Source of the DNA: Chthoniobacteraceae bacterium
GTDB lineage: Bacteria > Verrucomicrobiota > Verrucomicrobiia > Chthoniobacterales > Chthoniobacteraceae
Direction of reading: 5' to 3'
Assembly: GCA_947479475.1 (NCBI GenBank)
Contig: CANJZW010000004.1
Location: 1 to 64,000, forward strand
DNA: 64,000 bases
The notes beneath the pieces were generated by a model that worked only from the letters and a program-made list of their open reading frames with translations, was not told the DNA's origin and searched no databases. Positions within the stretch are counted from its first letter, which is position 1. Each line of letters begins with the position of its first letter. This document shows positions 1 to 64,000 of this stretch, piece by piece. The position numbers and the translations under genes are program-made.

Positions 1-1388
1 GATTCCTTCTTTTGCGCCTCGATGGTTTCCTGGAAACGCTTCTGCATCTCCCCGGAGATCACGAGGTCTGCGGCGAGCTGGTCGTAGAGAAAATCGCCTG
101 GAATGACCGTGCCAATAGGCTTGTCCGCGACGCTCCTGCACGCTTCGTGAGTGACTCGCAACTGGGTGCGCATCTGTGAGGCGGTGCCGCTTGGATCGGT
201 ACTGCGAAGGACTTGCTCCCAAAAACGACGGCGCACCGGCAGAAGCGGATAATCGGGAACGTAGGCGGTGTGATCATCGCCGCGGGTGGCGATACGCGTG
301 GTTTTGAGCTGTCGTGTGATTTCGCCGGAATGCTGGGTTAGAAAGGTGTCTAGCCCGGCGCTCTTGTCTGGTGCCTTTTGGAGCACGACGGTGCGGACGA
401 CTTTTTCAACATCGTTGTCCTTGAGATGAACTTTGATGACAAAGCGGCCCATGATCTTTTGCAGGGCCGGCGTGTCGCTGAGGGCGCTCTGACCGGTGGC
501 GACGAGGAGCAGCTTGCCGTCGAATGATTTTTGGATCATTTCAGCGACTTCCTGAATGTCGTTGGCGATCTTTGCGTCGTCGTTGATGAACTGCTGCACT
601 TCGTCCAGGACAAGGACGGTGAGCGGGAACTGACCATTGCGGGCGAGTGCACGCTTGATATTGAGGGACATGTCCTGAATGGAGATTTCCTCGTTCCTTG
701 CTGGGTACTGTTCTCGCAGGGCCTTGGCCACGGCGTCTACAGAATGGAGATGCGGGTAGACATTCAGGTACGCCTCGTGAAGCGTCTTGGAAACATACAG
801 CTTGTCGAGTTCTCCCCCGGGACCGTCCAAATGTTTGCCGGCGGCAACCAGGCTGGATTTAACTGCATCCAGTTTTCCATCTTCCCGAAGGTCCATTAGG
901 AACCGTGCGTGCGTGAGTTTTTCGGGAAGCCCGACCGATTTGAAGACGATGCCCAACACCCGTAGGCGCACATCGCCCGCGCCCGCTTTGAGGGTGCCTC
1001 CTGCGCTGTGCAATCCACCAAACTGGACGCCGCGAGTGCTGAGTTCGGTGAAAAGGTCCCTCACATCCTGTGGCAGGGAGCACAACTGACGGGAGGAAAC
1101 GCCGTTGGGCAACTTGTGATCAATGAACAGGAAGCGAAGAACCTTAACGAGATGGGATTTGCCACTGCCGTAGAAGCCGCTGACCCAGGCGCCCGTCTGT
1201 TCCTTGCCGATGCGGTCCAGAAAGCCCTGGAGGATTTTGGCGAGGCCCCGTTGGTATTCGCCATCGCAGACAAAGGTGGAGAGTTCGTATTCGAGCGTCG
1301 CAGCGTCGTCGTTGTTGTTGCTCGAAACGCCCTCGTTTCGGAGGGTGACACTCAAGGGGTCCTTGAGAAAAAGCTCGCGGTTTTTCAT
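1..1388 (-). CDS. brxC: BREX ATPase BrxC, N-terminal part (runs off left edge)
   Basis: The visible 462 codons encode the N-terminal part of the large BREX P-loop ATPase; the family is usually about 1,100-1,250 residues, so the rest lies left of the window. The protein opens with the family-typical 'LFLKDP' and 'ELSTFVCDGEY' stretches. A Walker A motif GFYGSGKS lies at about residues 71-78 and a Walker B LTVLVLDE at about 256-263. The ATG overlaps the brxB stop codon as ATGA, so translation is probably coupled. In known BREX systems this ATPase acts with the PglX methyltransferase and PglZ to block phage replication while the host is marked by methylation; those genes should lie further left. 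No frameshift is seen in the visible part. Confidence 0.92.
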   Translation of the reverse strand, partial: MKNRELFLKDPLSVTLRNEGVSSNNNDDAATLEYELSTFVCDGEYQRGLAKILQGFLDRIGKEQTGAWVSGFYGSGKSHLVKVLRFLFIDHKLPNGVSSRQLCSLPQDVRDLFTELSTRGVQFGGLHSAGGTLKAGAGDVRLRVLGIVFKSVGLPEKLTHARFLMDLREDGKLDAVKSSLVAAGKHLDGPGGELDKLYVSKTLHEAYLNVYPHLHSVDAVAKALREQYPARNEEISIQDMSLNIKRALARNGQFPLTVLVLDEVQQFINDDAKIANDIQEVAEMIQKSFDGKLLLVATGQSALSDTPALQKIMGRFVIKVHLKDNDVEKVVRTVVLQKAPDKSAGLDTFLTQHSGEITRQLKTTRIATRGDDHTAYVPDYPLLPVRRRFWEQVLRSTDPSGTASQMRTQLRVTHEACRSVADKPIGTVIPGDFLYDQLAADLVISGEMQKRFQETIEAQKKE

Positions 1389-1951
1389 GGGTGGGAATCA
1401 GCCAAAATGGGGACGGCAAGGTAATCCCAGCCGTCGCGCACGCCCAGGAAGCGGTAGGTGTTACCCTCGCGTTCACCGGGGAAAAAGACGGTCAGGATGC
1501 CTGGGAAATTTCGGTCGAGTCCTTCGATGACCTCGGAAACGTGGAGGAAATCGTACAACTCCATCAAGCCGGTGAGCGCGAACACGGTCCGTTCGCGTTC
1601 CGACTCGGGAACGCTCAAGAGCTGCGCTGTGATGTGGTTTGCCAGAAAATCGCGAAATCCCGGATTGGCGGCGTCTTCGGAAAGCTCGACATCGCGGAGA
1701 TACTGCGAGCGTTCCTCTTCGTCAAAAGAGTCCATCCACTGGGCGAATGCGTTCTCCAGGGAGATCCTGCACCAGCGGAGATTCGCCGAGCGGGCGCAGT
1801 TCTCGAAATCATGGAGCCGCAGCTGGAGGCGTCGCTCCTGGTCGGGGGGATAGACGACAAACCACACCCTTTGGCTGAAAGGAAGGCCGGAGGAAAACGG
1901 TAGTGAAATGTGCCGCTTGTAGCTGGCAATGAGATCGTCAAGCAGTGCCAT
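1385..1951 (-). CDS. brxB: BREX protein BrxB (DUF1788)
   Basis: A 188-residue protein with the hallmark DUF1788 C-terminal end: FFPGE, then about ten residues later RDGWDYLAVPI. The reading frame is open further upstream, but the ATG at 1951 gives the expected family length and start (MALLDDLIASY). It overlaps the end of the preceding gene by 14 bases and shares ATGA with brxC downstream, so the three genes form one translationally coupled unit. BrxB is an essential BREX component whose molecular role is not well defined. No strong Shine-Dalgarno is visible, which fits coupling to the upstream gene. Confidence 0.88.
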   Translation of the reverse strand: MALLDDLIASYKRHISLPFSSGLPFSQRVWFVVYPPDQERRLQLRLHDFENCARSANLRWCRISLENAFAQWMDSFDEEERSQYLRDVELSEDAANPGFRDFLANHITAQLLSVPESERERTVFALTGLMELYDFLHVSEVIEGLDRNFPGILTVFFPGEREGNTYRFLGVRDGWDYLAVPILADSHP

Positions 1952-2660
1952 GGAGGGAGGAAAGTTCGGACTCGTTGAGGAGCGGAGAGAAATCAATTTC
2001 CGTGACACCGCCCGCGTGCCGGAGCCGGAGGAAACCGTGCTTGGAAGCCTCCTTGAGGTGTTCGATCGCCTGAGGAGGGGAAACCGCCACCAGCCTGGCA
2101 AAGACGGACTGCAGCAAAAAATCGCCGCGCAATCCCGTGAGATAACCCGCAAACAGGGCGTAGGTGGTTGCCAGGAAGGACGGGTTTGGAAAGGTGCGTG
2201 TCTTGGTCGAACGTCCTTGGAGGTGGCCGGAGACGGTCCAGCTGGTGTTCACATTCTGGGCCAGAGACTGCTTCATGGCCGGGCTGAAGCGGTCTGGAAA
2301 CAGGGATTCCAGGTGCTCTTCCATCAGGCGCCTGGGAATAACGGTTCCTGGAGAGGTCTGTTCAAGCAGGCTGAAACTGGCCCTGAGCTGAGGATCGCGG
2401 CAGAAAACGCAGACCAGGGCCAGCAGAGGGGTGGCTTCGGGATTAATTGCTGCAAACCGCAATAGAACGCGAAAGAGAGCCTGCGATGCATCCATGCCAT
2501 ACAGTTCGAGCATATGGCGGTAGCTTTTTTGCCGGCTGGTGAACGTGGGTTTGCCCAGGAGGTTTTCTTCCTCAATGAGGCGGCGGAAGTCGGCCGTGTT
2601 GTTAGAACGATTCGCCTGGAGAAGCAACAGCAACTCGGACAGCATCATGGAACGAGCCAT
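1938..2660 (-). CDS. BREX-associated protein in the BrxA position
   Basis: This 240-residue protein is the first gene of the visible BREX operon and occupies the place where brxA (DUF1819) normally sits, directly before brxB. It is rich in helices and contains the stretches 'TSRQKSYRHMLELYGMD' and 'QNVNTSWTVSGHLQGR', which resemble helical proteins found before DUF1788 genes. I am not certain it belongs to DUF1819 itself. The start is uncertain: ATG at 2660 is chosen, but the frame stays open to a TTG at 2771, which would add 37 residues. Its 14-base overlap with brxB supports a shared function. Confidence 0.65.
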   Translation of the reverse strand: MARSMMLSELLLLLQANRSNNTADFRRLIEEENLLGKPTFTSRQKSYRHMLELYGMDASQALFRVLLRFAAINPEATPLLALVCVFCRDPQLRASFSLLEQTSPGTVIPRRLMEEHLESLFPDRFSPAMKQSLAQNVNTSWTVSGHLQGRSTKTRTFPNPSFLATTYALFAGYLTGLRGDFLLQSVFARLVAVSPPQAIEHLKEASKHGFLRLRHAGGVTEIDFSPLLNESELSSLHGTA

Positions 2661-2874
2661 GTGCCCGCCGGTTTTATTGGAGCTAAAACCGAAAGGCTGC
2701 AACTGAGATGGCACTAAAAGATTGAAACTCACTGAGATTGGGGTGCGTAGGCAGTTTTTGTATTTAGCCAATCATCTTGCCCAAGGCGACAATCGAATGG
2801 CGGTCAGTTAATCTAAATGGTGTGGCTCATTAATCGACGCTCTCCAAGGACCGTCTTCATGCCGGGCGTGAAAA

Positions 2875-3060
2875 CTAGGGATCCTTTCCATTGATGAACC
2901 ACGTCGCAGTCTTGCCCCTGAGTCCACTTCCGAACAACACCATCCGCTTGGCCCGTTTACGTTGTTCCAGGATTCCGCTTTGAGCCAGTCCCATTAGGTC
3001 CGTCCGAGCTGTCTGGTAAGCCCCAGGTCCGTGTGTGCCGGCACAAGCTCTTCATACTGG
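2875..3060 (-). pseudogene. Decayed fragment, possibly C-terminal end of a Fic-type protein
   Basis: Read on the minus strand, one frame ends at a TAG (2875-2877) after about 45 residues containing 'AYQTARTDLMGLAQSGILEQ', followed by a basic stretch. This resembles the winged-helix end of Fic-family proteins, where a Y-x-TAR-x-DL-x-xL pattern recurs. Upstream this frame meets a stop almost at once, and other frames are broken too, so no intact gene is possible. The assignment rests on one short motif only. It could be debris from an earlier defence-gene cargo beside BREX. Confidence 0.35.
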
Positions 3061-3193
3061 AAATAATGCCCGTAGTAACCAGGGCACGTAGAAGCGTGAG
3101 GACGTCTGACATCAGGCCACCGCCAACTGACTTGGCGACCAGGTCCGGTAGGCGGTGTGGAATTTGAGGGAAACGCTCGTCCGAGACAATTTA

Positions 3194-3237
3194 TTACTAA
3201 AAGCGGACTAATTAGTAAAATTTTAGTAGTTTACTAA
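3194..3237. repeat. Cluster of TTACTAA/TTAGTAA half-sites
   Basis: TTACTAA occurs at 3194-3200 and 3231-3237, TTAGTAA at 3212-3218 and the variant TTAGTAG at 3223-3229. The arms TTAGTAAA (3212-3219) and TTTACTAA (3230-3237) form a perfect 8-bp inverted repeat. The position in the divergent intergenic region suggests an operator, or a recombinase/excisionase binding site; this is inferred from position and symmetry only. Confidence 0.5.
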
Positions 3238-3351
3238 CCTCAAGGCAGCTCAAGCCCAGTAATCTGCAAAAGTCAGTCACTTGCGAAAGAAACCAGAGAT
3301 AATTGTTAAGTCATTGTCTCGGTTGGATCTACTGAATTTCCAATAATTACG

Positions 3352-3387
3352 AGACCATTAAATGCCACTCTATGGGTATAATGGTCT
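3352..3387 (+). promoter_or_regulatory. Promoter with flanking 9-bp inverted repeat
   Basis: A consensus -10 box TATAAT lies at 3377-3382, about 55 bases before the ATG at 3437. AGACCATTA (3352-3360) and TAATGGTCT (3379-3387) are perfect 9-bp inverted arms with an 18-base spacer. The right arm overlaps the -10 box and the left arm sits where the -35 should be, which itself is poor. This is the geometry of a repressor operator controlling the gene at 3437. Confidence 0.5.
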
Positions 3388-3436
3388 ACCAGAGTAAATT
3401 GAGTGCACTTTCGCCGCGCAAATTTCCAAACAGATT

Positions 3437-3907
3437 ATGCCACGCCTCAAGAACCGTCTCCACGAACGCTTTGCCTGGCTGATTGCCGAGGGCATGGACC
3501 GCAAAGCTGCTTATGCAAAAATCTGCCCCTTGGTGACTGACCCTGCGACCCTGGGCTGCAAGCTGTACCGGCGCCCTGAGGTGAGGTCTCGGATCGCAGA
3601 GATCCAGGCACAGGTCCAAAGTCGCGCCCTGATGGCCATTGACGAGAAACGGGACCTGCTGCGTCAAATGATTGAGGGAACGGTGCCTACCAAAGTCTCC
3701 AGGCGCAAGGATGGAAGTATGGATGTTGTCTACGATCGGCTGGGGGCGTTGATTGCTGATGCGAAGATGGCCGGTGAATTTGACGGTACGAGCGAGAGAG
3801 ACGGGGCACCGGAGCTGAGTATGACGTTTGCGATGTACCACCGGAACCATCCGAATCCCCCCAGGGAGTGGTTGGACCCGTCGGGCGATGTACGAGACCG
3901 GGTTTAG
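3437..3907 (+). CDS. Terminase-small-subunit-like HTH protein (orphan)
   Basis: 156 residues, ATG start. The N-terminal third has the character of phage terminase small subunits: 'LHERFAWLIAEGMDRKAAY' followed by a segment on chain position ('RRPEVRSRIAEIQAQVQ'), as in the HTH region that binds DNA at pac/cos sites. The middle is charged and helical; the C-terminus is Pro-rich. No large terminase, portal or capsid gene is nearby, so it is either a stranded prophage gene or a DNA-binding protein of this fold used as a regulator. It has its own promoter-like box within an inverted repeat and is divergent from BREX. It lies between BREX and ssrA, a typical island edge. Confidence 0.55.
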   Translation: MPRLKNRLHERFAWLIAEGMDRKAAYAKICPLVTDPATLGCKLYRRPEVRSRIAEIQAQVQSRALMAIDEKRDLLRQMIEGTVPTKVSRRKDGSMDVVYDRLGALIADAKMAGEFDGTSERDGAPELSMTFAMYHRNHPNPPREWLDPSGDVRDRV

Positions 3908-4123
3908 AGAGCCGCTATCCTCGGCGGCAGCAGCGCAACGGAAACCCAGGGAGCTGGAGCGGAGGACGTTTTTCAGGGTTTCTGTTTCTGCAACAAGCCC
4001 GAAAGACATGTCCGCTAGGGAACTTTTTCAACACACGCAAACAAGGGCGAACTTGTACAGCAACAAGGTTACTAGCAAGGTTACTTTTTCACCCAGAAAT
4101 CTGTAAATTGTTCATTTACAAAA

Positions 4124-4485
4124 TGGTGGAGGCGAGGGGAGTTGAACCCCTGTCCTGAAGGCCTTCGTCACAAACTTCTACATGCTTAGCCTCGCTTTTA
4201 ATTTAAGAGAGAAGCCGCCAGCGGGCGGGCAGCTTTTCCCCGGTCGTCCACGGTCGATCTCACCCCCGGAAGCGGTCGCTCCCCCCAAGGGCCAGCCTGC
4301 TGTCGTCGTCTCCATGCCTAGCAGGCGTTGGCTTGGAAACGATGCCGCTTAATTAAGCAGCAAGAGCTAGATCTTCGTAATCGTTAGCGTTTATTTTGTT
4401 TGCCCAGAGATTTTAACGAGGCCAACCAGGCTTCCTCGGCATGCGATCGGTGTCTCCAACTTTCAGTCGAAACCAGTACGCCCCC
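4124..4485 (-). ncRNA. ssrA: tmRNA (transfer-messenger RNA)
   Basis: A one-piece tmRNA of 362 nt, read on the minus strand. The 5' end GGGGGCG (4485-4479) pairs over 7 bp with CGCCTCC near the 3' end, and CCA is encoded at 4126-4124. The T-arm GGGGTTCAACTCCCC and the 5' start 'GTACTGGTTTCGACT' are typical. The tag reading frame runs from GCT at 4388 to TAA ending at 4353 and encodes ANDYEDLALAA. With the alanine carried by the tmRNA itself, this makes a normal LALAA-ending degradation tag. It rescues stalled ribosomes with SmpB. The 3' end faces the BREX side and is a classical island insertion point. Confidence 0.96.
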
Positions 4486-4530
4486 ATTTTTTGATGGCTG
4501 CCCCTGCAACCCCAATTACTGAGTGACTTC

Positions 4531-4558
4531 AGTATAGCATGAGAATCCCGGCGAGCAA
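4531..4558 (-). promoter_or_regulatory. Probable ssrA promoter
   Basis: On the minus strand, TTGCTC (4558-4553) and TATACT (4536-4531) are separated by 16 bases. The -10 box lies about 45 bases before the mature tmRNA 5' end, which allows for a precursor trimmed by RNase P. It sits just after the stop of the gene at 4572-5588. Confidence 0.45.
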
Positions 4559-4571
4559 GGGACGGGAGGGT

Positions 4572-5588
4572 TTATTTTTGGGCAGGAGATGGGACGGTCG
4601 CCGCCTTGGGCTGCGGCGGCGCCTTGGGATCCAAGTTCGCCATCAGATCCGCTTCGCTCAACTTGGAGCTCACACCCGCCGTCGGAACCTCCGCGTTGGC
4701 AGTCCACAAGATTGCGTTGAGAACCAGCTTGCGCTGTTCGTCGTTTCCCCAGCCCTTGTGGAAATGGCCGCCAGTGAATCCAAAGCCCCGGCCACCGTCC
4801 TCGCGATCCACCGCCCACGCCACGTGCTGGGCCTTTTTCTCCTCCAGCACCGCCCGCTTTTGATCTGGGTTGCCCCCATGGGAGCTTTCGCCTCGGGTGG
4901 TCGTGGATTCGGGGGGCAGGTCGGTGAGAATGGGGGTCACCCGCTGCATGCCCGGGCGGAAGCGCATGTGGTAGTACCATTCGTCGTTCGTGCTGAATGG
5001 ATTTACCCCGTTGCTGATGGGGTGTTTGGGCAGCTCCTTGAAGTTTGCGTCCCAATGGGGGTTCACCGACCAAAATTGTTCAAAATAGCCGCCCAACCAC
5101 TGAAGGAACTCCGGGGAACCGGCGCCGTTGGAGCTTCTGTCTGGAGGAGGCGTTTGTTTGAGAGGCTTGCCGTCCGCGCCAATCTCGGGTTCTGGCCAGC
5201 CGACTTTGTTGAAAGCGGGTTCGACGGCGTAGTGCAGGCATACGAAGCCGCAGCCGCGCTGCATTTGGGCAGCCAACTCTGCGAGGTGGGGAAGGGCAGG
5301 GTGTCCTGTGCCACCGTCGGAATAAATGACGATGGAGTCGGCTTTTTTGAGGACGGCCTCTTCGGGCCATTGGCCGTTGAGGACAAACTGGACATCGACT
5401 TTATCCGCGGCGTTTTCCTTCAGACATTTGGCGAGAAGCTGGACTCCAGCATTGTGTTCGTGTTGGCCCGGTCCGTGGCTGGGTTTTCCAGCAATCAGGA
5501 GGACCTGACGTTTGGCGTCGGCGGCGTGGGCGAAGGTGCCAAAGAGCGAGAGCGCGAGGGTAGCGCAGAGTGTGTGAGATTTGAGCAT
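4572..5588 (-). CDS. Secreted ThuA-domain protein
   Basis: 338 residues with an N-terminal signal peptide ending around 'FAHAADA'. A single ThuA-like (class I glutamine amidotransferase-like fold) domain fills most of the length: 'LLIAGKPSHGPGQHEHNAG' near the start and 'GRGFGFTGGHFHKGW' near residue 280 are hallmark segments of the PVC ThuA family. The C-terminus is a Pro/Ala-rich tail. ThuA proteins act in pathways that oxidise disaccharides to 3-keto sugars. It lies next to DUF1080, sugar-epimerase and Gfo/Idh genes on the same strand, and a good terminator separates it from the DUF1080 gene. The N-terminal half is homologous in layout to the front of the 1351-residue protein at 24363-28418. 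Confidence 0.85.
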   Translation of the reverse strand: MLKSHTLCATLALSLFGTFAHAADAKRQVLLIAGKPSHGPGQHEHNAGVQLLAKCLKENAADKVDVQFVLNGQWPEEAVLKKADSIVIYSDGGTGHPALPHLAELAAQMQRGCGFVCLHYAVEPAFNKVGWPEPEIGADGKPLKQTPPPDRSSNGAGSPEFLQWLGGYFEQFWSVNPHWDANFKELPKHPISNGVNPFSTNDEWYYHMRFRPGMQRVTPILTDLPPESTTTRGESSHGGNPDQKRAVLEEKKAQHVAWAVDREDGGRGFGFTGGHFHKGWGNDEQRKLVLNAILWTANAEVPTAGVSSKLSEADLMANLDPKAPPQPKAATVPSPAQK

Positions 5589-5614
5589 GGGTAGAGGGAG
5601 GTGGAAGGGGGGGT

Positions 5615-5653
5615 AAAAACGAGGGCCACAAAAAGCGATGCTTCCGTGGCCCT
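5615..5653 (-). terminator. Rho-independent terminator after DUF1080 gene
   Basis: Read leftwards, an 8-bp perfect stem AGGGCCAC/GTGGCCCT (5653-5646 with 5629-5622) is followed after two bases by five T (5619-5615). It lies 27 bases beyond the stop of the gene at 5680-6402. Confidence 0.75.
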
Positions 5654-5679
5654 GGTTAGATCATGTCGCAGTGCTGCGG

Positions 5680-6402
5680 CTACTTGTCCGTTTTGAGGAT
5701 GATGTCTTTAAACTCGACCACCATGGGGGCGCCCGCGTGCATCTGGAGGGCGATTAGGCCGTCCTTCGCGCCGCGGGGGTCTTCATCGGTGACATCGATG
5801 GTTTTTTTGCCGTTGATGAAGTGTTGGAGGTGGTTGCCCTTGGCGATGACCACGTAGTCATTCCAATCCGCGATGTGGATGGCATCCTGAATTTCCTTTG
5901 AGACTCCGACGGATCCTGTGACGTCCTTTTGGATTTTCTTTGGGTCCTCAGGGTCGGGTTTCACGACGACCTGCTGTCCGCGCTGGGCGAGAATACCGCG
6001 GCCTTTTTCTTCGTAGAGAATGCCGCTGTAAGTTTGCCCAGACTCAAAATCGGCTTGGTAACCCGAAACGATCGGGCCGTCCGCACCAGTGCTTTCGAGC
6101 TTGCTGCGGTATTGAATGCCGGAATTGCCCCAATCGGAGGTAATCCGGAATTTGGCGTGCAGTTCAAAATCCCCAGGCATTCCGTCCTTCCAAACGAGGA
6201 AGGTGTTGTGGCGCAGGGTGCTTTTTTTGGGGTTGTCCGTGGAGGGCTGGGTTTCACCGTGGATGACGCCGTACTTGACGGACCAGAGTGAGGTGTTCCC
6301 GTCCCAGCCGGTGAGGTCTTTTCCATTGAAAAGAGGTTGTTCTCCGGCGAAGGCGGAACCGGCTAGGGCCGCGAGGGCGAGTAGGCAGAGGCGTTTATTC
6401 AT
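5680..6402 (-). CDS. Secreted DUF1080 (3-keto-disaccharide hydrolase-type) protein
   Basis: 240 residues; signal peptide MNKRLCLLALAALAGSAFA. The mature part begins with the DUF1080 signature 'LFNGKDLTGWDG' and continues as a concanavalin-like beta sandwich with 'GDFELHAKFRI', 'WGNSGIQYRS' and a C-terminal 'VVEFKDIILK'. The family is annotated as acting on 3-keto-glycosides, and some members cleave glycosidic bonds after oxidation at C3. The gene sits 21 bases after the TIM-barrel gene on the same strand, so it is probably co-transcribed with it. Function is inferred from family and from the Gfo/Idh oxidoreductase and sugar epimerase nearby. Confidence 0.85.
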   Translation of the reverse strand: MNKRLCLLALAALAGSAFAGEQPLFNGKDLTGWDGNTSLWSVKYGVIHGETQPSTDNPKKSTLRHNTFLVWKDGMPGDFELHAKFRITSDWGNSGIQYRSKLESTGADGPIVSGYQADFESGQTYSGILYEEKGRGILAQRGQQVVVKPDPEDPKKIQKDVTGSVGVSKEIQDAIHIADWNDYVVIAKGNHLQHFINGKKTIDVTDEDPRGAKDGLIALQMHAGAPMVVEFKDIILKTDK

Positions 6403-6423
6403 AGGACGGCGTGTCTGCCGGGA

Positions 6424-7422
6424 CTACTTGCGGCGGACGGCTTTCTTAGCCGGCTTGGAGATTTCGAGTGATTTTGCGGCTTTTTGGGCGGGGGCTTTTG
6501 CGGCTTTTGCTGCGGGCTTGTGCAAGAGCTTGAGGGCGGGCACCGGGGTGGACTTGGCCTTGGGCTTGCGACTGGAGGTGCGGAACAAGCGACGCATGTT
6601 GGCGAGGCCCTTCACTGCGATGTCGTCTCGTTTGGGCTCCATTTTGCGCCAGATCGCAGCGGCTGCGGCGATGACTTTCACGTCTTGGGTGAAGGATTCG
6701 ATGACGACGTCCTGATCATACCCGATTTCCTGCAGGGCCTTGACAATCGGTCCCCAGTTTAGGGAGTCATTGCCTGGGGTGCCGCGGTCAGTACCGCAGG
6801 CGTGGAAATGGCCAAGGTGTTTGCCCGCTTTGAGGATGGCTGCGGCTTGGTTTTTTTCCTCAATGTTCATGTGGAACGTATCTAGGTGGAGTTTCACATT
6901 TTTCGCGCCGACGGCCTTAATGAGTTTTAGGCCTTGGTCGCAGGTATTCAGGAAGTCGGTTTCAAAGCGGTTGAGCGGTTCAACCACTAGTTCGATGCCC
7001 TTTGCCGCGGCATGTTTTGCGAGAGCCTTGAGATTTTTGACGACGGCGGCGAATTCCTTTTTTTGGTCTACGGGAGACACGGGGCCCCGTTTGCCAACCA
7101 CGGAGTAGAGAGGACCGATGATGCGGGGGCAGCCCATTGCCGCGGCCTGGTCGATCAACGCGCGAATGTATTGGAGACCGGTTTTCTGTTCTGCTGCAGT
7201 GCCTCTCAAATCGCGACCTGGGCCCATGCAGGCGCAGACCGAACCGATGGCAATGCCTGCGGATTCTGCGGCTGCCTTAAGAACTTCGGGATTAACGTGT
7301 TCGGGAGCTTCGACAGGGATTTCAACGGTATCGAAGCCCCAGGCCTTGAATTTTTTAAAGAGTTTGACGCTTTCCGTTTTGAAGGGGGAAACGAACAGGA
7401 AGGAATTGATGCCAAAACGCAT
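6424..7422 (-). CDS. TIM-barrel sugar 3-epimerase-like protein with basic tail
   Basis: 332 residues of the xylose-isomerase-like TIM-barrel family, closest in pattern to D-tagatose/D-psicose 3-epimerases. The metal/catalytic set of that family can be placed at Glu148 (VVEPLN), Asp181 (LHLDTFH), His207 (GHFHACG) and Glu242 (VVIESF). The spacing is the same as in the characterised epimerase, offset by four residues. It should interconvert keto sugars or act on a 3-keto product. Odd feature: from about residue 281 the chain becomes a Lys/Ala/Pro-rich tail like histone H1, which the family does not have. There is no signal peptide, so it is cytoplasmic. It is 21 bases upstream of the DUF1080 gene and shares its strand. 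Confidence 0.85.
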   Translation of the reverse strand: MRFGINSFLFVSPFKTESVKLFKKFKAWGFDTVEIPVEAPEHVNPEVLKAAAESAGIAIGSVCACMGPGRDLRGTAAEQKTGLQYIRALIDQAAAMGCPRIIGPLYSVVGKRGPVSPVDQKKEFAAVVKNLKALAKHAAAKGIELVVEPLNRFETDFLNTCDQGLKLIKAVGAKNVKLHLDTFHMNIEEKNQAAAILKAGKHLGHFHACGTDRGTPGNDSLNWGPIVKALQEIGYDQDVVIESFTQDVKVIAAAAAIWRKMEPKRDDIAVKGLANMRRLFRTSSRKPKAKSTPVPALKLLHKPAAKAAKAPAQKAAKSLEISKPAKKAVRRK

Positions 7423-7592
7423 TTTAGAAATAAGTAGGTAGGTTGTGAGTCTGGGTGGGCGCCGTGATTTGGACGTGAAGTCTGATGTAGGCGTTTTCTT
7501 TTGGGTGCAGACGATCCAAGGGTCAAGCCTGCTGGTGGCCCAGTTGCTTAGTCCAAAGAACGAATGTGAGGCGGATCGAACCCGCGGAGTCT

Positions 7593-7636
7593 TTAGAAAA
7601 GGGAGGGCAGGAAGGTAGCGCTACCCGCCGCCCTCC
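7593..7636 (-). terminator. Rho-independent terminator after Gfo/Idh gene
   Basis: Read leftwards, GGAGGGC (7636-7630) pairs with GCCCTCC (7608-7602), and an inner self-complementary GGTAGCGCTACC (7624-7613) extends the hairpin. A short T-rich stretch follows. It starts 7 bases after the stop codon at 7643. Confidence 0.7.
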
Positions 7637-7642
7637 TGGATG

Positions 7643-8803
7643 TTAACCTCCTCCAACGGGGGTCCACTTCGCATTGTGTTTACTCGAACTCACGACGGCG
7701 TCGATGAAGGCCATGCCGCGGACGCCGTCTTCGATTTTGGGATAGTCCAAAACCAGGGCATCTGGCTGCACGCCGGAGATGGTGGCTCGGATGTGGTTTG
7801 CAAAGTTGCGATAAATATTGGCGAAGGCCTCGAGATAACCCTCGGGGTGCGAGGCGGGGGTGCGCGAGTTGGCGGCGGCGGCTGCGCCGAGGTAGCCGTT
7901 TGCGGTGCGCAACACTTCAGCGGGTTTATCCTGCCATTTGAGCAGCAGTGTGTTGGGTTCTTTTTGGTGCCACTCCAAGCCGCCCTTTTCGCCATAGACG
8001 CGGATGTTCAGATTGTTTTCCTCACCCACGCTGATTTGGGAGCAATGCAATACGCCTTTGGCGCCGCCCTCAAAACGCAGCAGAATGTTGGCGTCGTCGT
8101 CCAGCAGGCGTCCTTCGACGAAGGCGGTGAGGTCCGCTGCGAGTTCGTGAATTTTAAGCCCGGTAATGTATTCGGCGAGGTTTTCGGCGTGGGTGCCGAT
8201 GTCTCCGACGCACCCAGCCGCGCCGGAGCGGGAGGGGTCTGTACGCCAGGCGGCTTGTTTTTGACCGCTCTCCTCGAGTTTTGTGGCGAGCCAACCCTGA
8301 GGATATTCCACGACAACTTTGCGGATTTTTCCGAGCGCTCCCGAATGCACGAGTTCCCGGGCCTGCTTGACCATGGGGTAACCCGTGTAGTTATGAGTGA
8401 GGCCGTAGAGAAGGCCGGTTGTTGCCACGATTTGAGAGAGTTCTTTGGCTTCGGCAAGGTTGAACGTGGCGGGCTTGTCCGAGAGCACGTGGAAACCGTT
8501 TTCAAGCGCGAGTTTCGCCGGGGCGAAATGCATGTGGTTGGGGGTCACGATGGAGATGAAGTCCATTCGCTGGTCTGCAGGCAGCCGCTTCTCTGCGTGG
8601 ATCATTTCCTCAAACGAACCGTAGCAGCGGGCTGGGTTCAAAAAGAGATCCCCACCAGAAGCCTTCGATTTTTCCGGATCCGAGGAAAATGCACCGCAGA
8701 CCAGTTCGATTTGTCCGTCGATGTTAGCTGCGATTCGGTGGACGGCACCAATGAAGGCACCCCGTCCCCCGCCGACCATTCCGTAACGTATTTTGCGACT
8801 CAT
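7643..8803 (-). CDS. Gfo/Idh/MocA family oxidoreductase
   Basis: 386 residues from the ATG at 8803; an upstream extension of the frame to 8902 is not protein-like and is rejected. The N-terminal Rossmann fold has 'YGMVGGGRGAFIG', and the family EKP position reads 'VLSDKPATF', with Asp for Glu. The C-terminal beta-sheet domain has 'GDIGTHAENLAEYITG' with the catalytic-type histidine. Such enzymes oxidise sugar hydroxyls with NAD(P), often at C3. No signal peptide is seen after the chosen start. It is the upstream gene of the cluster with epimerase, DUF1080 and ThuA; its terminator suggests its own transcript. Confidence 0.88.
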   Translation of the reverse strand: MSRKIRYGMVGGGRGAFIGAVHRIAANIDGQIELVCGAFSSDPEKSKASGGDLFLNPARCYGSFEEMIHAEKRLPADQRMDFISIVTPNHMHFAPAKLALENGFHVLSDKPATFNLAEAKELSQIVATTGLLYGLTHNYTGYPMVKQARELVHSGALGKIRKVVVEYPQGWLATKLEESGQKQAAWRTDPSRSGAAGCVGDIGTHAENLAEYITGLKIHELAADLTAFVEGRLLDDDANILLRFEGGAKGVLHCSQISVGEENNLNIRVYGEKGGLEWHQKEPNTLLLKWQDKPAEVLRTANGYLGAAAAANSRTPASHPEGYLEAFANIYRNFANHIRATISGVQPDALVLDYPKIEDGVRGMAFIDAVVSSSKHNAKWTPVGGG

Positions 8804-9244
8804 AAGCGGCCGAGTTTGAGGGATTGTGCCGAAATATTGAAGAAATAAACTTAGCCCAGTTTGTCGAAGGATACTTTGGCGTCCAACCGGAGATTTCTCC
8901 AACCCTTGGGCGTGAATTCGTATCGAACCGCCGCTCCGCGCCGTAACCGCGCGGCAAGAGCGCCGGAGAACCTCGCGCCTTTTTCAGGGGCTCTGCCATT
9001 GCGTTGAGATTGAGATGGGTCCTTTTTGTCGCGGGTTGGCAAAAAAGAAAACAATCTCCGACAGTGGTTGCCGCATCGATTCGCCCCCAGGCGCCCCAAC
9101 AAAGCTGGTCAAGATCCGCCGAAACCCCAAGCCAGCTTTTTGTTCGCGGGTAATGCGGGCAAGAAAACTCTTGCTCCCGTGGCGCATCCGTGACCTCTTT
9201 CGAGCATGGCAGCGAAGCCTTGGACGGAGCAGCGCAGTGAAGCC
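8804..9244. other. Gap with no recognised feature
   Basis: 441 bases between two minus-strand genes. Short open frames here are not protein-like. It should hold the promoter of the oxidoreductase gene at 7643-8803 and the end of the gene at 9245-9601. I see no RNA gene, clear terminator or repeat. Confidence 0.5.
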
Positions 9245-9601
9245 TTAGAACTCTTCGGTTCCCGGCTGCTCGTCGGCTATCGCTCGGGTGAGTGCTTCTT
9301 CAAACATCCGGAATCTCTGGGCGACGAAGAGGGGGTCTTTTTGCTCCTCCAGATCCAGGTAGGTTTCCATAAACTCCTCAAGCGAAAGCTCCTCATACTG
9401 GTCGATTGGGATGTTTACGAGTTCCTGACGGAACGCCAGGCGGTGAGTGGCTTCAAAGCAACACATGGCCATTTCGAAATCAACGTCATCAAACTCCTCT
9501 CCGAAAAGCTCTGCAATCCGCGTGCTGGAGTCGCACTGGACCAGAGAGTCGCTCAGGTAGTGGATGATATCGATCAGTGAAGAAATGTAATAGCTGCTCA
9601 T
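9245..9601 (-). CDS. Small acidic protein, function unknown
   Basis: 118 residues, strongly acidic (many Glu and Asp), predicted largely helical, no signal peptide or membrane segment. It opens with 'MSSYYISSLIDIIHYLSD'. The frame has an ATG start and reads as real protein: regular hydrophobic spacing and no low-complexity bias. I do not recognise the family. It stands alone between two minus-strand genes, with non-coding gaps on both sides. Confidence 0.6.
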   Translation of the reverse strand: MSSYYISSLIDIIHYLSDSLVQCDSSTRIAELFGEEFDDVDFEMAMCCFEATHRLAFRQELVNIPIDQYEELSLEEFMETYLDLEEQKDPLFVAQRFRMFEEALTRAIADEQPGTEEF

Positions 9602-9677
9602 GAAGAGGATTCTGCCGGCAACCCTCGCAACGGGCGTGGGTCAGGGATGGGGGTGGTTCCTATAAAAAAGGGGCGGC

Positions 9678-9695
9678 GGGCTGCTGCGACAGCCC
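9678..9695 (-). terminator. Possible terminator hairpin
   Basis: GGGCTG and CAGCCC form a 6-bp perfect stem around a six-base loop. Read leftwards there are eight GC-rich bases and then six T (9669-9664). The spacer is long for a classical terminator, so this is tentative. It would serve the gene at 9816-10352. Confidence 0.35.
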
Positions 9696-9815
9696 GTGTA
9701 TTGGAGGAATTCTGGAGCGCCGGCTGGGCGGGTGCCATCCCGGTCGTTTCCAAACGGAGTGGCACGGCGCACAGTGCATCCCCCTCCACTAGAAAAGGCG
9801 CGTGGCTGCCCCCGC

Positions 9816-10352
9816 TTAGCGCTTGGCGGACTCCAAGAATTCCAGAAACTTCGCGTTGGCTGCCTGAACCGCGGCCTTCGGGCCGGTCATTTTGACGAAG
9901 ATACTGCCGTCCGCATCTTCAACGATTGCGCCCAAGAGTGCGTAATTGTCCATCGCCGCCGCCGGCTGGCCAGGCATGCCGGAGGTAAAAGTGCCGATGG
10001 TTGAAACGAGGGTTGTTTTCCGGCCGCCGATTGTTTTGGTTTCGACCTTTTCGGAGGCAGGTGCGCTCTGAAACTGGTGCAGCCAGCGTTGCACGTTTGA
10101 GTCCAAGTCCCCGCCGCCCGCGGGGCCGAAGTGGAAGAAGGTGATGTCCGCATTTTTGCCAGCCTCTGGACCCGGAACTAAAAGCTGGGCCTTGCGCATG
10201 GGGGAAACGACGGGGATCCAAGTCCAGTCTGCCGGGCGCTTGAAGGTGAGGGCGCCCACGGCAAAGGAGTCCGGAGCCTGTTGTGCCTGCGAGGGGAGGG
10301 CGGAGGCGACTAGGATGAAGGCTGGGAGAATGTGGCGGAGGTGCAGTTTCAT
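9816..10352 (-). CDS. Secreted protein of unknown function
   Basis: 178 residues from the ATG at 10352; a TTG three codons earlier is possible. A clear signal peptide ends at 'LPSQAQQA'. The mature part starts 'PDSFAVGALTFKRPADWTW' and looks like one small alpha/beta domain, with a 'GGRKTTLVSTIGTF' strand and a C-terminal helix. This layout resembles conserved secreted proteins of planctomycetes and verrucomicrobia without known function. No catalytic motif is visible. Confidence 0.7.
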   Translation of the reverse strand: MKLHLRHILPAFILVASALPSQAQQAPDSFAVGALTFKRPADWTWIPVVSPMRKAQLLVPGPEAGKNADITFFHFGPAGGGDLDSNVQRWLHQFQSAPASEKVETKTIGGRKTTLVSTIGTFTSGMPGQPAAAMDNYALLGAIVEDADGSIFVKMTGPKAAVQAANAKFLEFLESAKR

Positions 10353-10422
10353 AGAGGGCAATCGGGTTTTGATAAACGGAAGTGACCTCCTTTTATAAAC
10401 AGGGAGGCGTACGGCCGCAAGC

Positions 10423-10453
10423 CGAGTAAACGGCCCGAGTAAACGGCCCGAGT
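10423..10453. repeat. Short 13-bp tandem repeat
   Basis: CGAGTAAACGGCC occurs twice in perfect tandem (10423-10435 and 10436-10448), followed by a partial CGAGT. It lies in the same intergenic region as the larger 13-bp array at 10469-10546, but the unit sequence is different. Confidence 0.8.
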
Positions 10454-10468
10454 CTGCGGTTTGTTCGC

Positions 10469-10546
10469 GTGGTTGGTGCGTGTGGTTGGTGCGTGTGGTT
10501 GGTGCGTGTGGTTGGTGCGTGTGGTTGGTGCGTGTGGTTGGTGCGT
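10469..10546. repeat. Six perfect copies of a 13-bp tandem repeat
   Basis: The unit GTGGTTGGTGCGT is repeated six times with no mismatch. Perfect copies suggest slippage and possible strain-to-strain length variation. It lies in the upstream region of the secreted protein at 9816-10352 and close to the end of the gene at 10599. It is not a CRISPR: there are no spacers. Confidence 0.95.
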
Positions 10547-10598
10547 GCGCGCTCCGCGCCCGCGCGAGCTCAGGCGACCGGGGTTCGCGCCATGCACC

Positions 10599-11111
10599 TC
10601 AGGGGCTCAGGAAATGTTTGACGATGCTTTCGATGGTGGATCGGGCGAGGTTTTTGGGCAAAACCCGCTCCAAGCGTTGGCGGCACACTAGGGGGAGGGC
10701 TTCAAGCAGCGCGAGATGGATGTCGGCCGGTGCGGAAAGGCTCCAGGATTCGGGTTTTTCACGGAATAAGACCGCGGCGGCGGCCTGCGCAAGGTCTTCC
10801 ACGGCCTGGCGGTCGGCGGCGATTCTCCAGTGGACCTCGGATGGGGAGGAGGGCATGCGGCGAAGACTCCCCCCTGAGGACTCGGTTGCGGAGTAGGCGC
10901 CGGCCATGTCCGAGAGTTGTTCCACAAGGTGCTGTCTGGGGTGGACGAAGGCCACTTCTTCGATCCAGCGGATGGTGGGGCGGCGCTGTAGGTGGGCGGG
11001 TTGCTTGAGGCTTGTGGCGGGATGCAGAGGGGCGGGTGGGGGCTGGATCCAGCCGGCGCGAAGAGCACCTCTGTCTGTGACGACGATGAAATGCGGGGAT
11101 TTGGTGTGCAT
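10599..11111 (-). CDS. Host-attachment-like protein, function unknown
   Basis: 170 residues from the ATG at 11111; the frame extends upstream without a stop, but that part is Pro/Thr-rich and not protein-like. The start 'HFIVVTDRGALRAGWI', the central 'EEVAFVHPRQHLVEQLSDMAG' and a helical C-terminus resemble the bacterial 'protein required for attachment to host cells' group: an RNase-H/eRF1-like fold with unclear function. The gene stands alone, in a divergent pair with the gene at 11419. Assignment is by pattern only. Confidence 0.5.
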   Translation of the reverse strand: MHTKSPHFIVVTDRGALRAGWIQPPPAPLHPATSLKQPAHLQRRPTIRWIEEVAFVHPRQHLVEQLSDMAGAYSATESSGGSLRRMPSSPSEVHWRIAADRQAVEDLAQAAAAVLFREKPESWSLSAPADIHLALLEALPLVCRQRLERVLPKNLARSTIESIVKHFLSP

Positions 11112-11418
11112 GGCTTTAACGATTGGCCGGAGCGGATTGCGTTGAGTCTGATGAGCTGGGGTGGTTGGGGTGGTTGGAAAGAGCGGGGCCCGTGGGGGGC
11201 TGGTCTTCACGAATGGCTACGGAGGCTGGGGTCTGAGAGTTTGAAAAATCTGCTCCCAAGGGGGCTTTTTTACGGATTCGCGCTCAGGACCAGTCAGAAC
11301 GGTGCGGTTCTTCAATCGCAAGTGGGGCGCTTGTTTTGAATCGCCGTTTAAGCTAAGGGTTGAGTGTGCCTTCTTGGCGCGCGTCGAAACTCTCTTTTCC
11401 TTCTCATTTTGACATTTG
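11112..11418. other. Divergent intergenic region
   Basis: 307 bases between two divergent genes, expected to hold both promoters. The only clear element is a terminator-like hairpin at 11252-11271 on the plus strand that does not belong to either gene. Confidence 0.5.
11252..11271 (+). terminator. Orphan terminator-like hairpin
   Basis: GCTCC (11252-11256) and GGGGC (11261-11265) form a stem with one T-G pair and a CAAG loop, followed at once by six T. No plus-strand gene ends here; the next plus-strand gene starts at 11419. It may end a small untranslated transcript. Confidence 0.5.
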
Positions 11419-12768
11419 ATGAATCGTTTTAATCTCCAGCGCAGGACTTTCTGCTGCTTCATGGTTGCTTTCCTCGGAGGCGGTTTTACGGCGCTGCAGG
11501 GAGCCCCTCCGCGGCCCGAACCCGAAATGAGTTGGTTGGAGAATGACCGGGTAAAGGTGGGTGTTGATTTGAAAATGGGCGGCTCGATTGCCTCCCTGAG
11601 GGGCAAAGCGGACGGCCGGGAACTCATTAACAATTTCGACCATGGCCGCCAGGTTCAAATGTCCTTCTACAGCGGTCCGAATCCTTTTGCCCCCAATGGG
11701 CTGCAGCCGCACCCTGCCTGGCGTGCGCTGGGCTGGAACCCAGTGCAATCAGGGGACTGGGCCGGGAATGTCTCGAGGGTTTTAGAGCATCGCAACACAG
11801 GCACGGAGTTGTATACGCGGATCGTGCCGATGCAGTGGCCGTTGGAAGCTGTCGAGGGGGACTGCGAGATGGAAAGCTGGATTCGACTGGAGGCCCAGTC
11901 GGTGCATTTGCGGTGCAGGGTCACAAACAAGCGCGTTGATCGGACGTTCTACCCTGGAAAACACCAGGAGATCCCGGCGGTTTACACCAACGGTGAGTTT
12001 CGGCGCGCGGTGACTTACACGGGAGACCGTCCGTTCACTGGGGGGGCGTTGAGTGAGTGGATGGATCCCGGACCTCCGTGGAAGACGTTTTGTGCAACGG
12101 AGCGGTGGGCGGCAATGGTGGATTCTAAGAACTGGGGGCTGGGCGTTTGGCAGCCGGCGACGACGTATTGGAAGCAGGGAGAGGTTCCCGGTGAAGCTGG
12201 GCGTCAAGGGCCTCGTGACAATGCAACGGGGTATCTGGCTCCTGTTGCACTGGAGCATTTGGATCATAATATTTCCTATGAATACGAATGCCGGTTGGTG
12301 CCTGGATCGGTGGATGAAATCCGGGCGTTGGTCAAGACGTGGGAGCGGGGCCGAGAGTTGCCCCAGTACCGCTTTGAAAAAGGGCGTGTGGGGTGGACGC
12401 TTCGGGGCGGGATCGACGGCGGCGTTCCGCTTCCCGGGATCTGGCGTGTGCAGGCGCAGGGAGCCACGGTATTTCTGGAGGGGCCCGCTAGTTTTTGGCG
12501 AGCCGATGCGGCTGGTACGTTGAAGATCAGCGCCCTCGTGAAGGCGCAGGCTGGCCGTTTGAGGGTTGCCTGGAAGGGCATCCGACCGGAGGAGCCGGAG
12601 GGGAGCGCGGTTTTTGAAGTTACTGTGGGGGGTGTTCGAACGGAACACGCCTTTGTTTTGAAGGGACAGCCCGGTTACAAGGGTGGTCTGCAGCGTTTAA
12701 TGCTGCGTTTTGAAGCGCTCAAGCCAGGGGATGTTTTAGAGGTGGAGTCGGTCCGGTTGGAGCCGTGA
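11419..12768 (+). CDS. Secreted protein with mutarotase-like N-terminal domain
   Basis: 449 residues from the ATG at 11419. The signal peptide ends near 'FTALQGAPP'. The mature chain begins 'LENDRVKVGVDLKMGGSIAS', the way galactose-mutarotase-like beta-sandwich domains begin, and contains several aromatic, carbohydrate-binding-type segments ('FYSGPNPF', 'GLGVWQPATTYW'). The C-terminal third looks like a second beta domain. It probably acts on or binds a carbohydrate outside the cytoplasm. It is monocistronic, with a hairpin downstream. Specific activity unknown. Confidence 0.7.
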   Translation: MNRFNLQRRTFCCFMVAFLGGGFTALQGAPPRPEPEMSWLENDRVKVGVDLKMGGSIASLRGKADGRELINNFDHGRQVQMSFYSGPNPFAPNGLQPHPAWRALGWNPVQSGDWAGNVSRVLEHRNTGTELYTRIVPMQWPLEAVEGDCEMESWIRLEAQSVHLRCRVTNKRVDRTFYPGKHQEIPAVYTNGEFRRAVTYTGDRPFTGGALSEWMDPGPPWKTFCATERWAAMVDSKNWGLGVWQPATTYWKQGEVPGEAGRQGPRDNATGYLAPVALEHLDHNISYEYECRLVPGSVDEIRALVKTWERGRELPQYRFEKGRVGWTLRGGIDGGVPLPGIWRVQAQGATVFLEGPASFWRADAAGTLKISALVKAQAGRLRVAWKGIRPEEPEGSAVFEVTVGGVRTEHAFVLKGQPGYKGGLQRLMLRFEALKPGDVLEVESVRLEP

Positions 12769-12840
12769 GCCGGTCTCTGGACGGAGCCAATCGTTCTTGA
12801 AACGTTGCCGCCCCTGCAGGGACCAGGCAGTGCGGCGCAA

Positions 12841-12860
12841 CCCTCCTTCGGGAGGTTTCT
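12841..12860 (+). terminator. Possible terminator hairpin
   Basis: CCCTCC (12841-12846) and GGGAGG (12850-12855) can form a short hairpin with a UUC(G) loop, followed by TTTCT. It lies 73 bases after the stop at 12768. The T-run is weak. Confidence 0.35.
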
Positions 12861-12890
12861 CATTCCAGCATTCCAGCATTCCAGCATTCC
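12861..12890. repeat. 8-bp tandem repeat
   Basis: CATTCCAG is repeated three times plus CATTCC (about 3.75 copies). It lies in the convergent intergenic region 12769-13009; no function is apparent. Confidence 0.85.
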
Positions 12891-13009
12891 TGCAGGATGC
12901 GTCTCTTTAGGGCTGGCGGGTCCTGTGGTGTCGCTGTCGCTCAACCACCGGCTTTGATGCCGCAAGCAGCGGAGCGTCTTTCGGAGCGTCTTTTTCTCGT
13001 GACCGTCGC

Positions 13010-13516
13010 CTATTCGCCTGTGAGTTGCAGGGAGTGATCTTGCTGGATGAGGGTGGTCAGGGTGGACCAGCCCTCCGAGTCCAGCGACTGGAACGTGTTG
13101 AGATAGACGGCTAGCAGCTGCGGTTCGTAACGCGCGCGCAGGGAGTCGATGACGCGCACAAGATCGGCGGTGGCGGGGGCTGGGGGCAGGACTTCGACGG
13201 TGCCGTTTTCATCGTGGGCGATGTTGAACCCGTCGAGGAAGTCGCAAAGGAGGTTTTTGTGGGCGCCGACGAGCCACAATTGGAGGACGTGTGCGGCGGT
13301 ATCGTTGTTGATGCGTTTGCGAAGTTGGTCGACGAGCCAGGCGTGCTGCTCGGAGCGGGGTTTTTTTTCCAGGAAAACAGGCCTCAGCTTCCTGGCCTTT
13401 GCCAGAGTTTCTAAGGTGGCCCTGTAAAGGGGCTTCTGGTGTTCGTGTAAAAAAGCAAAGAGCCCGTGAGCCATGGAGGAGGGCATTTTGGCGAAAATCT
13501 CGTGGGGCGTAAGCAT
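13010..13516 (-). CDS. Conserved protein of unknown function
   Basis: 168 residues, mostly helical, no signal peptide. It starts 'MLTPHEIFAKMPSSMAHGL' and has a central 'QLRKRINNDTAAHVLQLWL'. The composition and regular amphipathic helices indicate a genuine soluble protein, but I do not recognise a family. It is divergent from rlmN with a 119-base intergenic region. Confidence 0.6.
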   Translation of the reverse strand: MLTPHEIFAKMPSSMAHGLFAFLHEHQKPLYRATLETLAKARKLRPVFLEKKPRSEQHAWLVDQLRKRINNDTAAHVLQLWLVGAHKNLLCDFLDGFNIAHDENGTVEVLPPAPATADLVRVIDSLRARYEPQLLAVYLNTFQSLDSEGWSTLTTLIQQDHSLQLTGE

Positions 13517-13635
13517 ACGTTTAGAGGCAGAACATTAAAAGCCGCCTAGAAAAGCGGAAGCGGAATCTGAAAAAGTGTTTGTTTCGGGGTAGAAGGGCTT
13601 TTGACGCTGGGCCCAATTTCGTGGAGGATTGCGGG

Positions 13636-14718
13636 ATGAGCGTAGAAGCCCCGAAAGAATCGATTCATGCGGTGACGCTGCCCCGCCTGCGGGAACTTCT
13701 GGGAGAAGCGGGTCATCCGGCGTACCGCGGGGCCCAGGTTCTGGAGTGGGTTTATGAAAAACGGGTCGACGGTTTTGAGCCGATGACGAATCTGCCAGCC
13801 GGGTTGAGGGAGTGGCTGAGTGAACGGTTCGCTTTCCATGCTTTGGAGCCGGTTCGGGTGCAGGGGTCGGAGGATACGACACGGAAGTACCTATTTCGGC
13901 TGGGGGATGGGGCGTTGATTGAGTCCGTTTTAATTCCTGCCTCGCCCGCCTTGTACGGGGAGGCATCCGACCGGCGGACCCTTTGTGTTTCCACGCAGGT
14001 GGGGTGTGCCTACGGGTGCAAGTTCTGTGCGAGCGGCCTGGACGGCTGGAGCCGCAACCTAACGGCCGGTGAGATCGTGGGGCAGATTTTGCACATTGAA
14101 AAATTGAGCGGCGAGCGGGTCAGTAATCTGGTGTTCATGGGCATGGGGGAGCCTTTGGCCAACTTTAAAAACCTGCTTTGCGCCTTAGAAATTTTGAACG
14201 CTCCCTGGGGTGTCGGGATTGGAGCCCGGCGGATCACCATTTCCACAAGCGGGCTGGCGCCGCAGATCAGGGAACTGGCGGAGCAACCGATGCAGGTCCG
14301 TTTGGCTGTTTCCCTGCACGGGGCGAGGGACGAGGTGCGACAGGCGATCATGCCTGTGAACCGGAAGTATCCCCTGGCAGAGCTGCTCTCGGCCTGTGAG
14401 TACTATGTGGGCATTAAAAAGCAGCGCATTACCTTCGAGTATATTTTAATCCGGGAGGTGAATGATACGATTGAAGATGCAGAAGCTCTCGTGATCGCTG
14501 CGCAGAGGGTGGATGCCAAGGTCAACTGCATTCCCTACAACGTGGTTGAAGGGCTTGATTGGATTCGCCCCGAGGAGGATCGGCAGGACGCCTTTATGGC
14601 GGTTCTCAAGCGTGCCAAAGTGAATGCGACGATCCGACGCGAAAAGGGGCATGACATTGCCGCCGCGTGCGGGCAATTGCGGCGGCAGACGCTCCCCGAG
14701 GTCGCGGCTGCAACTTAG
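13636..14718 (+). CDS. rlmN: 23S rRNA (adenine(2503)-C(2))-methyltransferase
   Basis: 360 residues from the ATG at 13636, which has a GGAGG eight bases upstream; the frame is open further left but lacks a better start. This is a radical SAM enzyme with the cluster motif CAYGCKFC (Cys124, Cys128, Cys131). The family markers are 'VFMGMGEPLANF' and the C-terminal cysteine in 'AAACGQLRRQT', which forms the mechanistic methyl-cysteine pair. It methylates A2503 of 23S rRNA and A37 of some tRNAs. Length and motifs are fully typical. Confidence 0.97.
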   Translation: MSVEAPKESIHAVTLPRLRELLGEAGHPAYRGAQVLEWVYEKRVDGFEPMTNLPAGLREWLSERFAFHALEPVRVQGSEDTTRKYLFRLGDGALIESVLIPASPALYGEASDRRTLCVSTQVGCAYGCKFCASGLDGWSRNLTAGEIVGQILHIEKLSGERVSNLVFMGMGEPLANFKNLLCALEILNAPWGVGIGARRITISTSGLAPQIRELAEQPMQVRLAVSLHGARDEVRQAIMPVNRKYPLAELLSACEYYVGIKKQRITFEYILIREVNDTIEDAEALVIAAQRVDAKVNCIPYNVVEGLDWIRPEEDRQDAFMAVLKRAKVNATIRREKGHDIAAACGQLRRQTLPEVAAAT

Positions 14719-14800
14719 AGGCTCTCTTTTTGAGGGACTTAAACAAAAAACCGAAAAAAGCGATTTACACGACGCAGGACCTCTGGTGAGAAAGGAATGC

Positions 14801-15451
14801 ATGGCGGATGAGCACGAGCAACCGGAGAAAGTGTGGGACGAGTACGACTGGGAGCGTTTTCTTCGGGAACAAGATCTACGCACAGAGCGTTATCTGGAGC
14901 TCTTGGAGCGGTATGCCGATCATCCTGAAAGGGATGAGTTAATCGCAAAGGAGATGGGGTGGGTGGATATGGAAGGGGAGGAGGAGAGTTTTTGGGACGA
15001 TATTGAGGGGGAGGATTCCCCGGAGGAGTTGGAGCTGGAGGATTGGGAGGAGCTGGAGGATGCGGCGGATCAAGCTGAGGTGCACCCCCTTTACCAGGCC
15101 TCTTTTGAGCTCACGATCTGGTTGGACGAAGCGTTGCAGGCGCGGGGAAAGGATGCCTCCTCGCACCCGGCCGCCGTTGAGCTCTCGCATCAAGCGAGCA
15201 TCATGGGAGGCAAGCTTGCCGCCGCATTAAGCGATCCGGAAAGCACCGAACTCGGGATGACGATTGCCTATTTGAAGCGGGCCTTGCGGGCCGTGAACCT
15301 GGGATTAAATGCGTACGCGGAATTGCGCAGGGAGAAGGTTTTTGGGCGCACTCGGGATCGGCGGTTGCGGGAGCAGCTTTTTGAGGTGCGCGATGGGATT
15401 GTGACACTCATGGGGGAAGTGCGCTCCGAGTGGCGCAGAAGGCAGGCTTGA
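14801..15451 (+). CDS. Acidic helical protein, function unknown
   Basis: 216 residues from the ATG at 14801, preceded by GAAAGGA. The first ~90 residues are extremely acidic (runs of Glu and Asp with Trp). The second half is a helical domain with 'FELTIWLDEALQARG' and a basic C-terminus ending in 'EWRRRQA'. No signal peptide or membrane helix. It follows rlmN by 82 bases on the same strand and may share its transcript. The family is not recognised; the charge pattern suggests a protein-binding role. Confidence 0.6.
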   Translation: MADEHEQPEKVWDEYDWERFLREQDLRTERYLELLERYADHPERDELIAKEMGWVDMEGEEESFWDDIEGEDSPEELELEDWEELEDAADQAEVHPLYQASFELTIWLDEALQARGKDASSHPAAVELSHQASIMGGKLAAALSDPESTELGMTIAYLKRALRAVNLGLNAYAELRREKVFGRTRDRRLREQLFEVRDGIVTLMGEVRSEWRRRQA

Positions 15452-15636
15452 ATGCGGTCCTTGAAGCCGCGCGCTTGGGACGCGTTTTGTGCAGACAAAG
15501 AAGCCGGGAGGCACGGGTGGGTGGGGGCTTTACTGGCGTGAGACCTGGGTGAAACCTCTGGGTTAGAAAGCGGGGCTGGGTTTGCGGATTTTTCGAGTTC
15601 GTGCAAATCTAACGGGGATATGCTGTATTCGGACTC

Positions 15637-16959
15637 ATGCGTTGCGTTCTCCTCCTCCTTTTGATGTTTGTCTCGCCCGCGTTTGGGCAAAAGGCACCCT
15701 ATGATGTTTTTCCTGTGGCCAAGCCACCGTATTTTCGGGTGCGTTATGAGGCCTCTTCAGCACCTGCTGAACTGATTTTTCCAGTCAACTATACGGCGTG
15801 GATTCCGCCAGGCGTCAGTCAGTTGAGGGGAGTCATCGTGCATCAACACGGTTGCGGTGAAGGCTCCTGCAAATCCGGTTTGACGGGAGCGTTTGATTTG
15901 CACTGGCAGGCTTTGGCAAAAAAACACGGCTGCGCTTTAATTGCGCCAAGTTACGAACAGCCTGAGAAAGAAAACTGCCAAATGTGGTGTGATCCGCGCA
16001 ATGGCAGCGATGCTTCTTTTCAAAAAGCCCTTGCTGAATTGGGGGCAAAGAGTGGGCATCCGGAACTCGCAAAAGCCCCGTGGGCACTTTGGGGGCACAG
16101 CGGGGGCGGACATTGGGCGGGTGGCATGGCGTTGCTTCACCCGGAACGGACTGCCGCGGCGTGGTTGCGCAGCGGGGTGCCGCTGGTCAAGGAGGACGCG
16201 AATCGGGCGACGATCAAGCCCTACATCCTTCAAGACACGTTGAAGGGTGTGCCCTTGATGTGTAACCCTGGCACGAAGGAGGGGGTGAGCGTGAAGGATG
16301 GACGCTTCGCGGGCGTCTGGCCGGCAAACGAATCTTTTTTTACGGCGGTCCGCGGTATGGGCGGATTGATCGGCGTTGCGGTGGATCCGTTGACTGCCCA
16401 CGAGTGTGGTAATCAGCGCTACATGGCCATCCGCTGGTTGGACGCGTGTTTGAGCCAACGTTTGCCCCAAAAGAGTGGGGATCCCTTGCGGTCGATGCCG
16501 GTTTCCGAGGCGTGGTTGGCCCCCTTGTTGTCGGCTGAGGCAGTTCCGGCCGCGCAGTTCAAAGGAGCAGCAGAAGCGGCCGTCTGGCTTCCAAACGAGT
16601 TGGTTGCCACAGCGTGGATGCAGTATGTAAAGGATTCCGCCGTGGGCGATACGACGCCTCCCCCGGCTCCCTACAATCTTCGAGTGGAAGGCGCGCAATT
16701 ATTTTGGGAAGCGGATGCGGATCTTGAGAGTGGACTGGCGCATTTCATCATTGAGCGGGATGGACAACCGATCGGGACAGTCCCTGAGCAGCCTAAAAAC
16801 CCCTTCGGACGCCCCGTTTTCCAGGGTTTGCAATACAGTGACACGCCCACTCAACCGCTGGTGCAGATGGTCTTTACGGACACAAAGCAGGAGTCTGGAA
16901 AAAAGCACACCTACCGAGTCTTTGCCGTCAATACGATGGGGCTGCGTTCCGCGGAGTAA
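15637..16959 (+). CDS. Secreted alpha/beta hydrolase with C-terminal beta domain
   Basis: 440 residues with a signal peptide ending at 'VSPAFGQ'. Residues ~60-260 look like an alpha/beta-hydrolase fold: an oxyanion-type '[11 protein letters not shown]' and the nucleophile elbow GHSGGG, with a later acid/His region ('[13 protein letters not shown]'). The last ~100 residues resemble a fibronectin type III domain ('[20 protein letters not shown]'). It is probably a periplasmic or surface esterase or feruloyl-esterase-like enzyme; substrate unknown. It is monocistronic with a strong terminator after it. Confidence 0.75.
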
Positions 16960-16984
16960 GCCGCCCAGGCTGCCGACCGTGAAT

Positions 16985-17033
16985 GGGCCCGGCGTTCGGT
17001 GGTGGATTGCATCCCGGGCCCTGCGGCCTTTTT
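16985..17033 (+). terminator. Rho-independent terminator
   Basis: GGGCCCGG (16985-16992) and CCGGGCCC (17014-17021) form an 8-bp perfect stem, followed within seven bases by five T (17029-17033). It ends the hydrolase transcript and lies between convergent genes. Confidence 0.6.
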
Positions 17034-17148
17034 AGACTTTGTTGAGGGCACGAACAGCCTCAATGGAAATGGCAGTTTTGTGGCCCGGCCTTCCGTCCCT
17101 GACCGCCTGGTTCGTGGGGCGTTCAGGCTGTGGAGTGCGCGGTTTTTT

Positions 17149-18687
17149 TCAGGCCCAAATTTCGCGGTCGAGGGAACGGTAGCTGACGGCCTCCTGCAAA
17201 TGGACGGTTTCAATGGCTTCGCTCTGAGCCAAGTCGGCGATGGTCCGGGCGACTTTGAGGATCCGGTCGTAGGCGCGAGCGCTCAAGTTGAGCGACTGTA
17301 CGGCAGACTGTAAAAGGGACGCACTTCCATTGCCTAGCGCACAGTGTTGGCGGATTTCGCGCGGGCGCATCCGGGCGTTTGAGCGGCCTTCCTTGCCGAG
17401 GCGCGCCCCTTGAATGGCTCGTGCATGTTCGACCCGGACGCGCATATTCGCGGAGCTTTCGCCGGGGTCGCCTCTGGACATTTCCGTGTAAGTGACCGAA
17501 GGGACTTCCAAATGCAGGTCGATGCGGTCCAGTAGCGGGCCCGAGATGCGTTGCCGGTAGCGCTGCACCTGTTGAAGCGAGCAGCGGCACTTTCGTTTGC
17601 GGTCTCCGTAAAAACCGCAGGGACAGGGGTTTAGCGCGGCGACTAATACAAAGTCAGCAGGAAAGGTGAAGCTGCCGGCGGCGCGTGCAATAGTGACGGT
17701 GCCATCCTCCAGGGGCTGCCGAAGGACTTCCAGCGTGGAGCGGCGGAACTCGGGAAGTTCGTCCAGAAAGAGGACGCCGTTGTGAGCGAGACTGACTTCG
17801 CCCGGACTGGGGGTGGCGGATCCTCCCAAAAGACCGGCGTCTGAAATGGTGTGATGCGGGGAACGGAAGGGGCGGGACGCCACAAAGGCTGGGCTTTTGC
17901 CGGCGAGGAGGCCGCAGGAGCTGTGGATTTTTGTGGTTTCGATTGCTTCGCTCAGCGACATCGGCGGCATCAGGGAGGGGATGCGTTTTGCCAGCATCGA
18001 CTTTCCTGATCCCGGCGGGCCCAGCATAAGCAAATTGTGCCCGCCGCTGACGGCGACTTCGATCGCACGCTTGGCGTGATATTGGCCCCGGACATCGGCG
18101 AAATCTTCGACGCCCGCATTCGCGCTGGCCTGCTGTAAAAGGGCGCCGGCATTGTGAGGGGTGGTGCGGATGGCGGTTTCTCCACGCAGAAACTGGACTG
18201 TCTCGGTGAGGTTGCGAACGCCGAACACTTCGATTCCGTCCACGAGGGCGGCTTCTGCGGCGTTTTCGGAGGGAAGAAGGATGGCGCGGCGGCGTTGTTT
18301 GCGCGCGGCGAGTGCGATGGAGAGAGCGCCTTTGATGGGGCGGACCGCGCCGTCCAAGGCGAGTTCTCCGGCGATGCAGTAGGAGGAGAGGTCGGGAAGG
18401 GGAGTCTCTTCGCAGGCGCCGACGAGGCCCAGTGCAATAGGCAGGTCGAAGGCGGGGCCTTCCTTGCGCACATTTGCGGGAGCGAGGTTGATCGTGGTGC
18501 GGCCGCGCGGCCAGTGGAGCATGCTGTTGGCTATCGCGGTGGTGACTCGGTCCCGGCTCTCTCTCACTGCCGTATCAGGCAGGCCGACGATCACAATGGC
18601 CGGAATGCCGCTGGCCGAGTTGACCTCGATTTCTACCTCCAGACCCTCAACCCCCTGCAACGTTGCGGAAAACACCTTTGCAAGCAT
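17149..18687 (-). CDS. comM: YifB/ComM-type Mg-chelatase-like AAA+ ATPase
   Basis: 512 residues from the ATG at 18687, the usual family length; the open frame further upstream is not protein-like. The N-terminal domain starts with the family signature '[15 protein letters not shown]' near residues 34-48. The AAA+ core has Walker A GPPGSGKS (223-230), the family segment '[18 protein letters not shown]' and Walker B '[11 protein letters not shown]', followed by a Cys-rich insertion ([11 protein letters not shown]). ComM is a hexameric helicase that aids branch migration during integration of DNA taken up by transformation. No other competence gene is seen in the window. Confidence 0.93.
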
Positions 18688-18831
18688 GCTCCTGAATCGC
18701 GGCGGCGGCTTGCGCTTGGGGTGAGGGAACGCAGCAAGCCTGCCTCCGGGCCTCATATTTCCCCCAATCCTAGGGAGGGTTTTCTCCGCCCACCAGTTGA
18801 ACCGATGGGTGGAGTCCGGGTAAGCCACTTC

Positions 18832-21450
18832 TTAAGGACGCTTTTTCTGGTCCAAAAAGGCTTTTGCTTCGGGCACGCTCACGCGCACCCCGGGCACAGA
18901 ATAATCCAGAGTGTCGTTGCTTGGATTAATTCCCTTGCCATCCGCGTCAACCCAGATGGGGTTGTGGTAGGCGAACGGATGAATGGAGGCTTGTGAACTT
19001 GAGCCGTAGCCGGTTTGGAGGGTGTGGTTTTCACCGCAGGCGACGACGATGAGGTGGGAGTCTGTGTTTACTGGGACGTCGATCGTTTGCTCAAATTTGA
19101 CCACGCCTTCTTTGAAAAAGGAGGGGTGCGTGGTGCGCGTGAAGTTGAGGGATTGGAGCGGGCGCCCATTGACGAGAATTTGGACGCGGTCGATATCGAT
19201 CCAGTCGGTGCATTGCACGCGGACTTTCAAGGAGACGGGCTTGCCCTTGGACAGAACGGTGTCCCCCGGTCCCTCGCCGTTTGCCGTTGTCACCTGGAGA
19301 AACGGGCCGGTCGTGAGGTAGGAGCGGCCTTCTTTGGCGGCCTTCACATTTTCGCGCCAGTCGATTTTTGCGGGATCATCCGAGGCTGAGGGCATGTACA
19401 TGCGCCAGCCGCCCACGCCGTTTCCGAATACGGAATGAGCATCGCAGACCGCGATGGCATTGGTGCGGCGTCCTTGGTTTAGCATCTCAAGCCACAAGAA
19501 CTCCCTGTTCCACGTCACCGTTTCAGAGCCGCCGGCTCCGCGCGTCACGCGGAAAGGGGCGTTATCAAGGAGGAATGAGCCTGCGCCATTTTGGGTTTCA
19601 TAGCCGTTGATCATTTGGACCAACCCGGCGTATCCGCCTTCTGATTCGCCCGCCCTGCGCGTTTCGAAAAAATTCGCAAACAAATCGGGGTGGTTAATCT
19701 GGATCCAACGGTCGTGGGAGGGGCGCTGCCACTCGCGCAAGGTGAGAGCGTTGACCCGGGGGTCTGCATTCCAAACTGGAGCGCCGTTGTCCTGGGTGTA
19801 GGGAACTGGTTCGAATGGGAAGGCGTTAAAGTGGGCGTTTGCGCCGGTCGACTCCAGTCCGACGACGGTCTGCAGGAAGGGGGCAAGTCCTAGCCTGTCG
19901 ATTTCAGGGCGCCAGTTGAAGATACGGTTGTGCTCGGTGGTGGGTGCGAATTCGATGTTTTCAGCGGCGAGGTTGATGAGGCGGTCTGCGGTGCCGCACA
20001 CATTGTCTCCACTGGGGGTGGAGTGGTTGTGGTAGTCGGCGCTCACCCAACCGCGGGTGTCCACCATCCGGTTGAGAATCCCCGAGACTAGAACGGGTTT
20101 TCCCGGAACCACAGCCACCTCCTGTTCGAGGTGGCTGAATTCGATGCCCCGGGTGACAACCACGCGGTATTTTCCTGGGAGGACGCCCACAGAAAAACGG
20201 CCCGTCTCGCTGTGGTACTGATCCCGGCAGCCGTGCGCGCGCTGGTCGGGACCGAGGTTGAGCGGTTCGGTACCGGGGAGGGCTAGAAACTGGGCCTTGC
20301 AGGGAATGGAGATCCCTTGCGCGTCCTGGATGTTAAAGGAGATCTTGCCAGCCTCCTTGAGCCGTAGGATGAGGGCTTCTGATGGATGCTGCGCCTTGCA
20401 GTCCGCCTCAATTTCGCTTTCCGGGCGGCCCGGGGCTGAGGCTGTCAGCTTATATTTGCCGGGGGGAAGCGTGAGGGCGAATGCCCCCGAAGAATCAACG
20501 GAAGCGATTCCCGAAAGGCGTCCATTGCTGTCGGGTTGGTTTGAGCGCGCTTTTCCTGCTGGAGAGGGCGGGGGCGTCACGGCAAAGAGAGGGCGTAGCC
20601 AGACCCTGGCGTCGGGAACGGGGTTGCCGGCTTCGTCGAGAATGCGGCCGGAGAGTTTGGATTGAACGCCCTGGCGAACACACACGTGACTGACGGCCTC
20701 GGCGGGAGAGTGGCCCACGGCTAAGAAACGGGTGTAGACGACTGATTCACCTGGGGCCAGTTCTTTGGAGGCGAGGCCTAGCAAACCCGCTGGGTCGTGC
20801 AGGGGGCCCACCGCGTAGCCGCAGCGGTCTGCGGGGTCGACCGCGTCCGCCCAAAGGATTCCGCCGGGAGCGGCTCCTGTTTGTAGAAAGTTTGTCCAAC
20901 GGTCCTGGCAGGGGGCTTTCAGAGGTTTGTCGGTTTCATTGCGCAGGGTGGTGGTGATTTGGACTCCGATCCAGCCGTCTTCGATGCTGTAGACATGTTT
21001 GCGGGAGATGCCGCCAGCAGACTCCGCTGTGACCACGGTTTCGATGGCGGCGGCGGTGACGCCCGGAGCGGAGGGGGTGGGGTCCGCGATTCGCACCCAT
21101 GAAACAGCGCCCTGCTGGGAGGCGGGGGAAAAGATGGTGATTTGATCGTTGTCGGAGCCTCGCAGTGTGAGGTCGTAAAGGCAGCCGGGGGTGATTCCAT
21201 CCGCGCCGTAAAACGTGGACATATTAGCGCGGCGGAGCGGGAGATTTCCGCTGATGACCGCCTCCACCATGTTGTTGCGAAGGACGAAGTCTCCGATGAT
21301 TCCGTCTGCTTCTTTGCCTTTGGGCAGAAGCTGGGTTGTTGTGGAGGAAACCTCTACGGCTTCTGGTCGGGCGGAGAGGCTGGGGGTGATAACAGCTAGC
21401 GAAAACGCACAGAGGCCTTGGACAAAACGAAAAGGGGAGGGGGGTCTCAT
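18832..21450 (-). CDS. Secreted CehA/McbA-type metallohydrolase (PHP fold)
   Basis: 872 residues from the ATG at 21450. The signal peptide ends near 'TPSLSARPEA'. The first ~260 residues form a beta-rich domain. Carboxypeptidase-regulatory-like beta domains follow ('LSGRILDEAGNPVPDARV' near 280 and 'FALTLPPGKYKLTASAPG'). A PHP-type catalytic domain starts around residue 480: 'SADYHNHSTPSGDN' carries the first metal-binding histidines, with 'TTEHNR' and 'CDAHSVFG' further on. CehA/McbA enzymes are phosphoesterase- or carbamate-hydrolase-like; the natural substrate in this group is unknown. The gene is separate from comM by 144 bases on the same strand. Confidence 0.8.
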   Translation of the reverse strand: MRPPSPFRFVQGLCAFSLAVITPSLSARPEAVEVSSTTTQLLPKGKEADGIIGDFVLRNNMVEAVISGNLPLRRANMSTFYGADGITPGCLYDLTLRGSDNDQITIFSPASQQGAVSWVRIADPTPSAPGVTAAAIETVVTAESAGGISRKHVYSIEDGWIGVQITTTLRNETDKPLKAPCQDRWTNFLQTGAAPGGILWADAVDPADRCGYAVGPLHDPAGLLGLASKELAPGESVVYTRFLAVGHSPAEAVSHVCVRQGVQSKLSGRILDEAGNPVPDARVWLRPLFAVTPPPSPAGKARSNQPDSNGRLSGIASVDSSGAFALTLPPGKYKLTASAPGRPESEIEADCKAQHPSEALILRLKEAGKISFNIQDAQGISIPCKAQFLALPGTEPLNLGPDQRAHGCRDQYHSETGRFSVGVLPGKYRVVVTRGIEFSHLEQEVAVVPGKPVLVSGILNRMVDTRGWVSADYHNHSTPSGDNVCGTADRLINLAAENIEFAPTTEHNRIFNWRPEIDRLGLAPFLQTVVGLESTGANAHFNAFPFEPVPYTQDNGAPVWNADPRVNALTLREWQRPSHDRWIQINHPDLFANFFETRRAGESEGGYAGLVQMINGYETQNGAGSFLLDNAPFRVTRGAGGSETVTWNREFLWLEMLNQGRRTNAIAVCDAHSVFGNGVGGWRMYMPSASDDPAKIDWRENVKAAKEGRSYLTTGPFLQVTTANGEGPGDTVLSKGKPVSLKVRVQCTDWIDIDRVQILVNGRPLQSLNFTRTTHPSFFKEGVVKFEQTIDVPVNTDSHLIVVACGENHTLQTGYGSSSQASIHPFAYHNPIWVDADGKGINPSNDTLDYSVPGVRVSVPEAKAFLDQKKRP

Positions 21451-21564
21451 TTGAGCTGATAAAGAATGGTAATTGTTTGAATGCAAGCTTTCAGCGAGAT
21501 GACCGTGCGCGGTTTTTCACGGGTGTGAGAGGACCCGGGCACTGGGGTGCTATGGCAATGAATG

Positions 21565-22146
21565 CTAGAGGCGGCGCAAAAGGCGCACCAGTTCGCGCCC
21601 TTCGCGTCCGGGATACGTGGCGCGTGGCAGCCACTCTTGCTCCAATTCGAAGAGGCCTGCAAAATCCCGGTCTAATTCTTCAGTGGTGACGCCGAAGGGC
21701 GGCCCCTGCGAGGGATCCTCCATGTCCGGGTTTAAAAAGAAGAGTGCAAGCAACCTGCCTCCGGGGCAGAGAGAATTTCGGGCTGACTGGATATATTGGG
21801 GTCGGTCTGCGGGGGGGATGGCGCAGAAGCAGGTGTGTTCCCAGATCCAATCGAAGTGGCCCATAAAAGCCTCTGGCAGCTCAAAGAAATCACCCTGCAG
21901 AAAGGAAGTGTTTGGGAGGACGGCCTGCTCTTTTGCCTCCTGGATGGCGCTGGGAGCCAGATCCAATCCAATCACCTCGAGCGCACCTGCTTTCGCAATA
22001 GCCCGGACATCGTGGCCGAGGCCGCAGCCTGGGACGAGGACGCGCCCCTTTAACAGGCCCTCGGCGAGGGCGCTCTCCAGTTCCGGAGCGGGCTCGGATT
22101 TGTCCCAGGGAGTGTTCCCCGTTTTGTAGCATTCTTCCCAGTTCAT
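21565..22146 (-). CDS. TPMT-family SAM-dependent methyltransferase
   Basis: 193 residues. It begins 'MNWEECYKTGNTPWDKSEPA', the hallmark start of thiopurine S-methyltransferase-like bacterial proteins. The SAM-binding loop VLVPGCGLGHD is followed by 'VIGLDLAPSAIQEA' and 'FDWIWEHTCFCAI'. Bacterial members methylate small thiol, selenium or tellurium compounds, or halides. It is soluble, with no signal peptide. It stands 28 bases upstream of the end of the sulfatase gene on the same strand, so it may be on the sulfatase transcript. Confidence 0.85.
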   Translation of the reverse strand: MNWEECYKTGNTPWDKSEPAPELESALAEGLLKGRVLVPGCGLGHDVRAIAKAGALEVIGLDLAPSAIQEAKEQAVLPNTSFLQGDFFELPEAFMGHFDWIWEHTCFCAIPPADRPQYIQSARNSLCPGGRLLALFFLNPDMEDPSQGPPFGVTTEELDRDFAGLFELEQEWLPRATYPGREGRELVRLLRRL

Positions 22147-22174
22147 TGGTTTGTTTTTCTGCGGGCCGTGGGCC

Positions 22175-23935
22175 TCACAATGGCTTTTTAGGGTTTGGTT
22201 TTTGGAGCTGGATTGTTTCTTCCAGATCTTTTTCCCAGAGTTCGCTTAATTCTTTAACCTTTACCGGATTGGATTTTGCCAGGTTGTTGGATTCGCCGCG
22301 GTCTTTGGAAAGATCGTAAAGCTCCCACTCTCCCCCCGCCAGAGCCACCAGCTTCCAGTCTCCAGCGCGGATGGCGCGGTTTTTTTCGTGAAGCCACCAG
22401 AGGTGACCGTTGAGCGAGCGATCGTCTTTTTCGAGAAAGCCCGCCAAACTATGGCCAGGGGCGGATGGCACTTTTTCCGAGGCGATTTTGGCCGGTTTTT
22501 GGGCGCCGCTGACCTGCATTAGCGTCGGGACAATATCCACTAGGTGGCCTGGATGGTGGCGCAGTTCCCCCCGGGCTTGGAAGCCTGCGGGCCAGTGGAC
22601 GATGAGCGGGGTGGAGATTCCCCCTTCGTGCACCCATGTTTTGTGTCGCCGCAGGGGGGTGTTGGAGGCGCTGGACCAACCGGGCCCGAGGCAAATGAAC
22701 GAGGCCTTGGAACCCATGGGCGCTTCGGGATCGTGCCCGTCCCCACGGACCATCATTTCGGCGCTGGCGCCGTTGTCGGAGAGGAAAAGAATCAGGGTGT
22801 TTTCGAAGACCCCCATGGTTTTGAGTTGGGCGAGGACGCGGCCGATTTCCTGATCCATACGGTCCACAAGAGCGGCATGGACAGCCATTTTGGCGGCTTG
22901 GAATTGGCGCTGGCCGGGGGTGAGTTTCTCCCAGGGGAGGGGTTTGTTCAACTCGTTGGGGCCTAGTACGGCGAGTTGCTGAGGGAAGGCGTAGGGCGGT
23001 CCAACCTCCGTTTCCATGGCAGGCAACGGATGGTGGGTGATGCCCATTTGCGTCAGTCGCGCGTGGCGGTCTGTGGCGACAGCGTTCCAACCCTTGAGGT
23101 ATTTGTCCCTGTATTTGGCGATATCCACTTCGGGGGCTTGCAGTGGGAAGTGTGGGGCGGTGAATGCGACGTATTGGAAAAACGGCTGGTTTGGAAAGCG
23201 TTCGGAGTGCTCGCGCAGGCAGGAAACTGCATGGTCGGCAACGGCGGACGTGACGTAGTAGTCCGGAGTTTGGACGCTGGGTGTGCCGTCGGTTTGGTTG
23301 CCTTCGGCCTTGAAGTAGTTGCTTTCAGCTTTGGCACCGACTTCGAAGCTGTGCGTGAAGCCGTTTTCCAAGGGACGTCCGTCAATGTGCCATTTTCCAG
23401 AGTGGTAACTGCGGTACCCCTGAGGGGCGAGAAGTTCTGTGAGCAGCGGCGCCCAAACGGGGCGGACTCCCTTGCCGCCGGAAGTCTGCCCGGGCAGTGA
23501 GTCGCGTTTGACCTGCTGGGCGTAGTATCCAGTGAGCAATGCCGCGCGGGAGGGCCAGCACCGGGCGGTGTTGTAAAACTGGGTGAATCGGAGTCCGTTG
23601 GCCGCCAGTGCGTCGAGGTTTGGAGTTTGGATGTCGCCTCCGTAACAGCCGAGGTCTGAAAACCCCAGGTCATCCGCAAGGATGATGAGGATATTGGGTT
23701 TTGCCGTTGGGGTTAGGCTTGGGTTTGCGGCTGGATTCGAACTCAAAGTTTGCAGGGGCGCCGGTTCGCCGTTCTCAGACTTTTTTGCTTTTGAAATCAA
23801 GCCACCAGCACGATCCGTCGCACCGCGTGGTGCTGCGGTCGCTGCGGGACTTGATTCCGCGTGGGAGTCGAGTGGGTGAAGCAGCGCGAGAACGGCGAGA
23901 AATAGGGAGGGGGAGAGGAGGGTGTTCTGTTTCAT
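22175..23935 (-). CDS. Secreted arylsulfatase-type sulfatase
   Basis: 586 residues from the ATG at 23935, with signal peptide and a low-complexity linker to about residue 75. The sulfatase fold begins with the metal-binding 'ILIILADDLGFSDLGCYGG'. The active-site motif is CWPSRAALLTG, in which the Cys must be converted to formylglycine. 'YHSGKWHIDG', 'LFLSDNGASAEM' and a C-terminal 'ELYDLSKDRGESNNLA' are also typical. It is exported and should remove sulfate from glycans or small molecules. It needs a true FGE or anSME enzyme; the SUMF1-like proteins at 37-55 kb lack the required cysteines. Confidence 0.93.
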   Translation of the reverse strand: MKQNTLLSPSLFLAVLALLHPLDSHAESSPAATAAPRGATDRAGGLISKAKKSENGEPAPLQTLSSNPAANPSLTPTAKPNILIILADDLGFSDLGCYGGDIQTPNLDALAANGLRFTQFYNTARCWPSRAALLTGYYAQQVKRDSLPGQTSGGKGVRPVWAPLLTELLAPQGYRSYHSGKWHIDGRPLENGFTHSFEVGAKAESNYFKAEGNQTDGTPSVQTPDYYVTSAVADHAVSCLREHSERFPNQPFFQYVAFTAPHFPLQAPEVDIAKYRDKYLKGWNAVATDRHARLTQMGITHHPLPAMETEVGPPYAFPQQLAVLGPNELNKPLPWEKLTPGQRQFQAAKMAVHAALVDRMDQEIGRVLAQLKTMGVFENTLILFLSDNGASAEMMVRGDGHDPEAPMGSKASFICLGPGWSSASNTPLRRHKTWVHEGGISTPLIVHWPAGFQARGELRHHPGHLVDIVPTLMQVSGAQKPAKIASEKVPSAPGHSLAGFLEKDDRSLNGHLWWLHEKNRAIRAGDWKLVALAGGEWELYDLSKDRGESNNLAKSNPVKVKELSELWEKDLEETIQLQKPNPKKPL

Positions 23936-24362
23936 GGGAGACAAGAAGCGGGCGCACCTGTCTGGCACGGGGCGTGGATGTTTACCATACGGACGATGGC
24001 CAATGCGGTAAAGCCCTGTGGCGAGCCGTCACAGAAGTGGAGCGGCAAAGAGAGAGACGTCGTGCCGCAGTAGCCGCCTCTGGAACGCGGACAGTGCCTG
24101 CCGCAGGATTCTATAGGTCTTTCAGTGCGACGGTAGGAAACATGGGGTAGGGCGGCAAAAGTTTGTTTTCGGCGTCCGCAGTGCGCGAAGCCGTCGCGGA
24201 GCCTGCCCTACCCATTTGCGTCGACGGGATTGATGAAGCGACTGACAATCGATTTGGGACCGCTTTTGCAACATTATTTCCTCCCACGATGCCGCCCTCC
24301 AGAATCCCGGTGTTTCGCGTGAAGACCCCGGGAAACTGGAGTTGGCCAGCCCTGCCAAACGG
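23936..24362. other. Intergenic region with REP-like element
   Basis: 427 bases without a gene, upstream of the sulfatase and downstream of the 24363-28418 gene. It contains the palindromic element at 24145-24213. The rest holds no recognised feature; the sulfatase promoter should lie near 23950-24050. Confidence 0.5.
24145..24213. repeat. REP-like palindromic element
   Basis: The 69-bp element begins GGGTAGGGC-GGC and ends GCCTGCCCTACCC, the ends being inverted copies, with a further inner palindromic part (CGAAGCCGTCGCGGAG). The bounded palindrome in a non-coding gap is typical of dispersed REP/RAYT-type repeats. Only one copy is in this window, so dispersal cannot be judged here. Confidence 0.55.
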
Positions 24363-27300
24363 CTAGAGTCCCTTTAGAAAGGCCGTGATATCCGCAATAG
24401 CTTGCGCCGTCAGGCCCAAGTTCGCGGGTTCGAACATCAGGGAGCGGCTGAGTTTTTTCATTGAGGCGATTCGCGCGCGGGGGATGGTTTGAACCACTCC
24501 CCCCATGCATTTCATGATAACAGGATCCCCGCTCGCTAAAGGGATGCCGTTGATTGTAAGGCCGTCCTTTGTGATAACTTCAAATCCCTCGTAACCATGG
24601 GAAATCGAGGCAGAGGGCAGTGCAATCGCTTCCACAATTGCCTCCTTGGTCTGCTGTTTGCCAAACTCAGTAAGCTCGGGCCCAAACTCTACACCTGTGC
24701 CGGAAATGCGGTGGCAGGCGTAGCACACCCCCGCCGCGGCTTTGCCTCGTACAGGATCGCCAGCAAGAGCCGAGATTTCCGCGGGAGAGGGCAGGGGCGC
24801 TGCGTTTGCTATAGGCGCAGGCATTTCGACCGCCGTGAGTTTGACTGTCTCGGGATCGTAAAGGCCGCGTTCTTTCAAGGCCGTGGCGAGATCGAAGGAC
24901 GCCCAGTCGTCGTTCTTGCGGCTCATAAGCCACCAGAGCGCCAGAGTTTCCTGGCCCGAGGTTTTATTCGCCGCGATTTCCAGCATGGCAATGGCCGCTT
25001 CTTTGCGAGGCGAGAAGGCGATTGCGGTGAGCATTAATTTGCGGTCTTCAGGCGAGAGGGTTGCCGCAGTGGCGCGCGTTTTAAGCGCCTCGAGGGCCTC
25101 TGCTGGGTGCAGTCTCCAGGCAATCCATGCGGCGGCTTGACTCCAATCGAGAGGGTTCTTCGCGAAGGTTTTTGAAATGGCGGCGTAAACCGCGCTTTCT
25201 TTGCCTTCGCTGCCCAATCCGAGGGCTTCCAAATAGGCCCGGTCTTTGCCGTCAAAGCCGGCAGCGATTTTCGTGAGCAACTCCACGGATTGATCTGCGG
25301 GCACGTCGCGCAAGTGTAACGCCACCTCGCGTCGCACAGCAGGTGAGGGATCCCCGGCCATCTTAGTGGCCAGCGCCAGCGGTTCTTCTCCGGCGCGTCG
25401 AAGGGCCCGGTATGCGACGAGACGCTGCGTCGGATCCTTAGATTTCAGCCAGAGACGCACCTTCTTCTGGCCGTCTTCTCCCATTTGCGAGAGCACCCAA
25501 GCCGTACGGGCGGCGATGTAGGGGTTGGAATCTTCCAAAAGGACGGCCACCGCGGGCACTGCCTTTTTCCCCTGCGCCTTGAGTCGTGTGAACCCACTGA
25601 AACGCACGTTCGGTGCGGGGCTCTTGAGGGCAGCGATCTGGCCGCTTGTCGTGTTTAGGTCGAACTTCGGAATCACAGACTTGAAGCCCTTCGGAGCGAT
25701 TCGGTAAATGGCGCCTGTGGAGCGGGCGTCGTTTGTACCGTGGCCACCGACGCGCGAGTCAAACCAGTCTGCGACGTAAATTGCGCCATCGGGACCGACG
25801 GTCACGTCGCTGGGACGGAAGTAGTTTTTGAGCTCCGATTTTTGCGCTTTTCCGGAGAGAAAATCAGACCCCGACCATTCTTTTTCCTTATTGGACGTGA
25901 AGAAGTCGAATCGCTCGAGTTTCCAACCCGCACCCTCGGCTTTTGGAAGGTAACCAAAAACCACGTTTTTTCCGCTCTCGCAGGCCAGTAGAAGGCCGTT
26001 CCATTTCTCTCCCAGCGCGCCATTTTCGTAGAACGCAACCCCCGTGGGTGCGCCTCCCCCGTAGACGTCCCCTGCGGGCATCGTGCCCGGGTCTTCCTGG
26101 CGCCATTCGGCGGTGGGAACCGTTTGGCCGGGGCGCCGGTCCGCGGCCCACGAACGCTTGCCATCGGCCGAGGCGAAGCCTGCATTTCCACCCTCCATCA
26201 TGGCCGTGACGCGGCATGCGGGTGGGTCGTCGTTGTCGCTCTGAAAGATGTCCCCAAGCGATGTGACGGCCTGTTCGTAGCTGTTGCGGAAATTGTGTCC
26301 GATGATCGAAACCCCGGATCCGTCCGGGTTCATGCGCGCGGCGAACCCGCCGATCCAAACGTGCCCGTCATCGCTTTTTTGGCCTGCGATGGTTTGCATC
26401 TGATATGGACTGCCCATGCGGAAAGTTTTTCCAGACTTGTCCGTAAATTCCGCTCCCGTGTTGCCCTGATTCCAGTACCAGAGGCCGTCGGGTCCGGCGG
26501 TGACGCTGTGCAAGCTGTGGTCGTGTTGGCGTCCTCCAAACCCCGTCAACAGGACTTCGCGTTTATCCACGGTCGGGTCGAACTTCCCATCCCCGTTGAC
26601 ATCGGTGTACACAAACAAGTCAGGCGGCTGGGAAACAATCACCTTGTTTTCGAAAATGGCAACACCCAGTGGAGCAGCCAGTTCAGGTTGCTGCACGAAA
26701 ACCGTGCTTTTGTCGGCGACGCCTTTGCCCGTGGTGTCTTCGAGAACCACGATGCGATCCCCTTCCTTCTGCCTGCTGGCTTTGCCCCGGTAATTGACCC
26801 CTTCCGAGACCCAAAGGCGGCCTTGGGCATCGAAGTCAATGTTTGTTGGGTTTAACAGAAGGGGCGATTTGGCCCACAAGGTCGCTTCCAGTCCCTCGGG
26901 AAGAGTGAAGAGTTGCGGCGGAACTTCCGTGGCTTGGTTCTCCACCAACTCTGCCTCCGTCGGCGGCTTTTTTGTGTAAACCAAGAATTTCACCTTGGCG
27001 TCACTCTCCTTGCCAGCCCGGATGAGGGCGCCGTCGTCCAGCGCGATTTTCGTGCGGAGTTTGACGATGCCTTCTGGGAGGTCGTATGCGATGACAGAAG
27101 CGGCATGGGTGCCGATGCCATTTTCAAAGGTCTTTCCCGCCACAAGAATCGGCGTGCCGGCGTTTGTTTTACCAACCAGTGTTTTTCCAGAACCCTGAGA
27201 GGCCGATTTCCAAGGGATCGTGGTCAGGTCGATGGTTGTTCCATCCGCCTTTACGAGCTGGGGTTCGATCCAGTTAGACCAGTCGCAGCTAACGCCCCCT

Positions 27301-28418
27301 TCCGGAGAAACGACCAGATACAACTCTTTTGCCCCCAAGAGCGAAGCTTCAAGATCAACAAGGCGCTCTTTGGAGGCGCTTGTCAGTACGGGACCCTCCG
27401 CCACCGGCTTGGGTGCCGAAACAGCGCTGGCCGGAGCAGGAACTGGGGCGGGATTGCCCGATGCGCTAGGTTTGGCGGGGAATTTGGATTCGCGGTCGGT
27501 TGGGATTTCCGCGGCGGGGAGTGCCTTGAATTCACCGGCTTGGGGCAGTGTGATGCGGGGCTTGAGAGCGCCCTTGTCGTCCAGATTGTTATTAAGCTCG
27601 TCTTCGGTAACCGGCTTGGATTGGACCCCGTCCTTTGGGACTTCCAGCCCAGCGCTCCAAATAATTGCATTCAGCGCCAGCTTCCGAAACCCATCCACTG
27701 ACCAGTTGCGGTGGTAGTGCCCGCCCGTGAAACCGACACCGCGGCCACCGTCGGGGCGCTCAACGCCCCACATGATCGCCTGGGGTTTATCCAGACCCGC
27801 CACCCCGTATTCGTTCCAGAGGTTGATGTACCTCTTGATCCGTTCGCGGGAGGGCGTGGCTGTGACAAGATCAAGAACCTGAACGCGTTCCGGACGGAAT
27901 CGCATGTTGTAGTAAAACTCGTCGTAGGCTTCCACCGGTTGTGAAACGCCGCGGGAGACAGGGTGGTTAGGCAGCGCGGTGAGCGCGGCAACCCAGTGGG
28001 GGTTGACCGACCAGCCCGTCTCAAAGGCGCCCCCGATCCAAGGCCGGTAATACTTCTCTCCCTCAGGCGCTCCGGGGTGTACGGCGTAGTGCATGAACAT
28101 CATGCCAGTCCCCTTTTTGGCGAGAGCGTCCATCTTTTCCCAACCCTTTCCGACAACGCTCGTGCCGTCGGCGTAGATAACAATCGTCTTTGCTCCATCA
28201 AGAACGGATTCGTCAGTAGGCCAGCCTTTGATGACCTCTGCCTTCACTCCAAGGCTGCTTTGTTCGTTGAGGGCCTTCGCCAGCAGTTGGCATCCTGCGT
28301 AAAACTCGTGTTCACCGGGACCGTGGCTGCGGCTTCCGGCAAGAAACACAATTTTAGGTTCCGCGGCAGCCGTGCCGCAGAGGCTCAAGACAGTCAGAAG
28401 AAGAATTGAAGAGCGCAT
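24363..28418 (-). CDS. ThuA-NPCBM-propeller-cytochrome c fusion protein (PVC type)
   Basis: 1351 residues, secreted (signal peptide ending near 'GTAAAEP'). Domains in order: ThuA-like (~20-265; 'GVGFTGGHYHRNW'); Pro/Ala linker; NPCBM-like beta sandwich (~355-480; 'ENGIGTHAASVIAYDLP'); PVC-type beta-propeller related to sugar dehydrogenases (~505-905; 'DRIVVLEDTTGKG', 'GPDGAIYVADWFD'); HEAT-like helical repeats (~910-1180); and a C-terminal cytochrome c with CYACH near Cys1232. Such proteins are abundant in planctomycetes and verrucomicrobia and are thought to oxidise sugars in the periplasm, passing electrons to the haem. ATG at 28418 gives the signal peptide. A 237-base gap separates it from the operon upstream. 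Confidence 0.88.
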   Translation of the reverse strand: MRSSILLLTVLSLCGTAAAEPKIVFLAGSRSHGPGEHEFYAGCQLLAKALNEQSSLGVKAEVIKGWPTDESVLDGAKTIVIYADGTSVVGKGWEKMDALAKKGTGMMFMHYAVHPGAPEGEKYYRPWIGGAFETGWSVNPHWVAALTALPNHPVSRGVSQPVEAYDEFYYNMRFRPERVQVLDLVTATPSRERIKRYINLWNEYGVAGLDKPQAIMWGVERPDGGRGVGFTGGHYHRNWSVDGFRKLALNAIIWSAGLEVPKDGVQSKPVTEDELNNNLDDKGALKPRITLPQAGEFKALPAAEIPTDRESKFPAKPSASGNPAPVPAPASAVSAPKPVAEGPVLTSASKERLVDLEASLLGAKELYLVVSPEGGVSCDWSNWIEPQLVKADGTTIDLTTIPWKSASQGSGKTLVGKTNAGTPILVAGKTFENGIGTHAASVIAYDLPEGIVKLRTKIALDDGALIRAGKESDAKVKFLVYTKKPPTEAELVENQATEVPPQLFTLPEGLEATLWAKSPLLLNPTNIDFDAQGRLWVSEGVNYRGKASRQKEGDRIVVLEDTTGKGVADKSTVFVQQPELAAPLGVAIFENKVIVSQPPDLFVYTDVNGDGKFDPTVDKREVLLTGFGGRQHDHSLHSVTAGPDGLWYWNQGNTGAEFTDKSGKTFRMGSPYQMQTIAGQKSDDGHVWIGGFAARMNPDGSGVSIIGHNFRNSYEQAVTSLGDIFQSDNDDPPACRVTAMMEGGNAGFASADGKRSWAADRRPGQTVPTAEWRQEDPGTMPAGDVYGGGAPTGVAFYENGALGEKWNGLLLACESGKNVVFGYLPKAEGAGWKLERFDFFTSNKEKEWSGSDFLSGKAQKSELKNYFRPSDVTVGPDGAIYVADWFDSRVGGHGTNDARSTGAIYRIAPKGFKSVIPKFDLNTTSGQIAALKSPAPNVRFSGFTRLKAQGKKAVPAVAVLLEDSNPYIAARTAWVLSQMGEDGQKKVRLWLKSKDPTQRLVAYRALRRAGEEPLALATKMAGDPSPAVRREVALHLRDVPADQSVELLTKIAAGFDGKDRAYLEALGLGSEGKESAVYAAISKTFAKNPLDWSQAAAWIAWRLHPAEALEALKTRATAATLSPEDRKLMLTAIAFSPRKEAAIAMLEIAANKTSGQETLALWWLMSRKNDDWASFDLATALKERGLYDPETVKLTAVEMPAPIANAAPLPSPAEISALAGDPVRGKAAAGVCYACHRISGTGVEFGPELTEFGKQQTKEAIVEAIALPSASISHGYEGFEVITKDGLTINGIPLASGDPVIMKCMGGVVQTIPRARIASMKKLSRSLMFEPANLGLTAQAIADITAFLKGL

Positions 28419-28655
28419 GGATTACGAAGGAGGCTGCTGGAAAAGATGCCGACGTGCCAAGATTCAATTCTTGGGAACCTTTTAAATTAGGGGTGGCGAG
28501 GTCGGACGGCATTCAGAAAAATTTCCTGTACGAGGAAAAGGCAATCCATTCCGTCCACCTTATCGGCGAGCACAAACCACAGGCATCCTGAAGGAATTCA
28601 GCAAAGAAGAGTGCCTCAGATGGGGGGCTGTTCCGAAAACAGCATCAAGCGCTAA

Positions 28656-29513
28656 TCAAGAATGGGCTTCCTCGGCGCGTTTCATGGCTGCGGCCACTTC
28701 CTTTTCGAAGGCTGGCAAAGGGTTCAACGGCGTGAGCGGGTCATCCACTGGCGTCACTACGTTAGTAAGAGGATTCCAGTTCACCGCGCCGTAGCGAGCC
28801 GGGGCTGGGTTTGAGGTGAGGATGTGGCCGCCTGCATCGTTTTTGTTGAAGTGCCAAAACTCGAATGGAAAATGCATGAAGCCGTGGGACTCCATGAGGG
28901 AGGTGATTGCGAGCCGGTTCTCAAGGGACTTCGCATCGATAAATGGGGAGCGCATTGGGGTGCACTCGCTCATTTCCAGGTAGGGATACCCTCGCCAAAC
29001 CTCAGTGCCGTCGTCGCGGTTAAATACCGATATGTCGACGGCGGAACCCGACATGTGAGTTCCAATTTTAGGGATATTGGCAATGAGGACAATGGCCCGG
29101 CGGAAAATCATCTCAATAGACGGAATCTTGCCCGAGTTTTCCCAGATACACTTTTTTAAGATGGCATCAAAGAGCACTTGTTTGCGGACAAGATGGCCCT
29201 GCATCTCCAGCGAGCGAAATCCGTCCTCGATTTTCAGAATCCATCCGCGAGCGTTCATCTCTTTACCAATGCCGACGAGATCGCGCACCAGACTTTCCCT
29301 GAGAAAAAAGATGCGTTCCAGTTCGCCCGCAATTTTCGAGGTGGAGAAAAGCATCTCCACATTGGAAGCCGCAGCCGCATCGGGAAGAGAGGCGAACGCT
29401 TCGCCACACTCCGCGACTGGAAATGCAATAAGTTGCTGCACCAACTCGTAGCCAAGTTCCATTTGTTGCGCCCAGTAGGCGCGTCTATCCGAATCGTCGT
29501 TTTTTGTCTGCAT
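28656..29513 (-). CDS. VanX-type D-Ala-D-Ala dipeptidase-like protein (M15D)
   Basis: 285 residues, longer than VanX (about 200). The M15D pattern is present: an Arg in 'IEDGFRSLEMQ', the zinc/catalytic set in 'THMSGSAVDISVF' (His, Asp) and 'EFWHFNK' (Glu, His). There is no obvious signal peptide, so it is probably cytoplasmic. It lies 20 bases after the propeller/cytochrome gene in the same operon. VanX-type enzymes cleave D-Ala-D-Ala or similar dipeptides; here the extended N-terminal region and the operon partners (transporter, RidA) suggest use of a D-amino-acid-containing or amidated nutrient. Substrate not established. Confidence 0.75.
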   Translation of the reverse strand: MQTKNDDSDRRAYWAQQMELGYELVQQLIAFPVAECGEAFASLPDAAAASNVEMLFSTSKIAGELERIFFLRESLVRDLVGIGKEMNARGWILKIEDGFRSLEMQGHLVRKQVLFDAILKKCIWENSGKIPSIEMIFRRAIVLIANIPKIGTHMSGSAVDISVFNRDDGTEVWRGYPYLEMSECTPMRSPFIDAKSLENRLAITSLMESHGFMHFPFEFWHFNKNDAGGHILTSNPAPARYGAVNWNPLTNVVTPVDDPLTPLNPLPAFEKEVAAAMKRAEEAHS

Positions 29514-29533
29514 CAGTAAAAAGAATGTGAGGG

Positions 29534-32437
29534 TTATTTGAGCGAGCCCAGAAACTCGAGAAGGTCTGCAGCCTCCTGTGCGGTGAGCGCCTGCAGTAGG
29601 CCTTCTGGCATGGCAGAAACCTTTGAAAACGTTGTTTTCCTAATTTCTGCTGAAGGTGCTGTTTCATTGAGACCGCCCATCATTTTGAATCGGGTGACTG
29701 CGTCGTCTTTGGTCACGATGAATCCTGTTTTAATCTCACCGCCTTTCATCTCCAGCGTGGCCAGTTGCCATTTTGGATCGATGATTTTTGAAGGTTCAAC
29801 AATCTGTTCCAGAAGCGCTTCTCTGTTCCATTTGGTGCCGATATGATCCAGTGCCGGTCCGAATTCCGATCCCGTGCCGCCGATTTGGTGGCAGGCGATA
29901 CAGACACCAGAAAAAAGCGCCTTGCCTCGCGTGGCATCGCCGCTGTGGCGTAAGACAACTTCAGGGTTAAATGTGAGCCCCAACGTTTTGCGGCGTTGTG
30001 ATTCCGGTAAAAAACGTTCAAAAAGATCGCGTCGAGTGGGGTCTGCCAGCGTGCTTCCCTTGGCAATGACCTGAGCTCGGATTTCTGAGGAAAGTGAGCC
30101 ATCGATCAGGGCGAGTAAAACCCCCAGTGCACCGCTGCTGGTGGAGAGCAGAGAGTCCAGAGGCGTCGTCTTTCCCTCTTTAAGCAATGCGAGAGAGCTC
30201 CTTTCGGTTTTTCTCTGCGCGACGGTTTCTGGGCTGATGTCCAGTGGGTTGGATTGCATGCTGGCTATCCAGTCGCGCACGGCTAGCAGACCTCTGTCGT
30301 CCACAAGGCGGCCTCCTAGGTAGGGCATGTGGCCGCGTCCGCCTGTTGCCATGCGGTAGAGCAGAACGCTGCGCTCGGGATCGCCCTTCGCAATAAGGCG
30401 AGCCTCGGGCAGCCCAAGGTCACCCTGCACGGGTTTGACATCGTGAGTTTTCATATCCTTGCCAGGCACCTCGATGTTCAGGGCGATGGGAACAGCGCCG
30501 CCGCCATTGTAGCGGTGGCAGGTGCCGCAGTTTGCGTGCAGGTAGGAGCGGGCGCGGACTTCGGGGCTGCCTTTTGCGCCGTAGGGGTCTACGAGGCGGG
30601 GCTCTTCGGGAATCAGTCCAAGCTGTGATAAGAGGTCTGTCTGGCGTCCGGGAGCCTGTGCTGTGACCTTGTCGAGTTGCAGAGTATTGAACCCAGCCGT
30701 GAAGTTGTTCCACATGGAGTGGCATCGGGCGCACTCGGCACGGCTGAAGAAACGCCACTGCTCTTGGATTAGACCGCCTGGAGCGGAGCTGTCTTTGACA
30801 GTAAATGACGCCTCGTCACCGCGAGAGGAGACAAGTTCCGCATCGGTCTGTTCAGTGTTCCAGCGGTAGCTGTAAGTCCCCCAGAGAGTTCCGTCAAAGT
30901 GGAGTATTTGTGTTTCAATGCGGCGGGCTGAGGCTGAGTTGCCTCGCTCCATTTCCAACGAGTAGGTCTTGGCAAACACGGAGCCGTCGGGGAATGACCA
31001 CTGTCCGCGCATCAGAACCCCCTTTGAGTTTTCCGAGACAGAAACTCCAGCGTCCCCCGGAAATGCCGCCCACCGTTCGGACGTGGCGTGGTCCGCCCAG
31101 CGCGTGGCGTTGATAGAGTAGGACAGCACTCCCGGCGAAGGGCTTTGCGTCACGGTTTGAGTGAATAGACCGGTCTCGCTGAGTTTGTGCGGGAAGGTGT
31201 TTTTTTGCCCTGAGAGGGGATTGCGTTTCAGGCGCCAAATGCCACCGCCGCTGTGGTCGCAGATAAGGATCTCGCCATCGGGGCCGAGTCCGAATGCAGT
31301 TGGCATTAGCGAGCTTCGAGCAAGTTCACGCCGTTCGGTAACGGTGTCCCCATCGGTTCGCATGGACCAGAACGTGCCCATCTGCCAGTCCCCATAGATG
31401 TAGGAACCGGAGAGTTCAGGAAGGCGGTTGCCGTGGTAAAATTCGCCGCCGGTGATGCTGGCGGCCTCTTCGTGGGAGTGCGCCACAAGCGGAGCCACTA
31501 CTGGGGTCGGCCCCCGCAGACGGTCTGGACGGACATCCTGGCGACTGCCTTCGGTGAGGCTCCAGCCGTAGTTCGCCCCCGGTTTGATGCGGTAGATCAT
31601 TTCCCACAACTCCCAGCCCACGTCTCCGACAAAAAGGTCGCCGTTTTTGGGATTGAAGCTCATCCGCCAAGGATTGCGCAAACCATACGCCCAGACTTCG
31701 CCACGCGCCTTTGGTTCACCGACAAAGGGGTTGTCCTTGGGAATGCCGTAGGGAAGCCCGTTTTCAGGGTGGTCAACATCGATGCGCAGGACGCTGGAAA
31801 GAAGGTCGCTAATGTCCTGCCCGGTTGCGAGCGCATCGGGGGGGTCCGGAGGGGCCGCGTCGCCTGTGCCAAGGTAGAGCATGCCGTCGGGGCCGAAGCG
31901 GATATTGCCTCCATTATGCCCCCCTGAGCGCCACGAGATGAAAATTTTTGCGCTGCTTGGATCGACTCGGGGGATTGGATCGGAACTGACTTTAAAACGA
32001 ATGATGCGACTGCCGTTCTCCCTGTTTCTTTGCCCCTTCAGATCGAGGTTCGCCCAGATGAAAATAAACCGGTTCTCCACAAAATGCGGATGAAAGGCCA
32101 GCGCATAGGTTTCAACGATTTCAGAGTCGTAACTGTGGAGGTCCAGAAACAGATCAGTTTTTTGGGTGTTTGAGTCCGGATCAAAGGAGAAAAAGCGACT
32201 ATTCTGTTCTGCCACGACGAGGCGGTTTGATCCTGGGATGTATCCAATGTCGAGGGGATTGCGAAAGGTGTGTTCCGGAAAGACGCGTTCCACTACGAAT
32301 GGGAGAGGAGGTTCGGGGGACCCCTGGATTTTGGATGCCGACCATGGCTCCCGATGGACACCCATCACTTGTAGCGTTCCTAGTGCAAAGAGAATGATGC
32401 CAGCGAGGCGAGCTAAAGAGGAGCGGCGGATCTTCAT
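29534..32437 (-). CDS. PQQ-type sugar dehydrogenase fused to cytochrome c domains
   Basis: 967 residues with an N-terminal signal peptide or anchor. Residues ~45-400 form a soluble glucose/sorbosone dehydrogenase-type six-bladed propeller ('SGGHNGGNIRFGPDGMLYLG', 'EVWAYGLRNPWR'). The middle part holds haem motifs CARCH and CGTCH in a c-type cytochrome segment with 'SYLHANCGTCHRYNGGG'. The C-terminus is another PVC-type cytochrome with CIACH near Cys846. It probably oxidises a sugar or alcohol in the periplasm. The gene follows RidA by 23 bases. Confidence 0.88.
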   Translation of the reverse strand: MKIRRSSLARLAGIILFALGTLQVMGVHREPWSASKIQGSPEPPLPFVVERVFPEHTFRNPLDIGYIPGSNRLVVAEQNSRFFSFDPDSNTQKTDLFLDLHSYDSEIVETYALAFHPHFVENRFIFIWANLDLKGQRNRENGSRIIRFKVSSDPIPRVDPSSAKIFISWRSGGHNGGNIRFGPDGMLYLGTGDAAPPDPPDALATGQDISDLLSSVLRIDVDHPENGLPYGIPKDNPFVGEPKARGEVWAYGLRNPWRMSFNPKNGDLFVGDVGWELWEMIYRIKPGANYGWSLTEGSRQDVRPDRLRGPTPVVAPLVAHSHEEAASITGGEFYHGNRLPELSGSYIYGDWQMGTFWSMRTDGDTVTERRELARSSLMPTAFGLGPDGEILICDHSGGGIWRLKRNPLSGQKNTFPHKLSETGLFTQTVTQSPSPGVLSYSINATRWADHATSERWAAFPGDAGVSVSENSKGVLMRGQWSFPDGSVFAKTYSLEMERGNSASARRIETQILHFDGTLWGTYSYRWNTEQTDAELVSSRGDEASFTVKDSSAPGGLIQEQWRFFSRAECARCHSMWNNFTAGFNTLQLDKVTAQAPGRQTDLLSQLGLIPEEPRLVDPYGAKGSPEVRARSYLHANCGTCHRYNGGGAVPIALNIEVPGKDMKTHDVKPVQGDLGLPEARLIAKGDPERSVLLYRMATGGRGHMPYLGGRLVDDRGLLAVRDWIASMQSNPLDISPETVAQRKTERSSLALLKEGKTTPLDSLLSTSSGALGVLLALIDGSLSSEIRAQVIAKGSTLADPTRRDLFERFLPESQRRKTLGLTFNPEVVLRHSGDATRGKALFSGVCIACHQIGGTGSEFGPALDHIGTKWNREALLEQIVEPSKIIDPKWQLATLEMKGGEIKTGFIVTKDDAVTRFKMMGGLNETAPSAEIRKTTFSKVSAMPEGLLQALTAQEAADLLEFLGSLK

Positions 32438-32460
32438 AAAGAGTTTGTGCCGGTGCTGGA

Positions 32461-32850
32461 CTACGGCCGCTTGACGGCAACCGCTTCCACTTCGTAACGC
32501 AGGGAGGGATCCAGACAGTTTACAATGGTCGTCCGGGCTGGGCAGGGTGCGGGAAAATACTCACTGTAGAGTTTGTTGTAGAGGGGGAGGTCTTCGGCGT
32601 CTCTTACGTAGTTGCGGGTCTGCACCACGTGCGCCAAGTCGCTGCCCGCGGACTCCAGGACCTTCAAGACGTTTTCAATTGAACGACGGAATTCACCCTC
32701 AAAAGTGTCGCTGATAATTTTTCCCTCCAAGTCAACCGACGCCTGGCCGGAGACAAAGATGAGGTCGCCTACGACGACGCTTGGGCTGAAGGGTTGGGCC
32801 GAAACAGGGGTTCCGGGAAGCATAGGATAGGAAACAAGGGGATGGTTCAT
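32461..32850 (-). CDS. RidA/YjgF/UK114 family protein
   Basis: 129 residues of the Rid family, full length. 'GDLIFVSGQASVDLEGKI' near residue 28 and 'CPARTTIVNCL' with the key Arg that binds the carboxylate of the substrate are visible, followed by 'YEVEAVAVKRP'. RidA hydrolyses reactive enamine/imine intermediates from PLP enzymes and amino-acid oxidation. Its ATG overlaps the stop of the MFS gene as ATGA, so the two are translationally coupled. This links the operon to breakdown of an amino compound. Confidence 0.93.
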   Translation of the reverse strand: MNHPLVSYPMLPGTPVSAQPFSPSVVVGDLIFVSGQASVDLEGKIISDTFEGEFRRSIENVLKVLESAGSDLAHVVQTRNYVRDAEDLPLYNKLYSEYFPAPCPARTTIVNCLDPSLRYEVEAVAVKRP

Positions 32851-34163
32851 GAAAGCGTCTTGGATAAAATGAGGTTGTCTTCCTCAAGAAGTTTTTTAGT
32901 AGCGTCCATTGGAAGGATGATGAGGCCCGCTAGAACGAAGGCGCCGGCGAGTGTAAAAAAGACGAGGATCTTCCCGTCGCCGCCGCCGACCTTGAGCAGC
33001 CAGGGCACGAGCAGAGCGCCTGCGCTTGCCCCAAAATTGCCCCACATGTTGCCCCAGCCCCCGGCGGCTGCAGTGGCCCGCCCGCCTACGTCCCCCATAA
33101 AGGACCACATGGCTGGATTGGCCAGGTCAGTGCAAAACGAGACTGCGGCGCAGCAGGCAATGAGAAGTACGGTGGATTCTACAAAGGGGCAGCAAAGATA
33201 GGCCGCTGCACAAACAAACATGGAGCTGCTCATAGGAATGAGCCGCCCCCAGCGCAGCCCGTAGCGGCGTGTGGTCCAGTCGCAAAAATATCCACCAGCA
33301 ACCTGCCCGAGCATTCCAAAGGCCAGCACGTACGTGAGTAGTCGGCCGCCTTCCACCTGTCCTACGCCGCGTTCCTCCACAAGATAGGTGGGAAGCCACG
33401 TCACCAGAAATCCCCAACCCAGGTTTTGGAGGGACTGCGCGGCCGAGTTGCACCAGAGGCTTCGGCTTTTAACAAAGCTTTTTAAGGCAGATTTGAATTC
33501 TTTGGTGGTCAACGGTTTCTCTGCATCGATCTGCCCGATGAGAGCCAGCTCCGCAGGGTTTACTTTGGGATGGTCGTGGGGTGAGGAGCGGGCCACCTTC
33601 CAAAAAAGAAGGGCAATGAAGAGGCCCGTGACGCCGTCAATCCACAGCGAGGTGCGCCAGTTTCCAAAGGAAACAACGAGCCAGATCGTTAGAAAGGGCG
33701 CAAGCGTCCCTCCAATCCGCCCGCCAAGCGCGACCATCCCGCTCGCCCGGGCCCGGCTCTCAAGCGGAATCCATTTTCGAACCAACGCCATCGAGGTGGG
33801 ATACGCTCCCGCCTCGGCGGCCCCGCAAAGAAGACGCACCAGAAGTAGGCCTGCAAAGCTGCTCACCAAGCCCGTCGCCAGCGTCAGTAGAGACCAAAGG
33901 ACGATGTATGCAGTGAGCATGGGGCGCGCTCCAAAGCGGTCGCTCGCCCATCCTGCTGGGACTTGAAAAAGAGCGTAGGTGAAAAAAAAGGAACCCAGAA
34001 TCTGGCCGATCTGCTCTTTGGAAAGGGCAAGCTCCTGGTTGAAGGACAGCGATTTGACGATTTCGCCCATGCAAATTCGGTCAAGGTACAGGATAAACGC
34101 CATCAGCATCGTTACCCAGATGATGCGGCTGCGGATGCTTGTGGGAGGCGTAGTGGCAGTCAT
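32847..34163 (-). CDS. MFS transporter, ACS-type (anion:cation symporter)
   Basis: 438 residues with about 12 hydrophobic segments. The MFS loop 2-3 motif reads 'GWASDRFGARPMLTAYIV', and the start 'MLMAFILYLDRICMGEI' is typical of the ACS family (hexuronate, galactonate, glucarate and similar organic anions). It lies 21 bases after the ceramidase-fold gene and overlaps ridA. It likely imports a small organic acid or sugar acid; the substrate cannot be told from sequence. Confidence 0.9.
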   Translation of the reverse strand: MTATTPPTSIRSRIIWVTMLMAFILYLDRICMGEIVKSLSFNQELALSKEQIGQILGSFFFTYALFQVPAGWASDRFGARPMLTAYIVLWSLLTLATGLVSSFAGLLLVRLLCGAAEAGAYPTSMALVRKWIPLESRARASGMVALGGRIGGTLAPFLTIWLVVSFGNWRTSLWIDGVTGLFIALLFWKVARSSPHDHPKVNPAELALIGQIDAEKPLTTKEFKSALKSFVKSRSLWCNSAAQSLQNLGWGFLVTWLPTYLVEERGVGQVEGGRLLTYVLAFGMLGQVAGGYFCDWTTRRYGLRWGRLIPMSSSMFVCAAAYLCCPFVESTVLLIACCAAVSFCTDLANPAMWSFMGDVGGRATAAAGGWGNMWGNFGASAGALLVPWLLKVGGGDGKILVFFTLAGAFVLAGLIILPMDATKKLLEEDNLILSKTLS

Positions 34164-34184
34164 GAAAATGCGTGCTTTAGGCGG

Positions 34185-35579
34185 TTAGGGCGCTTTGGGT
34201 TGCACGGAGCGAAGCCGCGTCTTTTCTTCCGCCTCGCGTTTGAGTACGTCGCCCGAATGTTTGGAAAACGACTCGAAAACATCTCCCACAACCCGATCCG
34301 CAAGCTGTCCCAATTTTTTTAAAATCAGATCCTCAGCCTCGGGCTGAAGCACGGACCGGTTGGGCTCATACCCTCCCACCTCATGGGCGGCGGCGGTGGC
34401 GATGTATCCGATGTTGCCGTTCGCATAGCCGACGATGATTGGGGTGGCGCGGTCGGCGATCGCTTTCTCCAGCTTAAATCCGTACTCGACCATCGGCTCC
34501 CCAGGCATGCTCAGAAACAAAAATGGACCCACTTTGATCGCCATGAGTTCCGCATGAACGGGTTGTTCCTTGCCGGGTAAATCGAGCATTTCATTGGCCA
34601 CGCGAATTTTGTAAAAAGTCTCCCGTTGCCGAAGTTTTTCGCGCGTGACGCTGAGGGCGAGCGTGCGCGCGACAGCGCCCCCAAGGTCGCGGCCTGCCCA
34701 CTGGATATCGGCTTCGTCGGCGCAGCGGTACGGATGGCCGGGAAGATTGGGGCGAATGTCTCCTGCGCAACCCTGCAAAAACAGCGCGGAGGTTTTGTTC
34801 CCATAAATGGCCTCCACAAAAGTTTGCGCCTCACCAGGAAAGTCAGCTGAGATCTTTGGGTAGCCTGCAGGGTAGGGGAGCGATCCCTTATCTCCCCAGG
34901 TAAAAAAACACGGGTGGCACACCGCGTGCATCATCACCGCCATGGGCGTAAGCGATTTGCCGTCGTCGAACCGCAGCACCTTCACACGCGGATCGTTGGG
35001 ACCCTCCGCATTTAAACGGATCACCGCACGGCCATCAATGGTCTTGCGCCGGTTGATACCAAACCCGATCCGGTCCTCGCCGTAGCCGATGCTCACGGTG
35101 CGCATTTCGCCCGCCGCCCGCTTAGCCATCACTCCAATGCGTTTTAGAAGCTCAGCTGCCCAAACCGGATTTTCCACGTAGCCCGGTGCGGAGTGGTTGT
35201 GGGACGCCGTTATCATGATGTTGGCCGCTGGAGTTCCTGTCTCCTTTTCAATGCTCTCCCGGGCGAGTTTGACCATGTCTTCCCAGGCGCCGATGGTATC
35301 CATGGTGACAAAGGCCGCTTTGGTATCGCCGTCATCGAGCAGAAGGATGCCAGCTCTCAAGGAATCGCGCACTCCGCTCACTGGTCTCCTGTGCCCAATG
35401 ACAGTGACCGTTGAAGGGTCCTGCGGCGTGATATCAATTTTTGCAACGCCAGCGCGCAAATTGGACCGAACAGGAAACTGCCCGTCAATGAGGGAAGTCT
35501 CTTCAACCGCATTCAGGGTAGGCTTTTGGGCGCCAAAAAGCAGGAGGGTGCAGAAAGTGAGCAGACAAACGGATCTCAT
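34185..35579 (-). CDS. Secreted ceramidase-N-terminal-fold protein lacking the nucleophile
   Basis: 464 residues from the ATG at 35579 with a signal peptide. It has the neutral/alkaline ceramidase N-terminal fold: 'AGVAKIDITPQ', zinc-type 'ITASHNHSAPGYV' and 'MHAVCHPC'. The position of the catalytic Ser (GDxSPN in true ceramidases) reads GDIRPN, so an Arg replaces Ser. That variant is common in PVC bacteria, and such proteins are unlikely to be ceramidases. It is the first gene of the operon with MFS, RidA, sugar dehydrogenase and dipeptidase. Confidence 0.82.
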   Translation of the reverse strand: MRSVCLLTFCTLLLFGAQKPTLNAVEETSLIDGQFPVRSNLRAGVAKIDITPQDPSTVTVIGHRRPVSGVRDSLRAGILLLDDGDTKAAFVTMDTIGAWEDMVKLARESIEKETGTPAANIMITASHNHSAPGYVENPVWAAELLKRIGVMAKRAAGEMRTVSIGYGEDRIGFGINRRKTIDGRAVIRLNAEGPNDPRVKVLRFDDGKSLTPMAVMMHAVCHPCFFTWGDKGSLPYPAGYPKISADFPGEAQTFVEAIYGNKTSALFLQGCAGDIRPNLPGHPYRCADEADIQWAGRDLGGAVARTLALSVTREKLRQRETFYKIRVANEMLDLPGKEQPVHAELMAIKVGPFLFLSMPGEPMVEYGFKLEKAIADRATPIIVGYANGNIGYIATAAAHEVGGYEPNRSVLQPEAEDLILKKLGQLADRVVGDVFESFSKHSGDVLKREAEEKTRLRSVQPKAP

Positions 35580-36056
35580 AAAGGGAGGTGGAATCTTCGC
35601 TAGAGTCAAAATCTGATATTCACACAGATGAGCCGCGCTTTCACTCGCTTCGTGTTTTTATTTAGCTAAAGCCGTTTACCTTCAGGCTAATAAAAACAGC
35701 TTACATTGCGCATCTTTAATTCTGTGCAATATTCCAAGTGCTTCTTCGAGAGGATCGGTGAATCAGGCGGCCAGTTTGCGGCTGATGACGAGTCCCGAAT
35801 CGACCTGGCGCAAAAGGATCAAGCCTCCGTCGGTGCTTGAAACACGAACGGCGGGGTCCATTTTAGCAAAAAAGCCACAAAATTGAGAAAATCAGACATC
35901 TGTATTTCTCCCTTCCGTCAGGTTACTCGGACCTTTCCACACGCTGAGACGGCAAATCAACGATGACGGGCGCGTTACGCCCTGGAAAACTGCCAAGTTT
36001 CATTTTTTTCGGCAAATGAGGCCGCCTGTTGTGACATTGAATCGGTACCCTTCGAT
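35580..36056. other. Divergent intergenic region
   Basis: 477 bases between the leftward ceramidase-fold operon and the rightward sigma-factor locus. It should carry promoters for both and includes a transposase remnant at 35763-35861. The segment 35600-35720 is AT-rich; no clear -35/-10 pair was picked out. Confidence 0.5.
35763..35861 (-). pseudogene. Fragment resembling IS1380-type transposase N-terminus
   Basis: A 32-codon frame begins at ATG 35861 and contains 'STDGGLILLRQVDSGL', like the GG-LLLRE-D start of IS1380-family transposases, then ends in TGA (35763-35765) right after 'SRKLAA'. The same frame continues a few residues upstream of the ATG before a stop. No terminal repeats or catalytic part are seen. 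It is a decayed remnant at most. Confidence 0.4.
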
Positions 36057-36581
36057 ATGCCCCAGCCTCTTGATCCCCAGCAAGACCAGTTTCTCCGCCT
36101 TTATGCCGAGCAGGAACAGTCGCTGCATGGGTATGTAAGATCGATGCTTCCAGACCGGCACGCAGCCTCCGAGGTGATGCAGGAAGTCATCGTCACGTTG
36201 TGGCAGAAATTCGAGGGAGCCGATGATTTCAGAAAGTGGGCCTTCGGAGTGGCGCGCATGAAAGTACTACACTATCTCCAGCGGCGAAAGCGGGACCGCC
36301 ATGTTTTCAGTGAAGAACTCGTCCAGCAGCTTGCGGAGAGGCAAGCGGAACTGGGGCCTCGGCACACCACGCAACGCGAGGCGCTTGAGCATTGTTTGGA
36401 AAAGCTCCATCACGATCAACGTGTATTGGTGCTCACAGCCTACACAAAAGGAACACGCATGGACGACCTGGCGGCTCAACGCGGAGAGACAGCGATGGCG
36501 TTGTACAAAAAACTGCATCGCCTTCGGCAGGGATTGCTGGAGTGCGTTCGAAGGACCCTGGCTTTGGAGGAACCGGTATGA
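36057..36581 (+). CDS. ECF RNA polymerase sigma factor (Verrucomicrobium-type)
   Basis: 174 residues. Region 2 is visible in 'LHGYVRSMLPDRHAASEVMQ' and 'FRKWAFGVARMKVLHYL'; region 4 with its HTH is 'YTKGTRMDDLAAQRGETAMA'. The layout matches the ECF group described from Rhodopirellula/Verrucomicrobium. Its stop overlaps the ATG of the next gene (ATGA), the usual arrangement with an anti-sigma factor. It stands at the head of the ~28 kb plus-strand glycan locus and most likely controls it or a related regulon. Confidence 0.92.
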   Translation: MPQPLDPQQDQFLRLYAEQEQSLHGYVRSMLPDRHAASEVMQEVIVTLWQKFEGADDFRKWAFGVARMKVLHYLQRRKRDRHVFSEELVQQLAERQAELGPRHTTQREALEHCLEKLHHDQRVLVLTAYTKGTRMDDLAAQRGETAMALYKKLHRLRQGLLECVRRTLALEEPV

Positions 36582-37579
36582 ACACGCACTGGCACGATCT
36601 CATTGAACGCTACATCTCGGGTACCATCACGGAAGCCGAGACCGAAGCTTTGGAACACCAGCTAAAAACGGATGCGGCCCTGCGTGATTGGTATCTCGAT
36701 GCGGTAAATCTCGACTCCGCGCTCGAAGGCACAGCAGAGTCTGCGGAGATTGCTCTGAGCCTGCCCATGCCGCTATCTCAAAGGGTGCTCACTGCGCCGC
36801 CGGTTCATCCTGCCCGCAGTCTTTTTTCGCGTCCCCTCACTTCGGCAGTAGCAGGGATTGTCTTCGGCACGTTATGTACGTCGGCGGTTTTCGCCTATGT
36901 TGCACCATCGGTTGGAAAGGTAATCTCGCTGTTGCAGGAGAGCTTTGAGAAGGGGCCGGCACCGCTGATGACTGGCGTACCGTCTGTGCCGGAACAGTGG
37001 AGCGGGGATTACTCAGAAGTCGTTGTGGAATACGAGGGAGTGAAGCCAAAGCATGGCGGCAAGATGGCGCGTCTACTGCGCTCGGATTATGCCGGCAGAG
37101 CGGTTCCACGGCCGAGCCGGCAAGGGGATCTGATGAGATTGGTGGATGTAAGGCCGTTTCTGCGCAACTTAAACGGCGGTGATGCGGTGACGACGCTGTC
37201 CGCGGTGTTCAATGCCCTGCCTTTCCCTGCAACGGAGCGCTATGACGGAATGGTGACAATTTACGCGCTTGGCGCCGACACCGATCTGCGGGACGCCACG
37301 GAAGATAGCGTGAAGGAGGCGGCTCTCGCCTTCAGCGTTGGAGCGGTCCGTTCGCTGGATCGCGATCCAAACACCTGGCAGCCTGCCTCCACCCGGTTGT
37401 TGCTGCCAGCGGGGACGGCGTTTGTGATGTTGAAGGTGTCGGTGTGCCGGATGCCTGTGGCAGGCGAGATTCTGTCGGCGCCGCCAGATTTCGTGACCTT
37501 TTCCGGACACTTCGTCGATGACGTGCGCGCGTCCATCCGAATCCGTGACACCGCGGCCTCCTCGGCAAAGGGCCACTAG
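36578..37579 (+). CDS. Membrane anti-sigma / FecR-like regulator
   Basis: 333 residues from the ATG at 36578. The N-terminal ~60 residues ('LIERYISGTITEAETEALEHQL') are typical of anti-sigma/FecR-type domains in this phylum. A single transmembrane segment lies near residue 90 ('SAVAGIVFGTLCTSAVFAYV'). The C-terminal ~220 residues are outside the cytoplasm and look beta-rich, perhaps a sensor for a ligand. Translational coupling to the sigma factor makes the pair a likely cell-surface signalling unit. Ligand unknown. Confidence 0.8.
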   Translation: MNTHWHDLIERYISGTITEAETEALEHQLKTDAALRDWYLDAVNLDSALEGTAESAEIALSLPMPLSQRVLTAPPVHPARSLFSRPLTSAVAGIVFGTLCTSAVFAYVAPSVGKVISLLQESFEKGPAPLMTGVPSVPEQWSGDYSEVVVEYEGVKPKHGGKMARLLRSDYAGRAVPRPSRQGDLMRLVDVRPFLRNLNGGDAVTTLSAVFNALPFPATERYDGMVTIYALGADTDLRDATEDSVKEAALAFSVGAVRSLDRDPNTWQPASTRLLLPAGTAFVMLKVSVCRMPVAGEILSAPPDFVTFSGHFVDDVRASIRIRDTAASSAKGH

Positions 37580-37739
37580 ATGGAGCCCCTTTCGCCCTTG
37601 CAGGAAAGTGAAATACACGCACTTCGTCCCCCTACAAACAACCCCTGTGGCTCAACCCATCACTCTTTGACCCGCGTGACGAAATGAACAGGAAGGATTT
37701 CGAGATGAAATTCAAACTTTAACCTCCAAGCCAAACTGC

Positions 37740-39915
37740 ATGCCATCCCCCTTCTCCATGCGCATACCGCTCAAGGCAGCACTCCTGCTTACCCCGCTGT
37801 GCGTGCTTTCCTCCGCCGAGCCAGTCACAAACTCCATAGGCATCCGGCTCGTACCCATCGAGGCGGGCACGTTCACGATGGGGCAGGACGGGCCGCTGTT
37901 GGAGGATTATATGGGACAGAAGCGGCTCGGGGAGATGTACAAAGATTTCGATCGAATCGATTTCGACGAAAAGCCCGCGCACAAGGTCACGATCACGCAG
38001 CCGTTCCTCATGGGGGTCTCCGAGGTCACGGTGGGGCAATATAGAGAGTTTGATCCCAGCTTCAAAACGGGCGATGAGAAGTTGAAGCCGACGGATGATG
38101 ACGCCGCCAGCGGCATATCCTGGCACAAAGCCGTTGAGTTCTGCGAGTGGCTCTCGAAGAAGGAAGGCAAAACGTATCGACTGCCTACCGAAGCGGAGTG
38201 GGAGTATGCCTGCCGTGCGGGCACGACCACGCTCTTCCACACGGGCGACACGCTGCCGGAAGGGCATCAAAAATGGTTCGGCGATCAAAATTTCCGCGCC
38301 GCTTATTTTCCGGCCGGGCCGATGCCACGGGAGTACGACTGGCGGAAGGCGGGACAGAAAGCGATGGACGGATTAAAGTATGGCGAACTCATCGGCGGTT
38401 CATGGACTCCTGAGAACGCCAGACCTGATGCGGCGGGTTCTTTGCGCGTGGCGCTCAAGACGCCCAACACTTGGGGCCTGCATGATATGCAGGGCAACCT
38501 GGCCGAGTGGTGCAGCGACTGGTACGGGCCCTATGAAAGCGGCTCGCAGACAGACCCGCTCGGGCGTGAGGATGGCGACTTTCGGGTGTTCCGGGGCGGA
38601 CATCACACCCAGCTCATCCGTTTCCTTCGTTCGGCGAACCGCGGTTCACGGGTGCCATACGACGCGCACGATCGCATGGGGTTTCGCGTCGTGCAGGGTT
38701 CGCTTCCCAAAGGAACGTTGCTGCCCAAAGCACAGCCGCCGCTGAATGCGCAAACCGTGAAACAGACCGTGCCGCGTATCGAGCCGCAGCATGCTGATGT
38801 GCCGTTTTTTGAGGGGCCAAAGCTTTTGGTGCACGTCGCGGATGACGCCTCTGGGCCGGTGTATTCCAGTGAGAATCATAGCATGACGATCACCGAATGC
38901 CCGAATGGCGACCTGCTTGCGGCATGGGTTTCGACTCCCGCCGAAACGGATCTCACCTGCTCGCACGCCGCGTCGCGACTGCGCTACGGTGCAAAGGAAT
39001 GGGAGCCCGCCACGCCCTTCTACGATGCGGCCGATGTGTTGGACGGAGCGCCGCAGCTGTGGTGGGACGGTGATAAAACGCTCTATCACCTCGATGACGT
39101 GTATTACACCTCGGGTTGCCAGAGCTTGCGTCACTCGACCGACAACGGCGCCACCTGGTCCAAGCCAGAGTTCTTCCGTGCCGCCGGAGACTACGCCAAC
39201 CAGTTGATGCGCACCAGAGCTGGCGTCCTTGCGATCCCGTATGACCTCTTTGAAATCATGGTCAGCGAAGACGGTGGCAAGAGCTGGCAGCAGCACGGTC
39301 GCAGGATACGTGCCAGCGATGACGTCAGGCCCGGCAACAGCGGAACGTTCATCGCCGGCTACCATCCCAGCATGGTGGAACTTGCCGATGGGCGCTGGAT
39401 GGCTTTTTCGCGGCTTGACCCCGTGCCAGAGCAGGGGCTTCGAGAACCGGATGCCCGTGAGCTATTCAAGCGATCGAGGCAAGACGTGGCAATGGGGCAT
39501 GAGCGAGTTCCCGGTCGTGAGCAGCGCGCAGAAGCACGTCTTGATGCGTCTCAAAGAAGGCCCGCTCCTGCTGTGTTCCTTCACCGACCAGTGGCGGAAC
39601 TGGAAGGATCGCAAAGGCCTCGTCTTTAAATCGAACAACGGCGACTTCACTGGCTACGGCCTCTTTGCTGCCGTGAGTTACGATGAGGGGAAGACCTGGC
39701 CTGACCGACGGCTCATCACCCCCGGTGGACCGGAGCGAAAGTGGATTTCAAAAGAGCGCACGCCTTTCCTCATCAGTGACACCCTTGCCGAACCCGTCAG
39801 TTATCTCACCGCCACACAGAGCCGCGATGGAAACATCCAGCTCCTCTCCAGCCGGAACCACTACGTCTTCAACCTCGCGTGGGTCAAAAACCCAGCCCCC
39901 GCGCCAAAGAAGTGA
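37740..39915 (+). CDS. SUMF1-like/sialidase fusion 1, frameshifted
   Basis: About 724 residues if one base is ignored. Signal peptide; SUMF1/FGE-like domain (~25-325: 'NSIGIRLVPIEAGTFTMGQD', 'RLPTEAEWEYACRAGTTT', 'WCSDWYGPYESG'); then a sialidase-type propeller with Asp-boxes STDNGATW, SEDGGKSW, SSDRGKTW and SYDEGKTW. The frame breaks at the G4 run 39434-39437: dropping one G joins 'MAFSRLDPVPEQG' to 'FENRMPVSYSSD', exactly as in the intact paralogue at 53294. As written, the first frame ends at 39629. It may be a true mutation or a base-call error. Catalytic cysteines of FGE are absent. It belongs to subtype A with the gene at 53294. Confidence 0.85.
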
Positions 39916-39952
39916 ACAAAGAACAAAGAACAAAGAACCAAGAACCAAGAAC
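39914..39952. repeat. 7-bp tandem repeat before a start codon
   Basis: GAACAAA three times and GAACCAA twice in direct tandem (39914-39948), plus a partial GAAC. The array lies between the stop of the preceding gene and the ATG at 39960 and fills the whole ribosome-binding region. Confidence 0.9.
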
Positions 39953-39959
39953 TGGATTC

Positions 39960-42104
39960 ATGCACCTTTCTTTTCCCCTCCTCACCGCACTGCGGCTCGC
40001 CTCGCTCACACTTCACGCTGCTGAGCTGAGTTCCAACTCCATCGGTATGGATCTCGTGCGTATCGAGGCGGGAACCTTTACGATGGGCCAAGACGGGCCG
40101 CAAACCGACTACAAGATGAAGAATCATCCCGGAGAGTCGGACCGCCCGGACTGGGATGAAAAGCCCGTCCACAGGGTAGTCATCTCAAAACCCTTTTTCA
40201 TTGGGGCCACAGAGGTCACCGTGAATCAGTATCGGCAATTTGATCCGGAGTATCTCAAAGGCAGGGGTTTGCCCGATGAAGCCGCGAGCGGAATCAGTTG
40301 GAATAAAGCGGTTGAGTTTTGCGTGTGGCTCTCGAAAAAGGAAGGCAAGACGTATCGACTTCCCACTGAGGCGGAGTGGGAGTATGCGTGCCGCGCCGGG
40401 ACGACGACGGTCTTCAATACCGGAGACAAACTGCCGGATGGATTCCTGCCGTGGTACAACCGGTTTAGCTACCCGGGCTTGTTCCCCTGGAGTTTTTATT
40501 TTCCGGACAACACAACCTCCCCGGAATATTTACCACTTGGTGAGGGAGGGACGTCCTTGCGACTGGCGAATGACGGATTCGTGATTCCCGATGAAGTCGC
40601 GGCCGCCGCGAAAAAGAACCATCCCTTGCTGCGGGTGGCGCAACGGCCGCCAAACGCCTGGGGCCTTTACGACATGCACGGGAATCTCTGCGAATGGTGC
40701 AGCGACTGGTACGGCCCTTATATCGCAGGGGACCAGACCGATCCCAGAGGACGCAGTGACGGGGATTTCCGTGTGTTCCGCGACGGGCCGCATTCGATGC
40801 TTTCGCGACTGGTGCGCAGCGCGAATCGCGGGGCGTGGATTCCCGAATCCAGCGCCAGCATCTTCGGTTTCCGCGTGGTCCTCGGAGAGCAGCCGCAAGG
40901 GCCTTTGCTCCCTCCAGAGCCGCCACCGAAAAACGCTCAGCAGGTGAAGCAGGAAGTCGCCGCAATGGTGATGCCACCCCAGGACGAGCCGTTTTTCAGC
41001 GGCCCGAAGACTTTTGTGAAAATTCCCGACGGGTCTTTTGGTCCACTCTTCTCGAGTCACAACCACAGTCCCGGAATCACCGAATGTCCCAACGGAGACC
41101 TACTGGCAACCTGGTTCTCCACTGTTTTGGAAGGAGCGACGGAGCTTTGCAATGCCGCCGCTCGGTTGCGATTTGGCCAGAGCGAGTGGGAGGAGGCGTC
41201 TCCCTTTTGGGACGGGCCGGATATCAACGATCACGCGCCCAAACTGTGGTGGGATGGCGACAAGGCAATCTACCACATGGCACGCGGCCATTCGGAGAAT
41301 ATTGTCCGCACCTCTACAGACAACGGGGCCACATGGTCGAAGGCATGGTCGATTTATCCGCAGGGTGAGACGGGCAACGGAATGATCCGGACGCGCAAGG
41401 GCGTGCTGATGATCACACAGGACGTGGGTGTCTCTCTGTACACCAGCAGCGACAACGGCGGAAGCTGGAGCTCGACGGGTGTCCATCATCCCAATGACGA
41501 GGTCCGCCCGGGAGGAAAGGGCGGTCGACACGCCGGCATTCATGCGCCGGTCGTGGAGCTTGCCGATGGCCGGCTCATGACCATCGGCCGCCCGCATCCC
41601 ACTCCACAGGTGGCGGTGTTCGGTGGGAAAGCCCCACTGAGTTTCAGCAGCGATCAGGGCCAAAGCTGGACTTACATGGAAAGCGAGTTTCCCGCGGTGA
41701 CCTCCGTCCAGAGGCCCGTGATGATAAGGCTGCGGGAAGGTCCCATCCTGCTGTGCTCATTTACCGACCAGTGGAGCGAGTTTTATAAGGGCAATCGCAA
41801 GGGAATGACCTTCAGAAGCGAAGGCGGAGAGTTCACCGGCTACGGTTTATTTGCCGCAGTGTCGTATGACGAGGGTAAGACATGGCCGGACCGCAGATTG
41901 ATCACCCCCGGAGGACCGAAGCGTGAGGCCGGGACTATGAACCATGGCGTGTTCACGCTGAGCGGCACCATGGCCGAGCCACGAGGTTACCTCTCCATAA
42001 CGCAGACCCGCGACAGCCGGCTCCAACTCCTCACGAGTGGCAACCACTACGTCTTCAACCTCGCGTGGCTCAAACAACTGCCGCCTGCACCGAACCAAGA
42101 ATAA
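39960..42104 (+). CDS. SUMF1-like/sialidase fusion 2
   Basis: 714 residues from the ATG at 39960. After the signal peptide comes the SUMF1-like domain (~22-305; 'NSIGMDLVRIEAGTFTMGQ', 'RLPTEAEWEYACRAGTTT', 'GNLCEWCSDWYGPY', 'RLVRSANRGAWIP'), then a sialidase-type domain (~345-710) with Asp-boxes STDNGATW, SSDNGGSW, SSDQGQSW and SYDEGKTW. The region equivalent to the FGE active-site cysteines reads 'GPHSMLSRLVRSANRG', without Cys, so formylglycine formation is not expected. Very similar to the gene at 51120 (subtype B), including near-identical DNA around 40380-40440. Secreted; sialidase or related glycosidase activity is a family inference. Confidence 0.88.
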   Translation: MHLSFPLLTALRLASLTLHAAELSSNSIGMDLVRIEAGTFTMGQDGPQTDYKMKNHPGESDRPDWDEKPVHRVVISKPFFIGATEVTVNQYRQFDPEYLKGRGLPDEAASGISWNKAVEFCVWLSKKEGKTYRLPTEAEWEYACRAGTTTVFNTGDKLPDGFLPWYNRFSYPGLFPWSFYFPDNTTSPEYLPLGEGGTSLRLANDGFVIPDEVAAAAKKNHPLLRVAQRPPNAWGLYDMHGNLCEWCSDWYGPYIAGDQTDPRGRSDGDFRVFRDGPHSMLSRLVRSANRGAWIPESSASIFGFRVVLGEQPQGPLLPPEPPPKNAQQVKQEVAAMVMPPQDEPFFSGPKTFVKIPDGSFGPLFSSHNHSPGITECPNGDLLATWFSTVLEGATELCNAAARLRFGQSEWEEASPFWDGPDINDHAPKLWWDGDKAIYHMARGHSENIVRTSTDNGATWSKAWSIYPQGETGNGMIRTRKGVLMITQDVGVSLYTSSDNGGSWSSTGVHHPNDEVRPGGKGGRHAGIHAPVVELADGRLMTIGRPHPTPQVAVFGGKAPLSFSSDQGQSWTYMESEFPAVTSVQRPVMIRLREGPILLCSFTDQWSEFYKGNRKGMTFRSEGGEFTGYGLFAAVSYDEGKTWPDRRLITPGGPKREAGTMNHGVFTLSGTMAEPRGYLSITQTRDSRLQLLTSGNHYVFNLAWLKQLPPAPNQE

Positions 42105-42124
42105 CGCACGACGCTATCAGCACC

Positions 42125-45100
42125 ATGAACACTGCCCCCACAGCCACTCGCCGAAACGCCCTCGCCACTCTCGCCGCCACCCTCGGCGGAGGCTTGGCCG
42201 CCCCTCTCTTCGCACAAACGCAAAGTGCTCAGAAGCCTGCGCTGCCGGTGACTCCTAAACCCTCGTTTCCAAAACCCACGCTGCACGTTTATTCCGACTA
42301 CGGCTGGCTTCGCGGGTTTAATTACATCATGCCCTGGGGAGCACGCATCGAGGACGGCTGGTGGTTTTATGACGGCAGAAAAATGCGCGGGGATATGGCG
42401 CTCGCGCGTTCGGTGCATGCCAACGCAATCCGCCTGTGGATCGACTACAGCGTCTGGTACCGCGATCCCGAGAAAGTGACGGCCAGCTTTTTGGATGCGA
42501 TTGCCGCGATCGACGAGAACGGGATGAAAGCCATGCCATGCCTCTTCAACCGCTGGGTGGGCGGACGCCACGACTACGGCGGCACGCACACTGAAAATAT
42601 AAGGCCGAACATGCCGGAGCAGCTCGACTACGTTCGCGCTCTGGTCACTCCGCTCGCAAATGATCCGCGCGTGTTCTGCTGGGATCTTTGCAACGAGCCG
42701 CAGGGTGGCGCGGATCCCACATTCAAAGCTTTCAGCGAAGAACTCAGTCTGCGCGAGTATCGCTGGCTGGCGGCCATCGCCGACACGGTGAAAAAAAGCG
42801 GCGCACGTCAGCCTGTGACCATTGGCACGATGAACGGCACCAATATCACGTTCTACGCACCGCTTGTGGATGTGCTTTGCTCCCATCCTTATGCCCGCGA
42901 CCGTGCGGGCTTGGAGAAACTCATCGCAGGCTATCGCGTGATGGTGGCTGAGGAGCAGAAGCCCATGCTGGTAAATGAATGCGTTCCCGGCAGTGAAAAA
43001 GACGAAGTGCGTGCCGAAACGCACCGCTACTACCTGGAACAGCTCGGCGCCGCCGGACTCGGTTGCATGCCGTGGAGCATCCGGGAGGGACTCCACGTCG
43101 CCGCCCGCCGCGACCGTATGGACGGCAACGGCATCGACAACAAGGGTTACCATCCGACTTTCAACGCCGACGGCACCCTGCGTGCCGGCCACGAGTGGAT
43201 GCGGGACGCGCCCTCGCTTCGCGCTCCTTGGGAAAAGTCACAGCCCACGGAACGCTCAATACATCCGACACGAAACCGTTCTCAAGAAATGAATCAACAC
43301 ACATCCATGGCGACTAGTTTCACGTTTCTCGCCGCCCTACTGCTCGCACCGATGGCCGTCCTGCACGCGGGATCACTCGACGTCGTTCAAGACGGAAGGG
43401 TCATCAACCTTGTGCATCCCGAACCGGTGCACGCCTACTCGAGCAGGAACGGCGCGCTGGAACTGCGTGATGCGCGCAAGGTATTCGCGCTGGACGCAAA
43501 GCTGGGCAACGACTTCACCGTGAGGGCACGGATGCGTATCGATAACGCGAGGACTTCTGCTGCTGCCGTGGTCTTTGATGAGCGGGACCTCTTTCTCTTC
43601 GGGGGTTCTGCCGGGAAGATGCTGTTCCAGGCTGCAAGGTTCAAAGGCGCGAAGCTCGACCGACCCGCGCCGCAGGTGGTGCTGGATGGGAAGATGTTCG
43701 ATCTGGAGATCACGCGCTCGGCGTCGGCGTTCGTGATCCGCATTGATGGCGAGAGCATTGTGGAGGTGAAGGACAAGGTGCCGGAGATCCGTTCACTCGG
43801 CCTGCGCCCATGGGGCGGCGTGATGTGGATTGAGTCGCTAGGCATCACGGGTGATGTTGAAAAGGACAACAAGGCCGAGACGCTGCGCACCGATGTCGTC
43901 AGCGTGGATCCGGAACGCAACCCGAAAAACGCGGGCGTAGAGCAGCGTGCGCTGTGGGCCGAGCATTTGAGCAAGCTGCCTCGCATTGATTTGTCAGATA
44001 AAATCCAGCGCACGGTGCTTGCCCAGGGCATCAAGGAGGACGGAAAACACTCTCCCGATGGCTATTGGGCGCATCCCACAACAACCATGCTCGCCGATGG
44101 GAAAACACTCTTCGCGGTGTGGACCTATTACCACGGCGGTCACGCGGGGCCAATGGCCCGCAGTGATGACGGCGGCGTGACCTGGAAGCGGCTTGATGAT
44201 TCGCTGCCTCCGAATTATTGGAACTTCAGAAACTGTCCGAGCATCTACCGCCTCACCGATCCGCAGGGGAAGGAACGGCTCTGGGTGTTTGCCATGCGCA
44301 CAGCGCGGTGCAATTCAGAAGCCGATACCCGTGATTTCACGGGCCGTCTCGAGGGCTACATGCCGCGCATCGTCAGTGAGGATGCTGGCAAGACGTGGAA
44401 AGAGGCTCCGCCGCTAGGGAGTTTTGAGCGTGAAAGCCCGTGGCGCTGCGTGATGACGTTCTCGAGCATTGTACGGCTTCGGGATGGCAGTTACCTCGGC
44501 CAGTTTCATCGCTTCAAAAGCCCTGTGAACGACGACCACTACCAGGTCATGCAGAGCATCACTCGCGACGGCGGCCTTACCTGGAACCAGCCGAACGTAG
44601 CTTTTGACGGGGAAACGATGGAGCGAAAAAAGCCCTGCGAACCGTATGTCTTCCGTTCACCGGACGGCGCCGAATTGTGCTGTCTGATGCGCGAGAACTG
44701 GCGCAGCGGTACGAGCCTTGTGATGTTCAGCCGCGACGAAGGCCAGACGTGGAGCCGGCCGGCGGACTCGCCGTGGGGCCTCAGCGGCGACCGGCACCAG
44801 CATGTGCAGCTCCCCGATGGCCGCCTGCTTTTTGTGTTCCGGGACAGCGCTCCGCAGTTCCGTGACGAGGTGAAAACCGGGCCGCTGCGCTACTTCCGCA
44901 TGGATGGCTTTGTCGGCTGGGTCGGCACCTATGACGACCTCAAGCATGGCCGTCCCGGCCAATACGCACTGCGTTTGCTGCCCCGCCTCGGTGACACAGG
45001 TTATCCCAGCCTGCATCACCTCGCCGACGGCACGCTGGTCGCCACCACCTACGGCGTGCTCGTTGCGGGGGAGAAGCCCTCCATTGTCAGCCTCCGGTTT

Positions 45101-45160
45101 AAGATGGAGGAACTCGACGCCCTCGCCAGGAAGGAAACCCCCGACACAAAAGCTCCATGA
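42125..45160 (+). CDS. GH5-like glycosidase fused in frame to a sialidase-type protein
   Basis: A 1011-residue open frame. Residues 1-~380: twin-arginine type leader ('TRRNALATLAATLGG') and a GH5/GH-A TIM barrel with acid/base in 'CWDLCNEPQGG' and nucleophile-type Glu in 'MLVNECVPG'. From Met ATG at 43289 a second, complete signal peptide follows ('FTFLAALLLAPMAVLHAG'), then a jelly-roll domain and a sialidase propeller with SDDGGVTW, SEDAGKTW, TRDGGLTW and SRDEGQTW. Two secreted proteins thus share one frame with no stop between; the upstream stop may have been lost, or translation may restart at 43289. The downstream gene overlaps as ATGA. Confidence 0.85.
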   Translation: MNTAPTATRRNALATLAATLGGGLAAPLFAQTQSAQKPALPVTPKPSFPKPTLHVYSDYGWLRGFNYIMPWGARIEDGWWFYDGRKMRGDMALARSVHANAIRLWIDYSVWYRDPEKVTASFLDAIAAIDENGMKAMPCLFNRWVGGRHDYGGTHTENIRPNMPEQLDYVRALVTPLANDPRVFCWDLCNEPQGGADPTFKAFSEELSLREYRWLAAIADTVKKSGARQPVTIGTMNGTNITFYAPLVDVLCSHPYARDRAGLEKLIAGYRVMVAEEQKPMLVNECVPGSEKDEVRAETHRYYLEQLGAAGLGCMPWSIREGLHVAARRDRMDGNGIDNKGYHPTFNADGTLRAGHEWMRDAPSLRAPWEKSQPTERSIHPTRNRSQEMNQHTSMATSFTFLAALLLAPMAVLHAGSLDVVQDGRVINLVHPEPVHAYSSRNGALELRDARKVFALDAKLGNDFTVRARMRIDNARTSAAAVVFDERDLFLFGGSAGKMLFQAARFKGAKLDRPAPQVVLDGKMFDLEITRSASAFVIRIDGESIVEVKDKVPEIRSLGLRPWGGVMWIESLGITGDVEKDNKAETLRTDVVSVDPERNPKNAGVEQRALWAEHLSKLPRIDLSDKIQRTVLAQGIKEDGKHSPDGYWAHPTTTMLADGKTLFAVWTYYHGGHAGPMARSDDGGVTWKRLDDSLPPNYWNFRNCPSIYRLTDPQGKERLWVFAMRTARCNSEADTRDFTGRLEGYMPRIVSEDAGKTWKEAPPLGSFERESPWRCVMTFSSIVRLRDGSYLGQFHRFKSPVNDDHYQVMQSITRDGGLTWNQPNVAFDGETMERKKPCEPYVFRSPDGAELCCLMRENWRSGTSLVMFSRDEGQTWSRPADSPWGLSGDRHQHVQLPDGRLLFVFRDSAPQFRDEVKTGPLRYFRMDGFVGWVGTYDDLKHGRPGQYALRLLPRLGDTGYPSLHHLADGTLVATTYGVLVAGEKPSIVSLRFKMEELDALARKETPDTKAP

Positions 45161-45909
45161 AAACGCTAAAACCATCTGGCTCTTTGGTGTTTCTAGCCCC
45201 CCGCAAAGGTGTCTCTATTCTTAACGCAACCCTGCTCTGGCTTTCAGCGGGCGTACTTCTCGCAGAGCCGACTCTGATCTTTTCCGATGATTTCAACCGC
45301 GAGGAGGTCTCGTCAGAAAGGGAGGAGGTGGGCAACGGGTGGACGACGAACACGCAGAGAAGAGCGCCGGGAAAACGGCAGGCCGTATTGAAGGATGGCG
45401 CATTGCTACTGGCCACGGATCCGGCCGCCAAGCACGTGGTGGTGGCGTTCCATGAGACCTCCTTTTCCGATGGCATTCTTGAGCTCCGGTTCCTGCGCCC
45501 CGCTGATGGAACCCTCGGCGTCGCTTTTTCGGATCCCGAGTGCAAGAACGTTCACGCTGGCCACTTGTTGGTGTTGAGGCTGCTTCCGGATTCTCTGACC
45601 CTGACGGATTTGAAAACGGGATCGGCGGATCTCAACATACTGGCCAAGCTCAAGGAGGGGAAACGCGATGCCGAACTGGACGCGCTTTTGAAGGCCAAAA
45701 CAAAAAGTTTTCCACTTCTGCTCACGGCAAACCAGTGGCACGTGCTGCGGCTTCAAGTAGTGGGACAGACCATGACGGCATTTGTGGACGACGCAGAAGT
45801 AGGATCGATCACGAGCCCGGGTGTTGGGCATCCCCACAAACGGGTGCTGGAGATCAGCAACAACAAGCCCGTTCGGATCGACGACGTGAAAATCTGGAAC
45901 CTCCCCTAG
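45157..45909 (+). CDS. Secreted concanavalin-like (DUF1080/LamG-like) protein
   Basis: 250 residues; signal peptide after an unusually long basic N-terminus, ending near 'SAGVLLAEP'. The mature part starts 'LIFSDDFNREEV' and ends with 'KRVLEISNNKPVRIDDVKIW', the opening and closing strands of a concanavalin-like sandwich. Likely glycan binding or a DUF1080-like hydrolase role. Its ATG overlaps the stop of the fusion gene (ATGA), and its stop is two bases from the next start, so it is firmly in the operon. Confidence 0.75.
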   Translation: MKTLKPSGSLVFLAPRKGVSILNATLLWLSAGVLLAEPTLIFSDDFNREEVSSEREEVGNGWTTNTQRRAPGKRQAVLKDGALLLATDPAAKHVVVAFHETSFSDGILELRFLRPADGTLGVAFSDPECKNVHAGHLLVLRLLPDSLTLTDLKTGSADLNILAKLKEGKRDAELDALLKAKTKSFPLLLTANQWHVLRLQVVGQTMTAFVDDAEVGSITSPGVGHPHKRVLEISNNKPVRIDDVKIWNLP

Positions 45910-45911
45910 TC

Positions 45912-47963
45912 ATGAGATTACTTTTATTCTCCCTCGTTTGTTTTTTTGCAGTCGCACTGACCCCCTTGCTGTATGCGAGTGAACCGCACGCTCCGGCACT
46001 TTCCGATTTTCTCGAACAGCACTGCACCGCGTGTCATAACCCGGAAAAGCTCAAGGGAAAAATCAACCTCAAGCCGATGTCCGCCTCTGCCGCACATTCG
46101 GATGCGGACCTTTTAGAGCGGGTGATGGACGTAATCTCATCCGGGGAAATGCCTCCGGAGGAAAAGCCCCGGCCTTCGCAGGCGGATGTCGGCTCCGTTT
46201 TGGTGCATCTGCGCAAAATTCTTAGCGCTGCGCGCTTGAGAGATGGGATCACTCCCGATGACCCGGGCAGGGGCAACGACGTGGATCATTCCGCACTTTT
46301 CACCGAACCGGAGGTGCGAAAGGCTGCCGCGCCCTCGCGACTCTGGCGGATGAGTCCGCACCTTTTCATGCAAAGGGCGAATGCGCTGACTCAAAACCGG
46401 CTGTTCCTTTATCCGAACCGGAACCTCGGCAAGGACGCGCTTCATCCGGCCTTGAGTTACTTGGCTCCTCCTCACGCATTCCGAGACCATGCAGGTATTC
46501 ACCGCCTCGAGGGCACAACCACCGAACTGCTTTTTGACGTTTGCTGGCAGATAGCCGGGCTGCAGGTGGCTCCTGCGAAACCTGCCCGCCCGCTGCCGGC
46601 GTTTGAAGTGCTGTTGTCTGCTGCAGAGCCGGATGATGCGGCGTGGGAGGGCGCGATCCGGGAGCAGTTCAATGTGTCCATGCGGCGCGCACCGCGGACG
46701 GATGAGATTTCCGGTCTTGTCCGGCTGGCGAGGGCGACTGAATCCGGGGGTACGCGGGCCCTCGCATTGCAGACCCTGCTTGCGGCCGTCCTGCTCAAGC
46801 CCGATGCGGTGTACCGCTACGAGATCGGCCGGGGTGAACCCGACGAGATTGGACGCGTGATGCTAGCTCCCCACGAATTGATGCATGCCGTTGCTTACGC
46901 CCTCACAGACTTTGCACCGGACGAACCCTTGCGGCGAGCTGTGGCCGAGGGAAGGTTCACAACGCGCAAAGACGTGGAGCGGGAGGTCAAGCGCGTGATT
47001 GAAACAACCGATGCCGCGATGCCTCGGTTGCTGCGCTTCTTCCAAGAGTATTTTGAGTACCCCCGCGCCACGGATGTCTTCAAGGACACGCGGCCCATGG
47101 GGCTTTCCCAGGCGGTCTACCGCATCGAAGATGCTGATGCGTTTGTGCGGTGGATACTCCGGGAGGACCGGGATGTCCTCAAAAGGCTGCTGACTGAGGA
47201 CCGTTATTTCATGGGAACCGACGTGCTGGCGAATGTGCCGAACCATGTCCGGCGTTTCAGCGGTTACTTGTTTGCCGACTATGGTTTTCAAAAGGACACC
47301 ACGTGGTCCTCCGAGTGGAAGACCAAACCGACGACGCCCCCTGTGGGCAAGCGTGCCGGCATGTTGACTCACCCGGCGTGGCTGCTGGCTTTTTCTGACA
47401 ACGAGAAGAGCCAGGCAATCCAGCGAGGTCGCTGGATTCGCACCAAGCTGCTGGGTGGAACCGTTCCCGAGACTCCCATCGGAGTGGATGCGAAACTTCC
47501 CACTGACTCCGAGCTGACGTTGCGCGAGAAGATGGAAAAAGTGACCCACGCAGACTATTGCTGGCGCTGTCACCAGCGGATGGATCCGCTGGGCCTGCCG
47601 TTGGAGCAGTTTGACGATTTCGGGCGCTGGCGGGAGGAAGAAAAAGGAAAACCCGTGGTGACCACGGGAGAAATCCGGATCGGGGATCCCGCGTTGGACG
47701 GCCCTGTGAAAGACCCGTTTGAAATGATGGAGAGGCTTGCCCGCTCCGAGCGTGTCGAGCAGGTGTTCGTGCGCCACGCGTTCCGGTATTTTCTTGGCCG
47801 CAACGAAACCCTCGATGATTCGCCCACGCTGATTGACGCGCACCGGGCCTACCGCGCGAAGGGCGGAAGCATGAAAGCGCTGGTGGCTTCGCTGTTGATC
47901 TCAGACTCCTTCCTCCTCCGCCAACAACCCACGTCCAAAGACAGGCAATCCACTGCTCAATGA
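45912..47963 (+). CDS. Planctomycete-type cytochrome c / DUF1588-DUF1592 family protein
   Basis: 683 residues from the ATG at 45912 with a signal peptide. It has an N-terminal haem motif CTACHNPEKLKG (planctomycete cytochrome C type) and a C-terminal DUF1588-like region with 'YCWRCHQRMDPLGLPLEQFD', a second CxxCH. The middle corresponds to the DUF1592-type helical part. Such proteins are usually paired with a DUF1552 protein, as here: the next gene overlaps it by four bases. They are periplasmic; function unknown, probably redox or secretion-linked in carbohydrate use. Confidence 0.88.
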   Translation: MRLLLFSLVCFFAVALTPLLYASEPHAPALSDFLEQHCTACHNPEKLKGKINLKPMSASAAHSDADLLERVMDVISSGEMPPEEKPRPSQADVGSVLVHLRKILSAARLRDGITPDDPGRGNDVDHSALFTEPEVRKAAAPSRLWRMSPHLFMQRANALTQNRLFLYPNRNLGKDALHPALSYLAPPHAFRDHAGIHRLEGTTTELLFDVCWQIAGLQVAPAKPARPLPAFEVLLSAAEPDDAAWEGAIREQFNVSMRRAPRTDEISGLVRLARATESGGTRALALQTLLAAVLLKPDAVYRYEIGRGEPDEIGRVMLAPHELMHAVAYALTDFAPDEPLRRAVAEGRFTTRKDVEREVKRVIETTDAAMPRLLRFFQEYFEYPRATDVFKDTRPMGLSQAVYRIEDADAFVRWILREDRDVLKRLLTEDRYFMGTDVLANVPNHVRRFSGYLFADYGFQKDTTWSSEWKTKPTTPPVGKRAGMLTHPAWLLAFSDNEKSQAIQRGRWIRTKLLGGTVPETPIGVDAKLPTDSELTLREKMEKVTHADYCWRCHQRMDPLGLPLEQFDDFGRWREEEKGKPVVTTGEIRIGDPALDGPVKDPFEMMERLARSERVEQVFVRHAFRYFLGRNETLDDSPTLIDAHRAYRAKGGSMKALVASLLISDSFLLRQQPTSKDRQSTAQ

Positions 47964-49339
47964 AATCACCATCTCTGAACCGCCGTCACTTTCTCAAAAA
48001 CCTGAGCCTTGGTGCGAGTGCGACCGTGCTTGGTCCCGTGCTGGAGCGCATCTGCCTCGGGGCGGAAGGAAAAATGGGGCCTCTCCGTTTTCTATTTGTC
48101 CTGGAGGGTAACGGACTTCCTCCAAAACAACTACAACCTCAGGAAATTCCCTTTGTCCCTCGCGAAAACCGGGACTGTTTTTCTAGCACACCGCTAACGG
48201 GCCTGACCCTGCCCGCATCTTTGGCGCCGGTGGAATCGTTCCGGGACCGGATGACCATCATTCAAGGATTGTCCGGCCGCATGTGTAGCGGGGGACATTC
48301 CTGCGATCACGGTGCCTTGGGCGCCTATCACGCGAACGGGGGGCGTGCCATCCGGGGGGCCACAATCGACTCGATGCTGGGTCAACACCGGCAGGGCATT
48401 TTTCAAAGCATTGCCCTCGGAATCTCCAGTGAAGTGGACAAGGCCATCGACTTCAACTGCACTGCGCTCAAATCTGGACAAAGCCTCGCGACCATCCTGC
48501 ACCCGGCGATTGCGTACCGTAAACTGTTCGGTGTGGTTTCCCGAAATGAGGCGGGAGCGTCTTTTCAGGCCCAGAGCAGACTGCTCGACCACATGCAGGC
48601 TGAAATCCGGAGTGCTAGGAAGGAACTCGGTGCGATCGAAAAGGAGAAACTCGATGCATACCTTGGGGCATTTGAGTCGATTGCACGCACCTCGAACCGG
48701 TTGGTGGAAGCCCGCGAATCCCTGGGTGCCATCGCCCCTGCCGCAGCAGACAAATATCAGTCAAAAGTAGAAACCGACCGTCTGGATGCACAGTTTGAGT
48801 TGGCAACCGCAGCGTTGATTGGCGGGATTACCAACAGCGCCACGATCGCATCAGGAGTGGGTACACCAAACTTCAACGTGACGTTTGGTGGACTTGGGAT
48901 TCAGGAATCCAAGCATGTCATCGGGCACGCGCTTTATCTTGCGGACGATCACACGCGCTGGGAGATGTCTGAAAAGATCCGCGCGTTCCACTTCAGCCTC
49001 ATCGCCCGCACGATGCGGGCCCTCGCGAATGTGCCCGAAGGAAACGGCACAATGCTCGACCGCACGGTCATCCTGTATCTCAGCGACAACGCGGAGACGC
49101 ACCACAGCACCTGCTATGAATGGCCTTTTGTGCTGTTTGGAGGGCCCGAGGCACGTCTGCAGCGCGGCGGGCGGATCGTGCATTACCCGGACTACGGCAA
49201 GCCCGGGCACAAAACCATCAACACCCTTTACAACACGCTCCTTCACGCCAGCGGAAGTCCCCGTGACGACTTTGGACGGCTCGATCCAAATCTTGATCCT
49301 CATATGCACAGGGGTCCGCTTAGTGAGATCCTCGCGTAG
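47960..49339 (+). CDS. DUF1552 family secreted protein
   Basis: 459 residues. It starts with a twin-arginine-type leader 'NRRHFLKNLSLGASATVLG'. The body has 'FLFVLEGNG', 'SGGHSCDHGALGAYHANG' and 'VILYLSDNAETHHS', similar to the DUF1501/1552 group with an alkaline-phosphatase-like or sulfatase-like fold. ATGA overlap with the preceding DUF1588-type gene shows they are made together. Exported folded by Tat, it may carry a metal or cofactor. Function not established. Confidence 0.88.
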   Translation: MKSPSLNRRHFLKNLSLGASATVLGPVLERICLGAEGKMGPLRFLFVLEGNGLPPKQLQPQEIPFVPRENRDCFSSTPLTGLTLPASLAPVESFRDRMTIIQGLSGRMCSGGHSCDHGALGAYHANGGRAIRGATIDSMLGQHRQGIFQSIALGISSEVDKAIDFNCTALKSGQSLATILHPAIAYRKLFGVVSRNEAGASFQAQSRLLDHMQAEIRSARKELGAIEKEKLDAYLGAFESIARTSNRLVEARESLGAIAPAAADKYQSKVETDRLDAQFELATAALIGGITNSATIASGVGTPNFNVTFGGLGIQESKHVIGHALYLADDHTRWEMSEKIRAFHFSLIARTMRALANVPEGNGTMLDRTVILYLSDNAETHHSTCYEWPFVLFGGPEARLQRGGRIVHYPDYGKPGHKTINTLYNTLLHASGSPRDDFGRLDPNLDPHMHRGPLSEILA

Positions 49340-49499
49340 TCGGCGGGGTTATTTGTTGAAACCACTTGTTATGATGTTCCGCACACAACTCAGACCCTTG
49401 ACGATCTTAGGCGCGGTCTGTGAGGCAACGCCGCGTCAGGCTCACACGCGGCTGCGCTGACGCTGAGCGCTGCAAGTTTTTGGCTTCGCAACAAAGGAA
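49340..49499. other. Longest gap inside the locus
   Basis: 160 bases. A 7-bp perfect inverted repeat GCGTCAG/CTGACGC (49433-49439 and 49457-49463) is followed about 12 bases later by five T. It could be a weak terminator or attenuator dividing the locus in two transcripts. No convincing promoter was found. Confidence 0.35.
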
Positions 49500-51104
49500 A
49501 TGATGAAACATAACCTCCTTTTCTTTTCCCCGCTGCTGTTCGCGCTCCTGGCTGCGATTCACGCTGCTGGCACCAGTTCTGACGCCACCCTCGAAAGTCG
49601 CGGGCTGCCGCGAATCCTGTTCAACAACGACAGTGATGACTTGAAGTGGCCCGCCTACCCGCAGCATCACGACAGCGTCTGGGTGCCTGCGGGCAAACCG
49701 ATTCCTTTACCATCCATCCGCACTCCCGAGGACTACCTTGCGCTGCGCATTGGACCGCTCGCAAAGAAGACCGAGGTTGCCGGGCTCGCCTATTGCGGCA
49801 ACTTCGGCCTGCCCATCTGGGAAATGAAACGCGACCCCATTGCCGCACTTGGGGACGATCCGCTTCAACCGATCCTCCAGTTCTGGAAGCGTGATGGACG
49901 CACTTTTTTCTTTTCGATGCGCATGAACGACAAGCATCACGCCTACTTCAACTGGGCGCATCTTTGGGATGATTTCCGGCGCACGCACCGGTATTGGTTT
50001 CTTCAGCCACCCTCGGATGCCGAGTGGAAGGACGAAGTCCTCCCCTGGCTGAATGACCCGGCCCGACCTGGTCCACAAGAAATGTGGGCAAAAGTGCAAA
50101 CACAGCCTGAGGCTCTGCGAGCGGGTCCAAACCGCGAGGCGAACGGCGAGAAGCTGCTCTACGACTACTCCAAGGAGGAAGTCCGCAGCCACTATCTCGC
50201 GATCCTGCGCGAGGCCTGCCGACGCTACGACCTCGACGGCGTGGAGCTGGATTGGCTTCGCTATCCGAAGTTCTTCCGAGATGGTGAGGTCAATGCCGCC
50301 GTCCTCACGGAGTTTGTCCGCGACGCGCGCAGCATCCTCGATGAAGCCGCGAAACGTCGCGGGCACGCGCTGCGCCTCGTCACCCGCGTCCCCGATAGCC
50401 CCGCACGCACGACGGAACTCGGTCTCGATGTCGAGGCCTGGCTAAAGGCCGGATGGATCGACGCCGTCATCGCTGGTAACGGCTTTACCTTTGGTTCAAA
50501 CGCACTCGACGAGTGGGTCACCCTCGCGCACCGGCATCGCGTGCCCGTTTATGGAGTGATCGAGCGGATGCCGCGCGGCTTCGCCCGCTACGGCTCGCCG
50601 GAAACGCTGCGTGCCGCCGCCGCCACGCTTTGGGCGCGGGGAGCGGATGGTCTTTACACCTTCAATTTCTACAACACCGCCGAATACCCGCTCCTCGCCG
50701 AGCTATCCGACCCAGCGAGGCTCGCGCACTTGCCGAAAGAATTTTTCGTTGATGCGTACAGCGTCACCAACAACGGCACCGTGAGCAAGACGCCCTTGCC
50801 ATTGGACCTTAAGGCCAGCATCCCCGCCACCACACACTTGTTCATTGCGGATGATCCAGCAATGGCCACGGAAACCAGCCTCGAAATCGTTTTCAAAGCC
50901 GAAGGCGAGTTCGAGCCACCTGTGACGACACTCAATGGTCAGCCGTTCCACGAGCTGAAATCCACGCGCAGCAAATTCGACCTCACGCTCACTCTTTCTT
51001 CCACCGCGTTGAAACAAGCACTCAAACGGGGCACCAACGACTTCACCTTCACCTCACCAGCAACTGTGACGCTCACCTCGTTGAGCGTGCGCGTGGTGCC
51101 CTGA
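49500..51104 (+). CDS. Secreted GH-like TIM-barrel protein, copy 1
   Basis: 534 residues; two ATGs in a row (49500, 49503). The signal peptide ends around 'AAIHAAG'. The mature start 'GLPRILFNNDSDDLKWPAY' is shared with the gene at 63552. The central part looks like a glycoside-hydrolase-type TIM barrel: 'YDLDGVELDWLRYPKFF' (an acidic pair at a strand end), 'GWIDAVIAGNG' and 'GADGLYTFNFYN'. The last ~110 residues form a beta domain. It resembles GHL-type (GH10-like or DUF4015-like) proteins, but I cannot name a family with certainty. Likely a secreted glycosidase of the locus. Confidence 0.75.
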   Translation: MMKHNLLFFSPLLFALLAAIHAAGTSSDATLESRGLPRILFNNDSDDLKWPAYPQHHDSVWVPAGKPIPLPSIRTPEDYLALRIGPLAKKTEVAGLAYCGNFGLPIWEMKRDPIAALGDDPLQPILQFWKRDGRTFFFSMRMNDKHHAYFNWAHLWDDFRRTHRYWFLQPPSDAEWKDEVLPWLNDPARPGPQEMWAKVQTQPEALRAGPNREANGEKLLYDYSKEEVRSHYLAILREACRRYDLDGVELDWLRYPKFFRDGEVNAAVLTEFVRDARSILDEAAKRRGHALRLVTRVPDSPARTTELGLDVEAWLKAGWIDAVIAGNGFTFGSNALDEWVTLAHRHRVPVYGVIERMPRGFARYGSPETLRAAAATLWARGADGLYTFNFYNTAEYPLLAELSDPARLAHLPKEFFVDAYSVTNNGTVSKTPLPLDLKASIPATTHLFIADDPAMATETSLEIVFKAEGEFEPPVTTLNGQPFHELKSTRSKFDLTLTLSSTALKQALKRGTNDFTFTSPATVTLTSLSVRVVP

Positions 51105-51119
51105 ACAAGATGACCCGAA

Positions 51120-53279
51120 ATGAACCTCAAGAAAAACATCCTCCTCTTTCTCATTCCGCTCCTCCTTTCCGTATCTTCCTTGCATTTCGAGGGCCATGCC
51201 GCCGAGCCCATCACCAACTCCATCGGCATGAAACTCATGCCCATCCAGCCCGGAACGTTCATGATGGGCCAGGAGGGACCGCAGACGGACTATGAAATGA
51301 AAAAACATCCCGAGGAGTCGGACCGAGCGGACTGGGATGAGAAGCCCGTGCACCAGGTGAACATCTCCAGGCCGTTCCACATCGGGGCCACCGAGGTGAC
51401 GGTAGAGCAATATCGGCAATTCGATCCGGAGTATCGCAAAGGCAAGGGCTTGCCCGACGAGGCGGCCAACGGGATCAGTTGGCACAAAGCGGTCGAGTTC
51501 TGCCAATGGCTCTCGAAGAAGGAAGGCAAGGCCTACCGCCTGCCGACCGAGGCGGAGTGGGAGTATGCCTGCCGCGCCGGGACGACGACGGTTTTCAATA
51601 CCGGAGACAAACTGCCGGATGGTTTTCTGACGTGGTTTACGCGGTTTGGATACCCGAAACTGTTCGCCTGGAACTATTACTTTCCGGACGGTAAAGGATC
51701 GCCGGAATACCTGCCTGTTGGTGCGGAGGGGGCGTCTTTGAAATTGGCGGCGGATGGGTTTGTCATTCCCGACGACGTGGCAGCGGCAGCAAAAAAGAAC
51801 CAGCCCTTGCTGCAGGTGGCACAGCGTGCGCCGAATGCGTGGGGCCTTTACGACATGCATGGCAACCTCTCCGAATGGTGCAGTGATTGGTATGGTCCCT
51901 ACGAGGCCGGGGAGCAGACCAATCCGCGCGGACGAAGCGACGGGGACTTCCGTGTCTTCCGCGACGGTCCGCATTCGATGCTTTCAAGACTGGTGCGCAG
52001 CGCGAACCGCGGGGCATGGATTCCGGAATCCAGCGCGAGCATTTTCGGGTTCCGCGTGGTTTTGGGAGAGGAGCCAACAGGAGAGTTGCTCGCAAAGGTG
52101 CCACCACCGAAGCACGCGCGGGATGTGAAGCAGGAAGTGGCCAAGATCGAGATGCAGCCGCAGGACGAGCCGTTTTTCAGCGGCCCGAAGCCCTTTGTCA
52201 AAATCCCGGAAGGATCTGCGGGCCCGCTGTTCTCCGCGCACAACCATAGCCCGGCAATCACAGAATGTCCCAACGGGGACCTGCTTGCCGTTTGGTTCTC
52301 CACAGTCTTGGAAGGGGCCACGGAGCTGTGCAATGCTGCCAGCCGTCTGAGATTTGGCCAAAGCGAGTGGGAGGAGGCTTCGCCCTTCTGGGATGGGCAG
52401 GATATCAACGACCACGCCCCCAAGCTGTGGTGGGATGGAGACCAAACTATCTACCATTTGGCCAATGGCCACTCGGAGAACATCGTTCGCACCTCTACCG
52501 ACAACGGCACCACTTGGTCGAAAGCCCAACCGATCTATCCGCAGGGGGAAACCGGCGCTGGAATGATCCGCACCCGGGAAGGAGCGCTTATCATCACACA
52601 GGATGTCGGGGTGTCTCTGCACAAGAGCAGCGACAACGGCAAGAGCTGGACTTCAGTCGGCGCCCGCCACCCGAATGATGATGTTCGTCCGGGTGGCAAG
52701 GGAAGCCGGCACGCTGGGATTCATGCGCCGGTGGTGGAACTTGCCGATGGGAGGCTCATGACCATCGGCAGGCCACATCCTGCACAGGTCGCCGTGTTCG
52801 GCGGAAAGGCCTTGTTAAGTTTCAGCAGAGATCAGGGCGAGACTTGGACCTATGCTGCCAGCGAGTTTCCGGCTGTCACTTCCGTCCAGCGCCCCGTGAT
52901 GATCCGTCTTCGCGAAGGTCCCATCCTGCTGTGTTCGTTCACCGATCAAGTTCTTGATTTCTACAAAGGCAACCGCAAGGGTATGACATTAAGGAGCAAG
53001 GATGGGGAGTTCACCGGCTACGGTTTGTTTGCGGCTGTGTCGTATGACGAGGGCAAGACTTGGCCGGACCGTCGGCTGATCACCCCTGGCGGCCCGGCGC
53101 GCGAGGTGAGCACCATCAACCGGGGCATGTTCACGATGAGCGACACCATGGCTGAACCCCAAGGCTACCTTGCCGTGACCCAGAGCCGCGACGGGCGCGC
53201 CCAGCTCATCACCAGCAAAAACCATTACGTCTTCAACCTCGCTTGGATCAAACAACTGCCGTCCGCGCCGAAGAAGTGA
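51120..53279 (+). CDS. SUMF1-like/sialidase fusion 3
   Basis: 719 residues; signal peptide ending near 'FEGHAAEP'. SUMF1-like domain ('NSIGMKLMPIQPGTFMMGQ', 'RLPTEAEWEYACRAGTTT', 'GNLSEWCSDWYGPYEAG'), then a sialidase-type propeller with STDNGTTW, SSDNGKSW, SRDQGETW and SYDEGKTW. Subtype B; closely related to the gene at 39960 along its whole length, so the pair is a recent duplication. Again no FGE-type cysteine pair. It follows the GH-like gene by 15 bases. Confidence 0.9.
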   Translation: MNLKKNILLFLIPLLLSVSSLHFEGHAAEPITNSIGMKLMPIQPGTFMMGQEGPQTDYEMKKHPEESDRADWDEKPVHQVNISRPFHIGATEVTVEQYRQFDPEYRKGKGLPDEAANGISWHKAVEFCQWLSKKEGKAYRLPTEAEWEYACRAGTTTVFNTGDKLPDGFLTWFTRFGYPKLFAWNYYFPDGKGSPEYLPVGAEGASLKLAADGFVIPDDVAAAAKKNQPLLQVAQRAPNAWGLYDMHGNLSEWCSDWYGPYEAGEQTNPRGRSDGDFRVFRDGPHSMLSRLVRSANRGAWIPESSASIFGFRVVLGEEPTGELLAKVPPPKHARDVKQEVAKIEMQPQDEPFFSGPKPFVKIPEGSAGPLFSAHNHSPAITECPNGDLLAVWFSTVLEGATELCNAASRLRFGQSEWEEASPFWDGQDINDHAPKLWWDGDQTIYHLANGHSENIVRTSTDNGTTWSKAQPIYPQGETGAGMIRTREGALIITQDVGVSLHKSSDNGKSWTSVGARHPNDDVRPGGKGSRHAGIHAPVVELADGRLMTIGRPHPAQVAVFGGKALLSFSRDQGETWTYAASEFPAVTSVQRPVMIRLREGPILLCSFTDQVLDFYKGNRKGMTLRSKDGEFTGYGLFAAVSYDEGKTWPDRRLITPGGPAREVSTINRGMFTMSDTMAEPQGYLAVTQSRDGRAQLITSKNHYVFNLAWIKQLPSAPKK

Positions 53280-53293
53280 AGCACCACACAGCC

Positions 53294-55420
53294 ATGAAAC
53301 GCGTCCACCTCTTCCTCATCCCTCTCACCCTTTCGGTGTCTTCGGTTTATTCCGTGGGCCAAAGCGCAGCGCCCGTCACCAACTCCATCGGCATGACGCT
53401 CATGGCCATACAACCCGGCACGTTCACGATGGGCCAGGATGGGCCGCCGATGGAAGATTACCTGCGTCAGAAGCGGATCAATCAACTCTACAACGTGAAG
53501 GACCGGATCGACTTCGACGAGAAGCCCGCGCACCAAGTCACGATCACGACGCCGTTTCAAATCGGCGTCACAGAGGTCACCGTGGCGCAGTTTCGACAGT
53601 TTGATTCCGAGTTCAAAAAGAACGAGTCTAAGTCGAGGCCCGCGGATGAGGATGCGGCCAGCGGCGTGACTTGGGATAAGGCGGTGGCCTTTTGCGAGTG
53701 GCTCTCGAAGAGGGAAGGCAAGACGTATCGTCTGCCGACGGAGGCGGAGTGGGAGTATGCTTGCCGCGCGGGCACGGCGACGCTCTTCAATACCGGTGAC
53801 GATTTGCCGGATGGTCATCAGAAGTGGTTCGGCGAGGATAACTTTCGCGGTGCCTATTTTCCGCCGGGACCGATGCCGCGCGAGTATGACTGGCGGAATG
53901 CCGGGAAGCCTGCGGCGAGCTTGAAGCAGGGGGAAATCATCGGTCTGATCCACCCCACAGAGGAACTTCGGGCAGGTGGCATGGGTTCCTTGCGCGTGGC
54001 GCAGAAGAAGCCGAATGCCTGGGGCCTGCATGACATGCACGGCAACGTGGCCGAGTGGTGCAGCGACTGGTATGGGCCGTATGAGAGCGGCGCGCAGACG
54101 GACCCGCTGGGCCGTGCGGATGGCGACTGCCGCGTCTTTCGTGGCGGGTTTCATTCGTCGATGATCCGCTTCCTGCGCTCCGCTAATCGCGGCTCGTGGG
54201 TGACGAACTCCGCTAGCGAGCGCATCGGCTTCCGCGTGGTGCAGGGAGAGCGTCCGAAGGGAAAGCTCCTGCCCATAGCCGCGCCGCCGCTCAACGCGAA
54301 GAACTTGAGCCAGACCGTGCCAAGCATCACGCCACAGCCAGCGGATGCGACCTTCTTTGAAGGTCCGAAGCCCTTCGTGCGCATCCCCGAGGGCGCCGTC
54401 GGCCCCGTGTTCATCAGCCAAAATCACAGCCCGTCCATCACCGAGTGCCCGAATGGCGATTTGCTCGCCGTTTGGTTCTCCACCATCGGCGAAACCGATC
54501 TCACCACGTCCAACGCCGGCTCGCGATTGCGCTTCAGTGCCAAGGAATGGGAACCCGCCTCGCCGTTCTGGGATGCGCAGGACGTGAATGATCACGCGCC
54601 CAAGGTCTGGTGGGATGGCGACAAGACGATCTATCATTTCGTCGAAGCCCGTCAGCATGGCGACAATCTCGTGCGCCGCTCCACCGACAGCGGCGTCACC
54701 TGGAGCAAGGCCGAGGTGCTGCGTCCGCGTGGAGAGTCGGCGGGCAATCCCATCCGCACCAAGGACGGCGTGATTGCGATGTCGTATGACAATTCCTCGC
54801 TCGTCATCAGCCGCGACAACGGCCGGACCTGGCAATCGCGTGGTCGCGATCTCCGAGGCAACGATGACGTTCGCCCCGGCAACAGCGGCCCGTGCATCGC
54901 GGGCATCCATGCGCCCATCGTGGAACTCGCCGACGGACGCCTCATGGCCTTCGGCCGTTTGTCGCCCAAAAATCTCAACCAAAAGCTCTTCAAGCTCAAG
55001 ATGCCCGCCAGCTACTCCACCGATCTTGGCGAAACGTGGCATTGGGAGATCAGTGAGTTCCCCGTCGTGAGCAATGTGCAAAGGCCCGCCATGCTGCGGC
55101 TCAAGGAAGGCCCCATCGTGCTGTGTTCCTTCACCGATCAGTGGCGGACCTCCTTCAAAGAGCGCCAAGGCATGACCTTCAAATCCACCACCGGCTCCTA
55201 CACGGGCTACGGCCTCTACGCCGCCGTCAGCTACGACGAAGGCAAGACCTGGCCCGACCGCCGCCTGCTCGCACCCACGGGAAAAAACACCGCCGACGGG
55301 TATGGCTACCTCGCGATCACGCAGACCCGCGACGGTCGCATTCAGCTCGTCACCAGCAAGGACCACTACGCCTTCAACCTCGCTTGGATCAAGCAACTGC
55401 CGTCTGCGCCGAAGAAGTGA
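53294..55420 (+). CDS. SUMF1-like/sialidase fusion 4
   Basis: 708 residues from the ATG at 53294 (a longer frame starts in the previous gene and is rejected). Subtype A: shares 'DRIDFDEKPAH' and 'YFPPGPMPREYDWR' with the frameshifted gene at 37740. SUMF1-like domain ~25-320, sialidase-type propeller ~355-705 with STDSGVTW, SRDNGRTW, STDLGETW and SYDEGKTW. 'RVFRGGFHSSMIRFLRSANR' covers the place of the FGE cysteines and has none. It ends 7 bases before the esterase gene, which supports joint action on acetylated glycans. It is the intact reference for the broken paralogue. Confidence 0.9.
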   Translation: MKRVHLFLIPLTLSVSSVYSVGQSAAPVTNSIGMTLMAIQPGTFTMGQDGPPMEDYLRQKRINQLYNVKDRIDFDEKPAHQVTITTPFQIGVTEVTVAQFRQFDSEFKKNESKSRPADEDAASGVTWDKAVAFCEWLSKREGKTYRLPTEAEWEYACRAGTATLFNTGDDLPDGHQKWFGEDNFRGAYFPPGPMPREYDWRNAGKPAASLKQGEIIGLIHPTEELRAGGMGSLRVAQKKPNAWGLHDMHGNVAEWCSDWYGPYESGAQTDPLGRADGDCRVFRGGFHSSMIRFLRSANRGSWVTNSASERIGFRVVQGERPKGKLLPIAAPPLNAKNLSQTVPSITPQPADATFFEGPKPFVRIPEGAVGPVFISQNHSPSITECPNGDLLAVWFSTIGETDLTTSNAGSRLRFSAKEWEPASPFWDAQDVNDHAPKVWWDGDKTIYHFVEARQHGDNLVRRSTDSGVTWSKAEVLRPRGESAGNPIRTKDGVIAMSYDNSSLVISRDNGRTWQSRGRDLRGNDDVRPGNSGPCIAGIHAPIVELADGRLMAFGRLSPKNLNQKLFKLKMPASYSTDLGETWHWEISEFPVVSNVQRPAMLRLKEGPIVLCSFTDQWRTSFKERQGMTFKSTTGSYTGYGLYAAVSYDEGKTWPDRRLLAPTGKNTADGYGYLAITQTRDGRIQLVTSKDHYAFNLAWIKQLPSAPKK

Positions 55421-55427
55421 ATAAACT

Positions 55428-57698
55428 ATGAAATACACACTCCTCACCGCCCTGCTGGGCTTAAGTCTGACTGCGCACCAATCCGCCTTGGCGGAAATTG
55501 CAGTGAAGAGCGGTGACAAGATTGCCTTCCTGGGAGATTCCATCACCCAGGAAGGCTGGGACACCTCGATGGGCTACGTGAACCTTGTCATCGCGGGGCT
55601 GGAGGCCAACGGGGTAAAGGCGGAGGCTGTGCCCGCCGGCGTCAGAGGCCACAAGTCCGATCAGATGCTGGCCCGGCTTGAGAAGGACGTGCTTCGCAAA
55701 CAACCCAGTTGGATGACGCTGAGTTGCGGCGTCAATGACGTGTGGCACGGTGCTGCCGGCGTGCCGCTGGACGATGAGATGGCGAAGAATGGCACCGACA
55801 AGGAAGACGTGGCAGCACGCGGAACTTTCAACAAGAACATCTCCGCCATCATTGGCCGCGCGTCCGCTGCCGGCGTGAAGCCGGTGATCCTGACGACGAC
55901 CGTCATCAATGAGAATCCCGGAAGCCTGGAGAACGCACGGCTCGCGCCTTACAACGAATTCCTCCGCCAGCTTGCGAAGGAACGGAAGCTGCCGCTGGCC
56001 GATTTGAACACGGTGTTCCAGGAGCGCATCAAGGCGGAGAACAAGCCCAACGAAAAAGTGCTGACCAGCGATGGGGTGCACATGAACGTGGCGGGCAACA
56101 AGCTGATGGCGATCGGTATTTTGAAGGCACTCGGTTTGAGCGAGGCCGAGATTGAAAAAGCGAAAGCCGCCTGGGTGCGGATTCAAGCGGAGGCCACTGC
56201 GCTGCACACCGCCGAGTTGAAATTGGCGACGCCGTTCTCGGATCACATGGTGCTTCAGCGCGAGAAGCCGGTCGCGGTGTGGGGATGGGCGGATGCAGGT
56301 GAGACGGTGACTGTTTCCTTCGCCGGCCAATCGAAGTCCGCCACGGCGGGCACCGATGGCAAATGGTCCCTCAGGCTGGATGCGCTCGCTGCGAGTGCTG
56401 AGTCTCGGACGGTCGTCGTTACGGGGAAGGAGGGGCACAAGGTCGAGGTTAAGGATGTGCTTGTGGGTGAGGTGTGGCTCGGCTCGGGCCAATCGAACAT
56501 GGAGTTTCCTGTTGCGGGTTGTTACCACTTCGATGTCGAGAGAGCCGCCGCGAAGTATCCGCTCATCCGCCACTACCGCGAAAGCTCAGGACCCTCCGAC
56601 ACACCGCAGGCTGAGGGCAAAGGCGCGTGGCTGCTCTGCGCGCCGCACACGGTCGGTGGCTTCTCTGCCGTGCTGTATTTCTTTGGTCTCGAGATTCATA
56701 AAGAAGTCGGCGTGCCCGTCGGCCTAATCAATACTTCTCTCGGCGGCACGCCCATCAAATCCTGGGTGGCTGCCGAGGTGCAGTCCTCCGATACTGAAAC
56801 GAAGGCGAACTACGACACGCAGCACGAGGCACACCTGAAGTTCGATCCTGCGCAGGCTTCCGCTTTGCATCAAAAGCAGCTCGCCATCTGGAAAGCCGCT
56901 TCCGAACAGGCGAAAGCCAATGGCACGCCCTTCGTCGTGGCGGAACCAAGCGATCCGGTGGTGATCTGGAAACGCAAAGGCGGCCCGAGCGGCCTCTTCA
57001 ATGGCAAGGTCCTCAACCTCATGCCCTACACCCTGCGCGGCATGTTGTGGTATCAAGGCGAACGCAATGTCGGCAATCCCGGCCTCTACGACAAGCAGCT
57101 CACGCAGCTCGTCACCAGTTGGCGCTCGCTCTGGAGCGATGAACTACCCTTCGCGTGGGTGCAGTTGCCAAACTTCACCTGGCCCTCGGGCGGTGAAGGC
57201 TTGCCGCGTATGCGCGAATCCATGCTGAAGACACTCGCCCTGCCAAAGACAGGCATGGCAATCACCATCGACATCGGTGATGCGAAGGACATCCATCCGA
57301 AGAACAAGCAAGACGTCGGCAAGCGCCTCTCCTTCTGGGCTCTCGGTACCGTCTATGGCAAAAACGTCCCCGCCATTAGCGGCCCGCTCCCCGCAGGCTC
57401 GATGATCAGCGGCAACGCCATCACTGTGGACTTTAAGCATGCCAATGGCGGCCTCAAATCCATCAAAGACGGCCCTCTCACCGGCTTCCAAATCGCTGCG
57501 GCTGATCAGCAATGGAAACCCGCTGAAGCCAAGATCGTCGGTGAGACCGTTGTCGCTAGCAGCCCCGAAGTCCCCCAGCCTGTGGCCGTTCGTTACGCCT
57601 GGAAAGACTGCCCCGACTACAGCCTCGCGAATGGCGCTGGCCTGCCCGCTTCGCCCTTCCGCACCGATGACTGGCCTGTGCCTGCGGTGAAGAAGTGA
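55428..57698 (+). CDS. Two-domain SGNH esterase / sialate O-acetylesterase-type protein
   Basis: 756 residues, secreted. Residues ~25-240: a GDSL/SGNH hydrolase with block I 'IAFLGDSITQEGW', 'SCGVNDVW' and the Asp-x-x-His block 'SDGVHMNVAGN'. Residues ~260-750: sialate O-acetylesterase-type domain, with a small beta insertion ('SDHMVLQREKPVAVWGWADA'), nucleophile block 'VWLGSGQSNMEFPV', 'GLINTSLGGTPIKSW' and 'LWYQGERNVG'. Two esterase active sites in one chain would remove acyl groups from sugars and prepare them for the sialidase-type enzymes next door. Confidence 0.9.
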   Translation: MKYTLLTALLGLSLTAHQSALAEIAVKSGDKIAFLGDSITQEGWDTSMGYVNLVIAGLEANGVKAEAVPAGVRGHKSDQMLARLEKDVLRKQPSWMTLSCGVNDVWHGAAGVPLDDEMAKNGTDKEDVAARGTFNKNISAIIGRASAAGVKPVILTTTVINENPGSLENARLAPYNEFLRQLAKERKLPLADLNTVFQERIKAENKPNEKVLTSDGVHMNVAGNKLMAIGILKALGLSEAEIEKAKAAWVRIQAEATALHTAELKLATPFSDHMVLQREKPVAVWGWADAGETVTVSFAGQSKSATAGTDGKWSLRLDALAASAESRTVVVTGKEGHKVEVKDVLVGEVWLGSGQSNMEFPVAGCYHFDVERAAAKYPLIRHYRESSGPSDTPQAEGKGAWLLCAPHTVGGFSAVLYFFGLEIHKEVGVPVGLINTSLGGTPIKSWVAAEVQSSDTETKANYDTQHEAHLKFDPAQASALHQKQLAIWKAASEQAKANGTPFVVAEPSDPVVIWKRKGGPSGLFNGKVLNLMPYTLRGMLWYQGERNVGNPGLYDKQLTQLVTSWRSLWSDELPFAWVQLPNFTWPSGGEGLPRMRESMLKTLALPKTGMAITIDIGDAKDIHPKNKQDVGKRLSFWALGTVYGKNVPAISGPLPAGSMISGNAITVDFKHANGGLKSIKDGPLTGFQIAAADQQWKPAEAKIVGETVVASSPEVPQPVAVRYAWKDCPDYSLANGAGLPASPFRTDDWPVPAVKK

Positions 57699-57721
57699 GG
57701 CCCAAGATGAACTGAGACCCA

Positions 57722-59317
57722 ATGCAAACCAGACTCATTCTCCTCCTCACCGCCAGGCTACTCGGGCCACTGGCTGCGCTCCACGCCGACGACGCTCCAG
57801 CGCGGCAAACGCCGTGGCATCTCGGTCCGCCGAAAACGGAGCATGCGGTGAGCAACCGCGCTCTAACTATGGCCCCAAGCGTCACGGTCGCAGCGAAAGG
57901 GCGGCTGTGGGCGACCTTTTACGCTGGCGTGACGCCGAGCGAGGACGCGAACAACTACGTCGTGCTCTCCACCAGCGGCGATAACGGCACGACATGGACC
58001 GAGATGCTTACCGTGGATCCCGATGCAGGCCGGCCGGTGCGGGCGTTCGATCCCGAGGTGTGGGTGTCGCGGGATGGCCGCTTGTTCCTCTTTTGGGCGC
58101 AAAGCAGACCCTCTGTGAAACCGGAACTGTGGTGCGCGGAAACTGCCCAGCCCGATGCCGCGCAGCCCAAGTGGTCGCAACCGCGCCGCATCAGCGAAGG
58201 GGTGATGATGTGCAAGCCACTCGTGCTTTCCTCCGGCGAATGGGGACTGCCGATCAGCCAATGGGGGAGCAACGGCTGGAGTGATGGGGACCACAGTGCG
58301 CAACTCGTCGTCTCCACCGATGCTGGCAAGACCTGGACCCTGCGCGGCAGTTGCAATGCGCCAAAGGACGCGCGTGAAGCCGACGAACACATGTTTGTCG
58401 AGCGCACCGACGGCTCCCTCTGGCTGCTCGTCCGCACCCGCTACGGCATCGGCGAAAGCGTCTCCACCGACCGCGGCAAGACCTGGCCGGATCTGACGTC
58501 CTCGGGCATTGAGCACCCGACCTCGCGCTTTTTCGTTCGCAGGCTCGTGTCGGGCAATCTGCTGCTCGTGAAGCACGGCCCGCTCGACCAGCGGATCGGT
58601 CGTTCGCATCTCACGGCCTACTTTTCCAAAGACGATGGCAAGACCTGGAGCGGCGGTCTCCTGCTTGATGAACGCGCGGGCGTGTCCTATCCCGATGGCC
58701 AGCAGACGCCGGACGGTCTCATCCGCATCATTTACGACTACAATCGCGTCACCGACCGCAACATCCTGATGGCGGTCTTTCGCGAAGAAGATGTGGCCGG
58801 AGGCAAGGACGTGAGCGGCGCGGTGAAGCTGCGTCAGCTCGTCAGCAAGGGCAACGGCGGCCAGGAGAAACCAAAGCCCTCCAAAGCTCCCGTCCGCGCC
58901 AACGCCGATGGCAAACCGATGCGCACCACCAAGCCATGCACACTCACCAGCACCGATGCCAAACCGCAGCCGCTCATCTCCGGCGCGAAACTCTTTACGG
59001 ACCGCGCCTACGTCGCTGCCGAACTGCCCTTCGCCCTCAAGAACGCGCACGTCCTCCCCGTCGCGATGAATGGCAAGAAGACGCTCAAGAGCGAACGCCC
59101 CGGCACCGTCTTCTTCCTCACCCCCGCGCTCGACCGCAGCCGCGATAGCACCGCGCAAGCGTTGATCGACCAAGGCTTCGAGAAAGTCGCCCTGCCTGAG
59201 ATCCCGCTCTTCATTCCTGAAATGGCCGCGAACTACTCCACGCTCTTCCAAAAGGACTGCGCCGCTGGCGAAACCATCCTCATCGGCAAATGGGCCGTGC
59301 CCGTGATCCTTCCATAA
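57722..59317 (+). CDS. Secreted sialidase-type (BNR) protein, single domain
   Basis: 531 residues with a signal peptide ending near 'AALHADDAP'. Sialidase-type propeller with Asp-boxes STSGDNGTTW, STDAGKTW, STDRGKTW and SKDDGKTW. No SUMF1-like domain. From about residue 385 a separate C-terminal segment follows that I do not recognise ('LISGAKLFTDRAYVAAEL'). It is the last secreted enzyme before the cytoplasmic quartet, 11 bases upstream of the lyase gene. Sialidase activity itself is not proven; BNR propellers also include other glycosidases and lyases. Confidence 0.82.
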   Translation: MQTRLILLLTARLLGPLAALHADDAPARQTPWHLGPPKTEHAVSNRALTMAPSVTVAAKGRLWATFYAGVTPSEDANNYVVLSTSGDNGTTWTEMLTVDPDAGRPVRAFDPEVWVSRDGRLFLFWAQSRPSVKPELWCAETAQPDAAQPKWSQPRRISEGVMMCKPLVLSSGEWGLPISQWGSNGWSDGDHSAQLVVSTDAGKTWTLRGSCNAPKDAREADEHMFVERTDGSLWLLVRTRYGIGESVSTDRGKTWPDLTSSGIEHPTSRFFVRRLVSGNLLLVKHGPLDQRIGRSHLTAYFSKDDGKTWSGGLLLDERAGVSYPDGQQTPDGLIRIIYDYNRVTDRNILMAVFREEDVAGGKDVSGAVKLRQLVSKGNGGQEKPKPSKAPVRANADGKPMRTTKPCTLTSTDAKPQPLISGAKLFTDRAYVAAELPFALKNAHVLPVAMNGKKTLKSERPGTVFFLTPALDRSRDSTAQALIDQGFEKVALPEIPLFIPEMAANYSTLFQKDCAAGETILIGKWAVPVILP

Positions 59318-59328
59318 TCCCCACCACC

Positions 59329-60234
59329 ATGAACACCACACAAACATTGAAGACACTGCTCGCCGGAGAAAACCTCGTGATGGCTCCGGGCGCGGCGGAT
59401 GCGCTGACGGCGCGATTGATCGAGTGCGCGGGGTTTCCGGCGGTTTACATGACGGGCTTCGGTGCGACGGCGAGTCTGACAGGATGTCCTGATGTCGGGA
59501 TTTTGACGCAGACGGAGATGACGACTCATGCGCGGAACATGGTTCGTGCGGTGAAGCTGCCGGTGATCGCGGATGCGGATACGGGCTACGGTGGACCGGC
59601 GAACATCGAGCGCACGGTGCGCGAGTATTTGCAAGCGGGTGTGGCGGCGATGCACCTTGAGGATCAGGCGGCGCCAAAACGTTGCGGGCACATGGCGGGC
59701 ATCAAGCTGGTCTCGGTGGAGGAGATGACGGAGCGTCTGAAAGGGGCCATCGAGGCGCGGGGCGATGCGGATATGCTCATCATCGGGCGCACGGATGCGC
59801 TGGCGGCGGCGGGTCGCGCTGAGGCGATTCGCCGGGCTTTATGCTACCGCGAGGCGGGTGTGGATCTGGTCTTCGTGGATGCGATGAAGACCATCGCGGA
59901 TGCGGAGGCAGTGGCTCGCGAAGTGCCGGGGCCGCTGATGATCAGCATCGTGGAGGGCCACGAGACGACACGCCTGCTGCCGCAGGATTTGAAGCGCCTG
60001 GGCTACTCGCTCGCGCTGTATCCGCTCTCGGCGCTATTCGCCGCCACGCGAGCGGTGAGCGAGGTTTTGCAGGGCTTGCGGCGCCATGGATCCACGCTCG
60101 CCGATGCAGGCCGCATGGCGACTTACGCTGAGTTTTCCGAGGTGGTGCGCCTCGAACATTTCCGCTCGCTCGATGGCCGCTTCGGCGTGGTCGATTCCTC
60201 CCAACTCAATCCAAACCCAACCAACAACGCATGA
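59329..60234 (+). CDS. Isocitrate lyase/PEP mutase-superfamily lyase
   Basis: 301 residues from the ATG at 59329. Family markers: 'YMTGFGATASLTGCPD', the metal site 'VIADADTGYGG', 'MHLEDQAAPKRCGHM' with the KRCGH loop of isocitrate and 2-methylisocitrate lyases (Cys as general acid), and 'LIIGRTDAL'. Enzymes of this group cleave or decarboxylate C-C bonds next to carboxylates. It starts a set of four genes joined by 4-base overlaps with a dehydrogenase, transporter and kinase, so its substrate is probably a carboxylated sugar breakdown product, not a propionate-cycle acid. No citrate-synthase or dehydratase gene is near. Confidence 0.88.
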   Translation: MNTTQTLKTLLAGENLVMAPGAADALTARLIECAGFPAVYMTGFGATASLTGCPDVGILTQTEMTTHARNMVRAVKLPVIADADTGYGGPANIERTVREYLQAGVAAMHLEDQAAPKRCGHMAGIKLVSVEEMTERLKGAIEARGDADMLIIGRTDALAAAGRAEAIRRALCYREAGVDLVFVDAMKTIADAEAVAREVPGPLMISIVEGHETTRLLPQDLKRLGYSLALYPLSALFAATRAVSEVLQGLRRHGSTLADAGRMATYAEFSEVVRLEHFRSLDGRFGVVDSSQLNPNPTNNA

Positions 60235-61262
60235 AAGCCGTCGTGAAAACGCGCCCGGAGCCGGGCAATGTCGAATACATCGAAATGACGGATCCGCAGG
60301 CCGCGCCGGGGCAGGTGGTCATCGAGATTCGCAATGCGGGCGTGTGCGGCACGGACATCCACATTTTCAAAAGCGAGTATGTCATCAAGCCGCCGGTGAT
60401 TCTCGGTCATGAGGTTTGCGGCACCATCGTGGAGACCGGCGCTGGCGTGACGCGCTGGAAGGTGGGCGACCGCGTTACGGTGAATCCTTCCGCAGGCCGA
60501 CTCTGCGGGAAATGCCGCTATTGTCAGATCGGCGCGCCCTTCATGTGCATTGACCGGGCGGCGGTGGGCAGCGGCATGAATGGCGGCTTCGCGAAGTATC
60601 TCAACGTGCGGCAGGAGATCGTGCTGCCGCTGCCGGAGAGCCTCGATTTTGAAACGGGTGCGCTGTGCGAGCCCTTCGCTTGCGCGGTACAGGCTGTGCT
60701 GGAGTTGACGACTATCCGTCCGGGTGAAGTGGTCGCCGTGTCCGGCCCCGGCCCCATCGGACTGATGTGTGCGATGCTAGCGAAGGCCTATGGAGCACGC
60801 GTGGTGCTGCTCGGCACGGCGAAAGACGCAGGCCGCATGGAGCTGAGCAAAACGCTCGGCATCGATGTGACCGTCAATGTGGAGGAAGGCCACGCGCTGG
60901 ACACGGTGAAGGACCTCACTCACGGCTACGGCGCGGATGTGGTGCTGGAATGCGCGGGCGCTCCCGCCTCCGCCGCGATGTGTCTCGACCTCGTGCGCAA
61001 GATGGGCCGCTACACGCAGGTGGGTATCTTCGGCGCACCGTTTCAGATCGAGTTGGACAAGGTCATCCTCAAGCAACTGCACTTCCAGGGTTCCATCTGC
61101 CACTCGTGGCAGACGTGGGACACCACGCTGCGCCTGCTCGGCGATGGCATGTTTGATTTGCGACCGCTCATCTCGAATCGTCTGCCGCTCAGTCGCTGGG
61201 AAGAGGCTTTCCAGGGCGTCATCAACAAGAACGAAACCAAGGTCCTGCTGCAACCCGAGTGA
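60231..61262 (+). CDS. Zinc-binding alcohol/polyol dehydrogenase
   Basis: 343 residues, MDR family, like sorbitol, threonine or galactitol dehydrogenases. The catalytic zinc ligands are in 'GVCGTDIH' and 'LGHEVCG'. The structural zinc site is CGKCRYCQIGAPFMC. The NAD-binding 'AVSGPGPIGLMCAMLAKA' follows near residue 170. The ATG overlaps the lyase stop (ATGA). It should oxidise a secondary hydroxyl of a sugar or sugar acid during breakdown. Confidence 0.92.
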   Translation: MKAVVKTRPEPGNVEYIEMTDPQAAPGQVVIEIRNAGVCGTDIHIFKSEYVIKPPVILGHEVCGTIVETGAGVTRWKVGDRVTVNPSAGRLCGKCRYCQIGAPFMCIDRAAVGSGMNGGFAKYLNVRQEIVLPLPESLDFETGALCEPFACAVQAVLELTTIRPGEVVAVSGPGPIGLMCAMLAKAYGARVVLLGTAKDAGRMELSKTLGIDVTVNVEEGHALDTVKDLTHGYGADVVLECAGAPASAAMCLDLVRKMGRYTQVGIFGAPFQIELDKVILKQLHFQGSICHSWQTWDTTLRLLGDGMFDLRPLISNRLPLSRWEEAFQGVINKNETKVLLQPE

Positions 61263-61267
61263 AGCCC

Positions 61268-62593
61268 ATGCCATCTGACGAAACATCTCCCACGCCGCCG
61301 AAGTCGCCGCGTCTCCTCCGGGTGCAAATCACCTCGCTGGTGCTGCTCGTGCTCATCGGCGTGATCAACTACATCGACCGCGCCACGCTCGCGATTGCGA
61401 ATCCGCTCATCCGCGAGGAGCTGGGCCTGTCCGTGGCCGACATGGGGCTGCTGCTCTCCGCCTTCCTCGGTGCGTATGCGCTCGCGCAGTTGCCTGCCGG
61501 CCTGATCGTGGACCGCTTTGGGCCGCGGCTCGTGCTCTCGCTCAGCCTGGCCATCTGGTCGCTGGCGCAGATGGTGGGCGGGTTCGTGCGCGGGTTTGGG
61601 CAGTTCTTTGCCACCCGTGCGGCGCTCGGCATTGGCGAGGCACCGCAGTTCCCCGCGAACGTGCGGGTGGTGTGCGACTGGTTTGGCAAAGGCGAGCGCG
61701 GCTTCGCCACTGGCGTGTGGAACTGCTCCTCCACCCTCGGCACGGCCATCTCCGCGCCGCTGCTCACCTTCCTCATGCTCAGCTTAGGGTGGCGGGCCAT
61801 GTTTATCATCATGGGCGCGGTCGGACTCGTGGTTGCAGCCACGTTTTACGCGCTGTATCGAAATCCCGCCCAGGTTGACCTCACCGAGGACGAAAAGCGT
61901 TACCTCGCCGATGGCGAAACGCCCACGGTGCGCCAACCCATCACGCTCCGTGAATGGACGCATCTTTTCCGCTTTCGCACGACGTGGGGCATGATCTTCG
62001 GCTTCTCCGGCACGGTGTATCTGCTGTGGATTTACAACGCGTGGCTGCCGAGCTACCTGCAAATGGAGCGACACTTCACCATCGCAAAGACGGGCTGGGT
62101 GGCCGCGATTCCATTCGTGTTCGGCGTCTTTGGCAGCCTGTGCGGTGGTCACCTCTGCGACTATCTCGTGAGACGCGGCGTGTCGCCCATGCTGAGTCGC
62201 AAGGGACCGATGGTCATCGCGCTGCTCGGCGGCTCGGTGTTCACCGCGCTCGCCGCCATCACGCCGGGGAATGTGCTCGCCATCGGTTTCATCGCCGCCG
62301 CCATGTTCCTGCTCTACATCGCCAGCAGCGCCGCGTGGGCCATGGCTCCGGTCGCCGCGCCAGGGAACAGCACCGCCTCGCTCGGTGCGGTGCAAAACTT
62401 TGGCGGTTACTGCGGTGGCACGCTCGCCCCCGCGCTCACTGGTTTCATCGTGCAAAAGACCACCAGCTTCGCGCCCGCCCTGCAGACTGGCGCAGCCATC
62501 GGCATCGTCACCGCGTTGCTCTACTTCGTGCTCGTCCGCGAGCCCATCACTCCACGGGCAACCCAGCCAGCGGACACTGATGTGACCTTATGA
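61268..62593 (+). CDS. MFS transporter, ACS-type, second copy
   Basis: 441 residues from the ATG at 61268; a GTG at 61259 overlapping the previous stop (GTGA) would give 444 and is equally possible. About 12 hydrophobic segments; 'VINYIDRATLAIANPLI' and 'GLIVDRFGPRLVL' are family-typical of ACS carriers. Same family as the one at 32847-34163, and the group that includes the sialic acid or hexuronate type organic-anion carriers. Probably brings in the acidic monosaccharide released outside. Confidence 0.9.
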   Translation: MPSDETSPTPPKSPRLLRVQITSLVLLVLIGVINYIDRATLAIANPLIREELGLSVADMGLLLSAFLGAYALAQLPAGLIVDRFGPRLVLSLSLAIWSLAQMVGGFVRGFGQFFATRAALGIGEAPQFPANVRVVCDWFGKGERGFATGVWNCSSTLGTAISAPLLTFLMLSLGWRAMFIIMGAVGLVVAATFYALYRNPAQVDLTEDEKRYLADGETPTVRQPITLREWTHLFRFRTTWGMIFGFSGTVYLLWIYNAWLPSYLQMERHFTIAKTGWVAAIPFVFGVFGSLCGGHLCDYLVRRGVSPMLSRKGPMVIALLGGSVFTALAAITPGNVLAIGFIAAAMFLLYIASSAAWAMAPVAAPGNSTASLGAVQNFGGYCGGTLAPALTGFIVQKTTSFAPALQTGAAIGIVTALLYFVLVREPITPRATQPADTDVTL

Positions 62594-63519
62594 GCGCAGC
62601 ATCGCGACTCGCCATCGGCATCGACCTTGGCGGCACTCACATTAAAGCAGCCCTGTTGGAGCGTGACACAGGCACGCTGGTGCAGACGTCGTCCCAACCC
62701 ACTCTGGATGGCGAGTGGCGTGGCTCCCAGCCCTTGTTCGCCCATCGTGTGCGCGATCTCGTGCATGAACTGGAAGCCACAGCGGGCTGCGGGCCATTGC
62801 CAGTTGGCCTGTGCGCTCCCGGCTTGGCCCACCGCAGTGGCCGCTACATCGACTGGATGCCAGGCCGCATGCATGGATTGGAAAAATTGGACTGGCTCGC
62901 TTTTTTAGCGCGTGAAGTGCGCGTGCTGAATGATGCCCACGCCGCCCTGCTCGGTGAAGAATGGGTCGGCAGCGCTCGGGGCTGTCAGGATGTCATCATG
63001 CTGACCCTGGGCACGGCGGTGGGTGGAGCCATTCTCAGCGGTGGCAGACTCATCCGAGGCCACATCGGGCGTGGTGGACATTTGGGACACATTTCCATCC
63101 AAGCAGACGGCGAACTTGATGCCTTTCAGACCCCGGGGAGTTTAGTCTCCTACCTGGGAAATCAAAGCCTGCTCCAGCGCACCCAGGGTCGCTACGAAAG
63201 CAGCCATGCCCTCGTCGCCGCAGCGATCTCCGGTGAGGCGGATGCCCAGATCATCTGGGATGCCTCCGTCCGTCGTTTGGCTGTGGCCGTGGCGTCTTTG
63301 ATCAATGTGCTCGATCCCGAACTGGTGATCTTGGGCGGCGGAATCTCCGCCGGAGCGGGCGATGCCCTTCTCAAGCCACTGCAAAGCTACCTCGACCAAT
63401 TCGAATGGCGCCCCGGCGGTCACCAGGTCCGGTTGACGCTCGCGAGTGCCGGCGAGTGGGCTGGGGCCTATGGCAGCGTGCGCGAGATCGAACGCCGCCA
63501 ACTCGAAACACAACGCTGA
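62590..63519 (+). CDS. ROK-family sugar kinase without the zinc motif
   Basis: 309 residues. The phosphate loop is 'IGIDLGGTHIKAALL', and the catalytic Asp sits in 'VLNDAHAALLGE'. A second ATP-binding motif reads 'LTLGTAVGGAIL', and the adenosine motif is 'DPELVILGGGIS'. The usual ROK zinc-binding CxCGxxGC stretch after 'GHLGHISI' is missing and is replaced by a Cys-free 'ELDAFQTPGSL'. Its ATG overlaps the MFS stop (ATGA). It likely phosphorylates the imported or released sugar, in the position of NanK in sialic acid pathways. Confidence 0.88.
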   Translation: MSAASRLAIGIDLGGTHIKAALLERDTGTLVQTSSQPTLDGEWRGSQPLFAHRVRDLVHELEATAGCGPLPVGLCAPGLAHRSGRYIDWMPGRMHGLEKLDWLAFLAREVRVLNDAHAALLGEEWVGSARGCQDVIMLTLGTAVGGAILSGGRLIRGHIGRGGHLGHISIQADGELDAFQTPGSLVSYLGNQSLLQRTQGRYESSHALVAAAISGEADAQIIWDASVRRLAVAVASLINVLDPELVILGGGISAGAGDALLKPLQSYLDQFEWRPGGHQVRLTLASAGEWAGAYGSVREIERRQLETQR

Positions 63520-63551
63520 TTTTTAAACACCGGAATGTCGCAGAAACAACC

Positions 63552-64000
63552 ATGAAGACCCTCACCCCATTTTTCTGTCTCTCATTCTTTTGTCTTCTCA
63601 TCACGGCATTGCCCGCTGCGGATGCTGCCATAGACCTGCTCAGCATCCGCGGCCTGCCGCGTGTCCTCTACAACAACGACAGCGATGATCTGAAGTGGTC
63701 CGGCTATCCCGAGCATCATGCTGCGCTGTGGGTTCCGGCGGGAGAAGCGCTGCCCCTTCATTGTGCCGGTTCGCCGGAGGACTACCTCGCGCGGCGCATC
63801 GCGCCCTTGGCAAAGACCAGCGTCACCGGCTTGTCTTACTGCGGCAACTTCGGCGCTCCGGTCTGGGAACTTCAGCAGGGCAGGTTTGCCTCGCTCGGCG
63901 ACGATCCGCTGAAGCCCATCGCGGCCTTTTGGAAGCAGGAAGGACGGACGTTCTTTTTCTCGGTGCGCATGAACGAAAAGCATCAGGCCTACTTCAACTG
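63552..64000 (+). CDS. Secreted GH-like TIM-barrel protein, copy 2 (partial)
   Basis: The 149 visible codons begin with a signal peptide (MKTLTPFFCLSFFCLL...) and continue with 'GLPRVLYNNDSDDLKW' and 'LSYCGNFGAPVWEL', closely matching the beginning of the gene at 49500. It runs off the right edge, so the locus continues beyond the window. It starts 32 bases after the ROK kinase gene. Confidence 0.85.
   Translation, partial: MKTLTPFFCLSFFCLLITALPAADAAIDLLSIRGLPRVLYNNDSDDLKWSGYPEHHAALWVPAGEALPLHCAGSPEDYLARRIAPLAKTSVTGLSYCGNFGAPVWELQQGRFASLGDDPLKPIAAFWKQEGRTFFFSVRMNEKHQAYFN

What the first reader, a model, noticed from the sequence alone, without database searches (positions are those of the whole stretch)
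2875..4140. ssrA 3' end as the likely insertion point of the defence island
ssrA 3' ends are a classical island insertion point. Here the ssrA 3' end (4124) faces the BREX genes, with an orphan phage-like gene and gene debris in between and core-type genes on the other side. No integrase is seen in the window.
Basis: inference. Interest (0 to 1): 0.5.

Follow-up and report, generated by a model that had tools for sequence, protein, structure and literature searches.

The report
tmRNA-integrated defence island, satellite-like
A block of anti-phage genes sits at the 3' end of the tmRNA gene of an uncultured Verrucomicrobiota bacterium, where site-specific mobile islands plug in, and it carries a shortened phage DNA-packaging gene that related defence islands also keep, as if these islands live off phages while defending against them.

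Summary
ssrA (4124-4485, -) is intact, and its 3' end is an island attachment site. Against congener G001, identity is about 75% upstream of ssrA but 99.7% over the 3 kb downstream (orphan gene, brxA, brxB, start of brxC), while other congeners carry unrelated genes there. Just beyond the ssrA CCA lies an attachment-site anatomy: an inverted repeat, then two direct repeats 12 bp apart (8 of 26 family ssrA genes versus 1 of 258 control stretches). Relatives hold complete ssrA islands with 30- and 54-bp end repeats and a tyrosine integrase beside the distal repeat. The distal end of the window's own island is not in this fragmented assembly.

The "orphan phage-like gene" is not debris. It is a small terminase (TerS) homologue. 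Twelve island copies form one clade (100/100) apart from 23 phage copies, evolve under purifying selection (dN/dS about 0.09), and lack the C-terminal tail of the phage proteins. Eleven of 13 intact copies lie beside a tRNA/tmRNA end or an integrase. Two complete islands carry type I R-M and Hma; the window carries BREX. I read these as satellite-like defence islands whose tail-less TerS may redirect or block phage packaging. The insertion site is well supported; the TerS function is inferred.

The parts
4124..4485 (-). ssrA (tmRNA), intact; tag ANDYEDLALAA; its 3' end restores the attachment half-site
4100..4153 (-). inferred attachment core: last 30 nt of ssrA plus 24 nt beyond CCA; corresponds to the 54-bp exact repeat that flanks the ssrA island of G005. 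Window and G001 differ at +3 and +17, inside it
   Evidence: by alignment
4102..4120 (-). TGTAAATGAACAATTTACA, inverted repeat directly beyond CCA (core-site-like)
   Evidence: the role is inferred
4064..4084 (-). GTAACCTTG-CTA-GTAACCTTG, two direct repeats 12 bp apart starting 40 nt from CCA: probable integrase arm-type sites (P' arm)
   Evidence: the role is inferred
3437..3907 (+). island small-terminase-like gene, 156 aa, convergent with ssrA, stop codon ending 216 bp from the ssrA 3' end; lacks the C-terminal tail of phage TerS
1938..2771 (-). brxA (longest ORF; true start may be a later codon)
1385..1969 (-). brxB
1..1388 (-). brxC, first 462 codons; runs off the contig
4572..5588 (-). 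ThuA-like gene, first gene on the chromosomal side; lies in the stretch that is about 75% identical to G001

Best explanation
The ssrA 3' end at window 4124 is the attL of an integrated island that begins at about 4123 and runs leftwards off the contig. A tyrosine integrase, encoded at the unseen far end, recombined attP into ssrA and rebuilt the ssrA 3' end. SHOWN: intact ssrA, identity step, repeat anatomy, variable downstream content in relatives, and complete ssrA and tRNA islands in relatives with the integrase beside the distal repeat. INFERRED for this copy: the distal repeat and integrase. The island belongs to a family of tRNA/tmRNA-targeted, satellite-like defence islands. In the complete copies studied the layout is RNA gene, core, P' arm, TerS-like gene, defence cargo (type I R-M or Hma; BREX in the window), integrase, P arm, core. 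The TerS-like protein is related to phage small terminases, kept the DNA-binding and oligomerising part, and lacks the C-terminal tail. I propose (inferred, with the E. coli PICI protein Rpp as precedent) that during phage infection it joins phage TerS or competes for its DNA site, steering packaging towards the excised island and away from the phage.
For: Identity step: BLASTN 74.7% over 2954 bp upstream of ssrA versus 2990 of 3000 aligned bases identical downstream. Gene content downstream of ssrA differs among relatives. The 12-bp-period repeat (perfect 8-mer) occurs in 8 of 26 ssrA genes versus 1 of 258 control stretches from the same loci. Complete ssrA islands: G015, 30-bp repeat, 56.7 kb, integrase 35295-36452; G005, 54-bp repeat, integrase 46423-47565, on two contigs; G020, 4.3 kb, integrase-like ORF by layout. 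Complete TerS-bearing tRNA-Arg islands: G005:C32, 20.7 kb, 33-bp repeat, integrase, type I R-M; G005:C14, 22.3 kb, 67-bp repeat at 95.5%, integrase, HmaABC. P and P' arms share 7-mers in 4 of the 5 islands compared; in the fifth, G102, only two unrelated 7-mers are shared. TerS: one clade 100/100 of 12 island rows against 23 phage rows; median dN/dS 0.093, 59 of 66 pairs usable; the 13 best PDB hits of the model are all small terminases; the phage homologue in L217 lies upstream of a large terminase. Satellite-type genes beside the G005:C32 integrase: HTH_17/excisionase-like, primase-like, replication-initiator-like.
Against: No second ssrA end in this genome and no second exact or near-exact copy of the arm pair in G000 or G001, so the far end of this very island is unseen. 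pglX and pglZ of type 1 BREX are also absent from G000, so BREX here may be truncated or simply unbinned. Foldseek E-values are weak (best 0.03). The regulator and replication assignments in G005:C32 are weak (E 0.008, 5e-7, 0.003), NCBIfam names none of the three, and G005:C14 shows no such genes in its ORF list. Three TerS copies lie at an integrase 3' end rather than at the RNA gene. 15 of 26 ssrA genes show no repeat of 7/8 or better. Several TerS copies in G000 are broken.
Confidence: 0.8

Rival explanations
1. Ordinary genomic island at ssrA: a tyrosine-integrase element with BREX cargo, in which the TerS-like gene is a passenger without a satellite role.
For: tmRNA is a classical insertion site used by many elements (passage of PMC10121019). 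The integrases are generic PF00589. Several TerS copies are broken.
Against: Purifying selection on TerS, one clade, and 11 of 13 intact copies beside an attachment end or integrase.
Confidence: 0.35
2. Decaying prophage: the TerS-like gene is the last remnant of a prophage at ssrA, into which BREX was later inserted.
For: The homologues in IMG/VR lie in the terminase region of phages.
Against: Island copies are separated from the phage copies by a fully supported branch, are intact and selected, and no structural phage gene was recognised in the two complete islands by the searches run; not every ORF was searched.
Confidence: 0.08
3. Homologous recombination: the region downstream of ssrA was exchanged between species by general recombination, not by site-specific integration.
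For: The 99.7% block in G000/G001 could arise this way, and brxC is mosaic (81-96% in 200-base windows beyond 3 kb).
Against: It does not explain the attachment anatomy, nor the repeats and integrases at ssrA in relatives.
Confidence: 0.07

Closest known systems
Phage-inducible chromosomal islands (PICIs/SaPIs) of Gram-positive and Gram-negative bacteria (PMC6092414, passages read)
   Same: Integrase at one end and sometimes a terS gene; attachment-site integration. Regulator and pri/rep-like genes after int in one island (weak matches).
   Different: G005:C32 and G005:C14 are about 21-22 kb against about 15 kb. Cargo is whole defence systems. Target sites are tRNA/tmRNA. Induction, packaging and interference untested.
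Rpp proteins of E. coli PICIs (PMC6739421, passages read)
   Same: A TerS-like, probably TerS-derived protein without the TerL-binding C-terminal part, encoded on an island.
   Different: Here the N-terminal and central part stays about 50-60% identical to phage TerS and only the tail is missing. No interaction data.
tmRNA (ssrA) genomic islands, e.g. Dehalococcoides ssrA-GIs (PMC3146451, passages read) and E. coli tmRNA hotspot #9 (PMC10121019, passages read)
   Same: Insertion at the ssrA 3' end, a repeated ssrA end, tandem islands.
   Different: Dehalococcoides uses a serine recombinase; here it is a tyrosine integrase with arm-type repeats, and TerS is linked.
BREX type 1
   Same: brxA, brxB, brxC order.
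   Different: pglX and pglZ not found for this copy, brxL not searched.

Membership tests
ssrA-integrated genomic island | junction at the ssrA 3' end with an identity or synteny break | tested here: met
ssrA-integrated genomic island | repeat of the ssrA 3' end at the far boundary | tested here: inconclusive
   not in this assembly, whose contig ends inside brxC; present in G005, G015, G020 and G102
ssrA-integrated genomic island | site-specific integrase in the element | tested here: inconclusive
   unseen for this copy; next to the distal repeat in G005 and G015, by layout in G020
PICI | integrase, master regulator and pri-rep module | tested here: inconclusive
   weak matches in G005:C32, unnamed by NCBIfam, not apparent in the ORF list of G005:C14, out of view in the window
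PICI | terS homologue (optional) | tested here: met
PICI | no phage structural or lytic genes | tested here: inconclusive
   none recognised in the parts searched of G005:C32 and C14; not every ORF was scanned
PICI | attachment sites never used by prophages | not tested
   -
PICI | phage-dependent induction, packaging and interference | not testable with these tools
   -
BREX type 1 | brxA, brxB, brxC in order | tested here: met
BREX type 1 | pglX, pglZ, brxL | tested here: inconclusive
   pglX and pglZ not found in G000, contig ends in brxC; brxL not searched in G000; all three present in congener G009

The most novel reading that the evidence does not exclude
Uncultured Verrucomicrobiota carry a family of defence islands at tRNA and tmRNA genes that are phage satellites. 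Each keeps a 'tail-less' small terminase, a domesticated phage packaging protein that blocks or redirects the packaging of phages using the same TerS family, while the cargo (BREX, R-M, Hma) attacks phage DNA. Packaging interference and DNA-level immunity would thus travel as one unit.
Probability: 0.35. Interest if true: 0.75.

Novelty: new variant of a known kind. Interest (0 to 1): 0.5.

Why it matters
tmRNA as an island site is textbook. The new part is the consistent pairing, in uncultured Verrucomicrobiota, of whole defence systems with one conserved, selected, tail-less TerS lineage placed beside the attachment end or integrase. If it works like Rpp, it would show that packaging piracy evolved independently in another phylum, and would give a marker gene for finding such islands and their attachment sites.

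Tried and rejected
Distal repeat in G000: 29-mer at up to 3 mismatches, core motif, and arm motif all gave no second full site. The best core-motif side hits were C93 directly 3' of tRNA-Cys (kept as an observation), C49 and C189 at 3 mismatches (dropped). Own integrase on C100 first looked like the missing ssrA integrase because it resembles that of G005:C44; its own attachment end is a tRNA-Val-like 3' piece (read by eye), so it was rejected. BREX continuation: G001:C31 pglZ is a different PglZ type (PDLC02565) beside a different integrase and was not taken as the continuation. Idea that the 392-aa gene downstream of ssrA in G008/G011 is an integrase: it is a Fic protein. Idea that G006:C79's second terS-type gene belongs to the same family: it does not; it hits Terminase_2/phrog_51 but no other ORF in the set. 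Rows dropped: 3 of 29 loci marked 'partial?' were left out of the count, 7 of 66 pairs gave no usable dS, 3 rows (G011_C94, G120_C234, RGPS01) were in neither group. Of the loci fetched, G031, G035 and G036 were not analysed further. Many second hits (GAATCCCCTTGCC type) look like ordinary tRNA ends and were not counted as islands.

Full report
WHAT IS THERE. The window is the first 64 kb of a 97-kb contig of a 5.07-Mb, 214-contig assembly. Relatives with the same orphan gene are MAGs titled by their depositors as Spartobacteria, Chthoniobacteraceae, Akkermansiaceae and others, that is Verrucomicrobiota. ssrA lies at 4124-4485 (-), intact. Its 3' end faces a 156-aa orphan gene (3437-3907, +) and then brxA, brxB and the start of brxC, which runs off the contig. 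No integrase is on the contig.

IS SSRA THE INSERTION POINT? Congener G001 has the same genes on both sides. Upstream of ssrA the two genomes are about 75% identical (74.7% over 2954 bp, 80.7% over the next 1191 bp). Downstream, 2990 of 3000 aligned bases are identical, and beyond that brxC is mosaic, 81-96% in 200-base windows. Other congeners carry unrelated genes downstream: among the 9 same-genus genomes compared (own included), only G000/G001 and G008/G011 share their first genes. ssrA was found in 24 of 29 genomes; three of the five misses (G003, G007, G010) are same-genus.

ATTACHMENT ANATOMY. Directly beyond the ssrA CCA there is an AT-rich inverted repeat and, starting 40 nt out, two direct repeats with a 12-bp period, GTAACCTTG in the window. 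In 26 family ssrA genes, 8 have a perfect 8-mer repeat at that spacing and 11 have at least 7/8; in 258 control stretches further downstream of the same loci the figures are 1 and about 10%. Fifteen of 26 show no such repeat. The same layout follows tRNA-Cys on G000:C93. I read the inverted repeat as core-type and the direct repeats as arm-type integrase sites (inference; textbook knowledge of lambda-type integrases, recalled).

COMPLETE ISLANDS IN RELATIVES. G015:C3: ssrA and a 30-bp exact repeat 56.7 kb apart, integrase 35295-36452 just inside. G005: ssrA at the edge of C66, 54-bp exact repeat on C44, integrase 46423-47565 just inside (PF00589 5.5e-22). That 54-bp repeat includes the 24 bases beyond CCA, so the core reaches past the gene. 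Accordingly the only two substitutions between G000 and G001 in the first 24 bases beyond CCA (+3, +17) fall inside it. G020: 4.3-kb island with an integrase-like ORF, read by layout. G102: 3.8 kb, no integrase seen. P and P' arms share 7-mers in G005:C32, G015, G020 and the G005 ssrA island, hardly in G102. The own genome shows no second ssrA end and no second arm pair; pglZ and pglX are also missing. The simplest reading is that the rest of this island was not assembled or binned.

THE ORPHAN GENE. It is a family with 24 listed matches in 9 of 147 related genomes, 7 of them in G000, several broken. Profiles say terminase small subunit (phrog_51 1.7e-5; no Pfam; no NCBIfam). The AlphaFold model (pLDDT 82, pTM 0.50) finds small terminases as its 13 best PDB matches, all with weak E-values (0.03-1.2). 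IMG/VR holds 26 loci with homologues at 50-64% identity; in L217 the homologue precedes an ORF with large-terminase matches (phrog_36964 9.7e-17). In a tree of 38 rows, the 12 island copies are one side of a 100/100 branch and the 23 phage copies the other; 3 rows were ungrouped. dN/dS among the island copies is 0.04-0.18, median 0.093, in 59 of 66 pairs. In the alignment the phage proteins (179-214 aa) continue into a tail that contains a P-x-[LI] motif near its end; the 12 island proteins stop at 153-174 aa without it.

WHERE THE ORPHAN SITS. Of 13 intact copies (the 12 of the tree plus G001:C74), 8 have a tRNA/tmRNA 3' end or piece within 700 bp at E below 1e-6 (window, G001:C74, G005:C14, C32a, C32b, G006:C79, G001:C148, G001:C101), 3 lie at an integrase 3' end (G000:C97, G003:C114, JAPJNB01), and 2 (G009:C147, G009:C171) had neither by these tests, although G009:C147 has a tRNA-like piece (22.6 bits, E 3.6). 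In five measured cases the TerS stop codon ends 135-220 bp from the RNA end. In G001:C101 the tRNA piece points the other way, and in G001:C148 it is truncated at its 3' end.

CARGO. G005:C32 (27.0-47.7 kb): 33-bp repeats at tRNA-Arg, integrase, HTH_17/excisionase-like, primase-like and replication-initiator-like proteins (weak), GmrSD-like, type I R-M (REase_I 1e-303, MTase_I 9.8e-175), TerS. A second TerS copy follows the distal repeat, so islands stand in tandem. G005:C14 (35.4-57.8 kb): 67-bp repeat at 95.5%, integrase, HmaA/B/C, TerS. The window: BREX. So three TerS islands, three different defence systems.

MECHANISM. Integration at ssrA by a tyrosine integrase is the best-supported step. 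In the circular form TerS, attP and int would be adjacent and co-directional in the G005:C32 layout (deduced from coordinates). In E. coli PICIs, Rpp is a TerS-like protein that lacks the TerL-binding part, pairs with phage TerS, blocks phage packaging and favours the island (PMC6739421, passages); the paper states that lambda TerS binds TerL through its C-terminal portion. A tail-less TerS under selection on defence islands fits that logic, but no binding or packaging has been tested, and the sequence does not exclude a regulatory role.

KNOWN OR NEW. ssrA islands, tandem ssrA islands and defence cargo at tmRNA are known. PICIs with terS are known. The combination seen here was not found in the seven searches run, judged by their listings.

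Noticed in passing
L107:3442-3569 (+), L109:7535-7662 (-), L195:262-389 (-): SAM-I/IV riboswitch-like RNAs (42.2, 38.3, 40.9 bits; gathering 41.1) on three TerS-bearing contigs. In L107 one stands upstream of a DUF3293 gene and hsdM; L109 also carries a SAM-synthetase-like gene. This may be SAM-responsive control of methyltransferase defence operons.
   Followed up: partly
G000:C63 (L103:1672-2108) and G009:C171 (L116:5504-5941): A frameshifted and an intact TerS copy with apparently identical 3' flanks in two species (read by eye): another recent transfer.
   Followed up: no
G006:C79 (L113:2353-2841, +): A second, different small-terminase-type gene (PF03592 2.6e-5) abuts the 3' end of an integrase; no relative among 4836 ORFs of the fetched contigs.
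   Followed up: partly
G000:C93 tRNA-Cys; G000:C100 next to an integrase; G000:C97: The same core and 12-bp-period arm layout after other tRNA genes or tRNA pieces: the genome probably holds several tandem islands.
   Followed up: partly
window 1-1388 versus L033: brxC switches from 99% to 81-96% identity to G001 about 260 bases into the gene: mosaic exchange within brxC, and both assemblies break inside the gene.
   Followed up: no
L117:7914-7972 (-): Type II hammerhead ribozyme-like match (31.1 bits, below gathering 37) on a TerS-bearing contig.
   Followed up: no
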